Positions 1 to 64,000 of a stretch of 64,000 nucleotides of DNA are shown one piece after another. Made by a program: the position numbers and the translations under genes. The stretch is from Planctomycetaceae bacterium (GTDB lineage: Bacteria; Planctomycetota; Planctomycetia; Planctomycetales; Planctomycetaceae): NCBI GenBank assembly GCA_016795145.1, contig JAEUII010000121.1:1-64000 (forward strand), in the 5' to 3' direction. Every line of letters starts with the position of its first letter. The stretch's first letter is position 1. A model generated the notes under the pieces. It was not told where the DNA came from. It saw only the letters and a program-made list of their open reading frames with translations, and searched no databases.

Positions 1-143
1 AAACCCAAACAGTCTTCGCAAAGGTCTCCTCACTGAAAGGAAGTGGTCGGCTCGAACACGATCTGACTCGCATTCCAGGATCGCGTCCAACACACTGACT
101 CAAAGTCTATTGCCGAGATCACACCGCCATTCCTGAGTTCTTC

Positions 144-1424
144 ATGTCTTCGAGTTCGCCGTCCACTCAATCGGTTTCCGCCAGAGGAGACAGCCGTCTT
201 CCTGTGACTGTGCTTTCCGGATTTCTGGGAGCTGGCAAGACGACGCTGCTGAATCATGTTCTCTGCAATCGCGAAGGACTGAAGGTTGCTGTCATCGTCA
301 ATGACATGAGCGAGATTAACATTGATGCTCAGCTCATTGCCAACGGGGACGCTCAGCTGAGTCGAACGGAAGAGAAGCTGGTTGAACTGTCCAATGGCTG
401 CATCTGCTGTACTCTGCGCGAGGACCTGCTCACGGCGGTTGCGTCATTGGCGGCCGAGAAACGATTTGATTATCTGATCGTCGAATCAACAGGCATCTCC
501 GAACCTGCCCCCGTGGCGGACACGTTCACGTATTCCATCTCGGAAGAACTGTCGCTCCTCGATGTCGCCGTGCTGGACACGATGGTCACGGTGGTTGACT
601 GCCGAAACTTCCTGAACGACCTTCGAATCGGCGAAGACCTGAAGGCTCAGGGACGACAGGCGACACCGGATGATCCTCGCACCGTTGCAGACCTGCTGAT
701 CGATCAGGCTGAGTTCGCGGATGTCCTGATTCTGAACAAGACGGACCTGGTGACATCCGATGAGCTGGCTCGCATCGAAGGATTTCTGGAGCATCTGAAT
801 CCGTATGCTCTGAAGATCCGCAGCCACATGGGCCAGGTCCCGCTGTCTTCGGTACTGGGAACTCGCCGGTTCGACTTTGAAAAAGCAAAAACCTGTCGAG
901 GATGGCAGCTGGCTCTGCGCGACGATGGCGCGAGTGAGATCGAAGAGTACGGAATTCGCAGCTTCGTTTATCGATCACGAATTCCATTTCATCCTGAGCG
1001 ATTCTACGAACGCCTTTCGGGCGAATGGCCGGGGGTTCTGCGATCGAAGGGATTCTTCTGGCTCGCATCGCGGCTCGACAAGATTGGCGTCTGGTCGCAG
1101 GCGGGTCGAGTCGCCAGGTTGGACGTCGCCGGCTTTTGGTGGGCCAGTATTCCGCCGGAGGAATGGCCGGAAACGCCCGGTTTCCGAGAGGCAGTGATGA
1201 AGACGTGGGATCCCAGCGTCGGCGACTGTCGGCAGGAACTGGTCTTCATCGGCATCGAACTCGACGAAGACCGGATTCGCGAAGCATTGGACGAATGCCT
1301 GCTGACCAACGACGAAATTCGCCTGGGCCCGATGGCGTGGCAGGAACTGCCCGATCCATTCCCAAAGTGGGACGTGCGACGAGCCGACGCGAATGCGCCA
1401 TCATCCGGGGCAGAACGGGCGTGA
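144..1424 (+). CDS. CobW/COG0523-family GTP-binding metallochaperone
   Basis: This 426-residue protein has the full signature of a COG0523 G3E GTPase. GFLGAGKTT (about residues 26-34) is the Walker A loop, [12 protein letters not shown] (about 84-95) carries the CxCC metal site, and NKTD near residue 200 gives guanine specificity. The C-terminal third resembles the CobW C-terminal domain. Members hydrolyse GTP to load zinc, cobalt or another metal onto client enzymes in the cytoplasm; the metal here cannot be read from sequence. The ATG at 144 is the first start in frame and its ribosome site is weak. The gene converges with the operon ending at 1461, and no client gene is adjacent. Family call is firm, substrate unknown. 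Confidence 0.93.
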
Positions 1425-1460
1425 CGGTCGAGAGGAATGGGCCAACGATCCTCATTTACG

Positions 1461-2192
1461 CTAAGGCAACACGACCAGCTTCAAACGGCCGTCTGTTGTC
1501 CAGTGATCGCCACCGCCGTTGTGGCCATCGCGCTGAGCATGAAAGTCGACAATGACTTGTGGTACAGCCGTCGGTTCTGCTTTTTCAAGATCCGCCATCA
1601 GTTGATCACGTTCGTGGTCGACGTTGCCATCGATGTGATGAGTAATCTGGCCGGTCGTGTAGCTCAGCCCGACTCGTTCATCGAACGTTGCGGAACCAAC
1701 CCACACCGGATCGCCGTTCTTCCATGGACGATTCGCTTTCCAGAATCGAACATGGTGTCGCTTCTTCGGGTTGTCGCCAACTGGCTTCTCAAACGCCAGA
1801 TCCTGACGGCGGTTGTACAGAAACAGACTGCTGACAGGAGCCTCTTCGTACTTTCGGTCCAGCACCGTCGCTTCCGCGATTTCCAGACTGCTCTTCATGG
1901 ACAGAGCGTCTGCAGGAAACCAGCCAGCCTTCTGCATCGCCTCTTTGACATCAGCTTCTGTTCCGATGATCGCGACATTCAATGGATCGCCGGGATGACG
2001 GTCTCCAGTGCGAGTAATTCGCGGAACATCGGCCCAGCGAGGATGCAGCGCGGCGTACTCTTCCCAGAACAACGGTGTCACAACATAGGCACCGGCAAAG
2101 TAGAGCAGTAACAGGGTGACAACCAGATGCGAGATGCGACTGGAGGTTTTCGAAGGTGATGGACCGGAGACGGATTCTTCAACGCCACTCAT
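1461..2192 (-). CDS. Membrane-anchored protein, putative LssY C-terminal domain
   Basis: I place the start at the ATG at 2192, whose bases overlap the stop of the upstream ClC gene (ATGA), giving 243 residues; a longer reading from 2258 would run far into the ClC gene. One transmembrane segment (about residues 20-42, VTLLLLYFAGAYVV) precedes a soluble domain with RHPGDPLNVAIIGT, an AGWFPAD segment, a basic KKRHHVRFW stretch and H-x-DGNVDHERD. This pattern resembles the LssY C-terminal domain, found alone or fused to PAP2 or DedA-like membrane proteins and of unknown biochemistry. It is the last gene of the 6806-to-1461 operon. I infer an envelope role; the domain call is from memory of the family and only moderately sure. 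Confidence 0.6.
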   Translation of the reverse strand: MSGVEESVSGPSPSKTSSRISHLVVTLLLLYFAGAYVVTPLFWEEYAALHPRWADVPRITRTGDRHPGDPLNVAIIGTEADVKEAMQKAGWFPADALSMKSSLEIAEATVLDRKYEEAPVSSLFLYNRRQDLAFEKPVGDNPKKRHHVRFWKANRPWKNGDPVWVGSATFDERVGLSYTTGQITHHIDGNVDHERDQLMADLEKAEPTAVPQVIVDFHAQRDGHNGGGDHWTTDGRLKLVVLP

Positions 2193-3526
2193 GTGCCGGG
2201 AACTTTCTGAGCCTGATACAAACTGGAATGACCGCTGACAAAGTATGACAGAAAACAACCGATTGCGGCATACACAACGAAACCAGAACGCATGACATCC
2301 GGACTATGAGGCGCAAACAACTCCAAAGCCATGATCGTGCAGGCCACCGGAGTATTCGTCGCTCCGGCAAACACGGCTACGAAGCCAATGGCTGCAATCA
2401 GGTCGACCGGAGCCCCCATGATAGAAGCAAGAATGTTGCCAGCGGCTGCGCCAATGAAGAACAAAGGCGTCACTTCACCACCTTTGAACCCACTGCCCAC
2501 TGTGATCGAGGTCATGAGCGATTTCCACCACCAGCTCAGCAACGTGACTCCTCCGACAACGAAGCAGGACTGAATACTGATGGCCCTGGTTTGATTCGGA
2601 TTGCCGGAAACGCCCAAACCAAGATAGTCGCGTGTCCCCAGCAGCCAGACCAGCAGAATCACACCGCATGCACCAACAACCGGTCGCAGCCAGGCAATGG
2701 GAACCAGCCTCTTCAGAATGGCCGAGACGCCGTGAGTCAGTTGAACAAAGATCACACTGACTCCGCCAAAGCAGATTCCGGCTACTGCAACCTTGGCGAC
2801 GAGCCAGCCGTCCAGGAGAGCAGGCCGCAACAATTCACCAGCCGCGCCGTCGACCGTCTTTCCGAACGACAACAAATAGTGAGTATGCGTGATGCCCCAG
2901 GCCGTCGTGACCTGATCTCCGATCACCCCTGCGATCAGACAGGGAATCAGAGCGCGGTAGTTCATCACTCCGATCGCAAGAACTTCCAGCGAGAAAACTG
3001 CGCCGGTCAGCGGTGTCCCAAAGACCGCTCCGAATCCCGCAGCGACTCCACACATCAGAAGGGTAGAATGATCGTGCGGCTTGAGCGGTAACACGCGTCC
3101 AAGCGTCGAAGCGATACTTCCTCCCATTTGCACGGCTGTTCCTTCGCGCCCGGCGGAGCCTCCAAACAAATGTGTGATCAGCGTTCCGATCAGCACCAGC
3201 GGTGCCATGCGCGCCGGCACGCCGCCGCCAGGTTCATGAATCTGCTCAAGAATCAGATTGTTGCCTCGTTCCGCAGTTCCACCGAAATATCGATACATCA
3301 AACCGGAAACAGCACCAGCAACGGGAAGCAGAAACAGAAGCCACGGCGTCTGCCACTGAACCTGGGTGACTCGATCGAGCGACCAGAGAAACAAGGCCAC
3401 GGCAGAACCAACCGCAAGCCCCAGCGGGACACAAATCAGGAACCACCTCGCAACGAAACGAAGCAGTGTCACGTGCTCCCTGACGCTCCAGCGGTATTCC
3501 ACTTCATTTCGATCTCTCTCGCTCAT
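2189..3526 (-). CDS. ClC-family chloride channel or Cl-/H+ antiporter
   Basis: This 445-residue polytopic membrane protein carries ClC hallmarks. GSAGREGTAVQMGG matches the GxxGREGP segment that holds the gating glutamate, with Thr in place of the usual Pro, and GSGFKGGEVTPLFFIGAAAG matches the GGxFxPSLxxGAxxG segment. The GSGIP selectivity motif is changed to PGGGVP. About ten hydrophobic segments are visible. The ATG at 3526 overlaps the permease stop by four bases (ATGA), and its own stop overlaps the next start the same way. A ClC gene between the two parts of an ABC system and an LssY-like gene is unusual and suggests ion or charge balance coupled to envelope export. Transport mechanism (channel or exchanger) cannot be decided. 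Confidence 0.9.
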   Translation of the reverse strand: MSERDRNEVEYRWSVREHVTLLRFVARWFLICVPLGLAVGSAVALFLWSLDRVTQVQWQTPWLLFLLPVAGAVSGLMYRYFGGTAERGNNLILEQIHEPGGGVPARMAPLVLIGTLITHLFGGSAGREGTAVQMGGSIASTLGRVLPLKPHDHSTLLMCGVAAGFGAVFGTPLTGAVFSLEVLAIGVMNYRALIPCLIAGVIGDQVTTAWGITHTHYLLSFGKTVDGAAGELLRPALLDGWLVAKVAVAGICFGGVSVIFVQLTHGVSAILKRLVPIAWLRPVVGACGVILLVWLLGTRDYLGLGVSGNPNQTRAISIQSCFVVGGVTLLSWWWKSLMTSITVGSGFKGGEVTPLFFIGAAAGNILASIMGAPVDLIAAIGFVAVFAGATNTPVACTIMALELFAPHSPDVMRSGFVVYAAIGCFLSYFVSGHSSLYQAQKVPGT

Positions 3527-6048
3527 TCTTCGTGAATCGCTTCCAGAGGACGCAATCGCGCGGCTCGTGTTGCCGGTAGTACAGCAGCCAGCAACGACAG
3601 AACTACGCCGCAAACGACATACCCGGCGAGCAATTCAGGAGCCGCAACAAACGTCACTCCATGATCGGTAATGCCGCCAAATGAATTTGTCGTCAGGTAC
3701 GACATGACGGTTCCGATCAGGACACCCGGAATGATCCCCATCGCGCCGAGAAATACGGCCTGACAAAGAAACAGCCGAAAGGCCTGCGACTGCAGCAACC
3801 CAACGACTCGCAGCAAACCAAGATACCGCGTCTGTTCAATCACGTTCATCGTCAGCGAATTGACGATCGCGAACGCTGCAATCACGAGTGCAAGCACAAG
3901 AATTAGAAACAGCCGGCTGGTGATCGCTTCGACCATGGAACGAATCATGTTCTTCAGATCTGCAAGCGACTGATACACCAGGCCGTGCTGGCCAGCGATC
4001 GTCTTCAAGGACTCCGCGACCGAAGCGGCATCTTCAGGTCGACTATTGATTCCATACACCTGAGGATCCGGAATTGGAAACCGCTCCTTCGCGGGTCGTG
4101 AATCCATCTGCATCATCAGCCCGCCAGCCGTGTATTCACGCACAATTCCCGCGACCTTTGCCGTGTCGACAGATTCACCCACCTGAATCGTGACCGTGTC
4201 ATCCAGTCCCACCTGCAGCAGATTGGCCAGCACGCTGCCCAAAAGCACTTCGCCTTCCTGCAACCGATCCTGCAATGTCGACATGTCTCCCTGAATCAGA
4301 TCGATCGGAATCGTCCGATGCAGATCAAATTCCTGCACGGCCAGCATGGCGGACCGTTCATTCACGGAGGCGAAGCAGAAAGACACCTCATCGACCATCG
4401 TGATGCCGGGCAGCTGACGAATCTCGTCCTTCAATTCCAGAGGCAGTGACGTCGCATCGCTCATGTCAGCACTTGGGCGAGTCGCAAACAGGATGAAGTC
4501 GGCATCGACGGTTCGTTCGACCCACGATTCAATATTCTGAGTCACCGAGAATGTCGTAATGCCAACGCAAATGCTGGTCGCAGAAACGACAAACAAGACG
4601 GCAACAGTGACAATCGTCCTCTGAAACTTGTCGATCAACTGCCGATGCCCAAGTCCCGCCTCAATCGGCGCGAACCAGCCAGCGATGCGAAAGTAGAGAA
4701 CTGCCATGGGAGCAATCAGTTCCGGCAGCAGCAGAACACTCGCAATCTCCAGGCACGCAATGGCAACGATGGAGGTTACCCACGGTGCAATCTTCAACCA
4801 CGTCAGTGCGAAGAACACTGACGCGATGATAAAGAACGCAACGCCCAGAGTCAGCGTGAGCCGTCTGGTCAAAATTGGCTTACCAACAGATCCGCCTTTC
4901 AACACCTGCATCGGCGGAGTCACGCATGCGGTCTTCGCCGGAAACCAAATGGAGATCATTGTGACGAGTGGGCCGAATGCGATTCCGACAATGACCGACA
5001 GCGGTTGCAGCGCGACCGACTGCATCTTTCGAAAGCCCAGCACATCTCGCATGCCCTGTTCAAGGAATGCACTTCCCGCGATCCCCGGAAGAATTCCCAA
5101 CACCGTTCCGGCAAGTCCAATCAGCAGAGCCTCTCGGTACAGCATGCTTCGAATTTGATCGTCGGTCGCTCCGATAATTCTCATCACCGCCAGCTGTCCC
5201 TGGCGCTCCGTGACAGACATCTGGCTCGAATTGAATACGATGAAGACCGAAGCAATAACTGACAGAATCGCGGCCACATTCAGCCCAACACCAATCATTG
5301 CTTCCGTCGGACGACTCAGATCCGATGCGGCCGCCGATTGAGTGACCATCAGCGACTTTGGCAACTGAGCCTGCACAGACTCACGAACCGACTGTTCGCG
5401 CCATTCCGACCTGTCCCCCGTCAGACGAATCAGGACCGCATTCACCTTGCCGCGCGACTTCCCAAGCCGCGCGGCATCGTCCAGTGTCGTCAGGACTGTG
5501 GCCGAATCATTGACCTGCTCAGTGACAGGAACCTGATAGACACCTACAACTTTCTTTTTCAACAGCCACGGAAGGCCCTTCGCACCGATCTCGACTTCAT
5601 CCCCTGGCCCGACACGCAGATGTTCAGCCACGGACGCGGCAAGACACACTTCCCCGAACTCTGTCGCTGTTCGGCCGGAGACAATCTGGACGTCGTGAAC
5701 TCGACCATAATCGTCGCTGTTCATCCCCACGGTCAGGCAGCGAGATGCCCGCGAGCCAGCGACAACCTTCGTGAAAACTCGAAAGATCGGAACCGCCACA
5801 TATTCGTCACTCTTCATCACCGCAGCGATATCGTCCTGAGCAAACGGGCCTGTATCCGTCGCGATGATTTCCATGTTCACCGGCGAATCGAGAGTCGAAT
5901 GCAGGTCATTCATCTGCATGCGAGTCGCGATCGTCGACTGAAGCACCGCCATCACCGCAGCCACTGCGCCGGCGACGCTGATCAGCGACAGGCAAGTGCG
6001 TATCGGACGCAGTCGAAGCGTGTTCCAGAAGTAGGCTCGAGGAATCAC
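3523..6048 (-). CDS. ABC transporter permease with two FtsX domains
   Basis: This 841-residue protein starts at a GTG (6048) overlapping the stop of the ATPase gene in a GTGA quartet. It has an N-terminal transmembrane helix (about residues 14-35), a large extracytoplasmic domain of the MacB-core type, a first FtsX helix set (about 255-375), further helices (about 400-450 and 475-500), a second extracytoplasmic domain and a second FtsX set near the C-terminus. This duplicated layout is that of DUF214/MacB-like permeases of the LolCDE and peptide- or lipid-export type. With the adjacent ATPase it should form an envelope mechanotransmission or efflux complex. No adaptor protein (MacA type) is adjacent, which argues against classical MacAB. 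Confidence 0.9.
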   Translation of the reverse strand: MIPRAYFWNTLRLRPIRTCLSLISVAGAVAAVMAVLQSTIATRMQMNDLHSTLDSPVNMEIIATDTGPFAQDDIAAVMKSDEYVAVPIFRVFTKVVAGSRASRCLTVGMNSDDYGRVHDVQIVSGRTATEFGEVCLAASVAEHLRVGPGDEVEIGAKGLPWLLKKKVVGVYQVPVTEQVNDSATVLTTLDDAARLGKSRGKVNAVLIRLTGDRSEWREQSVRESVQAQLPKSLMVTQSAAASDLSRPTEAMIGVGLNVAAILSVIASVFIVFNSSQMSVTERQGQLAVMRIIGATDDQIRSMLYREALLIGLAGTVLGILPGIAGSAFLEQGMRDVLGFRKMQSVALQPLSVIVGIAFGPLVTMISIWFPAKTACVTPPMQVLKGGSVGKPILTRRLTLTLGVAFFIIASVFFALTWLKIAPWVTSIVAIACLEIASVLLLPELIAPMAVLYFRIAGWFAPIEAGLGHRQLIDKFQRTIVTVAVLFVVSATSICVGITTFSVTQNIESWVERTVDADFILFATRPSADMSDATSLPLELKDEIRQLPGITMVDEVSFCFASVNERSAMLAVQEFDLHRTIPIDLIQGDMSTLQDRLQEGEVLLGSVLANLLQVGLDDTVTIQVGESVDTAKVAGIVREYTAGGLMMQMDSRPAKERFPIPDPQVYGINSRPEDAASVAESLKTIAGQHGLVYQSLADLKNMIRSMVEAITSRLFLILVLALVIAAFAIVNSLTMNVIEQTRYLGLLRVVGLLQSQAFRLFLCQAVFLGAMGIIPGVLIGTVMSYLTTNSFGGITDHGVTFVAAPELLAGYVVCGVVLSLLAAVLPATRAARLRPLEAIHEE

Positions 6049-6806
6049 GCCTCGGACTCCTGCCGCATCGTCGCCATCAGCTCTTCATCCGATCCTGGCT
6101 TTCCGTCATACGTGACGTGACCATCGAGCAGCACGATGACTCGATCCGACTGCGAGGCGACTCGAAAATCATGCGTGACGACAACCACCGTCTGTCGATT
6201 GTCATGAGCAAGCTGCCGAAGCAGGGACGTGATGTCGCGGCCTCGGCGAGAATCCAGGTTTCCGGTCGGTTCATCGGCCAGTACAACGGCCGGATGAATG
6301 ACCAGCGCGCGAGCAATCGCGACTCGCTGCTGTTCTCCGCCGGATAGCTGAGTTGGCAGGTGAGTCAGCCGGTGCGACATTCCGGTCTTCGCCAGCGCTT
6401 CAGCTGCCCGATCCGCAGACTCTTTCGCAGAGATTCCGTCCAGAGTCAGCGGCAGCGAGACATTGTCCAGCACGTTCAGCGTTGGTATGAGGTTGAACGA
6501 CTGAAAGATGAAACCAACTCGCCGCCGTCGCAGCAGCGTCCGTTCTTTTTCGGACATCGAAGAAACGCAATGGTCTTCGATCCAGATCCCTCCCGACGTC
6601 GGCGGTTCGATCCCTCCCAGCGTATGCAGCAAAGTACTCTTGCCTGAACCGCTCGGCCCCATGATCGCCAGCAGCTCACCGCGGCGAATGTTCAGCGTCA
6701 CTTCACGAAACGGCCAGATCTCCGTGCCTTCGTGGAGAAACACCTTCGAGATTCGTTCGGCACGAATCACGTTGCCTGCAGAATTGGAGTCTGATTCGTG
6801 GCCCAC
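6045..6806 (-). CDS. ABC transporter ATP-binding protein, LolD/MacB type
   Basis: This 253-residue ATPase has a Walker A loop (GPSGSGKST, about residues 50-58), the ABC signature LSGGEQQRVAIARAL, the Walker B segment VVLADEPTGNLD and a switch histidine in VVVVTHD. The ADEPTGNLD form is typical of the LolD/MacB/FtsE branch that drives FtsX-type permeases. It is the first gene of the four-gene minus-strand operon and shares a GTGA overlap with the permease, so the two products are very likely made together and paired. The promoter should lie in 6807-7130, where one of the ~80-base palindromes also sits. Confidence 0.94.
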   Translation of the reverse strand: MGHESDSNSAGNVIRAERISKVFLHEGTEIWPFREVTLNIRRGELLAIMGPSGSGKSTLLHTLGGIEPPTSGGIWIEDHCVSSMSEKERTLLRRRRVGFIFQSFNLIPTLNVLDNVSLPLTLDGISAKESADRAAEALAKTGMSHRLTHLPTQLSGGEQQRVAIARALVIHPAVVLADEPTGNLDSRRGRDITSLLRQLAHDNRQTVVVVTHDFRVASQSDRVIVLLDGHVTYDGKPGSDEELMATMRQESEA

Positions 6807-7130
6807 GCTGTACTGTCCCGAGTTGTTAAGCCGCCTGTTGTTCTTATCCCAACCCGACGCGTCAGCGAGGGATAGAATTCACCACGTTTTCCAAAACAAT
6901 CCCTCTCTGACGCGCCGGGTTACGAGTAGACATGCTCTGCCACTTGCTCGAAAGCAGCCGTCCATGGCCCTCAGCCCCAGGCGATGCCCACACATTGAGC
7001 CACAGTCCCGAGCGATCGACGCTTCATCAGTTGGGAATGTAAGGGATCACGAGACAGAAACAACCGCCAGCCACGATCAGACTCCAGACCGCGGGTTTGA
7101 AGACAATTGGTTCGTGCTCAATGAAGAGAC
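6807..7130. other. Intergenic stretch upstream of the ABC/ClC operon
   Basis: No convincing gene is seen. The open frames crossing here have no family features. The stretch holds palindrome copy A (6845-6922) and must carry the promoter for the minus-strand operon, but no clear promoter boxes could be picked out by eye. Confidence 0.6.
6845..6922. repeat. ~80-base palindromic intergenic repeat, copy A
   Basis: The left arm begins TATCCCAACCCGACGCG and ends GAGGGAT; the right arm runs ATCCCTCTCTGACGCG to CCGGGTTA. The arms are imperfect reverse complements separated by about 25 unrelated bases, so the transcript would fold into a long hairpin. Related copies lie at 48744, 52851, 59006 and 63314. 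No coding capacity or transposase is associated. Confidence 0.85.
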
Positions 7131-7346
7131 TCAGCGACTGATGCTGCGCGTCTGAACGGTTCGCACTGGAGTAGCTCGATGAAAGAAGCCGACCGAACGA
7201 GTTCGCAAGTGGACTCGACCAGACATAACATCGGCGTTGTGAGTCGTCAGCGCTGGCGACAGTGACGATGTGGCCCCTGTGCCAGCTTCAACGGAAGCGA
7301 CAGAACCAAGCGTAAGGACGGCAACGGCAAGAATGAAAGATCGCAT
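7131..7346 (-). CDS. Small secreted protein of unknown function
   Basis: The ATG at 7346 has a GGAG ribosome site about eight bases upstream and opens a 71-residue protein with a clear signal peptide (MRSFILAVAVLTLGSVASVEA). The mature part is only about 50 residues, rich in Thr, Ser and Arg, with no cysteine. A longer frame to 7502 exists but has no signal. I do not recognise the family. It sits next to the Cys/His-rich secreted protein at 7527-7946 on the same strand and could be co-transcribed with it. Confidence 0.5.
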   Translation of the reverse strand: MRSFILAVAVLTLGSVASVEAGTGATSSLSPALTTHNADVMSGRVHLRTRSVGFFHRATPVRTVQTRSISR

Positions 7347-7526
7347 GAGAATTCTCCAGCGGTATTCTGTGTGAGGTATTCGCCAGCAGTGGCGATTGAG
7401 AGATTGCTGCGAAGACGTTGCAGCAGCGGCAGGCAAAAACGCCTGCAAGTCAGATCCTTGTTTCATCAGCTTCCCGATCAGCCGCAACACGATGCGTTGC
7501 ACTCGACTGATCAGGTGACAACAGGA

Positions 7527-7946
7527 TCAACACAGATACGTGCAGAACAACACATGTGTCTTGACGGTGCGGAGAGGAACATGTCGTTCCTTCAATCCGA
7601 CCAGTGGTTTGACACCAACCAGAAAGATATTGACGTGACAGAACGCGGAGTCTGACTCGGTGGCGTCGGCAAGACTTCCATCAACGTCGGGCAGTACGCT
7701 GTCAACAGGCGCACAGCATTCGTCATCACAGACCGGGACATTGTGGTCCTCGTGATCACGATGTGTGGAACAGACCTTCGCTTCGCATTCCTCATGAACA
7801 CAAAACGCAGCATCCCTCTCGACCGCCGGAGCTTCGTCCGGACAGCAAGTGGCTGCGCACACGCTTCCTGCCCAGGTCGTATTCAGGGCAGTCAGAAGGC
7901 TCATGATTATGGAAAGCGAACGTGTCATAAGAAGAGCATTGGTCAT
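7527..7946 (-). CDS. Cys/His-rich secreted protein, probably metal-binding
   Basis: Starting at the ATG at 7946 the product is 139 residues with an N-terminal hydrophobic export segment (SIIMSLLTALNTTWAGSVCA), followed by CCPDE, a stretch of alternating Cys, His and acidic residues (CVHEECEAKVCSTHRDHEDH) and a DDECC motif. That is the look of a periplasmic metal-binding protein. It is divergent from another Cys/His-rich secreted gene (8176-8601) at the head of an RND metal-efflux cluster, so a role in metal sequestration or sensing is a fair inference. The start is uncertain; an ATG at 7928 would also leave a signal peptide. Confidence 0.5.
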   Translation of the reverse strand: MTNALLMTRSLSIIMSLLTALNTTWAGSVCAATCCPDEAPAVERDAAFCVHEECEAKVCSTHRDHEDHNVPVCDDECCAPVDSVLPDVDGSLADATESDSAFCHVNIFLVGVKPLVGLKERHVPLRTVKTHVLFCTYLC

Positions 7947-8175
7947 GAAACAGCTGCGGACAAATACCGACGTGGGGAAATTGCCCACATTTGCAGGCAA
8001 ATACACCGTTTCGAGAGCACCGAACCCCCGGGTATGGTCATCAGTTCCGCCTTGCACCCGGAAAAAACAAACTGCATTCAAGTCTCTGAATTTGACCTTC
8101 AAGGTCCGGCTGGGATTGACCCGAAGATTGCCGATATGTTTTCATGCCCCTGTCCGTGCAAGAGGAGTTAGTCCG

Positions 8176-8601
8176 GTGTTCCTGCAGATCATTCACATCC
8201 TGACGATGCTGGCCTTTACGGCCCACGCCATTGTGGGATGTTGTCTGCACCATGCACACCCGGAAGAGAGTCGTTCCGCTGCGTCGCATCATTCAGAAGC
8301 GTCGGAAAGGCACTCCTGCAAATCCGCATGTCACCACCATGCTCGTCATGAACAGGATACTCGACCGGAAGACTCTGAATCTGATCCGTGTGATGAAGGC
8401 TCCTGCGTCTTCTTCACGGACTCCGTGGCTTCCAAATTCGACGTGAAGCTGACAGTCGGTCCCTCGATGACGATTCCCGTCTTCGTGATCGAAACACCTG
8501 CCCTGGTTTCGAAGACACGCAGTCTTCACACCGCCCCGCGCGATCCTCGCCCGCCTGCTGCAACAAGGCTTCGCGCGATCCTGCACTCGTGGATCGTGTA
8601 A
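8176..8601 (+). CDS. Cys/His-rich secreted protein heading the RND metal-efflux cluster
   Basis: I choose the GTG at 8176 because a GAGGAG ribosome site lies about eight to ten bases upstream and the first residues form an export segment (FLQIIHILTMLAFTAHAIVGCC). The 141-residue product then shows CCLHHAHPEE, CKSACHHHARHE and SDPCDEGSC, i.e. clusters of His and Cys typical of soft-metal binding. An open frame reaches back to 7849 but the added segment has no protein-like features. The gene precedes the adaptor and pump genes on the same strand, so it likely belongs to the metal-resistance operon as a periplasmic metal-binding factor. The family has no name I know. Confidence 0.65.
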   Translation: MFLQIIHILTMLAFTAHAIVGCCLHHAHPEESRSAASHHSEASERHSCKSACHHHARHEQDTRPEDSESDPCDEGSCVFFTDSVASKFDVKLTVGPSMTIPVFVIETPALVSKTRSLHTAPRDPRPPAATRLRAILHSWIV

Positions 8602-8878
8602 ACGTACGCACATCGGCCATTCGCCTGCAGATGTGAATTTCGTAACGACTGCAATTCTCAGCATCCATAGTGTACTTTGTCCGCATCGTTGACCGCTGCG
8701 CACAAGCATGCTTGAGAATGATGTCGAACGGCCATCCACAGAGCCTGCTCGCCCCAACGTTGTTCATACCTCACCCCGCTGTCCTCGCAGCAAATACTCC
8801 GGCCTGCGAACAGTACGACGGTGATTGCCTTCGCCTCACAGTCCCATCCTGCTGTTTCGTCAGCACAGGGAGCCGTTC

Positions 8879-10429
8879 ATGTCAGCCACACAATCTGGAA
8901 AACTCAACAAAGTCATTCGCTGGGGCGTTGCATTGGCGCTAGTTGCCGCTGCCGCCGCGACTCACAAACAGTGGCTTCCAAAACTCAAGGCTTTGGCGAA
9001 GTCATCCGGGTCCGCCGAAGCAGAAGCCGAACACGCGGACCACGATGATCACTCCGGACACGAAGACCACGCAGGACACGACGAAGCCGCGGAAGCCAGC
9101 GTGCTGGAACTGTCCGAGGCGGCTCGACGCAACCTGGGACTGACAGCCGAATTCCTGAAACCGGTCGAGCTGACGAAGTACCGTCGCACGGTAACGATTC
9201 CTGCTGTCGTCGTCGACAAGCCAGGACGAACGCAGGTGGAAGTCTCGACGCCGTTGACCGGTGTGATTACTCACGTGCATGCGGTCACAGGAGAAGCGGT
9301 GACGCCTGGAACTTTGCTATTCGAACTTCGCATTACTCATGAACAGCTCATTACGGCACAGACCGAATTCCTGAAGAGTCTCGGGGAACTGGAAGTCGAG
9401 AAACTCGAAATCAAACGACTTGAAGATGCGGCAGAAAGCGGAGCGATTTCCGGCCGAACACTGCTGGAACGAAAATACTCGCGCGACAAACTGGAAGCTC
9501 TCATCCGCGCTCAGCGTGAAGCACTGAGACTGCAGGGGTTGTCAGATCGTCAGGTCGAAGAGATCGCGACCGACAAGAAGCTGCTTCGAAGCCTGCAGAT
9601 CGTTGCACCGACGATTGACGATCATTCCCATGACGAAGAACTGCGGCTCAGTCACGCTTCGACACAGACGGTTTCGCTGACTCGAGTCCCCGACGAGAAG
9701 AATGGTGAAAAGCACGACGACAAGCATGCTGAGAAAGACCATGAGCATGCCGATGACGAGAACGGTGGCCACGATGATTCAACAATGTCCTTGATCGTCG
9801 AACGCCTTTCCGTCAAGAAGGGTCAGACGGTCAACGCCGGTGAACTTCTCTGCGAAGTCGCCGACTTCAGCTCGCTCTACATCGAAGGCAAGGCGTTCGA
9901 TCAGGATGCACCGGCCATCAATGCAACGGCATCCAACAACTGGCCAGTCACGGCGATCTTCCCGGTGGCTCAGGGACAGGAAACACTGAACGATCTGAAC
10001 CTCGCCTTCGTCGGAACCGAAGTTGACAGCAATTCTCGGTCGCTGCCGTTCTACGTCAATCTTCCAAACACGATCACCGGGACGTCAAAGAACAACGAAG
10101 GCCAGAGATTTGTGTCCTGGAAATATCGTCCAGGTCAGCGACTGCAGCTGCAGGTTCCCGTAGAAGAATGGCCTTCGGAACTCGTCGTTCCGGTCGACGC
10201 AGTTGTTCGAGAAGCGGCTGACTGGTTCGTCTTCCGACAAAACGGCAAGCACTTTGAACGAGTCGCCGTGCATGTGAAATTCCGGGATCAATCGAACGCA
10301 GTCATTGCCAACGATGGTGCGGTGTTCCCTGGCGATGTCCTTGCTCTCCGGTCGGCTCATCAGATGCAGATGGCCCTGAAGAACAAGTCCGGAGCCGGCG
10401 CGGACCCGCACGCGGGACATACGCACTGA
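8879..10429 (+). CDS. RND efflux periplasmic adaptor (HlyD/CusB-like), His-rich
   Basis: The ATG at 8879 has a GGGAG site about eight bases upstream and gives 516 residues; the frame reaches back to 8825 without a ribosome site. An N-terminal membrane anchor (about residues 15-31) is followed by a His/Asp-rich segment (DHDDHSGHEDHAGHDE), then the barrel and lipoyl halves of a membrane-fusion protein (VEVSTPLTGVITHVHAVTGEAV; VERLSVKKGQTVNAGELLCEV) around a helical hairpin. A second His-rich stretch interrupts the lipoyl region (KHDDKHAEKDHEHADDE). Adaptors of this type link an inner-membrane RND pump to an outer-membrane channel. The His-rich inserts suggest metal capture in the periplasm. No TolC-type channel gene is present nearby. 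Confidence 0.93.
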   Translation: MSATQSGKLNKVIRWGVALALVAAAAATHKQWLPKLKALAKSSGSAEAEAEHADHDDHSGHEDHAGHDEAAEASVLELSEAARRNLGLTAEFLKPVELTKYRRTVTIPAVVVDKPGRTQVEVSTPLTGVITHVHAVTGEAVTPGTLLFELRITHEQLITAQTEFLKSLGELEVEKLEIKRLEDAAESGAISGRTLLERKYSRDKLEALIRAQREALRLQGLSDRQVEEIATDKKLLRSLQIVAPTIDDHSHDEELRLSHASTQTVSLTRVPDEKNGEKHDDKHAEKDHEHADDENGGHDDSTMSLIVERLSVKKGQTVNAGELLCEVADFSSLYIEGKAFDQDAPAINATASNNWPVTAIFPVAQGQETLNDLNLAFVGTEVDSNSRSLPFYVNLPNTITGTSKNNEGQRFVSWKYRPGQRLQLQVPVEEWPSELVVPVDAVVREAADWFVFRQNGKHFERVAVHVKFRDQSNAVIANDGAVFPGDVLALRSAHQMQMALKNKSGAGADPHAGHTH

Positions 10430-10577
10430 CATCGCTCCGTTCGATTCATGGGATTGGTCCACTGTCTCCGTGCTTGACGCCCCCTGAGTCGATCTGAACT
10501 CGCGGCGAAGTTGACGACTTCCTCGACCCGTCGAGATCCTCGGCCCACAAATCTTCCACTCATTCACTGAGCTTCCC

Positions 10578-13500
10578 ATGCTGAACGCCATCATTCGATT
10601 TGCACTTCAACAGCGATTGCTGGTGATTGTTCTGGCGTGTTTTCTAACGGGCTACGGAACATGGACAGCGTTGCAGATGCCGATTGACGTCTTCCCGGAC
10701 CTCAATCGTCCCCGCGTCGTCATCATGACCGAAGCACCTGGGATGGCTCCGGAAGAAGTCGAATCGCTTATCACGTTTCCTCTCGAAACCGCAATGAACG
10801 GAGCGAACGGCGTCGAGGTTGTTCGCAGTTCTTCGGGCGTTGGCATTTCCGTAGTCTACGTCGAATTCGCCTGGGGCACGAATCTTTACACAGACCGCCA
10901 GGTCGTTGCTGAGAGACTTCAGATTGTGCAGGATCGGCTTCCGCCCGGCGTTTCACCTCAGCTCGCCCCCGTGTCGTCCATCATGGGTCAAATCGTGATG
11001 CTGGCGATGTGGAATGACAACAAAGAAGTGACGCCGATGGAACTTCGCACGTCGGCGGACTGGGTCGTGCGACAACGCCTGCTGACAATTCCCGGTGTGT
11101 CGCAAGTCTTCACGATGGGAGGCCAGCGCAAGCAGTTTCAGGTGCTGGTCGACCCGCAGTCCATGCTGCAGTACGGCGTGACTCTTGAGCAGGTTGAACA
11201 GGCGGTCATTCAGAGCAATCAGAACGCAACTGGTGGTTACCTCGATCGCCAGGGACCAAGCGAACTTCTCGTCCGCGCACTTGGACGCATTCAGTCGATC
11301 GATGACCTTAGAAACGTCGTCGTGACCATCCGCGATGGTCGCCCGGTGGCTTTGGCTCAGGTGGCCGATGTTCGCGAAGGGGCTCAGGTCAAACGAGGCG
11401 ACAGCAGCGCGTTTATGAAGCAGGCCGATGGCGACTGGAGCGGTGGCTCGGCGGTCATTCTGACGATCAACAAGCAGCCGGGTTCTGATACTCGTCGAGT
11501 CACCGAATCGATCGTGCAAGCGATGGAGGAACTGAAGCAGTCGCTTCCCAAAGGCACACGCATTGAAACCGTGTATGCGCAGAAGTCATTCATCGATCGA
11601 GCGATTCACAATGTGATGGAAGCACTTCGAGACGGCGGCATTCTGGTCGTCATCATTCTATTTTTGTTCCTGATGAATATTCGCACGACGTTCATCACGC
11701 TGACCGCCATTCCTCTGTCGTTGGTCATGACGGCCATCGTCTTCTCGGCACTTGGCATCTCGATCAACACGATGACCCTGGGCGGCCTGGCTGTCGCGAT
11801 CGGAGAACTCGTGGACGACGCCATCGTGGACGTCGAGAACATATTCCGGCGACTTCGCGAAAATCGCCATTTGCCAAATCCGCTGAATCCTCTGCTGGTC
11901 GTGTTTCGAGCCAGCACGGAGGTTCGTAATTCGATTGTGTTCAGCACAATGATTGTCGTTCTCGTCTTCATTCCGCTGTTTGCTCTGGACGGGATGGAAG
12001 GCAAACTGTTCATCCCGCTTGGGCTGGCTTACATCGTCTCGATCCTTGCTTCGCTGATCGTGTCACTGACGGTCACTCCGATTTTGTCCTACTGGCTGCT
12101 TGGTAATGCCGCAGGTCATGAAGAGAAGGATGGGGCACTACTGCGAATGCTGAAATGGGTGGCCGAAAAGGTGATTCGATTCAGCCTCAATTGGCCGGTT
12201 CTGAATCTGTCCGTCACGGTCTTGCTCGTCGTCATCGCAGGCTTCTTCGTCGCGGGGCTTGATAAGGACTTCCTGCCACCGTTCAACGAAGGGACCGTTC
12301 AGCTGAACGTGGTCCTCCCGCCTGGCACGTCGCTGTCGACAGCCAATCAGATCAATTCCATGGTGGAAACGTCACTGCAGGCGATCCCCGATGTGGCTCG
12401 ATTTGCCCGCCGCACCGGCCGAGCAGAACTCGACGAACACGCAGAGGGCGTGAACATGAGTGAGTATCTGATCGAAATGGATCCAGCGTCAAAACGAAAT
12501 CGAGAAGAACAACTGGCCGAGATCCGTGAAGCGATGGACCAGATCCCAGGGATCGTCACCGCAGTCGAACAGCCGATCTCGCATCTGATCTCCCACATGC
12601 TCTCTGGCGTGAAGGCTCAGATCGGTATCAAGCTGTACGGAACGGACCTCGACCTTCTGCGCCAAAAGGCAGAAGCAATGAAGGCGGAGATCGAACTGGT
12701 TCCCGGCGTCAAAGACCTGATGCTCGAACCTCAGGTCATCATTCCTCAGCTGCGTATCGAACTGAATCGTGAAAAGCTGCTGCTGAATGGTCTGACAGTG
12801 GAGAACGTGAATGAGTTTCTTGAGACGGCAATGAACGGCCGGATCGTTTCTGAGATCCTGACTGATCAGCGCACGTTCGACCTCGTGGTCCGCATGGGTG
12901 ACAACTATCGCGAAGACGTTGAAGCCTTGAAACGACTGTCGATTGAACTGCCCGACGGAGGAACGATTCCACTTGAGGCTGTTGCAGACATCTACGAATC
13001 GGGTGGTCCAAATACCGTCAATCGTGATAACGTGCGACGTCGAGTCGTCATTCAATGTAACGTTGCAGACCGGGGCGTCGTGGATGTCGTCGCGGACATA
13101 CAGAGGTTGCTGAAGCCGGTGATTGCCTCATTGCCTGCCGGGTACGATGTCGAATACGGTGGTCAGTTCCAGAGCCAGCAGTCTGCGTCGAAGAAGATGG
13201 CATTGCTGTTCATTGCATCGCTGATCGGCGTCTTCATGGTTCTGTTCACGATGTTCCGTTCCGTGAATCTCTCACTGCAGGTAATGGCCGCCTTGCCGAT
13301 GGCCTTCATTGGTTCCGTCGCGGCCCTCGTGTTGACTCAGCAAACTCTGACCATCGCCGCGATGGTTGGCTTCATCTCGCTCGGCGGGATCGCGTCCCGC
13401 AACGGGATTCTGCTGCTGAATCACTACCTGCATCTGGTGAAATACGAAGGAGAATCCTTCACTCACGCCATGATCATCCGCGCGGGACTCGAACGACTCG

Positions 13501-13790
13501 CGCCGGTTCTGATGACGGCTTTGACGGCGGGAATCGGGCTCGTTCCGCTGGTCCTGGCGGCACATCAGCCGGGCAAGGAAATCCTGTATCCGGTCGCGAC
13601 AGTGATTCTTGGCGGCGTCATCAGCTCCACACTGCTCGACTTCTTCGTCCACCCGGCACTCTTCTGGCTCTTCGGCAAGAAGGCCGCGGAACACAGCGTT
13701 CTGGAAGCTGATGAAGCGATCGAACTGGAAGAAGAATCACACGCAGCACTTCGAGCACGCCACATGACCGAAGCAGCCACCCATCATTGA
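10578..13790 (+). CDS. Heavy-metal efflux RND pump (CusA/CzcA family)
   Basis: At 1070 residues this has the normal length and layout of an RND proton-driven pump: a first helix (about residues 10-28), a large porter domain, helices 2-6 around residues 340-500, helix 7 near 540, a second porter domain and a C-terminal helix set from about 870. The helix-4 region reads AIGELVDDAIVDVENIFRRLRE, where acidic residues carry the proton relay; it differs from the DFGxxxDGAxxxVEN form of CzcA-like pumps, so the metal cannot be assigned. It follows the adaptor by about 150 bases on the same strand and precedes a His-rich lipoprotein. The ribosome site is weak. Confidence 0.95.
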   Translation: MLNAIIRFALQQRLLVIVLACFLTGYGTWTALQMPIDVFPDLNRPRVVIMTEAPGMAPEEVESLITFPLETAMNGANGVEVVRSSSGVGISVVYVEFAWGTNLYTDRQVVAERLQIVQDRLPPGVSPQLAPVSSIMGQIVMLAMWNDNKEVTPMELRTSADWVVRQRLLTIPGVSQVFTMGGQRKQFQVLVDPQSMLQYGVTLEQVEQAVIQSNQNATGGYLDRQGPSELLVRALGRIQSIDDLRNVVVTIRDGRPVALAQVADVREGAQVKRGDSSAFMKQADGDWSGGSAVILTINKQPGSDTRRVTESIVQAMEELKQSLPKGTRIETVYAQKSFIDRAIHNVMEALRDGGILVVIILFLFLMNIRTTFITLTAIPLSLVMTAIVFSALGISINTMTLGGLAVAIGELVDDAIVDVENIFRRLRENRHLPNPLNPLLVVFRASTEVRNSIVFSTMIVVLVFIPLFALDGMEGKLFIPLGLAYIVSILASLIVSLTVTPILSYWLLGNAAGHEEKDGALLRMLKWVAEKVIRFSLNWPVLNLSVTVLLVVIAGFFVAGLDKDFLPPFNEGTVQLNVVLPPGTSLSTANQINSMVETSLQAIPDVARFARRTGRAELDEHAEGVNMSEYLIEMDPASKRNREEQLAEIREAMDQIPGIVTAVEQPISHLISHMLSGVKAQIGIKLYGTDLDLLRQKAEAMKAEIELVPGVKDLMLEPQVIIPQLRIELNREKLLLNGLTVENVNEFLETAMNGRIVSEILTDQRTFDLVVRMGDNYREDVEALKRLSIELPDGGTIPLEAVADIYESGGPNTVNRDNVRRRVVIQCNVADRGVVDVVADIQRLLKPVIASLPAGYDVEYGGQFQSQQSASKKMALLFIASLIGVFMVLFTMFRSVNLSLQVMAALPMAFIGSVAALVLTQQTLTIAAMVGFISLGGIASRNGILLLNHYLHLVKYEGESFTHAMIIRAGLERLAPVLMTALTAGIGLVPLVLAAHQPGKEILYPVATVILGGVISSTLLDFFVHPALFWLFGKKAAEHSVLEADEAIELEEESHAALRARHMTEAATHH

Positions 13791-13873
13791 ACCATGACAC
13801 AATAATCCGCAGTCGGTTGTGTAACCGCGGTATCAGATTTTCACCGACAACACTCTCACCAAAGGCAATGACA

Positions 13874-14392
13874 ATGAAAGTTCTCAAGCTTCACCACTAC
13901 ACGCTGGCGTTTGTTGGAACGCTGATGTTCGGCCTCTCAGGCTGTACTGACGCTGGTTCAGAACCAACCGCAGCAAAGCCAGCAGCCAAGGAAGCCGACA
14001 AACATGAGCATCCAACGGAAGGTCCCCACCATGGTCATCTCGTCGAGCTGGGCAAGGAAGAGTTTCATGCGGAACTCGTGCATGACAAATCCGTCATCAC
14101 GATCTATCTGCTGGATTCTGCAGCAAAGGCTGCTGTCGCTATCGACGCAAAGAATCTCGTCATCAATCTGAAACATGATGGGAAACCGGAACAGTTCGAA
14201 CTGGCTGCGTCACCGGATGCTGGCGATGCGGAAGGAAAGTCTTCACGATTCACGATTGATAACGCGGAACTTGCCGAGCACCTGGAACACGCGGATTCAG
14301 AAGCTCGACTGAGCGTGACGATCAACGGAAATCCTTACTCAGCATCACTCGCGCATTCTCACGATGAGCATGAACACAATCACGACCACTGA
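13874..14392 (+). CDS. His-rich periplasmic lipoprotein of the metal-efflux operon
   Basis: The ATG at 13874 has AAAGG eight bases upstream; an ATG two codons earlier (13868) is also possible. The 172-residue product opens with a signal ending in the lipobox LSGC, followed by an Ala/Lys/Glu linker, a HEHPTEGPHHGHLVELG segment and a C-terminal SHDEHEHNHDH tail. The middle looks like a small beta domain. Such lipoproteins accompany CusA/CzcA-type pumps in planctomycetes and probably buffer or hand over metal ions in the periplasm (inference). The gene lies about 80 bases after the pump gene and overlaps the next frame by 29 bases. Confidence 0.8.
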   Translation: MKVLKLHHYTLAFVGTLMFGLSGCTDAGSEPTAAKPAAKEADKHEHPTEGPHHGHLVELGKEEFHAELVHDKSVITIYLLDSAAKAAVAIDAKNLVINLKHDGKPEQFELAASPDAGDAEGKSSRFTIDNAELAEHLEHADSEARLSVTINGNPYSASLAHSHDEHEHNHDH

Positions 14393-16829
14393 GAACACAG
14401 TGAGTCATACGCCACCGAGAAGACTCGGAACCATGGCCGTGATGGGCCTGCTGAGTTTTCTCTCGGGAGCGGCGTGCCTGATTGCCGAGCTGTCGTGGAA
14501 TCGACAGCTCGGTTCTTTGTTTGGGCACACTGCAGAAACGTCGGCGATTGTGCTGGGACTCTGGTTCGCCGGCATGGCCATCGGCTACAGAGTCGGGCTG
14601 CGTTTTGTCCAGACGATCGATGGATTCCGAGGCTACGCGGTCTGTGAATTCATCGCGGCCATCGGTCTGGCCACCGCCCCACTGACGATCTACATCGCTC
14701 ACGCTTCACCACCCTCGCCGCTCATCCATCATGAGTCGCTCTTCATCAGTTTGCCGCTCAGGATCCTGATCACAGCGATCAGCCTTGGCCCTGTTACGAT
14801 CGCTTACGGAGCGACACTGCCGTTCCTCAGTCAGATGTGCGTCTCAACATCGACGACCGCCGATCAATCGCTACGACGACTGACGTTCATCTACGCATTG
14901 AACACTGCCGGAGCAGTCCCGGGAACACTGATCGCACCGAGCATCCTCTTCACCTCGATCGGCGTGAAGACCAGTTCATACGTCGCAGCACTTTGCGCCG
15001 CCCTTTGCGGTTTCGTCGCCTTATCCCTTCGCCCCCGCGCCACCGCACATGTGGCAAATCCTCCCCTCCTGAACGCAGTTCGGGAGGGGTCGAGCGAGCG
15101 CCTGCAAGCTCGGGGGAGGGCCGCACTTCCCGTCGCCCGCTGGACAATCCTCGCAGGCCTCTCCGGCTTCGTGACACTCGGCCTCGAAGTCCTTTACACG
15201 CGTCTCTTCGCACTCATCTTTCACAACAGTTCCTATTCCTTCGCCTGCGTTCTGGCCACGTTTCTGCTGGCCCTGGCACTTGGTTCCGTCGCCGTTCGTC
15301 TTCTTTCGCATCGCTTTGCTTTGCGGACATTGTGTCTCAGCGTGGCAATCGTTCTGGCACTTGCGATACCGGCATCGGTGTGGCTGTTTGCTGGACTCAC
15401 CAGGTTTCAATACGTCGACGCACGATCGTCGCTGTTCAACTACCTGAGTCAATGTCTGATGCTGACATCGGCCGTAATGCTGCTTCCGGCCACCATGGCG
15501 GGAATGTTGCTGCCGCTCGCGTGGAAAGGACTTCAGGGTTCCGGAACGTCCACGACATCCAGCGTCTCGCGAGCAACCTTCGTCAATTCCTGCTGTGCCG
15601 CCATGGGATCACTGGCGGCCGGATTCCTGCTGCCTCGCATTGCTGGTCTGTGGGGAAGCTTCGCAGTTCTTGCGAGTCTTGCAGCAAGTGTGCTTCTGCT
15701 GTTTCATGACAAAAGTGCTCTCACAAAAACGCCACTTGCGGCCTTGCTTGTCGCAATCAGCATCGCCTGGTTTCCAGCAATCAAGTCTCCGGAACAGTAC
15801 TATGCCTCCAGCACCGAACGAGTGCTTCATCGCTGGAATTCTTCCTACGGCTGGGTCGATGTGGTTCAGGATTCCAGGTCCAGCGTCAGAAGAATCCGCC
15901 AGAATCTTCACTATCGATTCGGAGCCACGGGTGCGACTGCCGAACGAGAATTCCGGCAGGCCACCTTGCCGTTGCTGCTCCATCCATCTCCATTGCAAGT
16001 TGCGTTTCTGGGAGTCGGAACGGGAATGACCGCAGCCGGAGCTGTGCCTCACGCTGACGTTCAACAGATCTCTCTGGTCGAACTGATCCCTGAAGTCTTT
16101 GACGCGGCCCGTATTCTGGAGGGCGACAACCGCAACGTCATCGATGATCCTCGGACCATGCGCTTTCCCGATGATGCACGCCACTTTCTGTCATCAACGA
16201 CCGGCTTATTCGATGTCATCATCGCGGACTTATTCGTTCCCTGGGAAAGCGGCAGCGGCTATCTCTACACAACCGATATGTACCGTTCCGCAAAGGCACG
16301 CCTCAAACCTGGCGGACATTTCTGCCAGTGGCTCGCGCTGTACCAGCTTGGCGAAACCGACTTTGAAATGATCGCACGATCCATGCGTTCGGTCTTTCCA
16401 CACGTCAGTCTCTGGTGGTGTCACCTCCACCCAACCAAGCCGATCATTGCACTGATTGGCTCGGACAAACCATTGACGTTCGACAGCCAACAGATCGATC
16501 GCCGAATTCACAACCTTGAGACATCCGGCAACGCAATCGACTCCCTCATCCCATCTTCATCACGTCTCGCAGAACTTTACATCGGCGACTGGCAGGAGAT
16601 GATTGGCCTGCTAAACACCGACGAATTCCCCCGCCTCGAATTCTCAGCCCCGGTCTCTCATCTCAGCGGCAGCCTGCTCAAAGGCGACCGCCTCAAGTTA
16701 TTGATCAGGGACAAACTCCTGAAGCTTCCGACTGCCTCTTCGTACAGTTGGCGACTTTCCGCAGACACACCTCGTCGCGACCGGCGATGGCAATTGACGG
16801 TGCTATTTCCGAGTGATGTCCAGGAGTAA
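14364..16829 (+). CDS. Polytopic membrane protein with spermidine-synthase-like domain
   Basis: The first half of this 821-residue protein has about ten to twelve transmembrane helices; the second half is an aminopropyltransferase-like Rossmann domain. FLGVGTGMTAAGAV is the nucleotide-binding loop, LVELIPEV supplies the acidic ribose ligand, DDARHFL and IIADLFVPW correspond to the decarboxy-SAM and amine-binding aspartates, and LKPGGHFCQW is the late conserved strand. Proteins of this fused type are common in planctomycetes; their substrates are mostly unknown. The ATG at 14364 overlaps the lipoprotein gene by 29 bases; a GTG at 14400 would remove the overlap. Residues about 231-253 appear to be encoded by an inserted GC-rich hairpin repeat. 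Confidence 0.85.
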   Translation: MSMNTITTTENTVSHTPPRRLGTMAVMGLLSFLSGAACLIAELSWNRQLGSLFGHTAETSAIVLGLWFAGMAIGYRVGLRFVQTIDGFRGYAVCEFIAAIGLATAPLTIYIAHASPPSPLIHHESLFISLPLRILITAISLGPVTIAYGATLPFLSQMCVSTSTTADQSLRRLTFIYALNTAGAVPGTLIAPSILFTSIGVKTSSYVAALCAALCGFVALSLRPRATAHVANPPLLNAVREGSSERLQARGRAALPVARWTILAGLSGFVTLGLEVLYTRLFALIFHNSSYSFACVLATFLLALALGSVAVRLLSHRFALRTLCLSVAIVLALAIPASVWLFAGLTRFQYVDARSSLFNYLSQCLMLTSAVMLLPATMAGMLLPLAWKGLQGSGTSTTSSVSRATFVNSCCAAMGSLAAGFLLPRIAGLWGSFAVLASLAASVLLLFHDKSALTKTPLAALLVAISIAWFPAIKSPEQYYASSTERVLHRWNSSYGWVDVVQDSRSSVRRIRQNLHYRFGATGATAEREFRQATLPLLLHPSPLQVAFLGVGTGMTAAGAVPHADVQQISLVELIPEVFDAARILEGDNRNVIDDPRTMRFPDDARHFLSSTTGLFDVIIADLFVPWESGSGYLYTTDMYRSAKARLKPGGHFCQWLALYQLGETDFEMIARSMRSVFPHVSLWWCHLHPTKPIIALIGSDKPLTFDSQQIDRRIHNLETSGNAIDSLIPSSSRLAELYIGDWQEMIGLLNTDEFPRLEFSAPVSHLSGSLLKGDRLKLLIRDKLLKLPTASSYSWRLSADTPRRDRRWQLTVLFPSDVQE
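15059..15122 (+). repeat. GC-rich double-hairpin element inside a coding sequence
   Basis: CCCCTCCTGAAC, a GCA loop and GTTCGGGAGGGG form a near-perfect hairpin, followed by a GAGCG...GCTC section and GGGGGAGGG. The same architecture, reverse-complemented, occurs between genes at 48654-48713. Here the length keeps the reading frame, adding a Pro/Arg/Glu-rich loop between membrane helices of the 14364-16829 protein. Confidence 0.65.
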
Positions 16830-17689
16830 ACCAACGAGCGGTACTTCGCCAGCGATCCGGGCCTCGGTGATTTGCCAGGGATAACGCCCAAACCGCAACT
16901 ACAACCACCCTCGCGCCTTTGCGCCTTCGCGTGAAACCACAAAAACGCCAGTCGCAGTTGATCTCGCGAAGGCGCGAAGGCGCAAAGAAAATCACAAGCG
17001 CATCGGACGCTATCAGGTCGAATGATCTGCTCGTAGAGCAGAGTAGTCGCATGACAATCAGCCCAAACACAACACCCTTCGCGCCTTTGCGCCTTCGCGT
17101 GAAACCACAAAAACGCCAGTCGCAGTTGATCTCGCGAAGGCGCGAAGGCGCAGAGCAAAAGACCAGCGCACCGAACGCTATCAGGTCGAATGATCTGCTC
17201 GTAGAGCAGAGTAGTCGCACGACAACTATCCCAAACACAACGCCCTTCGCGCCTTGGCGACTTCGCGTGAAACCAAAAACACCAGTCGCAGTTGGTCTCG
17301 CGAAGGCGCGAAGGCGCAGAGTAAAAGACCAGCGAAAAAACGCCTTGAACCAGACTGAATAACCTGCTGGAAAAGACGAGTAGCCCCAAAAACAACCAGC
17401 CCGAACACAGCCTCCTTCGCGCCTTTGCGCCTTCGCGTGAAACCACAAAGCACCAGTCGCGGTAGATCTCACGAAGGCGCGAAGGCACCAAGGAACAAGA
17501 CCTGCGAGAGAACGCCTTGAACCAGACTGAATAACCTGCTGGAAAAAAGGAGTATCCCCAAAAACAACCAGCCCGAACACAGCCTCCTCCGCGCCTTGGC
17601 GACTTCGCGTGAAACCAAAAACGCCAGTCGCAGTTGCTCTCGCGAAGGCGCGAAGGGAGCGAGTGTGGATGAGGCAAGGTTGGGTTCCA
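16830..17689. other. Gene-free stretch between convergent genes, filled by repeat array
   Basis: Apart from the five-unit array there are only about 75 bases before it (16830-16904) and 30 after it. No terminator with a run of T residues was seen; the hairpins of the array could end transcription from both sides. Confidence 0.7.
16905..17660. repeat. Five tandem ~170-base units with internal hairpins
   Basis: Cores start near 16911, 17079, 17247, 17417 and 17588, a period of 168-171 bases. Each core has a left arm CGCGCCTTTGCGCCTTCGCG, a short spacer (GTGAAACCAC...CAGTCGCAGTTG) and a right arm CGCGAAGGCGCGAAGGCGC, so it folds into a strong hairpin. The inter-core segments fall into two types: units 1 and 2 share one with CTATCAGGTCGAATGATC, units 3 and 4 share another with CTTGAACCAGACTGAATAAC. 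Open frames across the array, in both directions, come from the repeats and are not considered genes. Confidence 0.92.
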
Positions 17690-19177
17690 CTATTTCGGAG
17701 CACCCCACATCTCGTTGGCCCACTTGATGAAATGCTCGACGTTCGGATCGTCGGTATGGCCACCATCGTGCTGGCGCCAGGCGAGTTGGCCGGTGAGAAG
17801 GCCTTCGTTGACGGGGGGCATGAGCTCGTTCATGTAATCATCCGTTCGACCAAGATCCTTCGCGCCGACAAGACGGAAGACCGGCTGAGCAGCAATTGTG
17901 GCCATGAAGCTTCCTCGCTGATCGAGCCACAAAGCATCTCCCTTCTCCGGTACGCCATAACTAATGAACGTCAGTCGTGGCGCACAGAGTGCAATCAGTT
18001 CGTGGGCGTCGACTGGAAGATCGCTGGAGTCTCGTCGCCCAAATCCAGATTCCTCAGCGCCGTATTTCAGAAAGTTCCCGGCCATCCAGTGATACTCTCC
18101 TGATCCTGTCAGGTTCTCAACCGACTCGCCAAAGTTCCGCCGATACAAACTGGTGCCGCCTTCGCCGGCAGATGCGATCAGCCCGGCAGCAAACCGCTCT
18201 TCAAACGCCAGAGTCACGAGAGCCGCTTTGCCGAACCGAGATACTCCGTCGATCGCGACTCGTTTCGCATTCACACCGGGAACGGTTTCCAGATAGTCCA
18301 GACCGCGAGATGCTCCCCAGGCCCAGGCTCGCAGCGTTCCCCATTGCTCAGGCGTTCGAGGCTGCCCAAGATTTGTGAGACCGATGATCCCGCGAGTCAA
18401 TCCGGCTCCCTTTGGTTCTTCCGCCGGAGCCTGTGCAACAAAAGGCCTTGGCCGCCATCCACCGGCATCATCCTGGAACGACGTGGGATTCAGAATCGCG
18501 TAGCCCCATCCGGCCTGGATGAGTCGATCGGCTTTCGATGGTCCTTGAGGCCCACGAAATCCACCCCCGAATCCTCCTCCAAACGGAGAACGCTCAAAAG
18601 GAGTCATACCGAAGTACATGAGCACAGGTACTGGTTCATCAGAGGTCTTCGGCAACGTCAGCGACATCGAAATTCTGACCTCGATTTCCGGGCAGGCAGA
18701 ATTGTCGACGGTGCCAACGATGTGTTGCTCGGTGGCTTGCTGGCCGCCAACCGTGATCTCGCGAGTCTCCTTCAGTTCCCATGTCACTTTGGGAACGTTG
18801 CCAGGAACTCGCCCGACCACTTCGCGTTCGAAGAGCTCAACAATTTCCGGTCGCCGCTTCTTCCACCAGTCATCTGCCGACGTCAACTTCTGACCGTCCG
18901 CCAAAGTTAGTGGATCGGGCAACACGGGATACGGATTGGCCTGCGCTTCGTCATAGTTGGCGGCATTCGGCCCTTTGGCCGATGGGTTACCGTCTCGGCC
19001 AGGTCGAAGCCTCGTGATCCCGAGCTGGTCCATCATGTTCTGATGATCCTGCTTCACGGTGAACACAACCGGGGCAGAGCGGTTCGCCGCTTCCTGAGCC
19101 GAAGCGATGGAGGTGACGACAGTCAAAACGCCAGCCGCGATGACCGTAAGTCGCTTCGTGTTTGGGCCCCAATCCAT
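17690..19177 (-). CDS. Secreted CE15-type glucuronoyl esterase
   Basis: This 495-residue protein has an AAGGAG ribosome site before the ATG at 19177 and a signal peptide (VIAAGVLTVVTSIASAQ). The serine motif is GVSRFGK (Ser313), the CE15 version of GxSxxG, and the catalytic His is probably His474 in RQHDGGHTDD; HEL.ALCAPR and FISYGVPEKGDALW are also typical of the family. CE15 enzymes cleave ester bonds between glucuronoxylan and lignin, or related glucuronate esters. The Gly/Phe-rich stretch around residues 198-210 is an unusual low-complexity loop. It stands alone, divergent from the LVIVD gene, with no polysaccharide-utilisation genes nearby, so the natural substrate is open. Confidence 0.85.
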   Translation of the reverse strand: MDWGPNTKRLTVIAAGVLTVVTSIASAQEAANRSAPVVFTVKQDHQNMMDQLGITRLRPGRDGNPSAKGPNAANYDEAQANPYPVLPDPLTLADGQKLTSADDWWKKRRPEIVELFEREVVGRVPGNVPKVTWELKETREITVGGQQATEQHIVGTVDNSACPEIEVRISMSLTLPKTSDEPVPVLMYFGMTPFERSPFGGGFGGGFRGPQGPSKADRLIQAGWGYAILNPTSFQDDAGGWRPRPFVAQAPAEEPKGAGLTRGIIGLTNLGQPRTPEQWGTLRAWAWGASRGLDYLETVPGVNAKRVAIDGVSRFGKAALVTLAFEERFAAGLIASAGEGGTSLYRRNFGESVENLTGSGEYHWMAGNFLKYGAEESGFGRRDSSDLPVDAHELIALCAPRLTFISYGVPEKGDALWLDQRGSFMATIAAQPVFRLVGAKDLGRTDDYMNELMPPVNEGLLTGQLAWRQHDGGHTDDPNVEHFIKWANEMWGAPK

Positions 19178-19427
19178 AGTAAAACTCCTTGTACCGAATT
19201 GTACTGGCAGGTCGGAAGCAACTATCGACTGTGATCGCCCGGTTGTCGATTCACCGAGCGGTGCGAATCATGCAAATCTGTCCCGCGAACGAAACCAAAG
19301 TAGTCGGTCGCAGCGTAGTCCTGACTACGTTTTGGCTGCTGACCTGCCTTCGAATCGCAATCCTGCATAAACTACCGGGTGAAGTCGAGTGAATCCTGAC
19401 CACCACAGGTACTCCAGGGGATCGCAG

Positions 19428-20600
19428 ATGTGCTTGAACAGAACACTGTTGACAGCGGTTGCACTTTGGATGTTTCACTTGAACATCGTGGTGGCCCAGT
19501 CGAAGTCGCCAGGTGGCAAGTCGGAAGTAGAGTTTCAGCATCGCTACGATATCCCGTTCCGCATCACTGATGGCCTGCCGATGACAATGGTGGCCGACGC
19601 TGAGGGGCGTTCGTTTCTTTATGTGGCCGCAAAGGAAGGCGGTTTCAGGATCTTTGATGTGAGCAGATCGCCCGTACTCACTAAGACGATCCCGATCAAA
19701 GAGCTGGATTCACTGCATGTGATGAGCCTGACACAATCGGGACGTCGAATCTACCTGGCACTCGGCAACCACTGGGGACGGCATGAGTCAGTGGGATTGG
19801 CGATCGTTGATGTCCAGAATCCCAAAGCCGCGCGAGTGCTTGGAATCTGGAAGGACAAAGAGACTGGCGGAGCGGCAGGAGCCATTGTTGTGGATGGGCA
19901 GACCGCATTTCTTGCGGCGATGGAGAAAGGTCTCGTCAGCCTGGACGTCAGCCGGCCGAGCAACATCAGGGAACTGTCGCGACTTCAGCCGCGGCTGGAT
20001 TTCCCGGACGCAAAACCTGACAAAACCAAGATCAACGCACGAGGCCTGGCACTGGTCGGGGATCTGCTGTTTCTTTGCTACGACGCTGGTGGTGTGCGAG
20101 TGATTGATGTGTCGGATCCGGAAAAACTCACAGAGATCGGTCGATACTCGAACCCTGCAATGAATGGGCTTCCTCGAGCCTACAACAACATTGTTGTGGA
20201 TGGCAAATATGCTTATGTCACAGCGGATTATGTGGGGATGGAGGTTCTTGATGTCTCGAACCCGCGTTCAATCAAACTGGCAGCCTGGTGGAATCCATGG
20301 ACTCCTCAACCTTCGGCCCTCCATTGGTTTTCCAGTCCTGGGCATGCCAACGAGATTGCTTTCGATTCCAAACGCAGACTCCTTCTGATGTCTGCCGGAC
20401 GCAGTGATCTCGTTGCGATCAGCGTAGCGACACCCGGCAAGCCATTGCAGGTCGGAACAATTGGCGATGTGGAAGACTCACACGCCACATGGGGCCTGGC
20501 GTTGCAGAACGATCGCATCTATCTTTCTTACATCCGGACTCTTGGCATTCCATTTCGAGCGGACTGGGCTGGTGTCAAAGCGTTCGATTTCCAGGAGTAG
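19428..20600 (+). CDS. Secreted LVIVD-repeat beta-propeller protein
   Basis: The ATG at 19428 has an AGGGGA site six bases upstream and starts a signal peptide (LLTAVALWMFHLNIVVAQ); the frame opens at a GTG at 19389 but without support. The 390-residue product contains repeated blade cores such as LAIVDVQNP, LVSLDVSRP, VRVIDVSDP and MEVLDVSNP, spaced about 45-60 residues, which are LVIVD repeats forming a beta-propeller. Such proteins are exported or surface-located and their ligands are unknown. A small membrane protein gene follows after 45 bases and may be co-transcribed. Confidence 0.85.
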   Translation: MCLNRTLLTAVALWMFHLNIVVAQSKSPGGKSEVEFQHRYDIPFRITDGLPMTMVADAEGRSFLYVAAKEGGFRIFDVSRSPVLTKTIPIKELDSLHVMSLTQSGRRIYLALGNHWGRHESVGLAIVDVQNPKAARVLGIWKDKETGGAAGAIVVDGQTAFLAAMEKGLVSLDVSRPSNIRELSRLQPRLDFPDAKPDKTKINARGLALVGDLLFLCYDAGGVRVIDVSDPEKLTEIGRYSNPAMNGLPRAYNNIVVDGKYAYVTADYVGMEVLDVSNPRSIKLAAWWNPWTPQPSALHWFSSPGHANEIAFDSKRRLLLMSAGRSDLVAISVATPGKPLQVGTIGDVEDSHATWGLALQNDRIYLSYIRTLGIPFRADWAGVKAFDFQE

Positions 20601-20645
20601 TCGCTGACGCGACTTCGCCCTTTCATCAATGAACTCCAGGACGGG

Positions 20646-21065
20646 ATGCAGAAAATGAAGAACTGGCAGGCGACGGTTTGCGGCATTGTCGCGGGGGCGA
20701 TCATCAATCTGGGTCTCGTGACCGTTGGCATGTCCGTCTTTCCGCTTCCTGAGGGAATCGACGCATCCAACATGGATGAGATTCGAAAGTTGATGCCGAC
20801 TCTGCCTGTTGGCAACTTCGTCTTCCCGCTGCTTGGCCATGCACTGGGGACATTGATCGGTGCAACTGTCGCTGCAAAACTTGCCGCTAACAGTCCGCTG
20901 CGACGAGCACTCATCGTGGGAGGCATATTTCTCCTTGGTGGCATCGCAATGATCATCAACTGCAGCGGCCCCACGTGGTTCATCGTGACAGACCTGGTTC
21001 TCTGCTATTTTCCAATGGCACTTCTGGGCGGCACACTCGGAATGAAACTCCGGCCTCCTGCGTAG
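20646..21065 (+). CDS. Small four-helix integral membrane protein
   Basis: The 139-residue product has four hydrophobic segments (about residues 8-30, 55-80, 88-106 and 110-132) and little else; AGGA lies five bases before the ATG. The pattern of a long first loop (PLPEGIDASNMDEIRKLM) with conserved-looking Gly and Pro suggests a real protein, and I have seen similar short planctomycete membrane proteins, but no function is known. It follows the LVIVD gene on the same strand. A hairpin at 21066-21085 starts directly after its stop codon. Confidence 0.7.
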   Translation: MQKMKNWQATVCGIVAGAIINLGLVTVGMSVFPLPEGIDASNMDEIRKLMPTLPVGNFVFPLLGHALGTLIGATVAAKLAANSPLRRALIVGGIFLLGGIAMIINCSGPTWFIVTDLVLCYFPMALLGGTLGMKLRPPA

Positions 21066-21085
21066 AACCGCTGTCCTCAGCGGTT
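21066..21085 (+). terminator. Hairpin between convergent genes, possible terminator
   Basis: AACCGCTG and CAGCGGTT form a perfect 8-base stem with a TCCT loop directly after the stop at 21065. Only a weak T-rich stretch (ACTGTTCTTTC) follows, so termination is plausible but not certain. Confidence 0.5.
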
Positions 21086-21113
21086 ACTGTTCTTTCCCCC
21101 GACAGTTCCCTCT

Positions 21114-21554
21114 TCAGCCTTCCAGCCCAATGTAGATCGTCGTCTCGACTTTCGCCGGATCATCGCTATGGTGTCCGTAGACCTCGACAGAATACTTGCC
21201 CATCCGCTCACCTCGTGCGGCGATCTCTGTCTTTAGAGCATTCCACTTGGCAGGCAACTCCTGATACGGACCAACGTGGATGTGCTTCAAATATCGAGTC
21301 AGCTCGAACTGCAGCGATTCGAGCCCCGCAGGAATCGCGACACCCGGCAGTAACTCTACGCCTGTCAACATTCTGCTGTCCGACAGATAAACCCAGTGAT
21401 TGATCCCGGTCGTCTTCGTTCCTGTTCCTTTCACAATTCCCCACATCTCGTTCATCAGCCTCATACCAACAGGAGCCCAGGCGTTGTTTTCGACAACAGA
21501 AGAGATCCCCGCGAGACAGAATGAAATCGGCGTTTGATGAATTTCGATGTCCAT
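21114..21554 (-). CDS. GyrI-like / AraC effector-binding-domain protein
   Basis: Starting at the ATG at 21554 this is a 146-residue stand-alone domain. Successive strands end in WVYLSDSRML, GVELLPGVAIPAGL and YLKHIHVGPYQELPAKWNAL, the last matching the HxGpYxxlxxaw segment that is the most recognisable part of the SOUL/GyrI-like small-molecule-binding fold. Family members bind drugs or hydrophobic effectors in the cytoplasm. No regulator partner is adjacent. A longer frame to 21605 is available but adds nothing domain-like. Confidence 0.75.
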   Translation of the reverse strand: MDIEIHQTPISFCLAGISSVVENNAWAPVGMRLMNEMWGIVKGTGTKTTGINHWVYLSDSRMLTGVELLPGVAIPAGLESLQFELTRYLKHIHVGPYQELPAKWNALKTEIAARGERMGKYSVEVYGHHSDDPAKVETTIYIGLEG

Positions 21555-21751
21555 AGTGCAGACGACTCCACCCACAAAAAAACGGCTCACGATGATCGGG
21601 CCCACGTGTCACTGACGTGTTCTAACGGGTAACCTACCAGAACCACAATACGACCGAACACTGCACATCGAATTGGACGATGATGCCATAGATTCACAGT
21701 GAGAACACGGCAGAAACACTCACACTCTGATCGCTGAAAGATTGCCAGACC

Positions 21752-22459
21752 ATGACCGCCGCTGAAATCGTTGAAGAGCTCAAGAGCCTTGCTTCTGACA
21801 GCATTCGAAAGACACTGCTTCGACATCGCGTCGCGGAGCCGGTGCTTGGGGTGAAAGTCGAACATCTGAAGAAGATTCAAAAACGAATCCGCAAGAACTA
21901 CGAACTCTCGCTCGAGCTTTACGATACGGGCATCTACGACGCGATGTACCTTGCGGGTCTGATTGCCGATGAGCAGAAGATGACGAAGAAGGACCTTGAA
22001 AAGTGGGCGAAGCAGGCAACCAGCCAGGCGCTCTGTGGCTCAACAGTTCCCTGGATTGCGGCAGAAAGTCGCTTTGGCTGGAACCTTGGAACCAAATGGA
22101 TTGACTCGAAGAAAGAGAACATCGCATCGATCGGATGGGCGACACTTAGCAGTCTTGTTGCGATCCAACAGGATGATGAACTGGACATCGAGGCACTCAC
22201 GTCCCTTATAAATCGCGTCGAGAAGGAAATCCACACAGCTCCCAACGCAGTGCGCTATTCGATGAATGGCTTTCTGATCGCGGTTGGCTGCTATGTGAAG
22301 CCGATGACAAAAATCGCGGAAGATACAGGTCGACGAATTGGAAAGCTCTCGATCGACGTTGGCGATACGGACTGCAAAATCGCCAGCTGCCAGGAGTACA
22401 TCGATAAAGTCCGCAAGCGAGGAACGCTTGGAAAGAAAAGGAAAACGGCACGATGCTAA
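21752..22459 (+). CDS. AlkD-like DNA alkylation repair protein
   Basis: This 235-residue, mostly helical protein matches the DNA alkylation repair (AlkD/DUF1061-like) family: VLGVKVEHLKKIQKRI near the N-terminus, YDAMYLAGLIADEQKMTKKDLEKWA, a W-containing helix with ESRFGWNLGTKWIDS, and repeats of about 35-40 residues characteristic of a HEAT-like superhelix. Related proteins excise bulky or cationic alkylated bases without base flipping; the smaller stand-alone members such as this are less well characterised. A basic tail (KRGTLGKKRKTARC) could contact DNA. It lies between two minus-strand genes as a single transcription unit. Confidence 0.8.
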   Translation: MTAAEIVEELKSLASDSIRKTLLRHRVAEPVLGVKVEHLKKIQKRIRKNYELSLELYDTGIYDAMYLAGLIADEQKMTKKDLEKWAKQATSQALCGSTVPWIAAESRFGWNLGTKWIDSKKENIASIGWATLSSLVAIQQDDELDIEALTSLINRVEKEIHTAPNAVRYSMNGFLIAVGCYVKPMTKIAEDTGRRIGKLSIDVGDTDCKIASCQEYIDKVRKRGTLGKKRKTARC

Positions 22460-22883
22460 CCCGGAAAACCTGAATCGTTCCGATCAAAGCTTGTCGCCAG
22501 ACAGCATCCCCATACTGACACTATACTGACAGAAGTAGCCCGGGCTTCGCGAGTCCACGCCTCGGTCGCACGCGGTTGTCCCCGCCTGACGCGAAGTGTG
22601 GCATCACCGATTCCCGAAGTCGGAGCACCTTTCGCACGGGCCACGACCCGAAATTCAAAACAGGAAGATGCACTAGACGGGAACTTCCTCTTCGCCTCGT
22701 GCTCCACGTTGCGCCGAGAAACATCGTTGGAACCACCAGGCTTGGCAAGTGGATTCCACGTCCGCCGATTGCCTGGCCCGCATGATTCCGAAAGCCGCAA
22801 CACTCTGAGTTCGAGTACCCGTTTGTGTTGGATCGAAGTGCCGAATTTCGGTCGGGGTCATAGGTCATAGGTCATCCCGCTAA
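22460..22883. other. Gene-free stretch with a short heptamer repeat
   Basis: No frame on either strand has family features, although several stay open. At 22856-22875 the heptamer GGTCATA is repeated almost three times. No promoter is expected, since the flanking genes converge here. Confidence 0.55.
22856..22875. repeat. Heptanucleotide tandem repeat (GGTCATA)
   Basis: Two full copies and one six-base partial copy of GGTCATA stand in a row, just after the stop side of the TPR gene. Confidence 0.8.
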
Positions 22884-23777
22884 CTAGGGAAACGAAAACA
22901 ACATCCGAGGGGAACTCAAGTCGTTGCCGGATTCCTTTGAGAACGAGATCCGCTGAAAGGCTTTCTGTGCGCCATCATGATCGCCGAGTGACTTCAAGGC
23001 GTAGCCAAGCTGAACGAGCGACAGGATATCCGCTGGATCCTTTCCCAGACGCTCTTCTGCCTTTTGTCGAACCGCGTCAGCATCGCCCTTTGACTTCATC
23101 AGTTCCGAATAGCGTTCGCCAAACCAAAGATCCTTGAAACTGACGGATGTCATTCGATCCGGATTCTTCAGATCATTATGGCATGCCTGACAGCGCGACT
23201 CTGTCCAGTACGGCAGATGACCAATCATCTTCTCGATTGCTTCACGTTCGGCTTCCGCATTCCCTTCAAGGCGTGCAATCTTTGCCTGGAGTGCAAAGAC
23301 GCGCCGTTCCTCCCGTGGATTCAGTTCGTCCGTGTTGATCGCTGCCAGGATCTTCTTTGACTCATCTACCTCAGCACGAGTCAGCTTACCATAGGCAAGT
23401 AGGACTTCGTAAATTTTGTCCGATGGGAAGGTCGTTTGTTTCTCTCCAAGTTCTTTCAATCGCCCCAGATCACCAAGCTGAAGTGCATTGTCTCGTGCAA
23501 GTGAAATCCAGGTGTCCTGCTGAGTCTCTGTGAGTTTATCGAATGGAATCTGCTGCAGGATGTCGGCGGCCTTCTTTGCCTCTTCCGAAAGTCCGTTTCG
23601 TGACAGCGTGCGAACCTCGTCCAATTGCGTCTCGAGAGGATCTTTGGCTGGCGTTGATTCCTGACCAGCATCCTGCAACTCAGTCGATCCCGTCACTGGC
23701 ACCACAAGCAATGCGGCAGTCGCCAAAGTGGAAAGCAATACGAACCCTGAAAAAGAAACCCGCGTTGAGAGAGACAT
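22884..23777 (-). CDS. Secreted TPR protein with a single c-type haem motif
   Basis: I choose the ATG at 23777, which has AGGA eight bases upstream and opens directly into a signal peptide (VSFSGFVLLSTLATAALLVVP); the frame extends to 23891 without support. The 297-residue product is helical with TPR-like repeats (for example SLVQLGYALKSLGDHDGAQKAFQ near the end, followed by QRI). Between the repeats lies CQACH (Cys196, Cys199, His200), a CxxCH haem-attachment motif in a segment reading WTESRCQACHND. It may be a periplasmic scaffold with one covalently bound haem; one motif alone could also be accidental. No cytochrome maturation genes are nearby. Confidence 0.7.
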   Translation of the reverse strand: MSLSTRVSFSGFVLLSTLATAALLVVPVTGSTELQDAGQESTPAKDPLETQLDEVRTLSRNGLSEEAKKAADILQQIPFDKLTETQQDTWISLARDNALQLGDLGRLKELGEKQTTFPSDKIYEVLLAYGKLTRAEVDESKKILAAINTDELNPREERRVFALQAKIARLEGNAEAEREAIEKMIGHLPYWTESRCQACHNDLKNPDRMTSVSFKDLWFGERYSELMKSKGDADAVRQKAEERLGKDPADILSLVQLGYALKSLGDHDGAQKAFQRISFSKESGNDLSSPRMLFSFP

Positions 23778-24150
23778 AGCCAGATCCTGAGTTGGCATTC
23801 GCCAAAAGTCAATTGCGGCTGCTCTTCCACAAGCGATCACCTTCTTAACCTGATCCGTGAAGTGCCGCAAGTGACGGAATCGCGAATTCAATCCGCCCAG
23901 GCCAAATCGGCAAAGAACGCCAGCAAACCCTCAAACCCTCAAACATCGATCGTCGATGTCATCGAGCGCGGCTCTGCGAAGAGTACTTGTCAGGTACGAG
24001 AATTCGGATGTGCAAGTGTGCGTCAGGATCGCGATACAACAGCGAGGTCTCTAGTATGTTGTCCGTGGAGAGCGAGTCGGTATCACTGCAATAGGCATTG
24101 GCTAACAGGCCGATCCGTCGATGATCAGACCGAATCGCCAATCAGGATTA
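23778..24150. other. Divergent promoter region
   Basis: The region separates the TPR gene (minus) from the Cys-rich gene (plus) and must hold both promoters. A doubled AACCCTCA and a small palindrome (ATCGATCGTCGAT) near 23945-23957 were noticed. No gene is seen. Confidence 0.5.
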
Positions 24151-24966
24151 ATGGTATCTCGGCGGCTTCTTTGCCTGGCCGTTGCGGTTGCGTTTACGCT
24201 CACAGTGTTCCCAATCCCGCTGCCTGTTAGTGCTCCCATTCGCACGCAGAAAGACACCAGCGAACCGTTTCCGTGTCAGAATCGCCCATGCGGCTGTAGC
24301 TCTGCGGATCAGTGCTGGAAGAAGTGCTGCTGTTTCACAAATCAGCAGAAAGTTACCTGGGCGAAGAAGAATGACGTCAGCATTCCGCTATTTGTCGTCG
24401 ACGCTGCGAAAGACGAGGCAAGACTCAATTCCCAAATGGACCTGGCTGAACTTTCCGATGAACAACTGGAGACGGAAATCTGTTCTTTGCCAGAGCATGT
24501 CCACACTCAGCACACTCCACCGCAGGAACCACTGTCGGAGATGCAGCGGGGTACCAAAAATTCGCCTGAAGATTCGTCATCGACCACTCCCGGGAAAGTT
24601 GCTCGCGGGATTGTCGGATGGATGGCCGGATTTCTGAATCTTTCGAAGCAACATTCTGTGGATGAGCTGATTGCAAAGCTGGACACTCAAGTGACACAAG
24701 TCACAAAGGGAATTCGCGAATATCTCACCACGACCACTGATCCGGATCCCGAGTCCTTTTCCGACATCCAGCTTGTGCTGATCATTAAGGCGATGGAGTG
24801 TCGAGGCCAGGGCAGCCAATGGGTCGTCTGTGCTCCGGTCACCATGCAGTTTTCCGTTTGCCTCAAAACCGTTCCCGATGCCTGTATAGAGTTTGTGCAG
24901 GATTATTCAGAACGTCTCGAGAGAGGCTCGCTTCAGCCTCCCGTCCCGCCTCCCCGCATTAGCTAG
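24151..24966 (+). CDS. Secreted Cys-rich protein of unknown function (planctomycete family)
   Basis: The ATG at 24151 has AGGA three to four bases upstream and starts a signal peptide (RRLLCLAVAVAFTLTVF); an ATG at 24121 is the alternative. The 271-residue product has a block of seven cysteines in 20 residues (PCQNRPCGCSSADQCWKKCC, about residues 41-60) followed by a further Cys and a WAKKN segment. I recall the same FPC..CGCxSAxQCW..CCCF pattern from other planctomycete proteins, but no function. The spacing suggests a disulfide-bonded or metal-cluster domain outside the cytoplasm. The C-terminal half (Gln/Thr-rich, then VVCAPVTMQFSVC) is separate. It opens the row of exported redox-type genes to 33.2 kb. 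Confidence 0.7.
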   Translation: MVSRRLLCLAVAVAFTLTVFPIPLPVSAPIRTQKDTSEPFPCQNRPCGCSSADQCWKKCCCFTNQQKVTWAKKNDVSIPLFVVDAAKDEARLNSQMDLAELSDEQLETEICSLPEHVHTQHTPPQEPLSEMQRGTKNSPEDSSSTTPGKVARGIVGWMAGFLNLSKQHSVDELIAKLDTQVTQVTKGIREYLTTTTDPDPESFSDIQLVLIIKAMECRGQGSQWVVCAPVTMQFSVCLKTVPDACIEFVQDYSERLERGSLQPPVPPPRIS

Positions 24967-25408
24967 TGCGTTGTCAAGACAAAGAGTTCGGGTTGTAGGT
25001 AGTGGATCTTGCCAGGGTCTCTGAGTCCCAGCACCTTTACCAGGCTCCATGATCCAAGAGTCAATGCTTGGCGAAGCTCCAGCCTCGCAGCATTTTCCCC
25101 TCCGACCGGGCTCGCATCCAGTCAAAGATGCTCACTCAAGGTGTGCGTGCAGCCGTAGCCTGCTGTCAACGACAGCAAGTCTCAATGCGTCTCGCCACCG
25201 TTGTTGTGCCCATCCGCATAGCAACTCAAACCAGGATCAGGCTTCGGCATCTGATTGTGTTTGATGATCGACGCGCCGACTGTGATCAGTCTCAGATTCC
25301 TACTGCGTGCCAAAGTGCGTGGTGATTGTTTCGCAAGCACCATGAGCCTGCTCATCATTCTCTTTCGTATTTGCTTTCTTCATTCCGACAATCCAAAGGA
25401 AAACTCTT
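24967..25408. other. Gene-free stretch upstream of DUF1559 gene
   Basis: No supported gene. Near 25000-25030 a sequence reading GGTAGTGGATCTTGCCAGGGTCTCTGAG matches a segment at 48558-48591 (GGTAGTGGATCTTGCTAAAGATCCCTGAG), a short dispersed hairpin. The promoter of the DUF1559 gene should be here. Confidence 0.5.
25000..25030 (+). repeat. Short dispersed hairpin (GGATCTT type), copy 1
   Basis: GGTAGTGGATCTTGCCA followed by GGGTCTCTGAG. The copy at 48558-48591 has an intact GGATCTT...AAGATCC stem; this copy is degraded on the right side. Confidence 0.6.
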
Positions 25409-26485
25409 ATGGCCATCCGTTTCCGCCAGCGTGGCTTTACGCTTATCGAGCTCTTGGTTGTGATCGCAATTATTGCGATTCTGGTTGCTCTGCTGCTTCC
25501 TGCCGTCCAGCAGGCTCGTGAGGCCGCTCGCCGAACTCAATGCAAAAACAACCTCAAGCAGATCGGACTTGCGCTGCATAATTATGAAAGTGCGCTCGGG
25601 GTCCTGCCTTCAATGTATTCAAACGGGGCTGCAAACAGTGGCAATTTCTCTGTTCAGGCACAGCTGCTGCCCTACATGGAGCAGGCTAACTTGCGCAATC
25701 TGATTGACTTCAGCATCAAACTGCAGGTTGGCTGCTGCCCAGGGGATGTTGCCCCGTCTCTGGTCGTCCCGGCAGCAACGATACTTCCGGTGTTTCGATG
25801 CCCCAGTGATCCAGGCCCTGATACCGTCCAGGTGAAGTCCGGTACAACAGGAGGTGCAACCGGCCAGATTTTCACGTACGCCTGCAACAATTATCACATG
25901 AATGCAGGTACTGCAGTCGGAAAGCTCTATGACTCTCGCCTGCCGACAGACGGAATTCTCTGGACCAATAGCAACGTCAAGTTCCGAGACATTACCGATG
26001 GGCTCAGCAACACTGCAGCATTTGCTGAATCAGTCATCGGGCTTCCCGCTCAGACGGTTCCGGCACCGACCAATCTGAAAGAACGTCGACGCAGCTACAT
26101 CAACGTTGCCTGCGTCTGGACGTCCAGCACGGTCCCGCCGGCAACCCCCGGACTGGCGAACGGTTACTCGACGCCATGGGATCCATCCGGATTCGAAGCC
26201 ATGACGGTTGCGATCAGCCGCGGCTGGGCAGGACAGCGAGGAGCTGGCTGGATTCATGGGCGCGAATACTGGACCGCTTACAACCACTATCACCAGCCCA
26301 ACAGCAGCATTCCCGATATGGGAACCTGTGGAAATGGGATCTTTGCGGCTCGCAGTGAGCATGCCGGTGGAGCTCAGATGGTTCTGTGCGACGGGAGCGT
26401 TCGCTTCGTCAGCGAAAACATTGATCTCGGTGTCTGGCGTGCGATCGGATCGCGCAGCACCGGAGACATTGTTTCTGAGTTCTAG
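25409..26485 (+). CDS. DUF1559 protein with type II prepilin N-terminus
   Basis: AAAGGA lies upstream of the ATG. The 358-residue protein begins with [20 protein letters not shown], a prepilin cleavage/methylation motif and hydrophobic spine, then [27 protein letters not shown], the hallmark of the large planctomycete DUF1559 family. The C-terminus has [19 protein letters not shown], the H-x(n)-DG motif shared by these proteins. They are pseudopilin-like exported proteins of unknown role, present in tens to hundreds of copies per planctomycete genome. This one is followed after 40 bases by a redoxin gene on the same strand. Confidence 0.93.
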
Positions 26486-26524
26486 TCATTCCGTCCCTCT
26501 ATCCTTCACTTTGGAGTATGACGA

Positions 26525-27418
26525 ATGTCTGACGCTTCCCCCCTCGTTCCCTCGGAAAAGTCGACAACAGACAAGGAAACTCCACCACCCCGCGACTGGG
26601 GAGTTCGAACGTTCCTTGGCTTTCTGTTTGTCGTGACTTGTCTGTATGCGACGGTTCTGTTCTATCACATGTCCAACCCTGTTGATCAGGTGTCGGCAAA
26701 TGATGGGAGCATCCTGGAACAATGCAGACAGCTGTGCCTGAAGTATGGTCTGGTCTCAACCGGCCATGTTCGCAATGACGCAGAGGCTTATCTGCAGGCC
26801 GCTCAGATCAATAAGCTGACGGCCGGACTTTCCGTGATTCTGGCGGATTCGGAATTCAGGCCTCAGCCGGGCCAGAGCCTGCCTTTGATTCAATCTCCAG
26901 CGCCGGATTTCCAGCTGGCGGATGATCAGAAGGCGATTCAGCAGCTTACAAAGCTGGGCAAGGATCGCCCGATGGTTGTTGTGTTCTATCTTGGCTACGG
27001 CTGCAGTCACTGCGTGGCACAGTTGCTGGCGCTGGACAAAGACCGTCACTACTTCCAGGAGCTGGATGCAGACATCGTTGCGATCAGTTCCGATTCCACT
27101 GAACACACCGCAGAAAAGTACAAAGAGTACGGGAGGTTCGGATTCCCGGTGCTCGCTGATCCGGACTACGCCGTTTCGACTGAATGGGGTGTTTATACGC
27201 CTGCCACTGATGAAAAAGACGAGTTCATGCTTCACGGCACGTTCATCGTCGATCGAACAGGGAAGGTGATCTGGGGCGAGATGGGGCGTGAACCGTTCCT
27301 CGATAACAAAACTCTGTTGCACGTAATTGCAAAGTCCCAGGGACTGCTTCCTGTGCCAACATCAACCAGTTCGACCGGGACACAGGCTCACGCATCATCA
27401 GATGCTGTTCGGAACTAG
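26525..27418 (+). CDS. Membrane-anchored redoxin (AhpC/TSA-like, CSHC)
   Basis: GGAG sits eight bases before the ATG. The 297-residue protein has a cytoplasmic tail, one transmembrane helix (about residues 28-48) and an extracytoplasmic peroxiredoxin/thioredoxin fold: SPAPDFQLADD, then VVVFYLGYGCSHC with Cys160 and Cys163, IVAISSDS, FPVLADPDYAVSTEWGV and HGTFIVDRTGKVIWGEMG. The CxxC pair in the peroxidatic position suggests a thiol-disulfide or peroxide-reducing role facing the periplasm. A linker with two further Cys (CRQLC, about 67-71) precedes the fold. It is flanked by DUF1559 and lipoprotein genes on the same strand. Confidence 0.88.
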   Translation: MSDASPLVPSEKSTTDKETPPPRDWGVRTFLGFLFVVTCLYATVLFYHMSNPVDQVSANDGSILEQCRQLCLKYGLVSTGHVRNDAEAYLQAAQINKLTAGLSVILADSEFRPQPGQSLPLIQSPAPDFQLADDQKAIQQLTKLGKDRPMVVVFYLGYGCSHCVAQLLALDKDRHYFQELDADIVAISSDSTEHTAEKYKEYGRFGFPVLADPDYAVSTEWGVYTPATDEKDEFMLHGTFIVDRTGKVIWGEMGREPFLDNKTLLHVIAKSQGLLPVPTSTSSTGTQAHASSDAVRN

Positions 27419-27490
27419 TTTCTTAACGCGTTCTCCCAGGTGCGAAAGTCGCTGTCGTGTTCTTACGCACGTCATCTGCCGGAGGTTCTT

Positions 27491-27913
27491 ATGAGCATTC
27501 GAATGAAGATTATCTTCCTTGGCGTACTGATTGGATGCCTCATCGGCTGTCAACAACGGTCGTCAGAGATTGTCGGGGGAACGCCGGGCACGCTGAAATT
27601 TGGCAATGAGGCACTAGCAGATCTGGCGGTCGTGCTCCATCGAGTCAACGGAAGTTCGGTTGAGCAAGTTGGATTCGGAAGAACGAACGGTGCGGGCGAG
27701 TTTCAGTTAGTCGTTCAGGGCAGGGAAGAACCACTGCAACTGCCTCCAGGTGATTACGTGGCAACTCTGGAATCCCTCGGACCGCCGATCGTCTTCCCGA
27801 AAGAATATTGCATCGCGGAGAAATCCGTGCTGAAAGTTCAATGGACCGGCTCATCAGAACGACTCAATCTTGAGGCTCCGGAAAAGCTCCTGGCTCCTCT
27901 GAAGAGCATGTGA
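27491..27913 (+). CDS. Small lipoprotein, carboxypeptidase-regulatory-like
   Basis: GGAGG lies seven bases before the ATG at 27491, and the N-terminus is a lipoprotein signal ending in LIGC. The 140-residue product has a beta-sandwich look: GTLKFGNEALADLAVVLHR, GRTNGAGEFQL and LPPGDYVATLE, the pattern of the short regulatory-like lipoproteins often found beside DUF1559 genes in planctomycetes. No enzymatic residue is visible. Probably anchored in a membrane and exposed to the periplasm. Confidence 0.75.
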   Translation: MSIRMKIIFLGVLIGCLIGCQQRSSEIVGGTPGTLKFGNEALADLAVVLHRVNGSSVEQVGFGRTNGAGEFQLVVQGREEPLQLPPGDYVATLESLGPPIVFPKEYCIAEKSVLKVQWTGSSERLNLEAPEKLLAPLKSM

Positions 27914-28023
27914 TTACTCGGGATCCGACAGAGATTCGATTCCGACGAAGCTCACGCTCACCTGCCCGCTTCCTTGTCCGTCTGTTTCATGTCATACCAA
28001 TTCACCTGCAATAAGGACCAATC

Positions 28024-29634
28024 ATGTCGCTCCTGCTTATGTTGACAATATGCCTACTACCCGGAGACAAGCAGCCTGCCTGGCCCTCATTTCTGGGTCA
28101 GGGTGCAACGCAAATTGACCCTGCCACAGTGCCTACGCAATGGACGCCCACACAGAACATTGCATGGAAAACGAAGCTGACCGGAAAGGGACAATCAAGC
28201 CCCGTGATTTATGGCGATCTCGTTTTCGTGACGGCTATTGAAGGCACAATGAAGGACCATTGCCATGTCATTGCTCTGAAGTTGTCAGACGGTTCCGTAG
28301 CGTGGGACCTGAAGCTCGATCCGTTTCAGCCAGTTCGGAGCAACTACTTTCAAAGTCGTTCTGCACCAACTCCAGTTGTCGACGAAAACGCGGTCTACTG
28401 CTTTTTTGAAACGGGCAATCTGGTTGCCGTCAGTCACACTGGCGAACAGCTCTGGCAGCGTTCGTTGACAGACGATTACGGTGCTTTCGAATCGACGATC
28501 GGACTTGCGTCTTCCCCGTTACAGTTGAACGACTCGATCGTGCTGCTGATCGACCACGAAGGTCCTTCCTATCTCCTGGCGGTCGACAAGAAGAGTGGCG
28601 AAACCAAGTGGAAGACAGACCGCGACAGTCGTACCAGTTACTCATCGCCTTCACTGGTCCCGGTCGGCGATTCGCAACACATCGTTTGCAGCTCCTCTGG
28701 AAGCGTCGAAGGATACTCCCCGGAAACAGGGGAACTGCTCTGGACACTGAGTGATGAAGTCGGTGGAAATCGAGCTACAACACCGGTGGCCGTGGGCAAT
28801 GGTCGCTTCGTCATGGCCGCAAGCCCCGGGATGCACAATGAAAACGAAGGCGAAGCGCGTCGCACCAACGGCATTGTAACGATCGAGAAAACGGCAGAAG
28901 GCTTCGCGGCGAAGGTTCTGTGGCGCACTGAAGAAGCGATGCCGGCGTTCAATACGCCAACGGTCCATGATGGGCTTGCCTACTGGGTCAACAAGGCAGG
29001 TGTTGTCTTCTGTTACAACGCAGAGACGGGCGAAAAACACTATTCGAAACGGATTGGCCAGGGCTGCTGGGCAACGCCCGTTGCGATTGGCGATCGATTG
29101 TATGTCTTTGGCAAAGACGGTTTGACAACAGTTCTGGCGACCGGCCCGGAATACAAACTGATCTCGGAGAATCAGTTGTGGGATCCGAATGAAGTGCCAT
29201 CCGAGTCTATGTCTCGAAATCGAGCGGCAGGAAGAGATGAAAACTCCGCGGGAGGCCATTCAGAGGAGCACGGCAAGAAGGGAGCCAGCGGAACAGAGAA
29301 GGGCGATTCCACAACCGAAGCGCCGTCAGGGTCTCCAGTGCGACCGGTCTCCGCAACCGATGAAGCTGCAGCGAAGAAGGACGCGGGAACGGCTGGTCCG
29401 CAACAGGACGGGGGCGAACGACGGGGTCCTCCGGGTGGCCGACCCGGCGCTGGTGGGCCACCGGCCGGCGGCGGTCGCCCAGGCGCACCTGGGGCAGGCG
29501 GCAACTATGACGCCCAGACAATGGCTCAGGGCGAAAACCGATTTGCCGATCCGGTGCAGTATGGTGTCGCCATCGTCAATGGCAACATCGTCATTCGCAC
29601 TGGCGAAATGGTCTACTGCGTTCGCAGCAAGTAA
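28024..29634 (+). CDS. Secreted PQQ-like beta-propeller (BamB-like) protein
   Basis: AAGGA lies six bases before the ATG. The 536-residue protein has a short export signal and then WPSFLGQGATQ, the usual opening of planctomycete PQQ-like propellers. Blade motifs recur: VIALKLSDGSVAWDLKLD, LVAVSHTGEQLWQRSL, LLAVDKKSGETKWKTD, EGYSPETGELLWTLS and FCYNAETGEKHYSK. Residues about 405-505 are a low-complexity Pro/Gly/Arg and Glu/Ser-rich region inserted before the last blade. These proteins may bind a quinone or act as scaffolds; true PQQ ligands cannot be confirmed here. Neighbours suggest an extracytoplasmic redox setting. Confidence 0.88.
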   Translation: MSLLLMLTICLLPGDKQPAWPSFLGQGATQIDPATVPTQWTPTQNIAWKTKLTGKGQSSPVIYGDLVFVTAIEGTMKDHCHVIALKLSDGSVAWDLKLDPFQPVRSNYFQSRSAPTPVVDENAVYCFFETGNLVAVSHTGEQLWQRSLTDDYGAFESTIGLASSPLQLNDSIVLLIDHEGPSYLLAVDKKSGETKWKTDRDSRTSYSSPSLVPVGDSQHIVCSSSGSVEGYSPETGELLWTLSDEVGGNRATTPVAVGNGRFVMAASPGMHNENEGEARRTNGIVTIEKTAEGFAAKVLWRTEEAMPAFNTPTVHDGLAYWVNKAGVVFCYNAETGEKHYSKRIGQGCWATPVAIGDRLYVFGKDGLTTVLATGPEYKLISENQLWDPNEVPSESMSRNRAAGRDENSAGGHSEEHGKKGASGTEKGDSTTEAPSGSPVRPVSATDEAAAKKDAGTAGPQQDGGERRGPPGGRPGAGGPPAGGGRPGAPGAGGNYDAQTMAQGENRFADPVQYGVAIVNGNIVIRTGEMVYCVRSK

Positions 29635-29724
29635 GTCCGTTCCGAGCACGCGAGTGAGATTGTCTCGCTCGCCTGCCAGGATCGTTTGCCTGCACATGAC
29701 GACTTTTCTTTGTGAGTCTTTGCC

Positions 29725-31014
29725 ATGATGCGTTCCTTTGTTTTCTGGTTCTTCATCGCCGCCCTCGCGAACAATCTGAATTCCTCGGCGCTGGCCCAGC
29801 GAGTCAATTACGAAGAAGCACCAATCAATTACAGCACTTCGAAGCCCGACAACCGGATTTCACAGTTGCAGGACCAGCTCACTGACCACACGGTAAGTTT
29901 GTCATTTGACGAGCACACGGGCTACCTGCGGTCTCTCCTCGAGACTCTCAGGGTTCCTGTCTCCTCGCAGGTGCTGACATTCGGAAGAACGAGCCTTCAG
30001 GATGACAAGATCTCACCAACAACTCCGCGTGCGATCTACTTCACTGATGACATTCATCTGGGGTTCGTTCAAAACGGCCTGATCGAAATCGCTGTTCAGG
30101 ACTCAAAACTCGGAATGGTGTTCTACACTCTCAGGCAGACACCGGACGAACCTCCCGTTTTTCAGAGACAGACAAATTCCTGCCTGACCTGTCACGGTGC
30201 AGCAAGGACAAAGAACGTTCCCGGTGTCCTTATCCGTTCCGTTTATCCGGATCCAGAAGGCCATCCAGTTGTTGCTGCGGGCAGCTTTCTTTCAACACAT
30301 CGCAGCCCGCTGAGTCAAAGATGGGGTGGTTGGTACGTGACAGGACGTCATGGTGAGCAGCAGCATCTCGGGAACTTCGTTCTGACATCTGCGAAGAAGC
30401 CAAAGACAATCGACAATTCCGCCGGCCACAACCTGGAACGGCTGGCCGATCGCTTTGACACAACTAAATACCTTGGTCCTCACAGTGACCTTGTCGCACT
30501 GATGGTGTTGGAGCATCAAACTGACACACTGAATGTCCTGACACAGACTTCTTTTGAGGTACGTCATGCCGAGTACCTGCTGAGCCAGGCGGGTGAAAAC
30601 TCGGAACAAAAAGCAGCTGCCACGAAACTGCTGAATGATCGCCTTGTGAAAAACACTGAGCAGATTGTGAAGGCGTTTCTCTTCGCTGACGAAGTGGCGC
30701 TTACGTCCTCAGTCTCCGGTACATCCGAGTTTGCCACGCATTTTGCGATGAACAGCAAGCGAGATTCAAAAGGCCGTTCACTCCGGGATTTCGATCTGCA
30801 GACTCGCATGTTCAAGTTCCCCTGCAGCTACCTGATCGAGACTCCTGCGTTCCGTGATCTTCCGGAGACTCTGCGTGAACAAGTCTTGATTCGCCTTTCG
30901 AAGTTTCTTAATTCGGACGAATCCATCAAGGGGCTGGAACGGCTCTCGGCGATAGACCGAACAGCCATTCTGGAAATCCTTCGTGAGACAGTTCCTGGTT
31001 TTCCGGCAAACTAA
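29725..31014 (+). CDS. Secreted protein with one CxxCH haem motif
   Basis: The 429-residue product has a signal peptide (VFWFFIAALANNLNSSALAQ) and a single haem-binding motif CLTCH (Cys153, Cys156, His157) in TNSCLTCHGAARTKNVPG, a typical cytochrome c context. VPGVLIRSVYPDPEGHPV and LSQRWGGWYVTGRHG follow, then a helical C-terminal half. I have seen this as a conserved planctomycete protein of unknown function, longer than simple class I cytochromes. It lies between a PQQ-like propeller and a DUF4198-like gene, which fits an electron-transfer setting outside the cytoplasm (inference). Two adjacent ATGs (29725, 29728) make the start slightly uncertain. Confidence 0.82.
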   Translation: MMRSFVFWFFIAALANNLNSSALAQRVNYEEAPINYSTSKPDNRISQLQDQLTDHTVSLSFDEHTGYLRSLLETLRVPVSSQVLTFGRTSLQDDKISPTTPRAIYFTDDIHLGFVQNGLIEIAVQDSKLGMVFYTLRQTPDEPPVFQRQTNSCLTCHGAARTKNVPGVLIRSVYPDPEGHPVVAAGSFLSTHRSPLSQRWGGWYVTGRHGEQQHLGNFVLTSAKKPKTIDNSAGHNLERLADRFDTTKYLGPHSDLVALMVLEHQTDTLNVLTQTSFEVRHAEYLLSQAGENSEQKAAATKLLNDRLVKNTEQIVKAFLFADEVALTSSVSGTSEFATHFAMNSKRDSKGRSLRDFDLQTRMFKFPCSYLIETPAFRDLPETLREQVLIRLSKFLNSDESIKGLERLSAIDRTAILEILRETVPGFPAN

Positions 31015-31090
31015 ATCCTTAGACCAAAATGGTCATCAAAGACTCTGCTCAAGTATCACTCGACTTCCAGTTCTTACAGGGATCCAAACG

Positions 31091-31903
31091 ATGATTCAGC
31101 GTCATGTCATTCTGTTTGTCGCGGCGATCACGATGATCTCCGCTTCTGCGTCTGCCCACGACACATGGGTAGAAGTGAATACATCCGAGGTTCGCGAGGG
31201 GAATGTTGTCTATGTCGATCTGAAACTGGGAAACCACGGCAATGAGCATCGAGACTTCAAGATGCACAGCCTCATCACTCTCGATAAGGTCAAGCTCGCG
31301 GTCAAGATGCCATGTGGCTGCACTGCCGATGTGAAGTCCGGACTTACAGCGACGGCCGCGGAGCCAAAGCAGGGATACTGGACCACCCGCTATGCGCCAA
31401 CCAAACCCGGTCTGCACGTCGTGGCACATGAATTGGACACGCTACATGGCAAAACCCGAGCCATCAAAAGCGCCAAGGCGTATTTCGTTGTCGGTCCCGA
31501 CGCCGCCGCAACCAAAGGGCCTCTTGCGAAGTGTACCGCACCGCTCGGGCATCCTCTGGAACTCGTTCCTCTTACCAATCCCGTGACAGAATCCGGCCCC
31601 AACAAACCTCTTAGAGTTCAGATTGTCTTCGAGGACAAGCCGTTGGCCAATGCTCGGGTTTCCTTTATTCCTCGGGGCCAGCAACTGGCGGAAGGATTCG
31701 ATGACCAGTTCGAACGCCGCACCGATGCAAAGGGAATTGCCGAATTCACTCCGTCGGAAGCGAACTTGTATCTGATCGTTGTGCATCATCAGGAACCTCA
31801 GCGATCCGGCGAAGGCTACGACAGCACGGCCTACTCAGCGACTCTCACTGTCGCTGTTCCAAACACCCCATTTTCCACAACGACCAAGACAGCCAGTAAA
31901 TAA
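31091..31903 (+). CDS. DUF4198-like periplasmic protein
   Basis: The ATG at 31091 has AGGGAT upstream and starts a signal peptide (HVILFVAAITMISASASAHD). The mature protein begins with the AHDTWVE segment common to DUF4198 members, followed by beta-rich sequence (VREGNVVYVDLKLGNHG) and a second module with RVQIVFEDKPLANARVSFIPRG and AEFTPSEANLYLIVVHH, an immunoglobulin-like fold. Length is 270 residues. The family is linked to nickel or cobalt uptake in some bacteria by gene neighbourhood, but no such partner is seen here. It follows the haem protein by about 75 bases and may share its transcript. Confidence 0.78.
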   Translation: MIQRHVILFVAAITMISASASAHDTWVEVNTSEVREGNVVYVDLKLGNHGNEHRDFKMHSLITLDKVKLAVKMPCGCTADVKSGLTATAAEPKQGYWTTRYAPTKPGLHVVAHELDTLHGKTRAIKSAKAYFVVGPDAAATKGPLAKCTAPLGHPLELVPLTNPVTESGPNKPLRVQIVFEDKPLANARVSFIPRGQQLAEGFDDQFERRTDAKGIAEFTPSEANLYLIVVHHQEPQRSGEGYDSTAYSATLTVAVPNTPFSTTTKTASK

Positions 31904-32022
31904 CACTGATGCTCAAGACCGTTGCGCCCTGCGCTGCAAGATGTCGCTGCTGTGAAACATAGCGACTGAAGAATTCCGCGTTCTCTGACGTCCTGAATCT
32001 TGTCTTTTCGAGTAGCAATAGA

Positions 32023-33183
32023 ATGAACAGATTTGCAGTCTTGCTGATTCACCTTACGTTGCTGGGATCACTTGCACAGGCAAAGGATGAGAAGCCGCAG
32101 AACGCTCCCGAACAGCCGGCAGTGAAGCGGCCAAAGGTCGCGGTTCTCGTTTTCCCGGGAGTTGAGCTTCTGGACTTTGCGGGTCCCTCTGAGGCATTCG
32201 CTGGCGCTACGGACGAACATGACGAGGAGGCGTTTGAAGTTTATACCGTGGGTCTTACAGAGGAGCCTGTTCCAAGCCTCAGTGTTGTCGAGGTAAAGCC
32301 AACTTACACCGTCTCCAAAGCACCAGCGCCTGATATTCTGGTCATCCCTGGAGGAAACGTTGTACCCGTCATGGACGACGAAAACGCTATGAAGTGGATC
32401 GAGGGTCTCTCTCAGAGCAAGTGTATCGTCTTCACAGTCTGCAACGGTGCCTCAGTGGCGGCGAAGCTGGGTCTTCTTGAAGGTCGTTCAGTGACAACGC
32501 ATCATTCAAACATGCGAATTCTTAGGTTGTTGGATCCAAAAACCAGTCCAAGGTCAGACTGCCGTTACGTCGACCATGGGAAAGTGATCACCGCGGCCGG
32601 TGTCTCCGCAGGAATAGATGCAGCGCTGTATCTGATTGCACGAACACAGGGTTTTGACGTCGCTCAGCGCACAGCAACCGGTATGGAGTATGAACATTGG
32701 GTGGGTTTTCAGTCCAAAGATCTCGCCCTCCCGTCTCCCGACAGTCACGGAGTAACGTCGCAGCCATCACGCGAGTTCAAGGATGACTATTCCTGGTACG
32801 TACTGACACTGATTGAGATGATCCGTGAGAAAGGGATGGACGCTGCCGTCGCCGCTTATCCGGAAATGCTGGAGAAGACTTCAGGACATGAAAAGGAAAT
32901 GATTGCAGAGCCTGGTCTGACTGAGACAGCTATGTGGTTCCTTAAGCACAGTCGCGATCAGTCCGTTGGTCTCGAGACACTTCGCTTTATCACGCTCACC
33001 CATCCCACTTCGTCAACGGCATTTGCTAAGTACTCAGAGGGACTTCTGCTTTGCGAAAGGCCTGAACAGGCCATCGAAGCGCTGAAGAAAGCCTGCGAAC
33101 TCTCTCCCGAGAACAAGGAACTGACGGAGAAGCGAGACGAGCTTATTAGTAAGCAGGGAAGCAGCATAAAAGCGATTCCTTAA
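32023..33183 (+). CDS. Exported DJ-1/PfpI-family protein with C-terminal TPR
   Basis: The 386-residue protein opens with a signal peptide (FAVLLIHLTLLGSLAQA), then a DJ-1/PfpI domain (about residues 38-215): VAVLVFPGVELLDFAGPSEAF, DILVIPGGN and FTVCNGASVAAKLGLL with nucleophile Cys140 in the elbow, then TAAGVSAGIDAALYLI. This is the subtype found as the N-terminal half of GlxA-like AraC regulators, but here no helix-turn-helix follows; instead a helical stretch ends in a TPR-like segment (ALKKACELSPENKELTEKRDEL). Export of such a domain suggests an isonitrile-hydratase-like or protein-repair activity in the periplasm, not regulation (inference). Confidence 0.82.
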   Translation: MNRFAVLLIHLTLLGSLAQAKDEKPQNAPEQPAVKRPKVAVLVFPGVELLDFAGPSEAFAGATDEHDEEAFEVYTVGLTEEPVPSLSVVEVKPTYTVSKAPAPDILVIPGGNVVPVMDDENAMKWIEGLSQSKCIVFTVCNGASVAAKLGLLEGRSVTTHHSNMRILRLLDPKTSPRSDCRYVDHGKVITAAGVSAGIDAALYLIARTQGFDVAQRTATGMEYEHWVGFQSKDLALPSPDSHGVTSQPSREFKDDYSWYVLTLIEMIREKGMDAAVAAYPEMLEKTSGHEKEMIAEPGLTETAMWFLKHSRDQSVGLETLRFITLTHPTSSTAFAKYSEGLLLCERPEQAIEALKKACELSPENKELTEKRDELISKQGSSIKAIP

Positions 33184-33313
33184 TTTCACCTGACTCTCTT
33201 GTGAGCGAGCTGTTGCTTACAGGAATTAAGACCAGATGGTCCATTTGACGAGCCCCTTTGCGTGGTCAGACGATAAACTCTTCGAGCCATCACTGGGGTT
33301 GTAGTTCACTATA

Positions 33314-35047
33314 TTGAGTACTAAGTTGACTGACGTCTCTCGAAAGCCTGAAGTGCGTGAGTCGAATGATCTGGCAGATCATCGCGGCGGTGGAGAATCT
33401 GCTGGCCGGGGGCCGGCAACGCTAACATTGGTGTTGTCGGTCCTCCAGATGGCCTTTTCGATTCCGGGTCTCGTTTATCCGGCCGCCGATCTGTTCAGTA
33501 TTTCGCCGGGAAGGACCAGCAGCAACTGGGCACTGATCACAGCGTCCTTCGGACCGGCGGCCATCCTGAACCTCACTGCAGGTTTTGGAAGCCGTCGTGG
33601 CGTGCAATTGGTGACGGGACTGATCTGTGTTTGTTGCTATCTGCCATTGCTGCAGTCGCTCTACCAGACAAGTGTTCTCCAACAGCGTTGGGCAACACCA
33701 TCAGCATGGTTTGTTTTCGCAGCGATGGCAGGACTGTGGAGTGTGCTTGCGGCGATCAGCAGTGGGATCGTCAAAACTCAACCGGAAGCGATTGCTCATC
33801 GTCAGCAGATTCGTGAGCAGCAGTTGATTCTCGTCGCGGCTGCGGTTTGTTCCGCTGCTGAGTCCTTTGAAATTCCCTTTCTTCGGTTCGTTCCCGCCGC
33901 GATCGGGCTCTACCTCATCGCGCTTGGGCTGGAAGTGCTTTTGAGAACGGTCTTTTCCGCAGTGGCAGGTACGGGCATCGCGGATCATAGCCGTCAGCCG
34001 CTGCTGACTCGAAGCCTGCTGTTCGGCCAGGCGCCACGGGTAAATCTTTCAGCCGGACAATTGGCTGCGGCGACATTCGACATTCGACGCCCGGTAGTTT
34101 CGGCATTGGCGTCCACAGTGTTCATCGGATGGCTTTCTACTGGCGTCACTATCGTTTCGGTTGAAGAGCTGGCCTTGTATTACCGCAACGGTCACCAGGT
34201 TGAGCATGCACTTGCACCGGGGCTGCATCTCCACTTGCCAGTTCCGTTTGGGCGAACGAAGAAGGTTCCGGCACGTCGAGTTCAAGTGACGACGGTTGGT
34301 TACCTCCTGGATGCTCAAAGACTGTCTCAACAGAAGTATCTCTGGACGGAGTCACACGGAGACAAGGAAGTCTCCTTTGTTGTGGGAGATGGAACGGAGG
34401 TCGTCGCGATTAATGCGATCGTACAGCATTGTCCAAAAACCACTGTGACCGGCCTGCAGCAGTACATAACTCTTGCGGATTCGCCTGAGGAGATTGTGCG
34501 ACGGACGGCGATGAATGTGCTGCTGTCTGAATCCCGGACACTGAATGTGGCTCAGTTGCTGACAATGAATCGTTCTGAATGGAGTCAGCGTCTTCATGAG
34601 AGACTGAGCAGCGAGCTGGATCATCGAAACCTCGGGATCGAAATCAAATGCGTCGATGTCGTCAGTGTTCATCCTCCCGTGGAGATTGCTGCGGCCTACC
34701 TTGAGATCATCGATGCCAACGTACGTGCTGAGGCAGAGGTGATTGAAGCACGAGGAGCGCATGAATCAGAACTGTCCCGTTCAAGGATGATGGCGGATAC
34801 GACGATTGCCGATGCCACAGCCGCTGCGTCAGTGCGATTGACGGGGGTCGCTCAGGAAGTCGAGCAGCTGAAGGCACTGACTGAAGTCGCGGGAAATTTT
34901 CGAACCGTTTTTGAACGCCATGCCTGGTGCAATGCCGTTTCGGATGCCCTGTCTGATCGTGAGATCATCCTGCTTGGCACAGATGTGTCTTCAGGTGTCC
35001 GGCTTATTCTGGGAAGTGATGCACCAGCCGGAGACACTCAGAAATGA
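33314..35047 (+). CDS. SPFH/Band 7 protein with multi-helix N-terminus (HflK-like)
   Basis: The 577-residue frame begins at a TTG (33314); a GTG at 33353 is an alternative and neither has a strong ribosome site. The N-terminal 220 residues contain about six transmembrane helices, a seventh lies near 260-280, and a Band 7 domain follows (VEELALYYRNGHQVEHALAPG, PVPFGRTKKVPARRVQ) with a long helix typical of SPFH proteins (DANVRAEAEVIEARGAHESE). HflK-like proteins assemble into membrane cages that control proteases such as FtsH. The extra N-terminal helices are unusual. Its stop overlaps the next SPFH start by four bases, and it is the first of three SPFH genes joined to a metal ATPase. Confidence 0.85.
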   Translation: MSTKLTDVSRKPEVRESNDLADHRGGGESAGRGPATLTLVLSVLQMAFSIPGLVYPAADLFSISPGRTSSNWALITASFGPAAILNLTAGFGSRRGVQLVTGLICVCCYLPLLQSLYQTSVLQQRWATPSAWFVFAAMAGLWSVLAAISSGIVKTQPEAIAHRQQIREQQLILVAAAVCSAAESFEIPFLRFVPAAIGLYLIALGLEVLLRTVFSAVAGTGIADHSRQPLLTRSLLFGQAPRVNLSAGQLAAATFDIRRPVVSALASTVFIGWLSTGVTIVSVEELALYYRNGHQVEHALAPGLHLHLPVPFGRTKKVPARRVQVTTVGYLLDAQRLSQQKYLWTESHGDKEVSFVVGDGTEVVAINAIVQHCPKTTVTGLQQYITLADSPEEIVRRTAMNVLLSESRTLNVAQLLTMNRSEWSQRLHERLSSELDHRNLGIEIKCVDVVSVHPPVEIAAAYLEIIDANVRAEAEVIEARGAHESELSRSRMMADTTIADATAAASVRLTGVAQEVEQLKALTEVAGNFRTVFERHAWCNAVSDALSDREIILLGTDVSSGVRLILGSDAPAGDTQK

Positions 35048-36069
35048 CGACGCCACTTCCCATCATTTCCCCACCGGCATCATCAGGCAAACGGGCAAGA
35101 CTGGCCGGTGTCCTGCTGCTGCTGACGGTGTTCGGACTCTACGATTCCTTCTTCACGGTGCTGCAAGGTGAAGCGGTTGTCGTGACTCGCTTTGGACGCC
35201 CGGTTCGGGAGATCACAACAGCGGGCCCCTTTTGGAAGTTTCCGTCGCCGATTGACCAGCGACACGTGATTGATCGGCGTCGATGTGTGTTTTCTGCCCC
35301 GGAGTCAGCTGCATTTACATCAGACCGCCGAAGCATCGTCGTTTCCTGCTTTGTGATCTGGCATGTGGAGCAACCGCTGCTATGGATGCAAACTGTCTCC
35401 GATCGCGCAACGACGGAGGCGCGGCTCACGTCCATGATCCTGGCGTCTGCAAATCAGCGACTGGGGCAGTTTCCACTGAGTGCACTTGTTTCGACCAATC
35501 CTCGGGAGATTCGTCTGGCTGAACTGGAGAAACAGATTCATGACGAAGTCTCCGCGGTGGCGGAAAGCAGCATGGGAATTTCCATCGACGAAGTCTCCAT
35601 CGAGCGGATCGGTCTTCCTGCACAGAACATGGCGGCAGTCTTCGAACGTATGAGAGTTGAACGAGCTGCTGAGGCGAATCGGCTTAGGGCCGAAGGCGCC
35701 AGGGATGCTCAGGCGATCCGTGACAGGACTCACGTTGAAAGTCAGGAAATTCTGAGAAAGGGTCGCGAAGAAGCTGCAAGAATCAGCGCGGAGGCTGAAC
35801 GGAAAGCGGCCGAGATGCTGGCGAGTTCGCATCAAAAAGATCCGGAGTTCTATCGTTTCTGGAGTTCGCTGCAGGCCAGCAAACGCGTACTGAAGGAAAA
35901 GGCGACGCTGATTCTGAATTCCGATCAGCTGTTCTTCGATGTGTTCAATGAGACGGAAGGAAATCGTTCCTCGACCACGCCGGCAGGTAACGGTGAGCCA
36001 GTCGCGTCGCCCGCCGATCGCACGAGTCAGCCTGCCGATGTGAAGGGAGAAGCGCGTCGTGCAGATTGA
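35044..36069 (+). CDS. SPFH/Band 7 protein (HflC-like)
   Basis: The ATG overlaps the previous stop (ATGA). The 341-residue product has one transmembrane segment (about residues 20-40), EAVVVTRFGRPVREITTAGPFWKFPSPIDQ (split as the start of the Band 7 domain), AFTSDRRSIVVSCFVIW and the VSIERIGLPAQNMAAVFERMRVER helix followed by Ala/Glu/Arg-rich coiled coil (about 200-265), which match HflC closely. The coiled coil ends in a DPEFYRFWSSLQA segment also seen in HflC. It should pair with the flanking HflK-like proteins in a membrane cage. No ftsH is present in the window. Confidence 0.88.
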   Translation: MTTPLPIISPPASSGKRARLAGVLLLLTVFGLYDSFFTVLQGEAVVVTRFGRPVREITTAGPFWKFPSPIDQRHVIDRRRCVFSAPESAAFTSDRRSIVVSCFVIWHVEQPLLWMQTVSDRATTEARLTSMILASANQRLGQFPLSALVSTNPREIRLAELEKQIHDEVSAVAESSMGISIDEVSIERIGLPAQNMAAVFERMRVERAAEANRLRAEGARDAQAIRDRTHVESQEILRKGREEAARISAEAERKAAEMLASSHQKDPEFYRFWSSLQASKRVLKEKATLILNSDQLFFDVFNETEGNRSSTTPAGNGEPVASPADRTSQPADVKGEARRAD

Positions 36070-37267
36070 CGAATTCTCCTCAGCCAAAGAAACAGCGCGA
36101 CCTTCGTCTGATGTTGTCTCGACGATGGAAGTAGGTATCGCCAGCGCGCGCCGTGTGTATTGGATCCTGCTTGGGCTGCTGTTGCTGGGGTACGCGTGCT
36201 CCGGAATGACTCGCATCGGTCCAAATGAAGTCGGTCTTCTGCGTCGATTTGGCCGACTGGTGGAACGAGATGGAAAGACCGTGATTTTTCCTCCAGGTTT
36301 GATGTTTACCTGGCCCGTTCCGATCGACGAAGTGATTCGTGTTCCAGTCAGGCAGGAACATGTCGTTCGAATTCAAATCCCGTCAAGTGACGCAGGAATT
36401 GCAACAGAAGCAGGGGCAAAGACAGTTTCAGAGTCAGCATCAGAATCAAGATCAGAACCCGCTGCGGAACTGGCAAAAGGCACGGATACAAGTGGAGAAG
36501 CAGATAACAACGGAACAGCAACAGCAGCAGCCACATCAGCCTCAGAAGCAGTAGCAAGCACTGCGACCAGCGAGATTACTCCTGTCGCAAACTCTGTTCT
36601 GACTGGTGATCAGAGTTTACTTTCGGCGGAAGTGGAGATTCGGTTTCGCATTGTTGAACCTCAGTTCTGGGTGACATCGTCGGGGCAGCCGCAGGAAGTG
36701 ATCCGAGTCACTCTTGGCGCGTCAACGGCAGCGGTGTTGCGGCAATGGAAGATCGATGATGCACTGCTTCGTCATCGCAGCGTGCAGGATTCCGATGGCG
36801 AAAACCTCAGCGACGCGATTCTGGTTCATCTCCGATCTGCGCTCGAACCGTTCCGCCTGGGAGTAGAAATCACAGCGATGGAGATCATCTCGCTGCAGCC
36901 GCCGGAAGACGTCGCAGAAGCATTCGCAGCCGTCCAGGATGCTCGGGTCGATCAGGAAGCGTGGCGTGAGACAGCAGAAGGTGAACACGAAGAAGTGCTG
37001 CTAAATGCCGAACGCATGGCGCTGGTCGCCATCGCTGACTCGAAGGGAAAACTGGATTCTATCCCTGGAAAAATCGCTGAGGAGCTTGCGCTTTTCGAAG
37101 CAGACTTGAAGGCCTACCAGCAGGCTTCCCACGTCACCCGCGAACGATTGCGGCGAGAAGCATGGGAGTCGATTGTTCGAAACGTGGGGAAGCTGATCAC
37201 GGCTCCTTCAGGAACGACCGACGGTCGAATCCTGATTCCGTTCCTGTCAACGGAGCCGAAGCGATGA
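36059..37267 (+). CDS. Third SPFH/Band 7 protein (HflK-like) with low-complexity insert
   Basis: A GTG at 36059 with GGGAG upstream overlaps the HflC-like gene by 11 bases and gives 402 residues; the ATG at 36125 would give a shorter form. One transmembrane helix (about residues 33-52) is followed by the Band 7 start (GPNEVGLLRRFGRLVERDGKT). Residues about 113-172 are a Ser/Ala/Glu/Thr low-complexity insert encoded by an A/G-rich, repeat-like DNA tract inside the domain. The domain then resumes (LSAEVEIRFRIVEPQFWV) and ends in a charged helix (about 285-380). Its stop overlaps the P-type ATPase start (ATGA), indicating translational coupling. Confidence 0.85.
   Translation: MQIDEFSSAKETARPSSDVVSTMEVGIASARRVYWILLGLLLLGYACSGMTRIGPNEVGLLRRFGRLVERDGKTVIFPPGLMFTWPVPIDEVIRVPVRQEHVVRIQIPSSDAGIATEAGAKTVSESASESRSEPAAELAKGTDTSGEADNNGTATAAATSASEAVASTATSEITPVANSVLTGDQSLLSAEVEIRFRIVEPQFWVTSSGQPQEVIRVTLGASTAAVLRQWKIDDALLRHRSVQDSDGENLSDAILVHLRSALEPFRLGVEITAMEIISLQPPEDVAEAFAAVQDARVDQEAWRETAEGEHEEVLLNAERMALVAIADSKGKLDSIPGKIAEELALFEADLKAYQQASHVTRERLRREAWESIVRNVGKLITAPSGTTDGRILIPFLSTEPKR
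36400..36575 (+). repeat. A/G-rich low-complexity tract within a coding sequence
   Basis: The tract is dense in CAGCA/CAGAA/TCAGA units, for example repeated CAGAATCAAGATCAG and ACAGCAACAGCAGCAGCC. It codes for Ser/Ala/Glu/Thr in the used frame, Gln-rich sequence in another and Leu-rich sequence on the other strand, so it looks like DNA-level expansion. Confidence 0.75.
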
Positions 37268-39255
37268 GTGTTGTTTCGAGCGGACATAACCAGTCATGGA
37301 TGACGGGCTGGATCTTCGGGACACTCAGGACCGAGGCGTTTGAGTGGCAGATTGGCCACGCGGCATTCACCACAGGACTTCTGGCACTCGGGAGCTTCGC
37401 CGCTCCGCTCTACGTTTCCGCTGAAGTCGGATTGCTGTTGCGGTTTGCTGCGGCCGTTGTCGCGGCGATCCCGTGTTGCTTCAAGGTTGTGACAAATCGA
37501 GGTGGCGAAGAGACCGACAGTTACTCCGATCAGCTTGTCGCCCTCGCGGTACTTGGCGCGCTGATCGGCGGGGAATACGCGGCAGCGGTGCTCGTTCCCG
37601 TGATCATGGACATTGGACACTACCTTGAACAGCGTGGCATCCAGGGGACGCAGGCTGCCATTGCCGGCCTGCGTGAGCTGACAGCGGTTCATGCCATTCT
37701 GTTTGATGGAACGACTGAGAAACAGGTGTCGGTGGATTCGCTGAAGAATGGAGATCACGTGCTGATCCGTCCGGGCGATACCGTTCCGGCGGACGGAGAG
37801 ATCGTGCGAGGTTCCAGCTCGCTCGACGAGTCCTCCTTAACGGGCGAAACAACGCCTCGTGATGTGACAACGGGGGACTCGATTCACGCCGGTACGATGA
37901 ACATCAGCGGTCGCATCGAGATTCGAGTTGCGGCGACGGGAGAATCGACGGCACTTGGCCGGATTCGCCAGCTTCTGGCAGCCGCCGCGCAGAGTCGAAC
38001 GCCATTCATCCGAATGGTGGAACGGTATGCGGAACTTTACGTACCACTTGTTGTTCTTCTGGCCGGAGCAGTGTTCTATCAGACTCGGCAGATGGAACGA
38101 GTCATCACTGTTCTGGTCGTCAGTTGTCCGTGCGCGCTTGTTCTGGCTGGCCCGGCAGCCATGATCGCCGCGCTGGCGACGTGCAGCCGAAATGGGATTC
38201 TGATCCGCGGGACTCGATTTCTGGAATCACTCGCGACCGCAGACGCAGTGGCTTTTGACAAGACGGGAACACTGACAGAAGGTCAACTGACTGTCGCCCG
38301 GATCGAATGTCGTGACGGAGTCGATGAACGCGAGGTTCTGGTCGCCGGCGCGATGTGTGCGGCGGTCTCAACGCACCCTGTCGCACAAGCCGTGCTTCAG
38401 GAAGCCCGAAGGCGTTCGATCCCGATTGACGCTGACACCCACGAACAACATGAAAGTCCCGGCAGAGGCATTGAGCTGACATCGAACGGGAAGACTTTTC
38501 GCATGGGGCGTCCCGATTGGGTGGTGTCAGCGAAAATGGAGGCGGCGAATCACCACGCAGCGATCGATGATCATGTCGGCCCCGTCGTCAGTATTGCAGT
38601 GAATGACCGGTGGCTGGGAACAATCCTGCTGTCGGATCAAATCCGCTCCGAATCGTGGCAGGCCATTTCAGCTCTGCGTGCTCAGGGCATTCAGCGAATC
38701 TCCATGGTGACGGGTGACCGCCGATCGGCCGCCATTCCGGTCGCGAGGGCGTTGCAGCTGCATGTTGCAGTGTCCGAATCTCTGCCGGAGGAGAAGCTGG
38801 CGTTTGTGCGGCGTGAGTCGGCATCGGGGCACAGACTGATCGTGGTCGGTGACGGAATCAACGATTCCCTGGCGCTCGCGGGCGGAGATGTCGGAGTTGC
38901 GATGGGTGCACGAGGGTCGGACATTGCTATCCAGAGTTCGGATATTGCTCTGATGACAAACGACCTCCGGCGACTTCCCTTTGCTGTGTCCCTCGCGCGA
39001 AGAACTCGCACTGTTGTTGCGCAGAATATTGTGCTCGCCGCAGCGTCGTCCGCAATCATGCTGCTTCTGGGTGCTCTTGGAGTTCTGACGGCTGTTTCCG
39101 GAGCCGTCCTTCACAATGCAGGTACGGCATTCGTCATTGCGAACAGTGCGCGGCTGCTGCGTCGATCTGAAGCAGAACAGCTGCTGATGAATCAACATGT
39201 TCCGCAGAACAGTGAACCTGGTGGTTCACTGTCTTCGGAAGTAACGATTTCCTGA
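37264..39255 (+). CDS. Heavy-metal (P1B-type) translocating ATPase
   Basis: I place the start at the ATG at 37264, overlapping the third SPFH stop by four bases; the product is 663 residues. Motifs: LTGET (actuator), SCPCALVLAGPAA with the metal-binding CPC (about 288-290), DKTGTLTEG (phosphorylated Asp about 332), the STHPVAQAV histidine motif of P1B pumps and GDGINDSLALAGGDVGVAMG. There is no N-terminal metal-binding domain with a CxxC. The last helices contain HNAGTAFVIANSARLL, close to the HEGxT type and unlike the Cu(I) type, so zinc, cadmium, cobalt or another divalent metal is more likely, but the ion is not settled. Coupling to three SPFH genes is the notable feature. Confidence 0.92.
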   Translation: MSVVSSGHNQSWMTGWIFGTLRTEAFEWQIGHAAFTTGLLALGSFAAPLYVSAEVGLLLRFAAAVVAAIPCCFKVVTNRGGEETDSYSDQLVALAVLGALIGGEYAAAVLVPVIMDIGHYLEQRGIQGTQAAIAGLRELTAVHAILFDGTTEKQVSVDSLKNGDHVLIRPGDTVPADGEIVRGSSSLDESSLTGETTPRDVTTGDSIHAGTMNISGRIEIRVAATGESTALGRIRQLLAAAAQSRTPFIRMVERYAELYVPLVVLLAGAVFYQTRQMERVITVLVVSCPCALVLAGPAAMIAALATCSRNGILIRGTRFLESLATADAVAFDKTGTLTEGQLTVARIECRDGVDEREVLVAGAMCAAVSTHPVAQAVLQEARRRSIPIDADTHEQHESPGRGIELTSNGKTFRMGRPDWVVSAKMEAANHHAAIDDHVGPVVSIAVNDRWLGTILLSDQIRSESWQAISALRAQGIQRISMVTGDRRSAAIPVARALQLHVAVSESLPEEKLAFVRRESASGHRLIVVGDGINDSLALAGGDVGVAMGARGSDIAIQSSDIALMTNDLRRLPFAVSLARRTRTVVAQNIVLAAASSAIMLLLGALGVLTAVSGAVLHNAGTAFVIANSARLLRRSEAEQLLMNQHVPQNSEPGGSLSSEVTIS

Positions 39256-39267
39256 AGGAGATGAACG

Positions 39268-40050
39268 ATGCGATTTCTGAAACTATCACTGGCCATCGCC
39301 GCGATGCTGATGACGGCTGGCTCAACAATGGCTCAGGAGTGGGGCGATCTGTCCGGTACGTTTGTACTGACAGAAAAGGCGCCTGTGCCGAAGAAACTGG
39401 AGGTGACCAAGGACCTTGAATGCTGTGGGCAGTACCTTGAGGAGATCGTCGATGAAACCATCATCACGGGCGATTCGGGTGGACTGTCTGGTGTTTACAT
39501 CTGGCTGCGACCTTCTCCAAAGCAGAAGGTGACGATTCATCCGGAAGTTGAAAAACAGCACACCGAAAATGCTGCTGTGATCGAAAACCTTCACTGTCGG
39601 TTCGAACCACATGTCGTCGCGCTCTGGGCTGGTCATCAGAAGCTCATCGTGAAGAACAGCGACCCGATTCCTCAGGTCGTAAAAATCGACATGGTGAAGA
39701 ACCAGGCGATTAATGTCACAATGGCGATTGGTGACAAGGTGGAGCAGAAGTTCCCAGTGGCCGAGCGTTTGCCGGGCAAAGTGACATGTGGACTTCACCC
39801 GTGGGAAAATGCATACCTGCTGGCATCCGAAACTCCATACTTCGCGACCACCGGCAAGGACGGAAAATTCTCCATCAAGAACATTCCAGCCGGCGAATGG
39901 GAATTCCAGTTGTGGCACGAAAGCGTTGGATACTTTGCTGCGAAAGCTGACTGGAAATCTGGTCGCTTCACACACAAGATCGCAAAGGGAGCAAACGATC
40001 TCGGAGAGATCAAACTCACGTTGAAGGACTTGACCCCAAAAAAGAAGTAG
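39268..40050 (+). CDS. Secreted cupredoxin-like protein
   Basis: GAAGGAG precedes the ATG, which lies 12 bases after the ATPase stop. The 260-residue product has a signal peptide (FLKLSLAIAAMLMTAGSTMAQ), an ECCGQYLEE segment, then a domain with VVALWAGHQKLIVKNSDPIPQVVKID and RLPGKVTCGLHPWENAYLL, resembling a cupredoxin or methylamine-utilisation-type beta sandwich with a His and a Cys-x-x-His near its end, and a C-terminal carboxypeptidase-regulatory-like module (DGKFSIKNIPAGEWEFQLWHE). It could bind copper or another metal in the periplasm. Its position right after a metal ATPase supports a role in metal handling (inference). Confidence 0.8.
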   Translation: MRFLKLSLAIAAMLMTAGSTMAQEWGDLSGTFVLTEKAPVPKKLEVTKDLECCGQYLEEIVDETIITGDSGGLSGVYIWLRPSPKQKVTIHPEVEKQHTENAAVIENLHCRFEPHVVALWAGHQKLIVKNSDPIPQVVKIDMVKNQAINVTMAIGDKVEQKFPVAERLPGKVTCGLHPWENAYLLASETPYFATTGKDGKFSIKNIPAGEWEFQLWHESVGYFAAKADWKSGRFTHKIAKGANDLGEIKLTLKDLTPKKK

Positions 40051-40071
40051 TCGTGAAATCGTGATTGCTAA

Positions 40072-40106
40072 CGGGCAGGATTATTGTGGATCGATCCTGC
40101 CGGTTT
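40072..40106 (+). terminator. Possible terminator hairpin
   Basis: GGCAGGAT (40074-40081) pairs with ATCCTGCC (40094-40101) around a 12-base loop, 24 bases after the cupredoxin-like gene. Only GGTTTG follows, so it is a weak intrinsic terminator at best. Confidence 0.4.
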
Positions 40107-40177
40107 GAATGCACTGGCCACAGCCTCAAGGAAGCACCTTCGCCAATCTTATTCTCCGTTTCGGATGACCGCGAACC

Positions 40178-41299
40178 ATGAAAACACTCCTCCTGCTTCT
40201 GTGCCTCTTTCAGGACGGCGTTGCAGCTTCACAGGACGAAGACGAACAGGCGAGCACGATTCAGGCCATCTGCGGAATCCTTGTGCAGAGGGACCGCCTA
40301 CCTCCGGAATTTTCCGAGGAGGCTGTGGAGAAGCTCGAAGATATGCCCCCCTCAGCGCTGCCACATTTACTCCGGATGGTCCAACAAATGCCGGCGGATT
40401 CGCATCTCCAGCTGGAACAGTCTGGAGGCAAAATTCTTCAGCGTGCCAGAGAACACCAGGAAGACTGCCCGGATTCGTATCTCCGGAAGTTTGTTGACAG
40501 CGATCGGCAGGAACCGGTTGCGCGTCGAATCGCACTCAACTGGCTCGAGATCATCATTCCCGGCATTCGCCGACAGTACCTGCTCGATCATGTTTCCGAA
40601 GAAACATGGCGCTATGACGCCGTTGAAGAATCCCTGCTGATTGCAGCACAGCCATCCGGTTCCGCGACAGAGCTGGAGCGTCAGACGAAGATGCTCAGGG
40701 GTTCATTGGATGCGGTGACTGACATTGATCAGGCAATGCGTCTGGTCAAAGAACTGCAACTGCGAGGACAGGAAGCACCCGCAAGAACACTCCTTGGAGT
40801 TGTTGCAGGGTGGACTTGTCAGACAGAGTTGCAGTCATCGCTTCCCGTTTTTGCAGCAAAGGCAGACGATGATTCGAAGAAAGCATCACCGTTGACCGTA
40901 GACTGCCCGGAACCCTCGCTCATCTCTCATGTATCAAGCCGCATTGCACAGGCCGAAGTGCGATTTGTTTTGCGGACCGAACTGCAATCAGATTCTGACC
41001 GACGCGTTATCGTTCGCGTTTCATCGGACAAGATTCCGCACTTGTATTTGAACGGCGAGGAAATCTCTCTCAACGGCGCGCCCGCAGATTCAGAGACTCA
41101 GCGATTGCACCGGTATTCGAAACTGGTGACCGTCCTGCGAGGACCAAATGACCTGGCCCTCAAGTTCGAATCACCTGAGGCCCCGGATGACCGACCCGAT
41201 TCCGGAACAGATGTTTCATTCTGTGTGCAGCTCCTGGATGAGAACGGAAAGGGAATCACTGCACCGGAGGTTCGTTCCGCGAACCCAAAAACTCCCTAA
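40178..41299 (+). CDS. Secreted protein of unknown function
   Basis: The 373-residue product has a short signal (KTLLLLLCLFQDGVAASQ), a helical first half (about residues 30-215, Leu/Glu-rich, TPR- or HEAT-like without clear repeats) and a beta-rich second half (about 235-350) reading VRFVLRTELQSDSDRRVIVRVSS, LYLNGEEISLNG and VTVLRGPNDLALKFES, which looks like a carbohydrate-binding-type sandwich of the kind that follows NGxxi motifs in planctomycete proteins. No catalytic motif is seen. It lies 127 bases after the cupredoxin-like gene on the same strand. Confidence 0.65.
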   Translation: MKTLLLLLCLFQDGVAASQDEDEQASTIQAICGILVQRDRLPPEFSEEAVEKLEDMPPSALPHLLRMVQQMPADSHLQLEQSGGKILQRAREHQEDCPDSYLRKFVDSDRQEPVARRIALNWLEIIIPGIRRQYLLDHVSEETWRYDAVEESLLIAAQPSGSATELERQTKMLRGSLDAVTDIDQAMRLVKELQLRGQEAPARTLLGVVAGWTCQTELQSSLPVFAAKADDDSKKASPLTVDCPEPSLISHVSSRIAQAEVRFVLRTELQSDSDRRVIVRVSSDKIPHLYLNGEEISLNGAPADSETQRLHRYSKLVTVLRGPNDLALKFESPEAPDDRPDSGTDVSFCVQLLDENGKGITAPEVRSANPKTP

Positions 41300-41755
41300 C
41301 GAATCTTCAGGACAAAGTGATCGGGTTGGGAGAAATGGATCTTCTGCCGATGTTCGGCCTCGTCAATCGCCTGCGATTCAGGCCCGGCAGACAACGCTGT
41401 GAAGGATTCTTCGTCGTGCTCTCGGCAGCTACGTCGAAGTCCCATCTCCCTTGGCCTGAGTCGCAGCTTTGCATTTCTCCTGAGCTGCAGTGGTCCTCGA
41501 ATGACCAAAAGAACACTCCCCTCGTTCTTGCCAATCTGAGCATCCGCCCGAAGACAGTTTCGCCAGGGCGTGCATTTGGGCGCGCTGTGTGATCACCTTT
41601 GTTGTTTTGGAAAATTCTGACGAAAAATCGACATGAATCAGACAACTGCCAATGTCGAACGTCTCCAGGTCCTGACTGTTGGAGCATTGGACAGACGGTT
41701 GCCTCGTTGCCCGTTAGCGACAGGGCCATTCCTGCCAATCATCAAAGAGAAAGTT
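41300..41755. other. Gene-free stretch upstream of hydrolase-like operon
   Basis: Open frames exist on both strands but none has a signal peptide, motif or good ribosome site. The promoter of the 41756-44843 genes should be here; no boxes were recognised. Confidence 0.5.
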
Positions 41756-42799
41756 ATGAAGACACGTGCCCTGTTGTTGATGTGGGTGTTCCTCTGGCCG
41801 ACATCGGGATCGTCAGTTGCAGCGCCTCAGGACGCGGACCCGACTCGGGAATTCGAGATTCGCAACTCCCGCGCCTTTCTCGGGGGACATGAAGTGGATC
41901 TCTGGGGAATCCGCTGTGGCAACGCGCTGTACAGTACTGGAGTAACGGAACGACATGTCAGAGCCATGGACAACATGGTGGCACATGGTATCAACCTTAT
42001 TGGCGTTTATATTCAGGGGTCAAATGGTGGCTGGCCAGATGAAGACGCCGGGCTCAATGGATTCACTCGCGACGGACGCCTGAAACCAGAGGTCGCCTCG
42101 CGGCTGGAATGGTTAATTCGCGAGGCAGACCGACGTGGTATGGTAGTCATGGTAGGCCTATGCAGCCCACGAAAAGACCAGGCATTTGATAGCGAAGATG
42201 CACTCAAGCGAGCGATTGAGGCAACAGCGCGATTCCTAACCGAAAGGCACCTGCGGAATGTCTTCGTTGATATTATGCACGAATTTGATCATAGCGAACG
42301 GGCAGATTTGGCAATCTTTCGAATGCCAGACGGGGCGACAAAAAAAGCTCAGATGACCGCATGGTTCAAGGCAGCAGCACCCGGCATTGAGGTAGGAATC
42401 TGTCCCTATGACAAGTCGGATTCGGGCAGTGTCTATCCAGGAATGGATGTGCATATGATTCAAAAAGAAATGGATATTCCTGCCGATGGTTTTGTCGTCA
42501 ATGTCGAGACACAGAAACAGGATTCCTACGAGAACGATGGAGTCTTTAACGAAGGACAGATTGAGCACGTTCTTCATGACTGCGAACGCTTCCGCAGTGC
42601 TCCAAATGCCGTGATGCTGTTTCATGCGGCATTTATCCAGGGAATTCGAAACTACAGCGGCACGGCCCCTCACCCGGAAATGGGTGGATACGGAACGACA
42701 GTCAGCGACCGAGGTGTGAGATTCTATTATGAATGGGTTCAAGAGAATATCGGACGCTGGGAGTTCCCTCGGCACACTTTATCGGAGCAACAGAGATGA
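41756..42799 (+). CDS. Exported TIM-barrel (GH-A clan-like) hydrolase, paralog 1
   Basis: The ATG at 41756 starts a signal peptide ([20 protein letters not shown]); the frame extends to 41633 without support. The 347-residue product begins its domain with [28 protein letters not shown], the way glycoside hydrolase barrels often do. Glu176 in [11 protein letters not shown] fits the acid/base at the end of strand 4, and Glu251 in GFVVNVETQ fits the nucleophile on strand 7 of clan GH-A. Substrate unknown. The paralog at 43770-44843 keeps both Glu residues. The stop overlaps the start of a DUF1559 gene by four bases, so the two are translationally coupled. Confidence 0.75.
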
Positions 42800-43740
42800 T
42801 CAGGAGGCGACCGGGTTTCACACTCATCGAATTACTGGTTGTTATTGCGATTATTGCGGTCCTGGTAGCACTATTGTTGCCAGCTGTGCAGTCTGCTCGA
42901 GAAGCCGCACGCAAGATCCAGTGTCGAAATAACCTTAAGCAGATCGGCCTGGCCCTGCAGAACTATGAAGGAACACACTTACGGTTACCTTCCGCAAGAA
43001 CAGGCTCACCACACCTCTGGTCTGCCTCTGCTCAAATCCTGCCCTTCATTGAGGGTTCTACCATCTTTGCGCAGATTGATTTCGGCAAAGGCTCACTGGA
43101 TATAGCCAATGCGAATGCAGTCCGAGCAAAAATTCCTGTTTTCCTGTGCCCTTCCGATTCCGGACCAGAGCAGCTGAACGCGAACTTCGGTGCAAACAAC
43201 TACTGCGCAAATGCTGGCACCGGACTTCAAAACGGAGGTAGTTTTCGTCCGGAAGACGGGCCCCAGACAATTGACGGTGTGTTCTTCGACCGGTCTTCGA
43301 CTCGATTCGGAGACGTCACTGACGGACTCAGTAATACTGCAGCCTATAGCGAAACGACCCGTGGCACGGGCATCGATACGATTGGCGCTGCACCCTCGAA
43401 GCCGTCGATGCAATACGGTCAGGGACCGTCACTGCAGCCCGTGACCGACGCTTTCTGCGCTGGCTCAATTCTCATCTGGAGCGGTCAGAGAGGACGAGAA
43501 TGGGCAAGGGGGAGCTTTATCTATTCATCCTACAACCACTATTGGCCACCCAATTCAAAATCGCTTGACTGTCTGTCTGGCAACGTAAGTGGTCGCATCG
43601 CAGCCCGCAGTTACCATACTGGTGGAGTCAATGTATTGTTTCTCGACGGTCATGTTTCCTTCCAGAGTGACAATACAGATCTGTTCGTATGGCGCAGCAT
43701 CGCAACGCGTGGCGGCGGTGAAGTCATCAGCGTTGATTAG
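42796..43740 (+). CDS. DUF1559 prepilin-like protein coupled to hydrolase genes
   Basis: The ATG at 42796 overlaps the upstream stop (ATGA); the longer frame from 42733 is rejected because it lies inside the hydrolase gene. The 314-residue product starts [20 protein letters not shown], continues with [26 protein letters not shown] and ends with [19 protein letters not shown], all diagnostic of DUF1559. The variant [14 protein letters not shown] is slightly unlike the three paralogs at 46-50 kb. Its position inside a pair of hydrolase paralogs suggests a dedicated role in delivering or displaying them (inference). Confidence 0.93.
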
Positions 43741-43769
43741 ATGCGAAACCACAATCGACGGAGTATATT

Positions 43770-44843
43770 ATGTCATCACGTTTTGTTCGCAGCATCATCA
43801 TCTCCACTTTGTTCTTCGGGCTCCAGTGCACCCAGTCACGCATTCAGGCACAGGAAACTGCCACGCCTTCAAATGACGTTTCGGCAACAAGAGAATTCGA
43901 GATTCGCGACGGAAGACCGTACCTTGGCGGCCAGCCAATCCGTCTCTGGGGACTTCGCTGCAATAATGCCCTGATGAGCCCTGCCGTGACAGAGAGACTG
44001 GTGAATAATCTGGACAACTATGCCGAACATGGAATCAACTTCATCAGCATTTCGCTCCAGGGAACAAACGGCGGCTTCCCGAATGTAGATGCGGGACCCA
44101 ACGCATTTACTCCGGACGGTCGACTCATCGCATCGTTCGCGAAACGAACAGAGACCGTCATCAGAGAGGCTGATAAACGAGGAATGCTGGTGTGCCTCGT
44201 TGTCATGATGCCACGAAAAGATGAGTTACTGGTCGATGAAGCAGCAGTCAGGACAGCAATTCAGCAGACTGCGACGCTGTTGGAGTCACGCAAACTTCGC
44301 AATGTAACCGTGAACTTGTTTCAGGAATTTCATCATCCGACACGCATTCACCATGCGATCTTTCGCGAACCTGACGGCGACCTTAAGAAGAGCACTCTGA
44401 CCGGTTGGTTCAAAGAAATTGCGCCGGGGATCGAGACCGGGATCTGTCCCAACCATCTTACAGGATCATCTTATGATTATCCCGGCTGTGAAGTGAAGTT
44501 CTTCCAGGAGGAGATGGCGATCCCTGACGTAGGCTTCAGCATCAATACCGAAACAGCCGACCGTGACGCCACAGGACACGAGGGTGTTTTCAATCGGTTC
44601 CATATAGCGTCGATGGAGAAGGAGTGGAGAAACTACCTTGATCACCCCAATTCTGCGATGCTCTTTCGTAGCCCGTACGTTGAGGACGTCGGAGGCCAGA
44701 TGGGAACGGGACCTAACTTCGAGATGGGTGGGCGAGGAACAGGGGACAAAGACCGCGGCGTACGGCACTATTTCGAATGGGTTCAGACAAATGTCGGCGT
44801 CTGGAAATTCCCGACGCATATCCGAGCAAACCAGCCTCAGTGA
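43770..44843 (+). CDS. Exported TIM-barrel (GH-A clan-like) hydrolase, paralog 2
   Basis: GGAG lies upstream of the ATG. This 357-residue protein is a clear paralog of the 41756-42799 product: shared REFEIR, LGG, LWG(I/L)RC.NAL, VTER, HGIN, GW/GF-P-D/N-DAG, DGRL, IREAD(R/K)RGM, MPRKD and the terminal MGG(Y/R)GT...DRGVR.Y(Y/F)EWVQ.N(I/V)G.W(E/K)FP. Glu186 (NLFQEFHHP) and Glu261 (GFSINTETA) are the equivalents of the putative catalytic pair. A signal peptide (SIIISTLFFGLQCTQSRIQA) is present. It lies 29 bases after the DUF1559 gene. The divergence between the paralogs (roughly half of positions) suggests different substrates. Confidence 0.75.
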   Translation: MSSRFVRSIIISTLFFGLQCTQSRIQAQETATPSNDVSATREFEIRDGRPYLGGQPIRLWGLRCNNALMSPAVTERLVNNLDNYAEHGINFISISLQGTNGGFPNVDAGPNAFTPDGRLIASFAKRTETVIREADKRGMLVCLVVMMPRKDELLVDEAAVRTAIQQTATLLESRKLRNVTVNLFQEFHHPTRIHHAIFREPDGDLKKSTLTGWFKEIAPGIETGICPNHLTGSSYDYPGCEVKFFQEEMAIPDVGFSINTETADRDATGHEGVFNRFHIASMEKEWRNYLDHPNSAMLFRSPYVEDVGGQMGTGPNFEMGGRGTGDKDRGVRHYFEWVQTNVGVWKFPTHIRANQPQ

Positions 44844-44984
44844 TTCTGCTTCAGACGCAGCTTGATGCACTCTTGCCTTTTTGAGCCCCTTCCAGATGAT
44901 GGAAGCGATGTTGACGTCGGTTCAATTGGACGTCGATGCAGCCATGCGGAAGCTGAGTTTTCAATAGAGGCACAGGTGAGCGAT

Positions 44985-45911
44985 TCAGCGAGCCCCGCTT
45001 CGAATGAACTCAATCAGCATGGGCCCCGTGGTGTCATGGTCAGTACCAAGGTCGTCGCAGAGAGACTGATGAGTCTTCTCCTCCGTGATGTGGACGACCC
45101 TCGCCTTTCCTGCTGCTGCCTGCACAAGTTCAGCAAATCGCTGAGTCTGCTTGTGATTCAGCGAGTCTGTTTTGAGGTAGACCATCAGAAACGGAGGCAA
45201 GCTGGTCTCGCCTCTGACGTGAGTCACAGGAGACCCATCCTGCTGCACTTTCTCATCGGTACCGAAAGCACGGCGGCAGTTTTCCGCAATCGTCTCAGAA
45301 CCATTCCGGACGCGATCGGGAATATCGAAGGCGGAACCATCGAGAGTGATCACGCCGGCAAGCTGATTGCGATGCAGACCATGAGCCGCAAGGTAGCGAT
45401 CGTCTGTGGCCACAAGGGCTGCAAGGTGTGAGCCGGCCGAATGGCCCATGACGAAGATTTGCCCCGGATCGCCTCCGTGCTTTGAAATGTTTTTCGAAAT
45501 CCACGCAACCGCAGCTGCCACGTCACGTACGTTCTCCGGATGAGTCACCGCAGGCACCAGCCGGTAATTGATGCTCACCACGATGATTCCCGCCGCATTG
45601 AACAACTTTGGCTGAGAACTCACCTCGTCTTTATCACGTTTGTTCCATCCGCCTCCGTGAATGAACACGACAACAGGTGCATTCTTTGCTTCTTTCGGAG
45701 CATAGATGTCCATCTTCTGCAACGGATCTCCGTCAGTGATGTAGGCAACGTCCTTCATCAGCACAGAGTCAGGCAATGTCACAATCGGCGGCTTCACCTC
45801 TTCGGCGGCCGCAGCTGCAGGCTCCTTCGCGTTCTGACATGTTGCAGAGCAGGGTGAGGCGATCAGGCAGCAAACAACAAATGACAGTGCGATCAGGGGA
45901 ATCAATCGCAT
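44985..45911 (-). CDS. Secreted alpha/beta hydrolase (carbohydrate esterase or lipase type)
   Basis: The 308-residue protein has a signal peptide (LIALSFVVCCLIASPCSA), an oxyanion-hole motif VFIHGGGWNKRDKDEV and the nucleophile elbow GHSAGSHLAALV; a late His is present in EEKTHQSLCDD. The DVAYITDGDPLQKMDIYAP opening is typical of BD-FAE/Aes-like esterases. Substrates may be acylated polysaccharides or small esters. It is convergent with the hydrolase-like operon and followed (in its own direction) by no other gene. Also possible: a kynurenine-formamidase-like esterase. Confidence 0.85.
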   Translation of the reverse strand: MRLIPLIALSFVVCCLIASPCSATCQNAKEPAAAAAEEVKPPIVTLPDSVLMKDVAYITDGDPLQKMDIYAPKEAKNAPVVVFIHGGGWNKRDKDEVSSQPKLFNAAGIIVVSINYRLVPAVTHPENVRDVAAAVAWISKNISKHGGDPGQIFVMGHSAGSHLAALVATDDRYLAAHGLHRNQLAGVITLDGSAFDIPDRVRNGSETIAENCRRAFGTDEKVQQDGSPVTHVRGETSLPPFLMVYLKTDSLNHKQTQRFAELVQAAAGKARVVHITEEKTHQSLCDDLGTDHDTTGPMLIEFIRSGAR

Positions 45912-46064
45912 CGAAAGTCCAGTCTGCAGAACGGTGCCACGAGTTTGTCAAATTAACATATTGGGTTGAACCGTCATTCACGCGCCGGCGGAAACCCAGC
46001 TTTCTGAGATCTGGATTCCCGCATCCGCAGAAATGACGCCCTGTCTTTATTGCTCTGACGACGC

Positions 46065-47087
46065 TTAGAATTCGCCCAGCACTTCCCCGTTATCGCGAGT
46101 CCCAAGACCTCGCCAGATGCTGAGATCGATATTGGAACTAAAGGAACGCACGGAACCGTCAACCATCGCACTCTGCACGATGCCCGTGTGGTAACTTCGG
46201 GATGTGATCGCCGAATAGCTAACGCTTGTCAGATGGCTGCCTTCCTGCCGCGAAGCGTAGTCAACGTTGTGGTATTCGACACCACCGTAGTTGTAAACAA
46301 CGTCGGTGTTGGGTGTCAGAGTTGTCGTGAAGCCGCTGTGATGCGAATGCCCGTTGGCCCATTCCGTGTGCCCGGATCCATCGCGCGTCGCCGGGAAGAT
46401 TCGATCCTTCACACCCGAATCCGCATACTGGGCCACGATGTCTTTGTTCGCTGGCACGGCCGTGCTTGGCGGTCCTCCGTTGCGAGTATATGCGGCCCAG
46501 GCGTGAACTTCAGAGACCATCAGCGTGTTGCTGGTACCATCGGTGATGGAACTCATTTTGATCTTTGAGTTTGGATAGGTGAAACCATCCCCGCCAGCGC
46601 CGTTAGCGGGATTGAATACCATCCATGTTCCGAAGTTGAATCCGTAGCATGTTGGCATCAGAAAAATCCCATTCGTGCCGGTGTCTCGGGCACGGTCCGA
46701 CTTGGGATCGGATGGACACGCAAAAACCGGGACACGAAAGTTACTGATGACAGGAAAATTGCCCCACGCCTTCGACAGGTCAATTTGATTGTAAAGATTG
46801 ACCTGTTCCAGGTACGGCATGATTCGGCCGTGAATCGACCAGGAGCTGTTTGACGTAATCGCCGGGTTGATCGCCATGCTCGGCGGAAACGCACCGTACG
46901 TCGACTCGTAATTATGGACGGCCAGCGCAATCTGCTTCAGGTTATTTTTGCACTGGGTCCGTCGAGCCGCCTCGCGAGCCTGCTGCACGGCCGGCAACAG
47001 CAACGCAACCAGAATGGCGATGATGGCAATGACGACCAACAGTTCAATCAATGTAAATCCGCGACGACGCGTCCTGATGCTTTGCAT
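46065..47087 (-). CDS. DUF1559 prepilin-like protein
   Basis: I choose the ATG at 47087 ([17 protein letters not shown]), giving 340 residues; the frame to 47162 adds a non-typical extension. It carries the prepilin motif, [27 protein letters not shown] and the C-terminal [34 protein letters not shown]. It is the most downstream of three DUF1559 genes in one direction. Confidence 0.93.
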
Positions 47088-47433
47088 GATCAACGAGTGT
47101 CCTTGTCTGACCTGAAAAATGGACTCAGATGAGTTACCTGAGTAGGCCAGAAGCAAGTGCAATTGCCGCGCCGATCAACAGAAGTAAAAGTCTGCAGCAG
47201 AAATGCTGGTTGTCGGAGGATTGCGAGGGATCGTGGAATCTACTCGCCTGTCTGCTGACGAAGTTTCCGACAACAAAAGGCGGTGTTTCCGCCAGGCTTT
47301 GCCGCCCGAGATTCCCGATGGCCACACCAGCTGGCTGCGTCGGCAAGGCTCCCTGCGACTTTGCACGAGCAGGAAAGCCCGGCTGGAGCATATTAGCAGA
47401 CAGGAAATCAGATATGGCCGAATCGACAACTAT
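47088..47433. other. Gene-free stretch between two DUF1559 genes
   Basis: Several short frames are open, the best being 85 residues on the minus strand ending in a hydrophobic segment (47134-47391), but it lacks a ribosome site and family features. Otherwise nothing was recognised. Confidence 0.5.
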
Positions 47434-48417
<984 letters not shown>

Positions 48418-48557
48418 GTTCATTCTCCATCATTCATAGCCATCAACCTACGACGCTGCAACGAAGAGAAGGCGCAGCCAGAATTTTGTTTGCGAATTTC
48501 AAGGTCCGACGAAGCCCTACCGCCCGCGGGAACTCCAGCGAATTCCACTACGATCGG

Positions 48558-48591
48558 GTTGGTAGTGGATCTTGCTAAAGATCCCTGAGCT
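48558..48591 (+). repeat. Short dispersed hairpin (GGATCTT type), copy 2
   Basis: GGTTGGTAGTGGATCTTGCTAAAGATCCCTGAG contains a perfect GGATCTT / AAGATCC stem with a GCTA loop and matches the degraded copy at 25000-25030. Confidence 0.65.
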
Positions 48592-48609
48592 TCTGCACGG
48601 AACACACAA

Positions 48610-48644
48610 AACCACGAACGACGAACAAAGAACCACGAACCACA
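48610..48644 (+). repeat. Heptanucleotide tandem repeat (AACCACG type)
   Basis: Five heptamers follow without gaps: AACCACG, AACGACG, AACAAAG, AACCACG, AACCACA. The variant AACAAAG is shared with the array at 55251-55288. Confidence 0.8.
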
Positions 48645-48653
48645 AAGTTCGCG

Positions 48654-48713
48654 GCCCCTCCCGGTCGACGCTGCGCTGGACCGACCTCCCCAAACTGCGT
48701 TTGGGGAGGAGGG
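48654..48713 (-). repeat. GC-rich double-hairpin element
   Basis: Read on the minus strand it has CCTCCCCAAACGCAGTTTGGGGAGG, a CG-rich middle and GGGAGGGGC, the same architecture as the element inside the spermidine-synthase-like gene at 15059-15122. Confidence 0.65.
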
Positions 48714-48743
48714 TTTTGGTTTTGGTTTTGCCGTCTGATTGTT

Positions 48744-48824
48744 TATCCCAACCCGCTGCGTCAGCGAGGGATGATTGTGAAGGAGCCTGCGGTTCGTATC
48801 CCTCACTGACGTTTCGGGTTGTGA
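48744..48824. repeat. ~80-base palindromic intergenic repeat, copy B
   Basis: Left arm TATCCCAACCCGCTGCGTCAGC to GAGGGAT; right arm ATCCCTCACTGACGTTTCGGGTTGTGA. It lies 24 bases from the end of the DUF1559 gene at 48848. Confidence 0.9.
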
Positions 48825-48847
48825 GGCATAGGTCAATCAACAGTCTG

Positions 48848-49783
48848 TCAGAACTCTCCAATCACTTCGCCGCCGGATCGCGTGCCGATTCCGTCGTAGA
48901 GCACTTTGGAGATGTTCTCCGTCACGGCGCGCACACTTCCGTCGCACATGGCAAACTGCCCCATTCCCACGTGCGGAGCTGACACACCTTTATCGTCACT
49001 GTCGATTTCATTCGGACGGTACTGAGTCTCGAACAGCACCATGTGGCCATGATCGTCCGGCAAGTCCGTGACTTCACGCGCGGAACAGCACCAGGCCGTT
49101 TCGAAGGATGTGTGTCCGTGCGAGATTCCGGAACTGGTGCGAATGGGACCGTTGGTACGTTCGCCCAAAGCCAGCGTGTTCGACAGTCCGTCGGTGATGT
49201 CTCGGAGCATCGTTTTGCTGTTGCGATAGAAGACTCCCTGACTGGCCAGCGGAGTATCATCCAGATTGACGGCCGCGGTCGACGGCCCCCAGTTCGCCGC
49301 ATAACTCCCGGCTGCATAACGTTCCGGAGGTGTCGCGGAATCATCTCGTACCACATATCGAGACTGCGAATACGGATCAGACGGACAAAGAAAAACGGGC
49401 AGGTGAATTTCTCTGGGAACCTGCTGGACCGGATCAAACCCGGGCACGTTGAAGTTGAACTGAGCGTACAGGTTTCCCTGCTCAAGCTGAGGCAGGCACA
49501 TCAGCCCCCATCCAAAACCCATGAAGTTGGCGCCGGATCCAGAGGGATCAAACTTGTGCAGATATCCCGGCGGCAGCACTCCATGAGTGGACTCGTAGTT
49601 GTGCATCGCCAGGACAAGCTGCTTCAGATTATTCTTACAGGCAGTTCGCCTTGCGGCTTCTCTCGCCTGCTGCACAGCCGGCAACAACAGTGCTACGAGG
49701 ATCGCGATGATCGCGATCACGACCAGTAATTCAATGAGTGTGAATCCTCGCGCGCGGCGAGGATCCTTGAGTATCGTTTTCAA
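48848..49783 (-). CDS. DUF1559 prepilin-like protein with TTG start
   Basis: The frame is open to 49924, but the best start is a TTG at 49783 with GGGAG about eight bases upstream; it gives 311 residues beginning [20 protein letters not shown], the normal distance to the prepilin motif. [27 protein letters not shown] and [42 protein letters not shown] identify DUF1559 (the last quoted as two adjoining pieces). The His of the usual H-x-x-G segment is kept. It is the most upstream of the three minus-strand DUF1559 genes. Confidence 0.9.
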
Positions 49784-49920
49784 AAGAAATGCTCCCGTAC
49801 AATTGCCGAACCCGATCGCAGAAAAATGCGACAGGCAGGACTGAGCCATCAAAACGCGTTTGCGGCAATCACAGCGGTAGTCAAACCAGAGATACCGCGA
49901 AGACACCGCCCATGTGAAAC

Positions 49921-50511
49921 TCACACGAAACGCGGAGGCGGTACGAGAGGCGGCGCCGCATCAAGGCCGAGGTTTCGCTGTGGATCCTGGCACACAAGTG
50001 ATGGTGGCATTTCCGGGCCGTAGATCAAAAGACTGTTCGAGCAAACCGCAATCTGGTCCATGAACATCTGCAGAAACGAAGCCAGCCCGTAAGCACCTGG
50101 AATCTCAACGACTTCCCCTGCAGGGATCTCACTTCGGTCCCGAGAAGCTTCCGAGTACAGCGGCGCGGGCTCACCGGGAAACCAGTCCGGCAGGGTCAGA
50201 TCAATCCCCAGAAACGTGACATGCACGTGCGCCCCGTCGGAATGTGAATGCTCCGATTCGGTTCCTGAGTCATGGGCATGAGAATGTGAGTGCGAATGGG
50301 AATGAGTATGCGAATGCCCGGACGTATGTGAGTGGCTCTGGCCGTCGCTATGCGAGTGGGAATGCGAATGGGCGCCTGCTCCGTGCGAATGCGCAGTTTC
50401 CCCACCGTCGTGCCGATGTCGAATCCCAAGCCGGATGCCTAATCCGCCGGCCAGCAGTCCCATCAATACGACGCAGCACACGGAAATCCGAAAGATTCGT
50501 GCTCGCGACAT
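49921..50511 (-). CDS. His-rich single-pass membrane protein
   Basis: The ATG at 50511 starts a 196-residue protein with one transmembrane helix (about residues 8-27, [20 protein letters not shown]), then about 55 residues dominated by His and Ser ([18 protein letters not shown] and [16 protein letters not shown]), a [19 protein letters not shown] segment and a C-terminal domain with [19 protein letters not shown]. It likely binds zinc, nickel or copper outside the cytoplasm, possibly as a buffer for a neighbouring metal system. The alternating His-Ser DNA is repetitive, so its length may vary between strains. Longer frame to 50604 is possible. I do not know the family. Confidence 0.7.
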
Positions 50512-50680
50512 GACTCCACGGTACCGATCCGGCGACTGCATGTCACGCGGCCACCTTGAAGCTGGCAAAAAACACAGCAGTCGGCCAAGACCTGCGGTCA
50601 ACAATCAGGCAAATACGCTGCAAGACCTGACATGTTTCCTGCATGAACGAATCGATTGATCAGGCTGTCGCGTTCGCAGC

Positions 50681-52744
50681 TCAGTTCGCATCCAGGTCCC
50701 ATGACGCATTGAAAACCTTCGACCAGACAGGCGTGGACGTAATCTGTCCCTTGGCGTCGGATTCGATCTTCATGACCGCGATATCACCCAGGCGAGGAAA
50801 CAGCCAGGCGTTCGATGCCTTAAAATCCTTCTCGTGAAACGTCATGCCGGAATTGATCACAATGTAGCGGCGATGATTGAGAAGATTCGGAAAGATCAGG
50901 CTGACGGAGTGATCAGCGCTGGACCATTCCTGTTCGCCAATTCGAATCTTGTCGGCCGTCCATTCCACAGGATCCGGCAGCAACCTCTTGATCAGCCCGT
51001 TGGAATCCGGATCGCCAAAGAAAATCAGATTCGACGACTGAATGATCTCCGGAGTCACTTCCGATTCTTTAATCACCTTGATGTCGCCACGCATCCATTG
51101 TGAAAACTCACTGGCAAAATTCGCCAGCGTCGCATCGCTCCAGCGCTGAGCAAGATCGCTGGAGGACTTTCCATTGCCTATCACGCAAACAAAGCGACTT
51201 GTAAAGGCATCGTCGATCGGCCCCTGCAATCCCGGACGCTTCTTCAGCGGTCGATTGTCAGCGAACGCTTTTGATTCCTGATAGCTCAGCACCCTCCAGG
51301 AATCACCATTGCGAACGTAATACACATCCGGCAGGAGGCCATCGCCGGCAGTTCGACACTCCATCGTCACACCATCCACGATCGCATTTGTCGCAATGTC
51401 TCTTGCGATGCGAAAGGCTTCGACATTGACGGTTTGAATCTCAACATCGCCATCTGCATTCACTTTGGCATGAACCGAAGTCGGCTCGTAAACCTTCAGC
51501 ACTTCCTCAATCGTGATCCAGTCACAAGTGGAATATTTCAGCGTGCGAGTTTCAAAGCGAATCTCTTTGCGTTCCCCAAAACGAGGCCGCCCTTTGTTTG
51601 ATTTCTCGCGATGAAAGGCCATGAACTCCTTCTGGCTCTCGGGATCAAACGCGTGCCCCATCTTTGGCCCTACGATGACCTTGATGTCGACTCCGTGAGC
51701 TTTCGCAGCTTCCGCCATCGTTGTGCTGGCAAGCAGCTGGGGATCAACCTCACCGCCATACGTGCAGGTCGGAACGTTGAACGCGTTCATGGAATAGTTG
51801 ACGGAATCATAAATCCGCAGAGTCAGGTCCTGAGCAAACGGCAGTCGATCTGCGGGGTTCGAAGGATCCTTCTTCTGATACCGGTAGAAGTCAACAAAAC
51901 CAGCCCCGGGGCCAACGGACGACCACAGATGCGGATGGTGCATTCCGAGATGCCACGCACCTGCTCCGCCCATGGAAAAGCCATGCAGCGTGATGCGATC
52001 ATCGTCAATGCGAAACCGCTTCTTCACATCGGCCAGAGCTTCAAACACATCGGTTTCGCCGGCCCAGCGGTATGCGTTGCTTCCGCGTCCGTACACATCC
52101 AGCTGAATCCAGTCGGCACTTGCTTCAGGTGAATCCTTCTTCGGAGTCTTGCCATCCATACGATGAATGAAGTTCACCTCGTTCATCTGATCAGCTCGTC
52201 CGTGCAGAACCAGGTGAAGTGGCCAGCGTTTCGCATTGGACGGATCGACGCCTGCTGGAAGAGTAATCGCATAGGGCTGCACGGAATCGTCAATCACACT
52301 TTTGAAACCGCGAACGGTGGTGCCGACAAACAGGTTCCAGTCCGGCTTTCCTTCCTGAAGCCTGCGAGCCCGATCGGCCCCTTTTTTCAGGACGCCTTCA
52401 AGCTGCTTCGCGTAATCGTTCCTGTAGAATTCGTTGTACCGCAGCATCCAGGTCGCGGCCTTTTCAAAGATCAGCGCGTCCGCCAGAAGACTCTCACCGT
52501 TCCTTGTCTGCAGCTCGGGCTTCTTCGAAAGCTCTGCAAGTGTTGCCCGCAGCTCATCTCTCGACTTCGTCAGCGCAGCGATCGTCTCCGCTGTGGGAGG
52601 CACCACGGGTTCTTCTTCTTTCTTTGCAGCCTTCTTGCCCTTATCGGCATTGCCTTTCGCCTTACTGTCCTGCGATTGAACTGATGGAGACAGCAGCGTC
52701 GAAATAAGAAGGATGCTCAACAGGAGGCGAACAAACTTGATCAT
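50681..52744 (-). CDS. Secreted prolyl-oligopeptidase-like serine hydrolase
   Basis: GAGGAA lies eight bases before the ATG at 52744. The 687-residue protein has a signal peptide (VRLLLSILLISTLLSPSVQS), a Lys/Glu-rich linker (about 25-45), a helical part and an alpha/beta hydrolase domain with LHLVLHGRAD, the nucleophile motif GFSMGGAGAWHLGMH and a late His in GPKMGHAFDPESQ. The C-terminal 250 residues are a separate domain with VVCVIGNGKSS-type (FVCVIGNGKSSSD) and NLIFFGDPDSN strands. This is the peptidase/esterase-PHB-depolymerase type found in many planctomycetes; the substrate is unknown. It stands as a single gene before the His-rich gene. Confidence 0.85.
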   Translation of the reverse strand: MIKFVRLLLSILLISTLLSPSVQSQDSKAKGNADKGKKAAKKEEEPVVPPTAETIAALTKSRDELRATLAELSKKPELQTRNGESLLADALIFEKAATWMLRYNEFYRNDYAKQLEGVLKKGADRARRLQEGKPDWNLFVGTTVRGFKSVIDDSVQPYAITLPAGVDPSNAKRWPLHLVLHGRADQMNEVNFIHRMDGKTPKKDSPEASADWIQLDVYGRGSNAYRWAGETDVFEALADVKKRFRIDDDRITLHGFSMGGAGAWHLGMHHPHLWSSVGPGAGFVDFYRYQKKDPSNPADRLPFAQDLTLRIYDSVNYSMNAFNVPTCTYGGEVDPQLLASTTMAEAAKAHGVDIKVIVGPKMGHAFDPESQKEFMAFHREKSNKGRPRFGERKEIRFETRTLKYSTCDWITIEEVLKVYEPTSVHAKVNADGDVEIQTVNVEAFRIARDIATNAIVDGVTMECRTAGDGLLPDVYYVRNGDSWRVLSYQESKAFADNRPLKKRPGLQGPIDDAFTSRFVCVIGNGKSSSDLAQRWSDATLANFASEFSQWMRGDIKVIKESEVTPEIIQSSNLIFFGDPDSNGLIKRLLPDPVEWTADKIRIGEQEWSSADHSVSLIFPNLLNHRRYIVINSGMTFHEKDFKASNAWLFPRLGDIAVMKIESDAKGQITSTPVWSKVFNASWDLDAN

Positions 52745-52850
52745 GGCGAATTCCTCGGCGAGGCAGAGAACTCTGTTCAATTTCCAATACCCGCGATTGG
52801 CACCAAGCCATCAGGCGGTTTGCGAGAGGTCCGACAGCAGGCAGTTGAAT

Positions 52851-52930
52851 TATCCCAACCCGTTGCGATAACGAGGGATCTTTCGGGATAATCCTGTGGC
52901 GTTTTTATCCCTCACTGACGTTTCGGGTTA
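52851..52930. repeat. ~80-base palindromic intergenic repeat, copy C
   Basis: TATCCCAACCCGTTGCG to GAGGGAT and TTATCCCTCACTGACG to TTTCGGGTTA. The inner half of the left arm (ATAAC in place of TCAGC) has drifted from the others. Confidence 0.85.
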
Positions 52931-52959
52931 TGAATGACATTGATTGTTCCAGAGGCCTG

Positions 52960-53685
52960 CTAATAACCGTCGGCTGCAGATTGTTCGTTGAACTTCACCG
53001 GAGGCATTTTCAGTCGAAGTCGGCATTCATCCAGCATCGCCTGAGTTGCACTGGCACCGATTCGCGACACACCAATCGTTCGACATTCCAGAAGAGCATC
53101 CATGTCTCGAATTCCGCCAGCCGCCTTAACCTGAACCTCCGGACCGGCGTGCTTTCGCATCAGACGAAGATCATCCATCGTTGCTCCGCCGGTCCCGTAG
53201 CCCGTCGATGTCTTGACCCAGTCCGCTTTCAGCTCAGTGCAGATTTCGCACAGGCGAATCTTCTGCTCATCGTTCAGATAACAGTTTTCGAAGATGACCT
53301 TCACTTTTTGTCCGGCATCATGAGTCACCTCAATCACGGCCTTCAGATCGGCTGTGACGAAATCCCAGTCGCCGCTGAGGACTCTGCTGATGTTGCAGAC
53401 AACGTCCAGTTCTTCGCCGCCATCCGCAAGGGCCTGGCGCGCTTCGGCGACCTTGACGGACGTGCAATGTCCACCGTGAGGAAAACCAATCACCGTGCTG
53501 GCTCGAACGCCGCTGCCTTCCAGGATCTGCGCGCACCGTTTCAGATAGTGGGGCTGAATGCACACGCTGGCTGCTTTGTACGCCACCGCCATTCGACAGC
53601 CGATCTCGAAGTCTTCAAACGTCGTGCTTGGCTTGAGCAGCGAATGATCGATCATCCGCGAGATTTCTTCGTATGTGAAAGTCAT
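52960..53685 (-). CDS. deoC: Deoxyribose-phosphate aldolase
   Basis: AAGGG lies before the ATG at 53685; the frame to 53793 would run through the start of a hairpin and is rejected. The 241-residue enzyme has DHSLLKP at the N-terminus, VIGFPHGG, the ELDVV aspartate (Asp94), VKVIFEN, the Schiff-base lysine in WVKTSTGYGTGGAT (Lys158) and a second lysine in VKAAGGIRD. It cleaves 2-deoxyribose 5-phosphate to glyceraldehyde 3-phosphate and acetaldehyde in nucleoside catabolism. Length is normal. No other nucleoside-salvage genes are nearby. Confidence 0.95.
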   Translation of the reverse strand: MTFTYEEISRMIDHSLLKPSTTFEDFEIGCRMAVAYKAASVCIQPHYLKRCAQILEGSGVRASTVIGFPHGGHCTSVKVAEARQALADGGEELDVVCNISRVLSGDWDFVTADLKAVIEVTHDAGQKVKVIFENCYLNDEQKIRLCEICTELKADWVKTSTGYGTGGATMDDLRLMRKHAGPEVQVKAAGGIRDMDALLECRTIGVSRIGASATQAMLDECRLRLKMPPVKFNEQSAADGY

Positions 53686-53760
53686 TGATGAGCCCTTCAA
53701 TCCCTGAAAATTCATGGCCCGCCGCGATACTTCGTAAGCTGTTGATTGCGTTACAGAACT

Positions 53761-53834
53761 GAGCCGCGAGGCGCTAGCCGCGGGTGTTTGCAATGTGTCG
53801 GCGACACGAACCCGCGGCTAGCGCCTTGCGGCTC
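53761..53834. repeat. Large hairpin, 25-base arms
   Basis: GAGCCGCGAGGCGCTAGCCG (continuing CGGGT) at 53761-53785 pairs with ACCCGCGGCTAGCGCCTTGC (continuing GGCTC) at 53810-53834, with one G-T type mismatch. The 24-base loop holds a second small hairpin (GTGTC / GACAC). Confidence 0.92.
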
Positions 53835-53932
53835 ACGAAATCAACTGGCGGGCAGGTTCCTCACAGAATCCACGACATCAAAACTGGCCGTTCCCGTTTC
53901 TTTCGAAACGGACTGCCAGACAGAGAGGAACT

Positions 53933-54019
53933 ATGACAGAATCCCGTTCGAAGAAAACAAAACGGGGCACGAATTTCCAGGAGTACCTTTCTGTGGCCGG
54001 ATCGCTTCAAACTCAGTGA
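53933..54019 (+). CDS. Candidate 28-residue leader peptide
   Basis: An ATG at 53933 has GAGAGGAA about three to eight bases upstream and opens a 28-codon frame (basic start MTESRSKKTKRGTNF, then QEYLSVAGSLQTQ, stop at 54017). It ends 31 bases before the App1-like gene on the same strand. It could be a leader that adjusts translation of that gene or chance; length gives no statistical support. Confidence 0.3.
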   Translation: MTESRSKKTKRGTNFQEYLSVAGSLQTQ

Positions 54020-54050
54020 AGCGAATCATCGCAGCAGCAGGAGCCCGATC

Positions 54051-55226
54051 ATGAGTGACTCCACCATCACAAGTACCCGGAGAAGTCGAATGGTCAATGA
54101 GATTCCATCTGTTCGCTGTCTTCGTCGTATGGTGCTGGCCTCGCTGGCTTTCCTCTTCACCTTTGCGAGCCTGCAAGGAACCGTTATGTTCGCTGATGAT
54201 GAGCTTGTTCTGTTCTATCCTTCCTGCGGGCATCTGACTGACAACGTCTGGAACATCGAACTCCGTTACTGGGTTTATGAGGATCGTTCGTGGACTCAGG
54301 CGGCTGTCTCGAAACTGGCCACAGGGTTAGGGGAACTCAAGGAATCGGAACTCCAACACTTTGAAGAGAGGGCTCGGCATTTCCTGGCCGACAGCGAATC
54401 GCGAGAGATCGTCACGTTTCAGTTCGATCAGGATCCGAAACAGGAAACATGGCAGCTCAAGAGCGATTCTGGCGACGTGATTAAGACGGATGGTAATGGA
54501 CTGGCCACTGGGACAATTCGCCTGACTCAGGAACGCGCCGAAGAGATCCGGAGGAGCCAGAAGTCGTCTGACGGCTGGCTGACATTTCACGCAACGTCGA
54601 CGGACCACACAGGAGCAGGGCGAGTCCGTCTGATCGAGCCGGAAGGGATTTCCATCATCAGCGATATCGACGACACGCTGAAGATCACGGAGATCAAAGC
54701 GGGAGGAGAGATCGTCTTCCGCAACACGTTCCTCAAAAAGTTTCATCCGGCCACTGAACTTCGCAGCGTCTTTGAACGTTACCCGGATGCCTCGGTTCAC
54801 TATGTCTCCGGTGGTCCATGGCAGATGTACGACCCTCTTCAGCAGTTTCTGCATTCCAAAGAATCAGCATGGCCGGAAGGAACATTCCACATGCGAACTC
54901 TGCGAAAGAACTTGCTCACGACCGGCTCATGGAAGGACTTCGCCAACATGCTGCTTGATGAAGACGGTACACTGGATCACAAGGTCGCTGAGATCTCGCA
55001 CCTGATGGAGCGATATCCCAAACGCAAGTTCGTTCTGCTGGGTGATTCCGGAGAAAAAGACCCGGAGGTTTACCGCACGATCCTGGAAAAGTACCCGGAG
55101 CGGATTGTCCAGGTACTGATTCGCGACGTCACAAACGACCGCCAGCTCAACCCCGAACGACTGAAGGGAATGACAGCCATCGAGGCCCCAACCGTCACTC
55201 CCGGCCAATCACAACTCCCCGAATAG
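54051..55226 (+). CDS. App1-like phosphatidate phosphatase domain protein (DUF2183)
   Basis: AGGAGC precedes the ATG. The 391-residue protein has an N-terminal membrane or signal segment (about residues 25-48, VLASLAFLFTFASLQGTVMF) and a catalytic domain with SDIDDTLKIT (about 203-212), the DxDxT motif of HAD-type phosphatases, then VHYVSGGPWQMYDPLQQFL and KFVLLGDSGEKDPEVY, which match the App1 family (yeast Pah1-unrelated Mg-dependent phosphatidate phosphatase). It may act on phosphatidate or a related lipid at the membrane or outside it. The N-terminal half (PSCGHLTDNVWNIELRYWVYED) is typical of bacterial members. Confidence 0.88.
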   Translation: MSDSTITSTRRSRMVNEIPSVRCLRRMVLASLAFLFTFASLQGTVMFADDELVLFYPSCGHLTDNVWNIELRYWVYEDRSWTQAAVSKLATGLGELKESELQHFEERARHFLADSESREIVTFQFDQDPKQETWQLKSDSGDVIKTDGNGLATGTIRLTQERAEEIRRSQKSSDGWLTFHATSTDHTGAGRVRLIEPEGISIISDIDDTLKITEIKAGGEIVFRNTFLKKFHPATELRSVFERYPDASVHYVSGGPWQMYDPLQQFLHSKESAWPEGTFHMRTLRKNLLTTGSWKDFANMLLDEDGTLDHKVAEISHLMERYPKRKFVLLGDSGEKDPEVYRTILEKYPERIVQVLIRDVTNDRQLNPERLKGMTAIEAPTVTPGQSQLPE

Positions 55227-55250
55227 CCTCCACCCGCCCTGCTAACTCCA

Positions 55251-55288
55251 AACCAGGAACCAGGAACCAGGAACAAAGAACCAGGAAC
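55251..55288. repeat. Heptanucleotide tandem repeat (AACCAGG type)
   Basis: AACCAGG three times, then AACAAAG, then AACCAGG and a partial AAC. It lies between the convergent genes at 54051 and 55293. The AACAAAG variant recurs at 48624-48630. Confidence 0.9.
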
Positions 55289-55292
55289 TTTG

Positions 55293-58256
55293 CTATCGCC
55301 AATTGAACACTCGAAACACACCTTCGCGGTTTCGAATTCGGTCGGGCAGGGTCAGCAGTCGATCGCGGAAGAATGCCAGGATCAAACCTGAACCAAACAG
55401 GAACCCACCGCCGATCGTGATCGCGAGTGCGACAGAATTCAGTCGGCTCCAGGGCACAAAGATCAGCAGTGTCAGGAAGTAGAGCACGGTCATTGAGGAT
55501 CCAACCAGCGTCGTCGATTTCACCTGCGACATGATGCCGGACGCCAGCAGGAACAGGCTGACGAACAGGAATCCAAACTCGTTCAGAGGACGGAAGACAT
55601 CATGACCTCGATCGATCCACGTGGCGATCGCGAGTGGCACTGTCGTCATCAAAGCCCCGATCGGAAGACTAACGCTCACGTAGCTCGATTCAGAATCCTG
55701 TTCACGGTACCAGCCGAGATAACCAGTAATCAGCAGCCCGATTCCAATCAGCACTGAAAACAACTCAACCTGCTGCCATGGCCCCAGATCGATCAGTTTG
55801 TGCAGAGTTGCGGCCACGATGACGGCCTGTCCAACACTTGTGACAATGAACCAGTTGCGTCCCGCAGCCTGCGCCGTCATGAGAAATGCCGCGATACTCA
55901 TGACCAGCATCGCGGATGCGAAACCAACAAAGCCCCAGTCGATGACAGCCGTTGTTGAATTTGAAAGAGCCAGCTGCTGAAGGCCATAGAAGAATGACGA
56001 CACAAACGCGAGGCTCAACGCTGCCATGGCAGACAGGAAGATCACTTCCGTCAGTGAAGCAAACGACGTCGATTCCAGGACACCCAGTCGATAGACGGCC
56101 AGCAGAATCAATCCGACAACCGCAAAGCTCACCAGGTACGCCTGAGTTCCAAATCCCGCCAGCGCCAGCAGCTGCCAGAAGGCCGCACAGATCATCAGCG
56201 ACGCTGCATAGACCGACCACGTTCTCTGCCTGATCCAGTAACTCAGACCATAAAACAGGGCGGCTTCAAGGAAGAACAGAGTCAGCGCCAGATGAACCGA
56301 GGATCCGGTGTCCTTCACAAAGAACCCCTGGAATCCTGTCGCCAGTGATGACAGCAGCATGACTACGGCGGCCGTTTGCGCGACCCACCAGAGTGGCTGT
56401 GCGGAAGGATGTGAACCGTAGAGCCGTGAAGCAATCAGCCAGCCAAGCGGCAGTAGCATCATCAGCGGTGCATGAGACTGCCAGCGGTTCAGTCCTGCTG
56501 CCGCAAGGATGGCCACCGCGGCAATCATCGTGGCCGCGCCGGTCCCGAAGAACAACACCGTCCGTGCTCGCGATCTGACTGGATCAGTGACAAACGCGCC
56601 AAATCGGTTGGCAACGGCTGTCAACAGCATCACTGCGGCAAACGTCCATCGAGGAGACTCAGTGGTCCAGACGGCTCTCGCTCCGAGGTTGTCGAGGTAC
56701 ACCACAAATCCGATGAAGACTGGAACGATCCCCAGCATCAAAGCGAACGCCGGGAATGAACGCGTCATGACAGAGTCCGCAGGAGCCATCTTCCGGACGC
56801 CGTGCAGAAGGCAGGCCGTTCCCGCCATGATGCCGATGATTGCATCAACACCCAGGTGCAGATTCAGAATCTGAATGACCAGGATCTCCGCCCACAACAA
56901 AAGTCCGCCAGCGATGTGAATCAGAATGCCGCGACGCCGAACGACAAGATCGGAATAGATGCAGCTCCAGACTCCCGCCAGCACCAGGATCAGTGACAAC
57001 CATCGCAGACGACTGCAGACAGGCGATGGCACAGCCTGCAAACTGTCGTAGACAGGCTTGAACCACACTTCATACAGCCAGTCGCCTCCGACGTGAGCAC
57101 CCAAAAGAAGAATCAGCCCGGTGGCAATCTGAGCATGCCCGGACCAGAAGAACGCCATTCCGAACTTCTCGCGACTGAAAGGTCCTGACCCAGGCATGAA
57201 CGCTCGTTCGAGATGAACGCCCATCAGTCCAAGAATGACCAGCATCGTTGCAGGCGACGCGATTTCCCAGAATCGCATGGGTGACGGCGGAAGGTCAGCC
57301 AGAACCAGCAAACCTGTCAGCGTGATGCCACCACAGAACACATAAACGAACGCTTCGTCCTTCAACACCCACGCCGCCGCCGCATACAGCGCGCTGATCA
57401 AAACAGCAGCGACCCACAGGTGTCCGTCGACGGTGACCAGATCGTTTCCATGGCAGTACCAGAGATTCAGTGGCATCACCGCACAGGCGAGCAGTGCCAC
57501 GGCTTTGCCAGCCATCTGAAACCGCGTCTTACGAATCAGCTGCATCCCCGCACCGAGAACGATGACGTTGATAACAGCCATTCCGATCGCGGTGACCTGA
57601 GGTGTGAAGAAGTTATTCAGCCACAGCAGGATCACCAGACCAACAACCATCAGGACTCCACCAAGTCCCAGCAGACACTGAATGCTGCGAGGATCCAGAA
57701 GGATCTCCATGATGTTGCGTCGCGGTTTCGGAGGTTCCGGCGGTTCCGGCGGAGTGGCAGAGGCAGGCGCGGCACCGAGGCTGTTCAATGCACTTGCCAC
57801 CTGGTTCTCGGTACTTCCCAGTTGTATGGATCGAACCTCATCCGGAACTTGAGCGATGAGCACAGCCTCGTCAATCCCCTCTCGCTGCAACAATCGCTGG
57901 ACCGCGGCAAGTCGCTCATTCGTGTCCGACTGTAAGGCATGGTACTGAGCCAGCGTGAGCCGTCGTCGAGCTCGAAGCTGGTTCAAATAGTGCGTCATAA
58001 AGACGGCAGCGCGGTATCCTCGAACCCCAGGAGTTTCCTGCGTCTGAATGGGCAGGAGCCCAGGCAGTTTGGCTGCAGGCCAGCCGGATTCGGCCTGAAG
58101 CGAATACTCCTGATGCAGAGCCTGAAGCTCCGCACGAAGGTCGTCCTTCTGAGGAACAGTGATCTTCCGCCGATTCGCCCATTGCTCAATGACTGTTTGC
58201 GCCGTGCGGATCGGTTCAAGGGCAACCTGCCAGCTCGCTTCATTCATGCTTGCCAT
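55293..58256 (-). CDS. Very large polytopic membrane protein, function unknown
   Basis: The 987-residue product begins with about 190 cytosolic residues (helical, then PPEPPEPPKPRR, a Pro-rich linker) and continues with roughly 24-26 transmembrane helices to the C-terminus, with no large soluble domain. No ATP-binding, transport or glycosyltransferase motif is visible. The layout (long helical N-terminus plus many helices) recalls DUF2339-type proteins, but I cannot confirm a family. It is divergent from the carbonic-anhydrase gene. The ATG at 58256 has a weak AGAAG site; a second ATG lies three codons in. Confidence 0.8.
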   Translation of the reverse strand: MASMNEASWQVALEPIRTAQTVIEQWANRRKITVPQKDDLRAELQALHQEYSLQAESGWPAAKLPGLLPIQTQETPGVRGYRAAVFMTHYLNQLRARRRLTLAQYHALQSDTNERLAAVQRLLQREGIDEAVLIAQVPDEVRSIQLGSTENQVASALNSLGAAPASATPPEPPEPPKPRRNIMEILLDPRSIQCLLGLGGVLMVVGLVILLWLNNFFTPQVTAIGMAVINVIVLGAGMQLIRKTRFQMAGKAVALLACAVMPLNLWYCHGNDLVTVDGHLWVAAVLISALYAAAAWVLKDEAFVYVFCGGITLTGLLVLADLPPSPMRFWEIASPATMLVILGLMGVHLERAFMPGSGPFSREKFGMAFFWSGHAQIATGLILLLGAHVGGDWLYEVWFKPVYDSLQAVPSPVCSRLRWLSLILVLAGVWSCIYSDLVVRRRGILIHIAGGLLLWAEILVIQILNLHLGVDAIIGIMAGTACLLHGVRKMAPADSVMTRSFPAFALMLGIVPVFIGFVVYLDNLGARAVWTTESPRWTFAAVMLLTAVANRFGAFVTDPVRSRARTVLFFGTGAATMIAAVAILAAAGLNRWQSHAPLMMLLPLGWLIASRLYGSHPSAQPLWWVAQTAAVVMLLSSLATGFQGFFVKDTGSSVHLALTLFFLEAALFYGLSYWIRQRTWSVYAASLMICAAFWQLLALAGFGTQAYLVSFAVVGLILLAVYRLGVLESTSFASLTEVIFLSAMAALSLAFVSSFFYGLQQLALSNSTTAVIDWGFVGFASAMLVMSIAAFLMTAQAAGRNWFIVTSVGQAVIVAATLHKLIDLGPWQQVELFSVLIGIGLLITGYLGWYREQDSESSYVSVSLPIGALMTTVPLAIATWIDRGHDVFRPLNEFGFLFVSLFLLASGIMSQVKSTTLVGSSMTVLYFLTLLIFVPWSRLNSVALAITIGGGFLFGSGLILAFFRDRLLTLPDRIRNREGVFRVFNWR

Positions 58257-58458
58257 TCGCTCTTCTCTCTCCGCCGATCCAAGGTGAACTTTCGATCACT
58301 TAATAAAGATATTCCAACCGACAGGGTTAGAAAATTCAATCGACTGGCACCCTCAAGTCGCATTCTCAAAACACGAGCTTCATTCCAGAATAGTCAATCG
58401 ACGACAGCCATCACCAGAGAATGAGATCAGTACACTCCCCCTGCCTGCCGGAGTTTCC

Positions 58459-58992
58459 ATGGAAGTTCATCGTCGCGGACCTGCAGTTCGCCCCTATCCA
58501 CCACCACGAAAGAACGTGCTGCTGCTGAGCTGCATGGACCTGCGGCTGCTCGACGACATGGTGGAGTTCATGGAAGGCGACAACCTGTCGAATCGCTACG
58601 ACCAACTGGTCTTTGCCGGTGCGGCTCTTGGCGTGATGCAGCCAAAGCACTCGTCGTGGCGTGAAGCATTCTTCCAGCACCTGGATATTGCCGTTCAGCT
58701 GCACGAGATCCGTGATGTCTACATCATGGAACATCGCAATTGCGGCGCCTATACCCATTTCCTGGGACCAAACTTCAATTACCCGGATACGCCTGAAGGG
58801 CAGGTTGCCGAAGAAGAGGAACATCGCAAGCACGCGTTTTCTCTTCGCGACCAGATCGTGAAACACTGCGGCCAGCGCATTGACGAAGGTGGTGACCGCG
58901 AGTTGTGGACGATCAACGTTCGGTGCTTCCTGATGGACCTTCGAGGTTCCGTCAGGATGCTGGATCAGGACGCGGAGAAGTGGGAGTTCTAG
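58459..58992 (+). CDS. Divergent beta-carbonic anhydrase
   Basis: GGAG lies before the ATG. The 177-residue protein keeps the zinc-site motifs of beta-carbonic anhydrases: CMDLR (Cys25, Asp27, Arg29), and EHRNCGA with His92 and Cys95. The YDQLVFAGAALG segment corresponds to the usual RNAGN strand but the RNA triplet is lost. It is shorter than most family members (about 200-220 residues). It probably hydrates CO2, possibly with altered kinetics; the changed strand leaves some doubt. It converges with the YfhO-like gene. Confidence 0.8.
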   Translation: MEVHRRGPAVRPYPPPRKNVLLLSCMDLRLLDDMVEFMEGDNLSNRYDQLVFAGAALGVMQPKHSSWREAFFQHLDIAVQLHEIRDVYIMEHRNCGAYTHFLGPNFNYPDTPEGQVAEEEEHRKHAFSLRDQIVKHCGQRIDEGGDRELWTINVRCFLMDLRGSVRMLDQDAEKWEF

Positions 58993-59005
58993 CAGCCGGT
59001 TGATC

Positions 59006-59082
59006 TATCCCAATCCGTTACGTCAGCAAGGGATTTTCGTGGACAACCTTGCGAATTTATCCCTCACTGACGTGTCGGGTTA
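59006..59082. repeat. ~80-base palindromic intergenic repeat, copy D
   Basis: TATCCCAATCCGTTACGTCAGC to AAGGGAT and TTATCCCTCACTGACGTGTCGGGTTA, between two convergent genes where a hairpin could end transcription from both sides. Confidence 0.88.
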
Positions 59083-59111
59083 CGAAGTGCACTCAATCAG
59101 CAGCAATCTCG

Positions 59112-61286
59112 TCAGGCCACATTCCTTCTTCGCGGCCAGGCGATGACGATGACACCGATCAGAGTCACCAGCGACGTGATCCACCCCAGTTGAAAGGACC
59201 GCGGCGAATATGACCACCGGACATGGTGCCTGCCTGCGGGAACTTTCACGATGCGATGAAGTCCATAGCTGGAGGCTGCTGACTCAGGCTTACCATCGAC
59301 TTCCACAGTCCAGCCCGGGAACATCAAATCGGCAAGTTGAACATAGCCAGCCTGAGAAAGCTCAGCGTCGAATTCGACAACGACCGGTGTCCTCTTAATC
59401 TGCCCCACGTTGATGACCGCGGTCGGCGGTTCCTGTTCGTCGGTCTTTGCTGACGGCTCAGCAGGAAATGTGACGTTCCCGCCAAAAACAGGAGCGGGCA
59501 AGATCGGCTCCGGCGTCACGAACGATGGCAAGTCACGAAAGCGGTACAGATAACATGGTGCGTTGCCTCGTCCCCAAACGCGGTTTAGAAACGAATCAGG
59601 TGCAGCGTGAACCAGTTCCAGCTCCGGAGACAACGCCGAGACGGGATCGGTGGTCAAGACGTGAGTCACCGCAAGATTGCGAAGTCGCGTGATCTGTGCG
59701 TCATCCGGAAACACTGCGGCATCTGACTCGGGCTTTGTCTGCAGCTTGAATTCCTCCGAGAAATATTCGGCAGGCCCAAGTCCCAGATACTGCGGAACGG
59801 AACTCACACCATAGAGGTTGGCGATGTTCTTCGCATCGGTCATCAACCGAACGGGGTATTGCTGATTTTCCTTCTGCAACGTCTCCGCCAGCCAACTGTC
59901 TTTCAGGCCATTCCACGGTGGATCAGAAACGATCACAGCATCGCAGACAGCGCGGGACGACCAGGTGACGTCGACCAGAGTCAAACAACCAACCACAGTG
60001 ACGAGGATCGCTTTCGACCACACGGATGATCGGCGAGTCACCGCATCGAGTGACGCTCCTGCCAGAATCGCCAGCCCCAGTGTTGTCAGGATCGAATAGC
60101 GAGCCGGGCCCATGAAGAAGCCAAAGCCTGGCAGGTAACGAGTCAGCGGAACAAGCCAGCCGAATGAGTACACAAGGCCAACGACCGCGATGATCATCCA
60201 TGGCAGAACGAGTTTCTCCGGCAGCCGCCGTCGGACATTGGGATTCGCAAGAGTCAGCACGAGCACAAGCGGAATCAAACCAACATACAAATGAGCTTCG
60301 ACCGCATTCGTATCGGCCGAACTTTGCAAAACGTTCAACTTCAGCATCTCGCGCGATTCAATCACTTCCGGCGTATGCCAGTACCACCACGAAGCAATCA
60401 ACTGCGTCATGTACATCGGCGGCATGTGACCGTAGCAAGGGTCAAACGCTTTCTGATCGGATCCTCGCTGACTGTGTGCTCGCAATTCCAATGTGGGCAA
60501 TAACTGCACGGCTGCCAACGCACCGCTCAGCATGATCGCGCCGAACACCGGAGCAGTCTGCCGCAGGAGCCCTCGAGGACTTCGCAGGACACAGTATCCA
60601 AGGCAAGCAAGCTGAGTAATAAAGGCCAGCGTGAAGTGACCTGCGAGCAAATGAACGGCGAGCACGATGGCCAGAATCGCAAAGTTCCTTCGCGAAGGCT
60701 GCTGAAGCCAGCTGTCAGTTCGCCATAAGGCAATCGGCAACCAGACTCCCCCGATGATGCTCCATTCCAGCGACGCGCGAGCCGGAAACCAGCCAAACAC
60801 AAAGACTCCCGCAGCCAGGAGCGATGCGAGATTCGAAAGGCGCTGAGTCCGAATGAAGCGCCAGGAGAAAACGAACGCGGCGACGTAATGGAGAAGGAAG
60901 CTCACATGATACGCGGTGTGAACGTCCAGAACTCGATACAGGATTTGATTGCTCGGATAAAAAACGCCCGCCTGACTTTCTGCCAGCAGGGGATATCCCA
61001 GAGCCGTACGATCATGCCACAGCGGTATTCGTCCGGCCTTCATCTCCTCGGCCATCAGCTGCTTCTGAGGAAAGAAGTACGGATAGGTGTCACCGCCGTT
61101 CAACCCGCCACCGCGCAGCAAGCCGATCCAGACGTAGCTGGTCAGCAGACAACCAACAACGACTGCCAGGAGCCATTGTCCCCAGCCGGGAGTTTGGCCT
61201 TGGGCGAGAAGTTTCTTTGATGCGTTTTCGTCCACGACGCTCAAGCCGCCTGGGAGTGAAATCAGCAAATTGGACACGGAGTTCAC
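59112..61286 (-). CDS. YfhO-like polytopic membrane protein
   Basis: The 724-residue product has a cytosolic N-terminus, one helix (about residues 37-58), then GGDTYPYFFPQKQLMAEEMKAGRIPLWHDRTALGYPLLAESQAGVFYP, the most recognisable part of YfhO-type (GT-C-like) proteins, given here in overlapping pieces no longer than needed: GGDTYPYFFPQ and GRIPLWHDRTALGYPLLAE. About twelve helices follow, then a C-terminal extracytoplasmic beta domain and a last helix (LGWITSLVTLIGVIVIAW). Family members take part in wall or lipid-linked sugar modification. The first codon is a GTG without a good ribosome site; starts at 61244 or 61235 are possible. Confidence 0.8.
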   Translation of the reverse strand: MNSVSNLLISLPGGLSVVDENASKKLLAQGQTPGWGQWLLAVVVGCLLTSYVWIGLLRGGGLNGGDTYPYFFPQKQLMAEEMKAGRIPLWHDRTALGYPLLAESQAGVFYPSNQILYRVLDVHTAYHVSFLLHYVAAFVFSWRFIRTQRLSNLASLLAAGVFVFGWFPARASLEWSIIGGVWLPIALWRTDSWLQQPSRRNFAILAIVLAVHLLAGHFTLAFITQLACLGYCVLRSPRGLLRQTAPVFGAIMLSGALAAVQLLPTLELRAHSQRGSDQKAFDPCYGHMPPMYMTQLIASWWYWHTPEVIESREMLKLNVLQSSADTNAVEAHLYVGLIPLVLVLTLANPNVRRRLPEKLVLPWMIIAVVGLVYSFGWLVPLTRYLPGFGFFMGPARYSILTTLGLAILAGASLDAVTRRSSVWSKAILVTVVGCLTLVDVTWSSRAVCDAVIVSDPPWNGLKDSWLAETLQKENQQYPVRLMTDAKNIANLYGVSSVPQYLGLGPAEYFSEEFKLQTKPESDAAVFPDDAQITRLRNLAVTHVLTTDPVSALSPELELVHAAPDSFLNRVWGRGNAPCYLYRFRDLPSFVTPEPILPAPVFGGNVTFPAEPSAKTDEQEPPTAVINVGQIKRTPVVVEFDAELSQAGYVQLADLMFPGWTVEVDGKPESAASSYGLHRIVKVPAGRHHVRWSYSPRSFQLGWITSLVTLIGVIVIAWPRRRNVA

Positions 61287-61592
61287 ACGATAGGGTCTTG
61301 GTGAAGAAAATGCGAACCCCGACCCACGGGTCCCGACTCAAGGCGAGCGGGGGATGTCAATCCCCTGATTGTGTTCTGTGCTTCAACTCCATGTAGGCGA
61401 GTCGCATAAGTCGCAGAGAACGGAATCGCAGAGAATCGCAATCAGGGGACTCACGTCCCCCGCTCGCCAAACAGAACGCTGGAATCCTCCGAACTGAAGA
61501 CAACCACGTTCCGATTCGCTAAGCTCCTGGCAGTGTCGCCGGAAACAAGCCGGTGGCCTCATTTATTGGGCTGTAAGAATCAGGGAGCAAAC
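61287..61592. other. Divergent promoter region holding a large hairpin
   Basis: No gene is supported. The 127-base hairpin element at 61342-61468 occupies the centre; promoters for the flanking divergent genes must lie on either side. Confidence 0.55.
61342..61468. repeat. 127-base element with 30-base inverted arms
   Basis: GGCGAGCGGGGGATGTCAAT (continuing CCCCTGATTG) at 61342-61371 pairs with the reverse-complementary CAATCAGGGGACTCACGTCC (continuing CCCGCTCGCC) at 61439-61468, with a few mismatches. The 67-base interior has a doubled TCGCAGAGAA. It resembles a MITE-like or structural intergenic repeat. Confidence 0.88.
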
Positions 61593-63191
61593 ATGCAATT
61601 CAGGCGAATTCTGTTGCTGTTGACGGCACTTGTTGCGTCAACCATTACGGGTCGTGCAGATGACTGGGAAGTTCTGTTTGATGGCAAGACACTCGACGGC
61701 TGGGACGGCGATCCAAAGATCTGGAGCGTCAAGGACGGAGCCATCACGGGCGTCACATCAGAACAGGTCAAGCTCGACAAGAACACGTTCATCATCTGGC
61801 GCGGGGGTGAGCTGGATAACTTCGAACTGGAACTCGAATACCGCATCGTGAACGGCAATTCCGGCATTCAGTACCGCAGCTTTGAACTGCCCGACGGCAA
61901 GTGGCGCATCGGCGGCTACCAAGCAGACTTCGAAGCCGGCACGACATATTCAGGCATTCTTTACGGCGAAGCCTATCGCGGCATTCTGGCTCAGCGAGGT
62001 CAGAAGACCGAACTTGTCCGCAATGACGGCAAGTTTGAAGTGAAGGTCACCGGCGAAGTCGGCAAGTCCGAAGAGATCCAGAAGAACATCAAGAAGGAAG
62101 ACTGGAACAAGTATCGAGTCGTCGCGGACGGCTTCCATTACCAGCACTTCATCAACGACATGATGACCGTGGATGTGACCGACAACGACATCAAGGAACG
62201 CCGAGCCGCCGGACTTCTGGCCCTGCAGGCGCATGTCGGTCCGCCAATGACAGTGCAGTTCCGCAACATTCGCCTGAAGCGATTGCCAGCACCAAAGAAG
62301 GTTGCTCTGATCGCAGGCAAACCAAGCCACGGCTATGGTGCTCATGAACATCGAGCAGGCTGCATGATTCTGGCGGAAGCTCTGAACTCCGCCAACATCG
62401 GCATTGAAGCCACCGTTTACACCGATGGCTGGCCAAAGGATGAATCGGTCCTTGACCATGCTGATACGATCGTGATCTATGCGGACGGCGGTGGCGGACA
62501 TCCGTTCAACAGCAAGCTGGACCGGCTGCGAGAACTTGAAAAGCGTGGCATCGGGATGGTCGCCATTCATTATGGCGTCGAAGTTCCCAAAGGTGCTTCC
62601 GGCGATGCGTTTCTGAACTGGATTGGCGGCTACTTTGAAACAGACTGGTCCGTGAATCCTCACTGGACCGGCAACTTCACGACGTTCCCGAAGCATGCAA
62701 TCTCCAGCGGTGTGAAGCCATTCCGAATCAACGACGAGTGGTACTACCACATGCGATTCGCGGGTGAAGAAGCGGGCGTCGTGTCTGTTCTTTCCGACCT
62801 TCCTCCTAAGGACACTCTGGTGAAGGAAGACGGCAGCCTGTCGCGGCCCGAAGGTCCTCACAGCAACAACCCAGCCGTGCGAGCTGCAGTCCTTGAACGC
62901 AAGGAAGCTCAGACGGTTGCCTGGGCCGTTCAGCGTCCTGATGCTGGCCGAGGCTTCGGGTTCACAGGCGGTCATGATCACTGGAACTGGGGCAATCGTG
63001 ACTTCCGAACACTGGTTCTGAACGCGATCGTTTGGACCGCTCACGGAAAGGTTCCTGAAGGCGGAGTGCCTTCAAAGGATCTGACCGTGAAGGATCTTCA
63101 GGCGAATCAGGACTACGACGTTCCTGGCGACTTCAACCCGGCTCGCATTCAGGCGATGCTGGATGAATGGGCGGCTGCTCGCAATCGATAA
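61593..63191 (+). CDS. Secreted DUF1080-ThuA fusion protein
   Basis: GGGAG lies five bases before the ATG at 61593; upstream codons to 61533 have no support. The 532-residue protein has a signal peptide (RILLLLTALVASTITGRA), an N-terminal 3-keto-disaccharide-hydrolase/DUF1080 concanavalin-like domain (WEVLFDGKTLDGWDGD, NSGIQYRSF, about 25-235) and a C-terminal ThuA domain (VALIAGKPSHGYGAHEHRAG, DTIVIYADGGGGHPF, about 245-500) of the class I glutamine-amidotransferase-like fold. ThuA is linked to trehalose or other disaccharide use through 3-keto intermediates, which fits the DUF1080 partner. A clear terminator follows at 63224. Confidence 0.9.
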   Translation: MQFRRILLLLTALVASTITGRADDWEVLFDGKTLDGWDGDPKIWSVKDGAITGVTSEQVKLDKNTFIIWRGGELDNFELELEYRIVNGNSGIQYRSFELPDGKWRIGGYQADFEAGTTYSGILYGEAYRGILAQRGQKTELVRNDGKFEVKVTGEVGKSEEIQKNIKKEDWNKYRVVADGFHYQHFINDMMTVDVTDNDIKERRAAGLLALQAHVGPPMTVQFRNIRLKRLPAPKKVALIAGKPSHGYGAHEHRAGCMILAEALNSANIGIEATVYTDGWPKDESVLDHADTIVIYADGGGGHPFNSKLDRLRELEKRGIGMVAIHYGVEVPKGASGDAFLNWIGGYFETDWSVNPHWTGNFTTFPKHAISSGVKPFRINDEWYYHMRFAGEEAGVVSVLSDLPPKDTLVKEDGSLSRPEGPHSNNPAVRAAVLERKEAQTVAWAVQRPDAGRGFGFTGGHDHWNWGNRDFRTLVLNAIVWTAHGKVPEGGVPSKDLTVKDLQANQDYDVPGDFNPARIQAMLDEWAAARNR

Positions 63192-63223
63192 TGATCGATT
63201 GAGGTCATTCGAGTGAATGATTC

Positions 63224-63260
63224 AAAAGCCCGGGTTGCCAAACGATCCGGGCTTTTCTTC
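63224..63260 (+). terminator. Intrinsic terminator of the DUF1080-ThuA gene
   Basis: AAAAGCCCGG (63224-63233) pairs perfectly with CCGGGCTTTT (63247-63256) around a 13-base loop and is followed by CTTCT, 32 bases after the stop codon. Confidence 0.85.
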
Positions 63261-63313
63261 TAACATGAGCTGCGGATTTGCTGATGGATCACAGCCCGAC
63301 ATTTGCTGACGCA

Positions 63314-63644
63314 TCACAACCCGAAACGTCAGTGAGGGATAACATCGCCAGGTTGTCCAAAGTGATCCCTCGCGTCTGCACTTTGGAGTTGCCTCAACTT
63401 GCAGGGCTGGAAGCCCGGAACATCCCTTGCCGGGGCCGTCAGGCCCCGGAAAAGAATAAGGACAAATGAAAGGCCCGGAGGGCCGACACAACAGTTCTGC
63501 CGACGTTGGGCCAAGTGTGTCGACCCGTCGGGCCTCAAGCGTCTCTTGGTATACTCACCGGTGGCTGACGCCACCGGCAGGGGATTTATCGGCCCGCCGG
63601 GCCTGAAGAGCGCAACTTCAAAGCTCACGCAGCGGGTTGGGATA
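63314..63644. repeat. ~80-base palindromic repeat, copy E, reversed and interrupted
   Basis: The first arm (TCACAACCCGAAACGTCAGT to GAGGGAT, 63314-63340) is the reverse complement of the right arm of copy B. The second arm begins ATCCCTCGC (63365-63373), breaks off, and resumes about 250 bases later as CTCACGCAGCGGGTTGGGAT (to 63644). Confidence 0.85.
63374..63623. mobile_element. Non-coding insert with terminal inverted repeats inside copy E
   Basis: The ~250-base insert splits palindrome copy E. Near its ends CTTTGGAGTTGC (63381-63392) and GCAACTTCAAAG (63612-63623) are inverted repeats with one mismatch. The interior is a series of small GC hairpins: GGGGCCGTCAGGCCCC, GGCCCGGAGGGCC and CCGGTGGCTGACGCCACCGG. 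It has no coding capacity, so a MITE-like or repeat-array origin is inferred. Confidence 0.6.
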
Positions 63645-63709
63645 AATCAACCGACCACCCAGCATGGGCCGTAAAGCCCGCCACATCACAGTCTGAAGGA
63701 AAAACGAAC

Positions 63710-64000
63710 ATGACTGATCCCGCCGAACGCAAATGGAAGTTCGCCGATTTCAGCCAGATCGCTCCCGTGCCGTGTCCCTGTGGAACGGCTCGCAGAGCCT
63801 TCAAGGGGGTCGATGAATTTCCCGGAACGCTGCACATCACAGACATCTCCGAGGATGCTCAACGGCATTATCACAAGACCGTGACAGAAACCTACGTGTT
63901 CCTCGAATGTCAGCCCGATGCAAAGATGGAACTGGACGGTGAGCAGTTCTCTGTGAAGCCGCTGCAGGCCATCGTGATCCCTCCCGGTGTCCGCCATCGA
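63710..64000 (+). CDS. Cupin-domain protein, cut by the window end
   Basis: The ATG at 63710 has AAGGA about nine to thirteen bases upstream; 97 codons are visible before the window ends. The sequence WKFADFSQIAPVPCPCGTARRAF is followed by a cupin strand pattern (RHYHKTVTETYVFLE, then LQAIVIPPGVRHR) with the His/Glu metal ligands of cupin motif 1 (HYHKTVTETY) and the PPGVRH start of motif 2. The four Cys/Pro-rich residues near residue 20 (PCPCG) are unusual for a cupin. Probably a small metal-binding cytosolic protein; the C-terminus is not seen. Confidence 0.8.
   Translation, partial: MTDPAERKWKFADFSQIAPVPCPCGTARRAFKGVDEFPGTLHITDISEDAQRHYHKTVTETYVFLECQPDAKMELDGEQFSVKPLQAIVIPPGVRHR

Follow-up and report, generated by a model that had tools for sequence, protein, structure and literature searches.

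A conserved SPFH gene trio coupled to a P1B heavy-metal ATPase in a planctomycete: a candidate housing for metal transporters

Introduction

In HflK/C, the SPFH domain is located in the periplasm, and for most SPFH assemblies of bacteria no client is, to our knowledge, identified. A precedent for such a client is provided by a solved complex of aquaporin-1 and stomatin (PDB 9zd2), in which, judged by the title, a membrane transport protein is the client of an SPFH assembly, although the complex is human and the client is a water channel. For metal pumps, the precedent is the PacL1/CtpC efflux platforms of Mycobacterium tuberculosis, in which a membrane scaffold is encoded beside a P1B ATPase, and the level and clustering of CtpC require PacL1 (PMC9374683). 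PacL1, however, belongs to the DUF1490 and not the SPFH proteins and has a single transmembrane domain as well as Glu/Ala repeats and a motif for binding metal, and the Mycobacterium PacL1/CtpC foci form without the need of flotillin (PMC9374683), an observation that counts against the reading favoured below.

The best-known relative of the locus described here appears to be the Zur-regulated operon of Pseudomonas aeruginosa, PA2439-PA2438-PA2437-(PA2436)-hmtA (PA2435), in which an HflK-type, an HflC-type and a third SPFH gene likewise precede a P1B ATPase gene, its identity with our cassette being taken from published gene lists. Depletion of zinc induces this operon, whose promoter is bound by Zur (PMC4542158, PMC8531726, PMC11761036). 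HmtA has been reported as a Zn/Cu importer whose direction is said to need confirmation (PMC10393844). The SPFH genes are given no role there (PMC4542158, PMC8531726, PMC13086221). Also matched via published gene lists, the PA14 operon paFlo5-6-7 is very probably the same trio, and the study in which it was deleted describes no metal test in its accessible text (PMC13086221). The papers found on the P. aeruginosa operon handle the pump and the SPFH genes separately, and full-text searches for literature linking SPFH, metal and P-type ATPase returned nothing relevant. The first-pass annotation of the present locus had named it a candidate for an undescribed system, which goes too far, since the P. 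aeruginosa version (PA2439-PA2434 with hmtA) is known from zinc-starvation data and its trio has very probably been deleted, although no role was assigned to it.

Gene order and junctions

The window, that is, the whole stretch of 64,000 nucleotides that was analysed, carries on its forward strand three genes of SPFH membrane-scaffold proteins, related to HflK/HflC, stomatin and prohibitin (S1, S2 and S3), then a P1B ATPase gene and a cupredoxin-like gene, and the ORFs and junction sequences bear out the order and overlaps first described. S1 (33314..35047, 577 aa from a TTG that is uncertain as start codon) encodes a membrane domain and an HflK-type SPFH protein, S2 (35044..36069, 341 aa) an HflC-like SPFH protein and S3 (36059..37267, 402 aa, GTG start) a second HflK-type SPFH protein. 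These are followed by the gene of a P1B heavy-metal ATPase lacking an HMA domain (37264..39255), for which the mechanical ORF finder reaches back to 37162 and the ATG at 37264 was used to give 663 aa, and by a gene with a secreted cupredoxin-like product (39268..40050, 260 aa). S1 and S2 overlap by ATGA (35044..35047), S2 and S3 by 11 bases, GTGCAGATTGA (36059..36069), and S3 and the ATPase gene again by ATGA (37264..37267); a gap of 12 bases separates the ATPase and cupredoxin-like genes, with a GGAG ribosome-binding site ahead of 39268. All three SPFH proteins exceed the Band_7 (PF01145) cut-off of 23.6 bits (S1 38.8, S2 69.9, S3 61.3). Pfam matches of the operon proteins are limited to Band_7, ATPase and a weak CarboxypepD, and no DUF1490 PacL-type scaffold is found among them.

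The SPFH proteins compared with HflK/HflC

By profile and tree, S2 is assigned to the HflC type and S1 and S3 to the HflK type. With the TIGR01933 hflK profile (cut-off 159.4), S1 scores 62.7 bits and S3 91.3 bits, both below, and with the TIGR01932 hflC profile (cut-off 134.4) S2 scores 124 bits, also below; in the SPFH tree, S2 groups with HflC and S3, which has a low-complexity Ser/Ala insertion within its SPFH domain, forms its own group. The modelled fold of S1 is HflK/C-like: the AlphaFold model (AF2 pLDDT 78) matches HflK/C 7vhq with an E value of 1e-13 and a probability of 1.00 in Foldseek, and the Band_7 match has an E value of 1.3e-9. The locus resembles the Escherichia coli HflK/HflC-FtsH system in that a single operon encodes both HflK- and HflC-type subunits and in that the S1 model matches the solved subunits, but it differs from that system in having three subunits instead of two without an adjoining ftsH, in the scores under the hflK and hflC cut-offs, in the extra six-helix domain of S1 and in the P1B ATPase as gene partner.

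This likeness, by profile and tree for all three proteins and also by fold for S1, invites the alternative that the trio modulates FtsH as HflKC does, either recruiting FtsH for turnover of the metal pump or acting as the general HflKC of the genome, and it would fit such a role that the genome has three ftsH genes and that the five further SPFH proteins it encodes all stay below the hflK and hflC cut-offs. However, the ftsH genes lie on other contigs, none being beside the window genes, as had been noted at the outset, and ftsH was found in only one of about 115 fetched loci, approximately 5 kb past the cassette. In addition, P. aeruginosa encodes canonical HflK/HflC as well as its trio (PMC13086221), and metal transporters of three kinds are fused directly to S1-type SPFH domains (see below), which points to the transporter as client. 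We consider an FtsH-modulating trio unlikely.

The claim that one SPFH protein has about six extra membrane helices is upheld by the S1 model, in which approximately six stand ahead of the helix running into the SPFH domain. The six-helix membrane domain spans residues 33-218 (33410..33967, from the AF2 helices), and the seventh helix and SPFH domain residues 247-481 (34052..34756, from the Band_7 match at 280-481, AF2 and Foldseek). The loop charge bias of S1 favours N-in. One helix more after an even number of them would bring the chain out on the periplasmic side, and the SPFH domain is therefore predicted to be periplasmic, like that of HflK/C.

As to the origin of the six helices, hhalign gave a probability of 93.5 against the SPFH-fused CDF, 39 against ordinary CDFs and at most 6.4 for controls, so the domain is possibly a degenerate CDF transporter by sequence comparison. 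In the aligned stretch of S1, Q replaces both H and D of the HxxxD metal sites of CDF. The Pfam search found neither an SO_0444 nor a CDF domain in S1, PF01545 (CDF) included, and a Foldseek search with a modest model of a relative's S1-type membrane domain returned no CDF among its matches. ArsP was tried as the origin and rejected (hhalign probability 0.16).

Recurrence of the module and fusions to transporters

The order S1-S2-S3-P1B is not confined to close relatives; it spans at least eight phyla, including Planctomycetota, Verrucomicrobiota, Bacillota, Pseudomonadota, Acidobacteriota and others. In a sample of about 115 fetched loci, mostly recruited via S1, the SPFH trio is present in 92, with a P1B gene within 300 bp in 65 of these, within 2.5 kb in six and as a fusion in another six. 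Gene content was assigned by profile searches; longest-ORF maps give shadow frames in GC-rich genomes. Dozens of unrelated genomes show the same four-gene order and share many of the 4-base overlaps, more than chance would give, and S1-S2-S3-P1B is a conserved module. The only recurrent neighbours of other cassettes are ZIP, SO_0444/ArsP, ABC and unrelated genes, with genes of ZIP zinc transporters overlapping those of SO_0444::SPFH fusions.

The client of the scaffold is indicated most directly by fusions, in which an S1-type SPFH domain shares a polypeptide with a P1B ATPase (six cases), a transporter of SO_0444/ArsP type, SO_0444 being a Cu/Zn exporter (seven), or a CDF transporter (three). 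In the P1B fusion of locus L123 (P1B 548 bits, cut-off 346; HflK 206, cut-off 159) and the CDF fusion of L070 (CDF 120 bits, cut-off 82; HflK 186, cut-off 159), both halves are above their cut-offs, and in the fusion of L048 SO_0444 scores 389 bits (cut-off 300) and HflK 146, slightly below 159. With the gene set recurring across phyla and the scaffold elsewhere sharing a polypeptide with metal transporters of three unrelated kinds, it looks like a housing for metal transporters, one that is widespread and barely described. Together, the multi-phylum order and the P1B, SO_0444 and CDF fusions lend strong support to the initial suggestion that these SPFH proteins are dedicated to a metal pump.

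It could be argued that the genes are merely co-regulated and that the trio, although it builds a microdomain in the membrane under metal stress, has no contact with the ATPase. SPFH proteins are regarded as general membrane organisers (PMC13086221), operon position is by itself no proof of contact, and in some Planctomycetota the ATPase gene lies 1.0-1.5 kb upstream of S1 and has no overlap with S3. Against this stand the single-polypeptide fusions, the frequency of 4-base overlaps in cassettes of distant phyla and the carriage of the cassette as a four-gene unit on conjugative plasmids of Klebsiella aerogenes and Burkholderia ubonensis, which together make co-regulation without contact rather improbable. 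With the Klebsiella plasmid copy as query, megablast found no cassette in Escherichia coli genomes.

The P1B ATPase and its clade

The features of P1B membership are all present in the window ATPase: TIGR01525 at 498 bits (cut-off 346), a CPx motif and DKTGT; TIGR01512, at 437 bits, is also above its cut-off. The motif scan placed CPC at residue 288 (38125-38133), DKTGT at residue 332 (38257-38271) and HNAG at 39112-39123, all on the forward strand. In the ATPase tree, SPFH-linked ATPases form one clade (SH-aLRT 100) that contains the window protein as well as ATPases from cassettes of this kind in Pseudomonas species besides P. aeruginosa, so by sequence the linked ATPases share ancestry, and the window has both the three SPFH genes before P1B and the ATPase clade of an hmtA-type cassette. 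ATPases of the SPFH-fused type constitute another, separate clade, and these fusions therefore back the SPFH-pump association as a type and not the window pair directly.

In a reverse search with the ATPase profile alone, SPFH genes were directly upstream in 22 of 30 loci, and at least five more of the same loci had the trio about 1.0-1.5 kb away on the opposite side of the ATPase. No SPFH gene was seen in the fetched DNA of the ATPase-clade loci L236, L237 and L239, the last of which starts 385 bases from a contig end. The clade ATPase is found in none of 12 same-genus genomes, and the SPFH-P1B module is therefore accessory.

A proposed housing for metal pumps

We favour, with a probability of roughly two in three, a hetero-oligomer of HflK/C type that is dedicated to housing a metal transporter, so that the four genes would encode a single functional module. 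One HflC-type subunit (S2) and two HflK-type subunits (S1 and S3) would assemble into a ring or vault like that of HflK/C, with a metal transporter as client in place of FtsH, in the window the P1B ATPase. S1 would join scaffold to transporter: elsewhere its N-terminal part is a P1B ATPase, a CDF or an SO_0444 exporter, for all of which even numbers of membrane helices would be expected, whereas the window S1 has six helices whose origin is uncertain, the ATPase being a separate polypeptide. The pump would probably sit in a membrane patch of its own with a periplasmic dome above it, an arrangement that would stabilise the pump and screen the metal as it crosses. We infer the assembly of pump and trio, the dome geometry and the effect on stability or metal routing; control of pump stability by contact with the SPFH proteins is plausible, and the metal, judged by relatives, would be zinc- or copper-like.

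A bolder version, offered tentatively and more doubtful than the housing itself, is that the three-subunit vault acts as an interchangeable socket, with unrelated pumps (SO_0444 exporters, CDF transporters and P1B ATPases) repeatedly plugged into S1, that the window S1 keeps a dead CDF domain on which the P1B ATPase docks, and that the vault is a periplasmic antechamber keeping the transported metal apart from the remaining periplasm.

If the housing exists, one large SPFH group would gain, from the fusion evidence, a testable client in metal transporters, the zinc-regulated SPFH operon of P. aeruginosa that lacks an assigned role would be explained, and a new mode of metal-pump organisation would be added besides PacL platforms. 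It also bears on the question of the import direction of HmtA. Zur controls the operon of P. aeruginosa; in a simple consensus scan the DNA ahead of the window genes showed no Zur-like box (best match 8 of 14 positions, a level that most other loci share), whereas several Pseudomonas loci had Zur-like sites.

The cupredoxin-like gene

The product of the last gene does belong to the cupredoxin-like family, but two of the four type-1 copper ligands (His, Cys, His, Met) are lost in the alignment, the first His and the Met being replaced (H of NSDPxxHN by Q, M of HPWM by E). The gene lies 12 bp downstream of the ATPase gene, its product has a signal-peptide-like start and its family is cupredoxin-like, features that speak for a fuller form of the metal delivery first suggested, with the pump exporting copper, the SPFH domain guiding it and the cupredoxin-like protein receiving it in the periplasm. 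The ligand losses and the absence of the gene from other cassettes speak against this route, as do the five of the genome's six family members that are encoded away from the window locus, and we regard it as highly improbable. On the same gene-content comparison, the cupredoxin-like gene is placed outside the conserved module, with which it is probably co-transcribed.

Gene content and occurrence of the SPFH-P1B module

HflK/C-type proteins very likely have a working link to metal transporters (probability about 0.85). In the window, three SPFH genes on the forward strand, S1 (33314-35047), S2 (35044-36069) and S3 (36059-37267), run into a P1B ATPase gene (37264-39255), and a cupredoxin-like gene (39268-40050) follows. 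All five open reading frames and every junction described in the first-pass annotation are present in the sequence. The three SPFH proteins passed Band_7 in a Pfam search, and NCBIfam places S1 and S3 as HflK-like and S2 as HflC-like, all below the equivalog cut-offs. In a quick SPFH tree with many weak forks, S2 clusters with HflC, while S1 (on a long branch) and S3 represent two HflK-type groups. A Ser/Ala/Glu-rich low-complexity insertion (36383-36598) lies within the SPFH domain of S3. The ATPase is of the P1B type; it has a CPC motif and lacks an HMA domain.

With S1 as query, matches were obtained in 39 of 294 Planctomycetota genomes, and around them the order S1-S2-S3-P1B is repeated in many families of the phylum; the ATPase lies immediately upstream of the trio in a few genomes (L064, L068). 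Since loci found in this way are biased to S1, a reverse search used only the ATPase profile as query. Among the 30 best loci from 147 Planctomycetota genomes, an SPFH gene is directly upstream in 22, and in at least five others the trio lies 1.0-1.5 kb away on the other side (L233, L234, L235, L238 and L226, the last being the same locus as L064). No SPFH gene was seen in the DNA covered around L236, L237 and L239; L240, an additional ATPase from one of these genomes, has the trio too. An ATPase of the SPFH-linked clade was found in none of 12 same-genus genomes (G304-G315), which makes the module patchy in its distribution and possibly acquired.

Outside the phylum, an S1-alignment scan placed the cassette in named genomes of Verrucomicrobiota, Riflebacteria, Fermentibacterota, Bdellovibrionota, Myxococcota, Acidobacteriota, Bacillota (Clostridia, Oscillospiraceae) and Pseudomonadota (Pseudomonas, Aquitalea). 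Many of these carriers are metagenome bins, so individual labels may be wrong (one reads Akkermansia); the records from Pseudomonas and Aquitalea belong to named strains. The four genes also occur on plasmids of Rhizobium tumorigenes, Klebsiella aerogenes and Burkholderia ubonensis, the latter two typed conjugative, where others have annotated them as HflK, HflC or SPFH, HflK or SPFH, and P-type ATPase. The co-occurrence of an SPFH trio with a P1B ATPase extends to many families and phyla as well as plasmids, and the cassette is a real, mobile and widespread module.

Phylogeny of the ATPases and fusions with transporters

Every SPFH-linked ATPase falls in one clade (SH-aLRT 100), and 25 unlinked P1B ATPases, mostly same-genome paralogs and including Escherichia coli ZntA and CopA, fall outside it. 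Within the clade, the window ATPase and those of Pseudomonas share a group of 32 (support 99). ATPases of the clade carry CPC or the variants CPG, CPT, TPC and APT, and their last helix mostly has an LHN-type motif, so metal specificity may vary. At eight loci (L039, L040, L041, L085, L088, L091, L082 and L083) CPC is replaced by CPG, APT or TPT, which would be expected to alter metal binding.

At six loci (L115, L123, L125, L132, L133 and L047), which lie in Acidobacteriota (Bryobacterales among them) and in one Planctomycetota genome, a complete P1B ATPase runs into an S1-type SPFH domain, and S2 and S3 come next. The N-terminus of S1 is instead an SO_0444-type Cu/Zn exporter (ArsP_1) at seven loci and a CDF transporter at three, and at several loci a ZIP zinc transporter gene overlaps the SO_0444::SPFH gene by four bases. 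The families fused to S1 are known mainly for export. Three unrelated metal transporter families on one scaffold argue for a working contact between scaffold and transporter, as the pattern is otherwise hard to explain. Most transporter-fused S1 proteins are nearer canonical HflK in the SPFH tree and the fused ATPases form a clade of their own, so the association originated or was rebuilt at least twice. The pump is probably housed physically by the SPFH scaffold; in PacL1/CtpC, a scaffold beside a P1B ATPase is able to control the level of the ATPase (PMC9374683).

Other genes adjoin some cassettes. An ABC ATPase gene flanks the cassette at 18 loci in Verrucomicrobiota and some Planctomycetota (L095, L097, L098, L100, L102, L105, L110, L111, L117, L140 and others), and ABC-2 type permease genes lie on one or both sides in the same groups. 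In an Oligoflexia bin, a short CDF-like open reading frame (38 bits; L082:8606-9241) immediately precedes S1. In a Candidatus Abyssobacteria bin (L104), a CDF::SPFH trio lies between two MinD/Mrp-like ATPases with ferredoxin domains (L104:6239-7132 and 10900-11850).

Membrane domain and topology of S1

An AF2 model of S1 (pLDDT 78) has helices at 33-62, 69-90 (broken), 94-118, 129-152, 158-184, 188-218 and 247-274, with the SPFH domain C-terminal to the last; Foldseek with this model returned HflK/C, stomatin and prohibitin. The histidine motifs LWTxxHxxE and HPP are both well conserved in S1. Positive charges per predicted segment (inner 6, 2, 1, 3 versus outer 1, 1, 1) weakly favour an N-in orientation with a periplasmic SPFH domain. 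A periplasmic antechamber is a hypothesis that is less likely than not. Helices 3-6 of the S1 family aligned to SPFH-fused CDF domains in hhalign (probability 93.5); the match to ordinary CDFs was weaker (39), and controls reached at most 6.4. A structure search with a model of a relative's S1 membrane domain gave no CDF match. That the domain is a degenerate CDF is about an even bet.

Metal, regulation and earlier reports

In Pseudomonas aeruginosa, a znuA mutant induces PA2439 9.0-fold, PA2438 10.6-fold, PA2437 14.4-fold and the ATPase gene hmtA 5.6-fold (PMC4542158), Zur with zinc binds the promoter of this PA2439-hmtA operon (PMC8531726), and zinc depletion raises several of its products (PMC11761036). 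HmtA has been reported as a Zn/Cu importer, which according to a review needs confirmation (PMC10393844), and for the pump no commitment is made here to either import or export. Zur-like sites occur upstream of several Pseudomonas cassettes; a simple consensus scan upstream of the window cassette returned none.

The literature covered was open-access papers. In a 2009 survey of prokaryotic SPFH proteins, the words ATPase, cation, metal and transporter do not occur (PMC2636767). Deletion of the three-SPFH operon paFlo5-6-7 in P. aeruginosa PA14, reported in a 2026 study, had few effects: biofilm was slightly reduced and virulence in Galleria attenuated. The study describes the operon as limited to a small number of species, and neither hmtA nor any ATPase is named in its main text (PMC13086221). 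By gene order, we infer that paFlo5-7 is PA2439-PA2437.

The cupredoxin-like gene and other neighbours

The cupredoxin-like gene was proposed as part of the system, but members of its family do not travel with the cassette. The family is common in Planctomycetota, with further members elsewhere in the source genome. Most relatives retain H, C, H and M, whereas in the window protein the first H is replaced by Q and the M by E.

A gene for a DUF4198 protein (PF10670; 31085-31903) precedes the window cassette by about 1.4 kb, and a gene annotated DUF4198 lies just upstream of that on the Klebsiella plasmid (L280:6819-7406), which may be coincidence. The product of 29725-31014 is a secreted protein that contains a CLTCH haem-type motif and has no Pfam or NCBIfam match. 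Two similar secreted proteins (41633-42799 and 43770-44843) share REFEIRxxRxxLGGxxxxLWGxRC..., and their genes lie on either side of a prepilin-like DUF1559-type gene (42733-43740), with partial overlap.
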